From NCBI GenBank assembly GCA_016934645.1, contig JAFGSL010000703.1, forward strand, positions 1 to 7,625: 7,625 nt of DNA. Direction: 5' to 3'. The notes beneath the pieces were generated by a model. That model worked only from the letters and a program-made list of their open reading frames with translations. It was not told the origin of the DNA and made no database searches. Position numbers and translations under genes: made by a program. Position 1 is the stretch's first letter, and the number at the start of each line of letters is the position of its first letter. Positions 1 through 7,625 of the stretch are shown here, piece after piece. The DNA comes from Anaerolineae bacterium. GTDB taxonomy: Bacteria > Chloroflexota > Anaerolineae > B4-G1 > SLSP01.

Positions 1-1356
1 ACCGGCGAAGGGCGCACCGAAAAGCTGCGCCAGTATGCCATTTATCGCAAAATGCTGGCCGAGCACTTCCACCAACCGGAAGACGAAGCGATGCAGCGCG
101 TCGAAGAATTCGAGAAGAATGTCAAGAAGCAATTCGTCGACGAACCCGGGCAGATGAAGCTCCTCATCGTCGTGGATAAACTACTCACCGGCTTCGATGC
201 ACCTCCGGCCACCTATCTCTACATCGACAAACCGATGCAGGACCACGGCCTCTTCCAGGCCATCTGCCGCGTCAACCGGTTGGATGGCGAGGACAAACCC
301 TACGGCTACATCGTGGACTACCGTGATCTGTTTAAGAGCCTGGAAAAATCCATCCAGGACTACACCTCAGAAGCCTTCGATGCCTACGACGAGGAAGACG
401 TGAAGGGCCTACTCACCAATCGTTTGGAAAAGGGCAAGGAACGTCTGGACGATGCCCGCGAGGCCATCAAGGCCCTCTGCGAACCCGTCGCACCGCCCAA
501 GCGTACCGAAGACTACCTGCATTACTTCTGTGCCGCAGATACCACCGACAAAGAGGCGCTCAGCGAGACCGAACCTCGGCGCGTGCTGCTCTACAAACTC
601 ACCGCTTCCCTGGTCCGCGCCTACGCCAACCTCGCCAACGATATGTCCGAAGCCGGTTATACGCCGCAGGAAGCAGAGCAGATCCGGCAAGAAGCCGATT
701 ACTACGACAAAGTACGCCAGGAAGTCCAGATCGCCAGCAACGACTACGTGGACTTCAAGCAATACGAACCCGCGATGCGCCACCTCCTCGATGCTTATAT
801 CCGCGCCGAAGCGAGCCAGAAAATCTCGGCCTTCGACGATATGAGCTTGATCCAGCTCATCGTCGAGCGCGGGGCGGCTGCCGTGGACGAACTCCCGGAG
901 GGCATCCGCACCAGCCCGGAGGCCGTCGCTGAGACCATCGAAAACAACGTCCGTCGCGTCATCATCGACGAACACCCTGTCAACCCCAAGTACTACGACC
1001 GTATGTCCGACCTGCTTGATACGCTGATCCAACAGCGCAAAAAACAAGCCGTTGAATACCAGCAATACCTTGCCAAAGTGGTCGAACTCACGCGCCAAGT
1101 CCATAATCCCGCCACCGGTCCCAGCTACCCGCCCACCCTCAACACTCCTGCCCGCCGTGCCTTCTACGACAACCTGGGCGATGACGTAGACCTCGCCCTC
1201 GCATTGGATACGGCCATCCGCACCACCAAGAAAGCCGAGTGGCGCGGTGACGTCGTCAAAGAGCGCGAGATCAAGTACGCCATCTACCAAGTTGTGAACA
1301 ACGAGGATGAAGTCGAGGCCATCTTTGAACTGGTAAAGAATCAACATGAATATTGA
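1..1356 (+). CDS. hsdR: Type I restriction endonuclease subunit R (HsdR), C-terminal part, 5' end outside window
   Basis: This is the 3' part (451 codons, open at base 1) of the motor/nuclease subunit of a type I restriction-modification complex, which uses ATP to translocate DNA and cuts it far from the recognition site. Seen: superfamily 2 helicase motif V (LLTGFDAP, bases 181-204) and motif VI (QAICRVNR, 256-279), then the usual IVDYRDLF segment. A long helical C-terminal region follows with the family signature VVELTRQVHNP and TPARRAFYDNLGDDVDLAL (about 1078-1200), matching the HsdR C-terminal domain (DUF3387-type). The nuclease domain and Walker motifs lie upstream of the window. The frame is intact to its stop at 1354-1356, with no sign of decay. 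The metallopeptidase gene overlaps its last 11 bases. The hsdM and hsdS partners are not in the window. Identification is strong; the specificity cannot be told. Confidence 0.95.
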   Translation, partial: TGEGRTEKLRQYAIYRKMLAEHFHQPEDEAMQRVEEFEKNVKKQFVDEPGQMKLLIVVDKLLTGFDAPPATYLYIDKPMQDHGLFQAICRVNRLDGEDKPYGYIVDYRDLFKSLEKSIQDYTSEAFDAYDEEDVKGLLTNRLEKGKERLDDAREAIKALCEPVAPPKRTEDYLHYFCAADTTDKEALSETEPRRVLLYKLTASLVRAYANLANDMSEAGYTPQEAEQIRQEADYYDKVRQEVQIASNDYVDFKQYEPAMRHLLDAYIRAEASQKISAFDDMSLIQLIVERGAAAVDELPEGIRTSPEAVAETIENNVRRVIIDEHPVNPKYYDRMSDLLDTLIQQRKKQAVEYQQYLAKVVELTRQVHNPATGPSYPPTLNTPARRAFYDNLGDDVDLALALDTAIRTTKKAEWRGDVVKEREIKYAIYQVVNNEDEVEAIFELVKNQHEY

Positions 1357-2110
1357 ACACTGTACAGACGCAAAATCTTGCGTCTCTCCCAAAATGCACC
1401 AGATCACCGTCAGTGACATCACTGTGGACGTCGTCCGTAAGGACATCAAGAACCTGCATCTGGCCGTCTACCCGCCGGAAGGCCGCGTGCGCGTTGCCGC
1501 GCCGCTGTTAATCGACGATGAGGCCGTGCGTCTGGCCGTCATCTCCAAGTTGGCCTGGATCAAGCGCCAGCAAGCACACTTCCAGAGCCAGGACCGGCAA
1601 TCTGCCCGTGAATACATCAATCGCGAGAGCCACTACTACTGGGGCGACCGCTACCTGCTCAACGTCATCTATCACGATGCACCCCCAGAAGTCGTCGTGC
1701 GTAACGCCCACACCCTCGATCTTTTCGTACGGGAGGGCAGCGATACCGCGCAACGCGAGCGTGTGTTACAGGAATGGTATCGCCAACAGCTCAAGGCGGC
1801 TATCCCGCCGCTCATCGCCAAATGGGAGCCGCGCCTTGACGTCCACGTCGCAGAGTGGTACGTCAAGCGGATGAAGACCAAGTGGGGCACCTGCACCGCC
1901 GAGGCCCGCCGTATCTGGCTCAACCTGGAACTGGTCAAGAAACCGCCCCAGTGCCTGGAATACATCGTCGTTCACGAGATGGTGCATTTGTTAGAGCGGC
2001 ATCACAACGACCGTTTTGTGGCGTATATGGATAAGTTTATGCCCCAGTGGCGGCTGGCACGGGACCTGTTGAATGCCGCGCCCCTGGCGCACGAGACGTG
2101 GGAGTATTGA
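1346..2110 (+). CDS. YgjP-like (M48/DUF45) zinc metallopeptidase
   Basis: A 254-residue cytosolic protein of the YgjP/DUF45 metallopeptidase family (SprT/WLM-like). Seen: HEMVH at residues 210-214 (the HExxH zinc site) with a likely third ligand H220 in HNDRF. The preceding family signature is KWGTC (179-183) followed by IWLNLELVKKPP. No signal peptide or membrane segment is visible. It overlaps the 3' end of hsdR by 11 bp, so translation is probably coupled. Genes of this family are often found directly after type I restriction genes, but their role there is not established. Start: ATG at 1346 is given because of the overlap, but it lacks a good ribosome site. Homology-like sequence (ITVSDITVDVVRKDIKNL) begins only near Met17 at 1394, so the true start could be 1394 (238 residues). 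The enzymatic activity is inferred from the zinc motif; the substrate is unknown. Confidence 0.88.
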   Translation: MNIEHCTDAKSCVSPKMHQITVSDITVDVVRKDIKNLHLAVYPPEGRVRVAAPLLIDDEAVRLAVISKLAWIKRQQAHFQSQDRQSAREYINRESHYYWGDRYLLNVIYHDAPPEVVVRNAHTLDLFVREGSDTAQRERVLQEWYRQQLKAAIPPLIAKWEPRLDVHVAEWYVKRMKTKWGTCTAEARRIWLNLELVKKPPQCLEYIVVHEMVHLLERHHNDRFVAYMDKFMPQWRLARDLLNAAPLAHETWEY

Positions 2111-2276
2111 ACGGAAGAAGCCCACGACGTGGCGTGACACGCTGGAGTGTGGGAACTGAGGAGCAGGTGATGGATGACGAGGCAAATGAAAAATTCTTTA
2201 TAACGAATTTTTGGTAGGCGCGATGCGCTCACTCGCGTAGGATTTCTCAACATTCGGAAGGTGGAGGACTAAAGGG
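2111..2276. other. Intergenic spacer between the RM genes and the NACHT module
   Basis: Holds no convincing gene. Just after the metallopeptidase stop a modest dyad can be drawn (CCCAC at 2121-2125 with GTGGG at 2149-2153, and an inner GCGTG-A-CACGC at 2132-2142). It has no T-tract, so it is a poor candidate for an intrinsic terminator. The AT-rich palindrome and its downstream box (annotated separately) sit in the middle. Just before the next gene is a good Shine-Dalgarno, GGAGG at 2263-2267, 9 nt from the ATG at 2277. A 15-residue frame (2170-2217) reads through the palindrome but is too short to support. Confidence 0.6.
2189..2238 (+). repeat. AT palindrome plus ACTCGCGT box, copy 1
   Basis: A 24-bp near-perfect dyad at 2189-2212 (half-sites AAAAATTCTTTA / TAACGAATTTTT, 11 of 12 positions symmetric) is followed by AGGC and, 30 bp from the dyad centre, by ACTCGCGT (2231-2238). 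A second copy with the same order and nearly the same spacing lies at 6386-6432. It starts 88 bp upstream of the adaptor ORF at 2277. It could be an operator with a TATAA-like core, a boundary of the module, or a member of a dispersed repeat family; the sequence alone does not decide. Confidence 0.6.
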
Positions 2277-2507
2277 ATGGAGGGCATCTCACCAGACTTA
2301 CACAATCGTCTCACGGGCACATTGTTGCGCTGCGGTCCCTTCGACAGCAACGCCGCTCTGTGTATCACATTCATTGCGGAGCTATGCCAGGATGAGCGGC
2401 TCAAGGTTCGGAGCACCCAGTGGCACTTCTGTGATGCGCTCAAGGTGGGGTATGGGGTGATCGTGCAGGAGGATGCGCTGCCAGGGAGGGATTTGCCTAA
2501 CTTATGA
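2277..2507 (+). CDS. Orphan, truncated EAD-like adaptor domain protein (76 aa)
   Basis: The first ~32 residues match the N-termini of the next two genes: ISPDLHNRLTGTLLRCGPFD followed by SNAAL, against IPAGLQNRL..LLRCAPVDSDAAL (2523 gene) and IPPALYNRL..LLHCGPFATQDAL (4883 gene). After residue 32 the similarity stops. The expected DARI.QW, LP.A.S..ARV and the long C-terminal helices are missing, and neither other forward frame resumes them. The remaining 44 residues are unrecognised. Start ATG 2277 has GGAGG 9 nt upstream. The stop lies 15 nt before the NACHT gene's ATG, so it would be the first gene of the same transcript. It is either a broken third copy of the adaptor or a shortened decoy/leader that is still translated. 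The homology of the N-terminal part is fairly clear; whether the product is functional is not. Confidence 0.55.
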   Translation: MEGISPDLHNRLTGTLLRCGPFDSNAALCITFIAELCQDERLKVRSTQWHFCDALKVGYGVIVQEDALPGRDLPNL

Positions 2508-2510
2508 CCC

Positions 2511-2516
2511 AAGGAG
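2511..2516 (+). promoter_or_regulatory. Shine-Dalgarno of the NACHT gene
   Basis: AAGGAG, six bases before the ATG at 2523. It fixes that start and lies right after the stop of the 76-residue frame, consistent with reinitiation in one transcript. Confidence 0.75.
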
Positions 2517-2522
2517 TTTACT

Positions 2523-4886
2523 ATGCCGACTATTCCTGCCGGACTTCAAAATCGCCTGCGGCATAGGTTACTGCGTTGTGCACCTGTTGATAGTGATGCT
2601 GCACTTCATGCCGTTTTTAGTGACGCCCGAATTGCACAATGGCAGGATGCAGTACCGCAAGCCGATAGTCCAAGCGCACGTGTGGATCGCCTGATCGCGT
2701 ATCTCGGCGACCATTACAACAGCGGTGGTGAAAGTGCGCTATTGCTCTTTCTGCACGTGCTTTTGGATCACACTTCACCGGCTGACCAATGTTATCAAGA
2801 CCTCTCAGCGCTGATCATATACCTCAAGGATCAACTGGGTGCTGGTGTGCCCAGTTCGCCGCAATGGGAAGCCGCTTTGGCGCGTTACCGTGAAGGTGTC
2901 CGGCAACGTCACGGCACCACCCGCATCTTTGGGCAGCCACGCCCTGTGCCTCTCGATGACATCTTCACCGAGGTCTACATCCACGACCAACCTTCAGCCT
3001 TCCGGCGTTTTGATATCCGCCGGCTACAACAGGATCCGGCACACCTAGAGCAGGCCAAACGAGTCCCCGGTGCGGAGATTTTTCAACAGGAAGGCGGGCA
3101 TCGGCTCTTCATCCTTGGCAAACCCGGTGCAGGGAAGACCACGTTTCTTAAGCATCTGGCTTTCGAGGCAACAAATGATCCACAGGGCAAGGTCCCCATC
3201 TTTGTTATGCTCAAAGATTGGACCGATTCCGGTGCTACCTTGCTGGATTTTATCGTCGAGCAGTTTACGCTTTGCGGATTTCCCAGTGCGGTTCCGTTCC
3301 TTGAACACCTGCTGGCAAACACGGAGGATGCTCTCGTGCTCTTCGATGGACTGGACGAAATCACGCAGGAAGGCGAGCGGCGTAACCGCGCCATCCAGGA
3401 CTTGCGCGACTTCTGTCTCCGCTATCCGCGTGCGCAAGTGCTCATTACTTGCCGTGTCGCTGCCACCGATTACACTTTCGACGCTTTCACCTACGTCGAG
3501 GTGGCCGACTTCACCGGCGAGCAAATTACGGCGTTCGTCAAGAAATGGTTCATCCACAGCCCGGAGAAGAGCGCGTCGTTCTTGCAAGAACTGGAAATGG
3601 AACACAATCGAGGGCTGCGGGAACTGGCGCGCCAACCCTTGCTGCTAGCGATGCTGTGTTTGGCTTTCAACGATGCCCTCACCTTCCCGCAGCGTCGCGT
3701 CGAAATCTACCACGATGCTTTGGATGCTTTACTGCGCAAGTGGGACAGCTCGCGCAACATCCGCCGCGCTCCTATATATGAGGGACTTTCTATTGGCCGA
3801 AAGCACCAGCTTTTCGCCCGTATCGCAGCGCAGGCTTTTGAGCTGGGTGAGTACTTTCTCCCGCAGACGACGTTGGAGCATGACATTGCTGTATATCTCC
3901 AACGCTTGCCCCGTGCGGATGCTGTCAATACCACCGACTTTGATGTGGTGGCTGTGCTCCAGGCCATCGCTGCGCAACATGGTGTCCTGGTTGAGCGGGC
4001 GCATCGCATCTATAGCTTCGCACACTTGACGTTTCAGGAATACTACACGGCACACTACGTTGTGCAATCAACGGCGAGTGGTGATAGTGGAGCCATCAGA
4101 CGGCTGCTCACTCATGCTGCCGACGCTCGTTGGCGAGAGGTGATTCTTTTGACGGCGAGTATGCTAGATGATGCGGATGACTTTTCGGCACATTTCATGG
4201 ATGCATTGGATGCTATAGCGCACGACGATGATAAACTAGCGACCTTTTTAGCTTGGGCACAGCGTAAAGCCGCCACGGTCCAGGCATCCTATCACCCCGC
4301 CGCTGTACGGGCGTATTATGCTTATCTCAACCTTGCTCTTTATCCATCCCTTTTCTTTGGCCTCAACCGAGATCATGTTTTCTCTTTTGATATCTCTCTG
4401 GATTTAAACATTGAACTTACTATTCGCATTGGGACCTCAGGACTTCCCACCACAGAGGCTCAAGATTCAATTTTCTTCAGTCTCGCTAACGCTTTTGAAC
4501 TTGTTCGCGCACTCGACCTCAATCTCGCTCACGCTCTTGCCCGCGACCGTGACCTCAGCATTGCTGTCTTTCTCAATCGTGACCTTGCCAAAGAACTTGA
4601 TCTCAAAGATTTGCACCGGACACTTACAGCCTTTGATCCTCTCACTGAAAATGTGCATAATGTGGCCGGGCAAGACTTTGCAGCACAACTTCATACTAAC
4701 ATTGTTGAAAATTATGACATTGGCTATGATTGGGATTTTACCGAAGAACAAGCAAGAGCGATGGAACATTACTTCACTGCTGCCAACCTCCTCGTCGAAT
4801 GTCTCGACGTTGCCTACGTCACTGACCGCGCCACTATCGAAGACCGCCTGCTACTGCCGCCCACACCCCAGGAGTCGCCAGCATGA
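2523..4886 (+). CDS. EAD-like adaptor–NACHT STAND NTPase
   Basis: A 787-residue cytosolic STAND-class ATPase switch. Domains: (a) residues 1-~105, a helical adaptor domain shared with the genes at 2277 and 4883 (NRL..LLRC, FSDARIAQW, SPSARVDRLIAYL, ALLLFLHVLL), resembling the effector-associated domains of prokaryotic conflict systems; the exact EAD class cannot be assigned here. (b) A linker with PLDDIFTEVYI (143-153), typical just before NACHT. (c) NACHT: Walker A GKPGAGKTT (199-207, K205), Walker B LVLFDGLDE (271-279), sensor-like VLITCR (306-311), and the winged-helix hallmark FAHLTFQEYYTAHYVV starting at 499. (d) A helical C-terminal part with Asp-Leu-rich repeats (DLNIEL near 626; 664-697), probably a sensor region comparable to short NACHT-associated C-terminal domains. 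No nuclease, TIR or protease domain is seen, so the effector must be recruited. The start is supported by AAGGAG. It overlaps the next gene by 4 bp (ATGA). A role in antiphage defence is inferred from family and context. Confidence 0.9.
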   Translation: MPTIPAGLQNRLRHRLLRCAPVDSDAALHAVFSDARIAQWQDAVPQADSPSARVDRLIAYLGDHYNSGGESALLLFLHVLLDHTSPADQCYQDLSALIIYLKDQLGAGVPSSPQWEAALARYREGVRQRHGTTRIFGQPRPVPLDDIFTEVYIHDQPSAFRRFDIRRLQQDPAHLEQAKRVPGAEIFQQEGGHRLFILGKPGAGKTTFLKHLAFEATNDPQGKVPIFVMLKDWTDSGATLLDFIVEQFTLCGFPSAVPFLEHLLANTEDALVLFDGLDEITQEGERRNRAIQDLRDFCLRYPRAQVLITCRVAATDYTFDAFTYVEVADFTGEQITAFVKKWFIHSPEKSASFLQELEMEHNRGLRELARQPLLLAMLCLAFNDALTFPQRRVEIYHDALDALLRKWDSSRNIRRAPIYEGLSIGRKHQLFARIAAQAFELGEYFLPQTTLEHDIAVYLQRLPRADAVNTTDFDVVAVLQAIAAQHGVLVERAHRIYSFAHLTFQEYYTAHYVVQSTASGDSGAIRRLLTHAADARWREVILLTASMLDDADDFSAHFMDALDAIAHDDDKLATFLAWAQRKAATVQASYHPAAVRAYYAYLNLALYPSLFFGLNRDHVFSFDISLDLNIELTIRIGTSGLPTTEAQDSIFFSLANAFELVRALDLNLAHALARDRDLSIAVFLNRDLAKELDLKDLHRTLTAFDPLTENVHNVAGQDFAAQLHTNIVENYDIGYDWDFTEEQARAMEHYFTAANLLVECLDVAYVTDRATIEDRLLLPPTPQESPA

Positions 4887-5950
4887 GCATCCCCCCCGCG
4901 CTGTACAATCGCCTGCGCACCACGCTGCTACACTGTGGCCCATTCGCCACGCAAGATGCGCTCGAAGCTGTTTTCGTGGATGCGCGTATCAGCCAGTGGG
5001 CCGCAGATCTACCGGAAGCTCGCAGCGATGGTGCGCGAGTCCAGGCAACCATCAAATATCTGTTAGGAAAGCGAGACGATAACGACGCGCACGCCCTCAT
5101 CCTGTTATTGCGAGTGCTCCGCGAGCAGATTCCCTCCACAGATGCACGACACCAGGAACTTGCCGACTTAGCCGATGAACTCGCAATGATAGTTCTAGAA
5201 GATAAAATACAGTACCAGCCAACAGACAGACCAAAGAGAAAGTCCTTTTGGACACGCATCGTCAACGCCTTTCGATATCCGGTATGGCTAGGTATATCCA
5301 TTGTGGCAGCAATTCCGGCTTTGATCTTAATATGGTCGATAATACAGACTCCGTCGACATCTCCAACACCTACTCAGACACCCACATATACCTCGACGCC
5401 CACTTTAATGCCTGTCACACAGGCTACCCCGACAACGATGTTCACGCCAGAGGCTGTGCAAATCCCAACCAATACTCCCCCGGCCACATTTACCCCATCA
5501 TCGACACCTGATCCTTGTATGAAAGAAGAAAAAAACGGCAACGGCGGTACCGACATCATTACACTCCCAGGGGATGAGTGCTTTGGCAACAGGATTCAAA
5601 TTGATCTACTGGTGAGGGGAACAATCTATGGATTTTCTTTTTGGGAAGTACAAGCTTATGGGCCTGACGATTCCGAAATGCAGAACCCTCTCATCACAAA
5701 AGACGATATCGTCTGCGCGTCTTCGATCCAAGAGCAGAATTTAGGTTACTATCATCCAGGCAAAGCGATCGATACAGACCTGTCATCTCGCTGGTCCAGT
5801 GAGCCGAATGAACCAGAAAGTTTTATCATTATTCTTTCTGAACCCAAGTACATCAAATCCATAGTGGTGACGTGGCAAGAGGCGTTTGCCGTAAAGTATC
5901 GAATCACTGTAAGTAACAAAGATGAAGAATGTCCTTATGAATTACCCTGA
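4883..5950 (+). CDS. EAD-like adaptor–TM–Thr/Pro stalk–discoidin-like (F5/8C) membrane protein
   Basis: A 355-residue putative single-pass membrane protein. Residues 1-~105 are the same adaptor domain as in the NACHT gene (NRL..LLHCGPF, VFVDARISQW, LPEARSDGARV, IKYLL, ALILLLRVLR). A basic stretch (117-131, PKRKSFWTRIVNAFR) precedes a hydrophobic helix at about 133-154, which by the positive-inside rule puts the adaptor in the cytosol. Residues 156-211 are a Thr/Pro/Ser stalk. Residues 212-355 hold discoidin/F5-8C-like sequence in unusual order: first the family's C-terminal third (GGTDIITLPG at 221, RGTIYGFSFWEVQAYG at 245-260), then its N-terminal two-thirds (CASS at 278, AIDTDLSSRWSS at 295-306, IKSIVVTWQEAFAVKYRITVS at 324-344). 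Cysteines at 212, 233, 278 and 350 could form disulfides. Start ATG overlaps the NACHT stop (ATGA) with AGGAG at 4870-4874. Inferred role: surface sensor that signals to the NACHT protein through the shared adaptor. Confidence 0.82.
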   Translation: MSIPPALYNRLRTTLLHCGPFATQDALEAVFVDARISQWAADLPEARSDGARVQATIKYLLGKRDDNDAHALILLLRVLREQIPSTDARHQELADLADELAMIVLEDKIQYQPTDRPKRKSFWTRIVNAFRYPVWLGISIVAAIPALILIWSIIQTPSTSPTPTQTPTYTSTPTLMPVTQATPTTMFTPEAVQIPTNTPPATFTPSSTPDPCMKEEKNGNGGTDIITLPGDECFGNRIQIDLLVRGTIYGFSFWEVQAYGPDDSEMQNPLITKDDIVCASSIQEQNLGYYHPGKAIDTDLSSRWSSEPNEPESFIIILSEPKYIKSIVVTWQEAFAVKYRITVSNKDEECPYELP

Positions 5951-6074
5951 ACCACAACGTCCGCCCCACACCGCTACCATCCGCATCATAGACCGCGCCG
6001 CCATCGAAGATCGCCTACTGCTTCCGCCTGGGCGGGAGGCGACAGAAGCAACGCATAGGGAGGAACTGGATTGA
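5937..6074 (+). pseudogene. Remnant: C-terminal tail of a second NACHT paralogue (45 codons)
   Basis: An open frame from ATG 5937 (overlapping the previous gene by 14 bp in another frame) to TGA 6074. Its middle, DRAAIEDRLLLPP (5991-6029), matches the extreme C-terminus of the NACHT protein, DRATIEDRLLLPP (4824-4862), at 12 of 13 residues. At the DNA level 32 of 39 bases agree, and the only amino-acid change is T to A. The rest of a NACHT protein is absent upstream; the membrane-protein gene occupies that place. Best read as the leftover end of a duplicated adaptor-NACHT gene whose core was replaced. It might still be translated as a small peptide, but no clear ribosome site stands before 5937, and the ATG may be chance. 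Confidence 0.65.
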
Positions 6075-6241
6075 CATTGCACGCATTAGGTAGGCTCGCT
6101 GTGAAGTCAAGATTGACCTGGATATGGCTCGTACTACTGGGCCAAGTAGGGAGTATCGTCATATCCCCCATTGGCAAGTGGGGAGATAATCCATTTAGGC
6201 CATTCCAAGAAAATAATCCGTCCACCGGAAGTTTGTGTTAA
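6071..6241 (+). CDS. Possible 56-aa hydrophobic peptide with TTG start
   Basis: Starts at TTG 6071 overlapping the TGA of the remnant frame by TTGA, the same geometry as a coupled ATGA overlap. It is preceded by a strong Shine-Dalgarno, GGGAGG at 6058-6063, 7 nt away. The product has basic residues (R8, K12, R14), then a hydrophobic run LTWIWLVLLGQVGSIVIS (15-32), then a short polar tail ending in a cysteine (NNPSTGSLC). This fits a small membrane peptide or a signal-anchor. A GTG at 6101 could give a shorter form (46 aa). No homology is recognised. A frame of this length can occur by chance, and the Shine-Dalgarno and TTGA overlap are the only positive evidence. Confidence 0.35.
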   Translation: MTLHALGRLAVKSRLTWIWLVLLGQVGSIVISPIGKWGDNPFRPFQENNPSTGSLC

Positions 6242-6385
6242 GCGCACTGTGTGTTAACTAAACGCCGCTGGGGAATGGCTTCAGCTTTTCCAGAGACTTA
6301 AGTCGTGGTACTTCACAACGCTACTGGATGATTTTAAATCTTGGAAAAGCCTTACTGCTGCGTGAGGATGAAAGGGAAGAGACTG

Positions 6386-6432
6386 AAATTCTTTATAAAG
6401 AATTTTCGAGGCCACATCACTCCTACTCGCGT
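6386..6432 (+). repeat. AT palindrome plus ACTCGCGT box, copy 2
   Basis: AAATTCTTTATAAAGAATTT (6386-6405) is a perfect 20-bp palindrome. It is followed by AGGC and then ACTCGCGT (6425-6432), 29-30 bp from the dyad centre, in the same order and orientation as copy 1 at 2189-2238. The ACTCGCGT here is itself part of a small dyad (TACTC-GCGT-GAGTA). The two copies bracket the whole adaptor/NACHT/membrane module (about 4.2 kb). Confidence 0.65.
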
Positions 6433-6520
6433 GAGTAACGTGTGGGGAATGAGATTCGCGTGATAATTTGTGAGATAACGCGAGAAATATTCACTAGTTT
6501 GCGCGATTAAGGGGTACGGA

Positions 6521-6560
6521 AATCGAAAATAAACGAAATAAATCGAAAGCAATCGAAAGT
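6521..6560 (+). repeat. Four tandem 10-bp iterons, consensus AATCGAAANN
   Basis: Units begin at 6521, 6531, 6541 and 6551: AATCGAAAAT, AAACGAAATA, AATCGAAAGC, AATCGAAAGT. Unit 2 has A for T at position 3. The exact 10-bp period puts every unit on the same face of the helix, as expected for cooperative binding of a regulator (or a replication/partition protein). It ends 141 bp upstream of the gene at 6702. Confidence 0.65.
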
Positions 6561-6623
6561 CATTAAAATCACTATATGAGGAAAACACCCTACCATTATC
6601 TTAGGCTAACTATAGTTTTTTTC

Positions 6624-6640
6624 TTTCGTTATTAACGAAA
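6624..6640. promoter_or_regulatory. Perfect 8-1-8 dyad, candidate operator
   Basis: TTTCGTTA-T-TAACGAAA, all eight base pairs symmetric about the central T at 6632. The half-site AACGAAA equals the core of iteron 2 (AAACGAAAT) and is one base from AATCGAAA. The one-base loop and lack of GC make a terminator unlikely. It sits 62 bp upstream of the start codon at 6702, a usual place for an operator. Confidence 0.5.
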
Positions 6641-6701
6641 AATAGACTGCACTGTCAAGCGACAATTAGACGCCACACAAACTCAACCGAGGCTAGTCCA
6701 A

Positions 6702-7544
6702 ATGGAACAAATACTCAGGATTGACACTTCCCCCCAGCTATTCTTCGAATGGCTAGAGCAAGCAACTATGTACCTGGATCCCAACTACCCCCATCACCCG
6801 GCTGAGCCAACATACCGAATCATATTGCAGCCATCCACCGATGAGAAATACACATTAGAGTGGGCACCGGGAATGCATAGTGCTATTCCATTCCTTATGC
6901 GGCGACATCAACCATATTATGATACCGTTGAATTTGAGCACATTCCGCCAATGACACTACTTATATCCGCAATTGCTCTTTTTGATTCGCCACAAACCGC
7001 GACAGTGCAAAATGCTATTTGGCTCTATGTTGAGGAACGTAAACCGGAAGGGGTCAAAGTTACGCTTCAGTGTAAATTCAACAAGGTTAATGAATATTTC
7101 CTGGAACTGCTGAGGTCGTTTGCAGATCGATGGGAACACTTAAGAAAGCAGATGGAAGCGGAATTCTTACCAGATATGCTTAGGCTGGCAAAAACTGAAA
7201 CTGAGCGAGAAGAATATGAAGCCTATTTGATAGATGTACAAGTTATCTCCGAACCGCAAGAGTCATCAGCAGAAAGCCCCAAAATTGATAGATCGTTCCG
7301 CCAACTTTCAGCCGATTTCCAAAACCTTTTCGAGCGAATCAGTCGCAAATTAGATGTCCTGATTGCAATGCAAGAGAGTTCCCCACCACAGGTGCAAATA
7401 CCTACTTCTGAGCAAAGCAAGACAAGCCAGCCGGTACTTACAATTGAAAAACTGCCACCTCCCCCCGACATCACGGCCCCTACCGACGAATGGTTTGAAT
7501 GGTTTCATCTTATCACAGAAGAATATAGACGAAAAGACATGTAG
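6702..7544 (+). CDS. Unrecognised protein, C-terminus truncated by IS insertion
   Basis: 280 residues, start ATG with GAGG 9 nt upstream; I do not recognise the family. Visible: residues 1-~130 look globular alpha/beta (FFEWLEQATMYL; then YRIILQPS and VKVTLQCKF as strand-like segments). Helices rich in charged residues span 131-178 (YFLELLRSFADRWEHLRKQM..). An acidic/polar linker (182-196) follows, then an amphipathic helix at 198-224 (FRQLSADFQNLFERISRKLDVL), a Pro/Gln/Ser-rich linker (228-262), and the beginning of another domain (DEWFEWFHLITEEYRR, 262-277). No signal peptide or membrane helix. The stop TAG at 7542-7544 lies inside the left end of an IS element, so the natural C-terminus is lost. 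The amphipathic helix may serve multimerisation (inference). It lies outside the adaptor module and has its own upstream regulatory sites; a defence role is possible but unsupported. Confidence 0.7.
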   Translation: MEQILRIDTSPQLFFEWLEQATMYLDPNYPHHPAEPTYRIILQPSTDEKYTLEWAPGMHSAIPFLMRRHQPYYDTVEFEHIPPMTLLISAIALFDSPQTATVQNAIWLYVEERKPEGVKVTLQCKFNKVNEYFLELLRSFADRWEHLRKQMEAEFLPDMLRLAKTETEREEYEAYLIDVQVISEPQESSAESPKIDRSFRQLSADFQNLFERISRKLDVLIAMQESSPPQVQIPTSEQSKTSQPVLTIEKLPPPPDITAPTDEWFEWFHLITEEYRRKDM

Positions 7545-7625
7545 TGCGCCCCCAAAGTTGGACAGGTTAGAAAATGAACTATCATGTCAAACAACGGAGG
7601 GCAAAAATGACACGACGACGGACAT
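7540..7625 (+). mobile_element. Left end of an IS3-family-like insertion sequence (continues past window)
   Basis: The stretch from TGTAGTG (7540) through CCCCCAAAGTTGGACA (7549-7564) matches the look of terminal inverted repeats of IS3-family (IS150-like) elements, which begin with TG and contain AAAGTTGGACA. It is followed after about 40 bp by a Shine-Dalgarno and an ORF starting MTRRRT, typical of orfA of such elements. The right end and the target-site duplication are outside the window, so the exact border is approximate by a few bases. Confidence 0.75.
7607..7625 (+). CDS. IS transposase OrfA, N-terminus only
   Basis: ATG at 7607 with GGAGG at 7596-7600 (6-nt spacing); only MTRRRT is visible before the window ends. 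The basic start and its position behind an IS3-like terminal repeat point to the small helix-turn-helix protein OrfA, which is normally made alone and as an OrfAB fusion by programmed frameshifting. Six residues cannot prove this; the call depends on the terminal repeat. Confidence 0.6.

Follow-up and report, generated by a model that had tools for sequence, protein, structure and literature searches.

Why would a NACHT protein share its N-terminal adaptor domain with a membrane protein that seems to face outward? This question is raised by a gene pair in an Anaerolineae bacterium of the Chloroflexota (assembly GCA_016934645.1, contig JAFGSL010000703.1). The stretch of DNA that we analyzed, hereafter the window, comprises 7,625 nucleotides, and its features are collected in Table 1.

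The gene pair and its shared adaptor

The two genes are joined by an ATGA overlap, and the starts of both are preceded by ribosome-binding-like motifs (AAGGAG at 2511-2516 for the NACHT gene, AGGAG at 4870-4874 for the partner gene). The first-pass annotation had described this overlap and a common adaptor of about 105 residues. Both were seen again: the N-termini of the two proteins align with 41% identity over 108 residues (E = 5e-18). The adaptor is real, but it already has a name. Both copies exceed the cut-off (25 bits) of the Pfam family bDLD1 (EAD3, PF20689), with 32.5 and 44.7 bits, and we therefore rejected the idea of a domain without a name. Since both genes start with this known death-like adaptor, an adaptor-mediated coupling of the NACHT protein and its partner corresponds to the published EAD principle. 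As described in the available sections of Kaur et al. (eLife 2020, 2021; PMC7159879, PMC8195603), one copy of the same adaptor family sits on an NTPase core and a second one on a neighboring gene, and homotypic bridging was proposed. The window has one bDLD1 on the NACHT NTPase and another on the ATGA-overlapping gene of the same operon. It differs from the systems in those sections in that it has no MoxR-vWA core, and its adjacent copies are not close kin, whereas adjacent EAD copies tend to be. Furthermore, the second copy would be expected on an effector or signaling domain, usually an enzymatic one, whereas here it bears a helix, a stalk, and an ectodomain that consists only of a discoidin domain.

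In the NACHT protein, the NACHT domain has Walker A and B motifs and scores 66.2 bits (Pfam cut-off, 26.7), and NCH2 scores 53.4 bits, above its cut-off. The Pfam search found no effector domain in this protein. The NCBIfam equivalog cut-offs of named antiphage NACHT systems were missed, with 33 of 1000 bits for EruA and 26.5 of 790 bits for DS8. Searches of PHROGs gave two families without name and a weak match to "ATPase." The gene pair is flanked by a truncated bDLD1 on one side, residues 4-35 of which are matched by our own profile (E = 8.6e-8), and by a remnant of a NACHT gene tail on the other. Searches of the window for tRNAs and Rfam families gave no match.

Table 1. Features of the window, with coordinates, strand, and supporting evidence
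Feature	Coordinates	Strand	Evidence
HsdR (type I restriction subunit), C-terminal part (context)	1..1356	+	PADLOC REase_I, 596.9 bits
YgjP-like metallopeptidase (context)	1346..2110	+	205.6 bits
Third bDLD1 copy, truncated, about the first 35 residues match	2277..2507	+	Pfam 14.1 bits, E 0.06, below cut-off
bDLD1-NACHT-NCH2 STAND protein (P0001), 787 aa	2523..4886	+	NACHT E 4e-18, NCH2 E 3e-14, bDLD1 E 1.1e-7
bDLD1 of NACHT protein, aa 4-98	2532..2816	+	
NACHT domain, aa 194-345	3102..3557	+	GKPGAGKTT and LVLFDGLDE seen in sequence
NCH2 C-terminal helical domain, aa 709-779	4647..4859	+	Pfam
Partner gene (P0002), bDLD1-TM-stalk-permuted discoidin, 355 aa	4883..5950	+	
bDLD1 of partner, aa 3-100	4889..5182	+	
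Predicted membrane helix, aa 136-154, behind basic patch	5288..5344	+	Hydropathy and charge
T/P/S-rich stalk, aa 156-205	5348..5497	+	T/P/S = 33/50 residues
Discoidin (F5/8C) C-terminal half, placed first, aa 215-260	5525..5662	+	Matches 2rv9 residues 95-136
Discoidin N-terminal half, placed second, aa 277-349	5711..5929	+	Matches 2rv9 residues 16-81
3' tail remnant of NACHT-NCH2 gene, reads DRAAIEDRLLLPP	5986..6028	+	Repeat D1, 81% to 4819-4861

Topology and discoidin domain of the partner

How is the partner placed in the cell? It has a single hydrophobic segment, at residues 136-154 (19-residue Kyte-Doolittle mean, 2.53), with seven K/R in residues 101-135 against none in residues 156-205. 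This bias would put the N-terminal end inside, and we predict from it a single-pass protein, N-in/C-out, with the discoidin domain outside the cell. The membrane segment proposed earlier at residues 133-154 and the outward domain of a ligand-binding type are both upheld as predictions. Membrane helices in this study come from one hydropathy scan and topologies from hydropathy and charge only, and false calls are likely, e.g., inside the bDLD1 of L113.

The first-pass annotation had called this outer domain discoidin-like. The assignment stood, at 29.8 bits for F5/8 type C and 32.4 bits in a second scan (Pfam cut-off, 28.2), but the domain is not a plain discoidin: its halves are circularly permuted, the C-half preceding the N-half in place of the canonical N-half to C-half order. 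Five PDB chains match the ectodomain (2rv9, 4zxe, 2rva, 4zz5, and 4zy9; E = 4e-9 to 7e-9), all bearing the name Glucanase or Glucanase/Chitosanase; we take them to be discoidin/CBM32 modules. We rejected a merely truncated discoidin, because each half is present once, in swapped order, and the arrangement recurs in four proteins, from which the half-domain profiles were themselves built. The C-half/N-half unit has similar ends in the three proteins besides the partner, one of which is small and secreted-looking. A search of the literature on permuted discoidin or CBM32 domains gave no such paper among the matches listed.

Recurrence of the layout

Does this arrangement occur elsewhere? About 5.8 billion proteins were searched, and none proved related to the partner over its full length. 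The exact pair of bDLD1-NACHT and bDLD1-TM-discoidin was found nowhere else in protein searches and in bDLD1 searches of genome sets that overlap, so that their counts are not additive (48 genomes of the order, including 24 of the family, and draws of 396 from the class and 400 from the phylum). Conservation of the pair beyond this genome, which the first-pass annotation had treated as decisive for its reading, was therefore not found in these searches. A widespread partner family was likewise rejected: apart from the partner itself, searches with the full-length protein and with the adaptor alone yielded just three proteins, each of them a bDLD1 match. The class and phylum sets were defined via locus L002 (G002), titled Chloroflexi bacterium S1bins155. 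Open reading frames at the loci were chosen by length, and some starts may be wrong; the bDLD1 loci described here leave out L128 and L131, which had no bDLD1 reading frame after the length filter, and two matches in G996. Scans of contigs with the bDLD1 alignment and of viral contigs with the permuted domain gave no confirmed match.

The layout of adaptor, helix, stalk, and ectodomain does extend beyond the window, in two proteins of the EAD7 type with permuted discoidin and in five bDLD1 proteins with other outer modules. The first two are from Chloroflexota. One (L191:9169-10905, minus strand) has the order EAD7-TM-stalk-FRG1-like-stalk with the permuted discoidin at its end and lies in a Mod/Res locus; the other (L229:715-2742, plus strand) has an EAD7-like domain, helix, stalk, and PD40 propeller before the terminal permuted discoidin and starts 22 bases after an HsdS-like gene. 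Restriction-modification neighbors are found at all three loci encoding membrane proteins with permuted discoidin, the window included. Four of the bDLD1 membrane proteins end in FGE (L149), a propeller (L126), TPR (L150), or an unassigned part (L105). The fifth (L152) begins with what resembles a signal peptide, continues through two DUF4397 stretches and a linker into a helix, and has its bDLD1 at the C-end, which is the order of animal death receptors. In all eight membrane EAD proteins examined, L152 among them, the side of the helix next to the adaptor has the greater number of K/R. Two further proteins, one with bDLD1 and two hydrophobic segments without ectodomain (L146:8756-9454) and a bDLD1-nSTAND1 protein with four hydrophobic segments (L153), indicate that attachment of bDLD1 to the membrane does not by itself imply an ectodomain.

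Possible working and origin of the pair

These observations could be explained by a two-gene death-adaptor/NACHT conflict system, in which the partner would be an outward-facing surface protein that binds glycans and whose cytosolic bDLD1 contacts the NACHT switch. We give this reading just short of an even chance. The stalk would carry the permuted, CBM32-like discoidin domain outside, where it would probably bind a glycan or other surface ligand. Once engaged or clustered, the ectodomain could act as a receptor, its cytosolic bDLD1 nucleating bDLD1 contacts that would bring the bDLD1-NACHT protein to the membrane or license it there; the NACHT domain may then oligomerize and trigger a response. 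The two bDLD1s of the window are 41% identical and lie in different subclades, and hence may not prefer each other as partners. A broader proposal, possible but more doubtful, is that Chloroflexota have death-receptor-like proteins, which sense the cell exterior and signal to NACHT/STAND proteins. Arranged in either direction from N to C, these would combine a cytosolic EAD or death-like adaptor with one helix, a stalk, and outer domains that can be exchanged. Some would reside in restriction-modification islands, and new receptors would arise by replacement of adaptor-NACHT bodies. The outer domains exchanged in this proposal are circularly permuted discoidin, FGE, FRG1-like, propeller, and DUF4397.

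How does this compare with known systems, as far as the available sections of the cited papers describe them? Coupling of a NACHT protein by adaptors is already published; what looks new is the type of partner, outward-facing and with a permuted discoidin. The bDLD3-NPCBM and bDLD3-FGS systems (PMC8195603) likewise pair a death-like adaptor with a discoidin-like or C-type-lectin-like domain, but these lectin-fold domains are described as intracellular sensors, whereas that of the window is predicted outside, via helix and stalk, and is permuted. Extracytoplasmic sensing by STAND proteins was suggested before for sensors of the CLec type diversified by DGRs, some STAND/CLec targets being predicted as periplasmic (PMC10907252); there the sensor is within the STAND protein and diversified by a retroelement, whereas the death-like adaptor of the window is common to two separate proteins. 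Conflict systems also include transmembrane proteins in which EACC2-caspase is joined to an extracellular CHASE2 end, a domain that binds small molecules (PMC8195603); what stays constant in them is EACC2-caspase, with a link to TRADD-N genes, and not a lone death-like adaptor. RsgI anti-sigma factors (PMC12203970) sit in the membrane, sense substrates, and relay the signal to the inside, with a cytosolic anti-sigma part and proteolysis, unlike the window. The animal death receptors TNFR1 and Fas, with TRADD/FADD (PMC8195603), combine a ligand-type ectodomain, one helix, a cytosolic death-fold domain, and a death-fold partner. Compared with these, the membrane protein of the window has a lectin-like ectodomain, is paired with a NACHT protein, and runs in the reverse order from N to C (L152 runs as they do); the likeness is a putative functional one. 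If outward-facing members do signal, switches of the NLR type in bacteria would receive input from outside the cell, in the manner of animal death receptors. One small two-gene system could then serve to ask if bacteria detect invaders that have not yet entered, and the permuted discoidin offers a sequence handle for finding further such proteins.

Could the partner be an output instead of an input? The C-terminal region of the NACHT protein could sense an invader in the cytosol, and a ring of bDLD1 could recruit and cluster the partner helix, causing membrane harm or marking the surface. The bDLDs are listed among the EADs proposed to recruit mainly effectors (PMC7159879, available sections), so that the partner would be on the output side, and the lack of an effector domain in the NACHT protein in Pfam points the same way, as does the hairpin of L146, which lacks an ectodomain. 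Yet a helix-only effector has no need of a stalked ectodomain of lectin type, which three loci retain in the same permuted form, in two of them together with an FRG1-like or a propeller domain. We consider this explanation unlikely. We are about as skeptical of a passive anchor, in which the ectodomain binds the cell's own glycans and holds the NACHT protein at the envelope or at cell-cell contacts while sensing stays cytosolic. The topology data fit it equally, the L146 hairpin is compatible with it too, wall polymers of the cell itself are possible ligands of a carbohydrate-binding fold, in L153 the membrane helices are on the bDLD1-STAND protein itself, and an enrichment of bDLD3 in multicellular bacteria has been reported (PMC8195603, available sections). 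The diversity of the outer modules borne by EAD-TM proteins, however, speaks for diverse ligands more than for a constant anchor.

Where did the partner come from? In the bDLD1 tree, whose alignment is short of columns, the two copies of the window fall in separate supported subclades: that of the partner groups with the NACHT-borne bDLD1s of P0004, P0005, and P0039 (support, 98/83), and that of the NACHT gene with P0008 (97/86). Because the partner bDLD1 groups with NACHT-borne copies other than its neighbor's and a NACHT-tail remnant lies 3' of it, the partner gene, judging from sequence, probably arose from a bDLD1-NACHT gene by replacement of the body. That the result is a functionless chance fusion of a decayed NACHT gene's bDLD1 and a surface-protein fragment, with the half-discoidins as the place where a tandem array was torn, is improbable. 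The flanking remnants, a GC content that drops from 0.61 in the bDLD1 part to 0.44-0.52 in the body, and the C-half then N-half order at the joints of tandem discoidin proteins would suit it. The reading frame is uninterrupted, however, its start follows a Shine-Dalgarno-like AGGAG and overlaps the NACHT gene by ATGA, and the C-half/N-half unit with similar ends is found in three further proteins.

The partner matched one PHROGs family without name over its helix-stalk part. Discoidin and NACHT proteins were among the matches in plasmids: the NACHT protein gave 207 records, the partner one, a tandem discoidin by its reading frame, and the secreted permuted protein 20.

The gene pair and the predicted topology of the partner

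As the first-pass annotation had proposed, the NACHT gene and its neighbor, here called the partner, carry a common adaptor. Over 108 residues the copies share 41% identity (E 5e-18), and each scores above the Pfam cut-off of 25 bits for PF20689, bacterial Death-like domain 1 (32.5 and 44.7 bits). This domain corresponds to EAD3/bDLD1 of Kaur et al., who, in the consulted text of PMC8195603 and PMC7159879, propose that homotypic contact between such copies bridges an NTPase core and its partner. The hydropathy and composition of the partner also fit the proposed membrane helix and Thr/Pro stalk. The partner has a single hydrophobic segment (residues 136-154, mean hydropathy 2.53), and T, P or S account for 33 of the 50 residues between 156 and 205. 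Lysine and arginine number 7 in residues 101-135 and 0 in residues 156-205, so the positive-inside rule predicts a cytosolic bDLD1 and a C-terminal end outside the cell. The cysteines lie in the ectodomain (212, 233, 278 and 350), with residue 18 as the sole exception.

Features of the window and of predicted membrane adaptor proteins at other loci
Feature	Position	Strand	Remarks
HsdR, end of type I restriction subunit	1-1356	+	PADLOC REase_I 596.9 bits
YgjP-like metallopeptidase	1346-2110	+	
Truncated bDLD1 copy	2277-2507	+	
bDLD1-NACHT-NCH2 gene	2523-4886	+	
Partner gene	4883-5950	+	
NACHT-tail remnant	5986-6028	+	81% identity to NACHT tail 4819-4861
280-residue protein, low-GC DNA	6702-7544	+	
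bDLD1-TM with T/P stalk, FGE	L149		FGE 178.3 bits
bDLD1-TM, propeller repeat	L126		Repeat 30.4 bits; adjoins DUF1156 methylase gene
bDLD1-TM, TPR	L150		
bDLD1-TM	L105		No other Pfam match over cut-off
Reverse order, from a signal-peptide-like start through two DUF4397 stretches and a linker to helix 480-498, a basic patch and C-terminal bDLD1	L152:2372-4306		bDLD1 36.5 bits
EAD7-TM-stalk-FRG1-like-second stalk-permuted discoidin, 578 aa	L191:9169-10905	-	Genome G566
EAD7-like-TM-stalk-PD40 propeller-permuted discoidin, 675 aa	L229:715-2742	+	Genome G028

The permuted ectodomain and its relatives

The domain at the partner's C-terminal end had been called discoidin-like; the F5/8C match stands, but the halves are in swapped (circularly permuted) order. 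Pfam F5/8C covers only profile positions 8-74 of 127, at the extreme C-terminal end, and the ectodomain matches PDB chain 2rv9 (named Glucanase) in two pieces, residues 76-143 (numbered within the ectodomain piece) on chain positions 16-81 and residues 14-57 on 95-136. When the halves were exchanged in silico, one continuous match spanned chain positions 16-136, the scores rose from 39.7 to 42.4 bits (2rv9) and from 39.3 to 43.2 bits (2rva), and the Pfam match reached profile position 111 of 127 (33.4 against 32.4 bits). These gains are slight, since the score before the exchange is already the sum of the two parts; it is the order that matters, not the bits.

Half-domain profiles were run on the 1265 ORFs of the collected loci, in which proteins repeat where loci overlap, and both halves were present in 45 rows. 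The N-half came first in 36 (N-C, repeats thereof, and one N-N-C), 8 rows representing 4 distinct proteins had only the C-half followed by the N-half, and one (L231) had a weak C fragment ahead of N-C. An Embleya tandem discoidin protein has the C-N order at the joints between units, as in tandem discoidins, which could be the origin of the permutation.

Matches to the window ectodomain occurred in 21 of 386 genomes of the class, and a two-row alignment found matches in 31 of 395 genomes of the phylum. Among the fetched loci, a subset of all matches judged by motif order and profiles, the permuted form was seen, besides the window, only in the proteins of G566 and G028. The G566 protein has an EAD7 domain (69 bits against a cut-off of 32) and an FRG1-like region below its cut-off (24.6 against 27 bits); its genome has 14 EAD7 matches, and several of these proteins appear, on reading their sequences, to carry a STAND-like P-loop region. 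The EAD7-like domain of the G028 protein scores 23.7 bits, under the cut-off of 32, and 35 bits with a G566-built profile. Directly 3' of its gene, a small secreted-looking protein consisting of a permuted discoidin alone (L229:2932-3672) might act as a soluble decoy or a co-receptor, and an NB-ARC-TPR gene lies farther along.

At all three loci where an EAD-helix protein bears the permuted ectodomain, a restriction-modification gene is close by. The G566 gene sits between genes for an N6_N4_Mtase DNA methylase (98.3 bits) and ResIII (41.5 bits), one 228-aa ORF separating it from the latter; the G028 gene starts 22 bases past an HsdS-like gene, whose Methylase_S match scores 37.8 bits (cut-off 22). 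As a rough yardstick, an ORF with the methylase-like motif [DNS]PP[YFW] occurs within 4 kb of 5 of 65 bDLD1 ORFs, at least one call being false (the L149 neighbor is a peptidase). With three loci and a yardstick that is a different test, the link to restriction-modification is suggestive only.

Predicted membrane bDLD1 proteins and proposed coupling to the NACHT switch

The adaptor, the NACHT domain and the coupling principle are already known. Combinations of bDLD3 with lectin-fold domains are also known, described as intracellular, and TM helices with extracellular ends are mentioned for EACC2-caspase proteins (both in the consulted text of PMC8195603); periplasmic sensors have been put forward for STAND systems in work on DGRs (PMC10907252, in the portion consulted). 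We found no description of outward-facing permuted-discoidin adaptor proteins in the text searched; the figures and supplements of both Kaur papers may show such architectures.

Our best reading, held tentatively and near the balance point, is that the partner is an outward-facing protein whose bDLD1 couples to the NACHT switch. The ectodomain would bind or cluster outside the cell, the partner's bDLD1 would nucleate inside it, the NACHT protein would be recruited and oligomerize, and some output would ensue. We are more doubtful that Chloroflexota possess death-receptor-like proteins reading the cell exterior for NACHT/STAND switches.

PF20689 searches (E 0.001) in overlapping genome sets found bDLD1 in 2 of the 17 genomes behind the first loci, 11/24 of the family of G002, 11/48 of its order, 19/396 of the class, 3/400 of the phylum, 1/7 and 3/25 of two further orders, and 1/292 in the phylum of the cyanobacterium Aliterella (G013). 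Among 65 bDLD1 ORFs (the window's two included; L128, L131 and G996 left out), five besides the window's combine bDLD1, one inner helix and an additional outer module (L149, L126, L150, L105 and L152 in the table). The L152 protein has the domain order of death receptors, with 7 K/R after the helix and 2 before it. All 8 of the membrane EAD proteins examined, L152 among them, have more K/R on the adaptor side of the helix. Finding L152 slightly raised our confidence both in the coupling of the partner to the NACHT switch and in the death-receptor-like case, and slightly lowered it for the partner being an effector. That alternative is unlikely; in the published view bDLDs recruit mainly effectors (PMC7159879, consulted in part), which counts against our best reading.

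No second example of the gene pair was found in the sets searched, which also counts against coupling. The NACHT profile had no match in the two ORFs on each side of the five bDLD1-helix genes above, L149 being 134 bases from a contig end; the genome of L149 also encodes a bDLD1-NACHT-HEAT protein (L111), whose bDLD1 scores 24.6 bits, close to the cut-off. Proteins with bDLD1 and helices and no ectodomain weigh against a receptor: L146:8756-9454 has two hydrophobic segments, and L153 is a bDLD1-nSTAND1 protein with four. It is also improbable that the partner is a passive anchor.

Other bDLD1 loci differ in layout. L107:5930-8005 (G591) joins SEFIR/TIR-like, CHAT and C-terminal bDLD1 domains in a single protein, and L114:1995-6114 (G012) has two bDLD1 genes in tandem that overlap each other (489 and 887 aa; bDLD1 under the Pfam cut-off). 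L145:6016-12367 (G618) seems to encode bDLD1-phosphorylase-like and bDLD1-STAND-WD40-like proteins together, which would be close to an apoptosome layout. In L110:87-3812 (G595), one bDLD1 ORF, itself containing an EAD1 match, precedes two consecutive EAD1 ORFs, the second of which has a NACHT-type match.

Origin of the partner gene and its surroundings

In a tree of 78 bDLD1s, with few columns and unsettled bootstrap, the partner copy falls in a set of four with the NACHT-borne copies of P0004, P0005 and P0039 (98/83), and the NACHT gene's copy groups with that of P0008 (97/86); these distinct subclades weigh against coupling of the two proteins. The NACHT-tail remnant reads DRAAIEDRLLLPP, as does P0039, and GC is 0.61 over the partner bDLD1 (4850-5149), 0.44-0.52 over the body and 0.52 in the tail. 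Taken together, tree position, remnant and GC profile suggest that the partner probably arose from a bDLD1-NACHT gene in which helix, stalk and ectodomain took the place of the body, the NACHT tail being left behind. The NACHT-NCH2 chassis is widespread: of 7995 scored candidates, 1474 proteins match at E 0.001. It accepts both membrane-protein adaptors, since among 126 collected proteins the bDLD1 profile matches 17, a count that takes in the partner, the remnant and P0006, and the EAD7 profile matches 2 (P0023 and P0070).

A 21-base near-palindromic repeat (2191-2211 and 6386-6406, 95% identity, 4.2 kb apart) flanks the entire adaptor cassette and is possibly a cassette boundary, a terminator or a small mobile element. 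The 280-residue protein had no match in Pfam (over cut-off), PHROGs, NCBIfam or PADLOC at the limits used. The DNA 3' of its gene (7545-7625) reads gcgcccccaaagttggacagg, followed by an ORF beginning MTRRR, and looks like the end of an IS3-type element; a plasmid search with this region gave no match. Within the NACHT gene, from core to NCH2 (4250-4850), GC falls to 0.46-0.50 over Leu-Asp-rich repeated units that are highly divergent among relatives, and this stretch is perhaps a variable sensing part.
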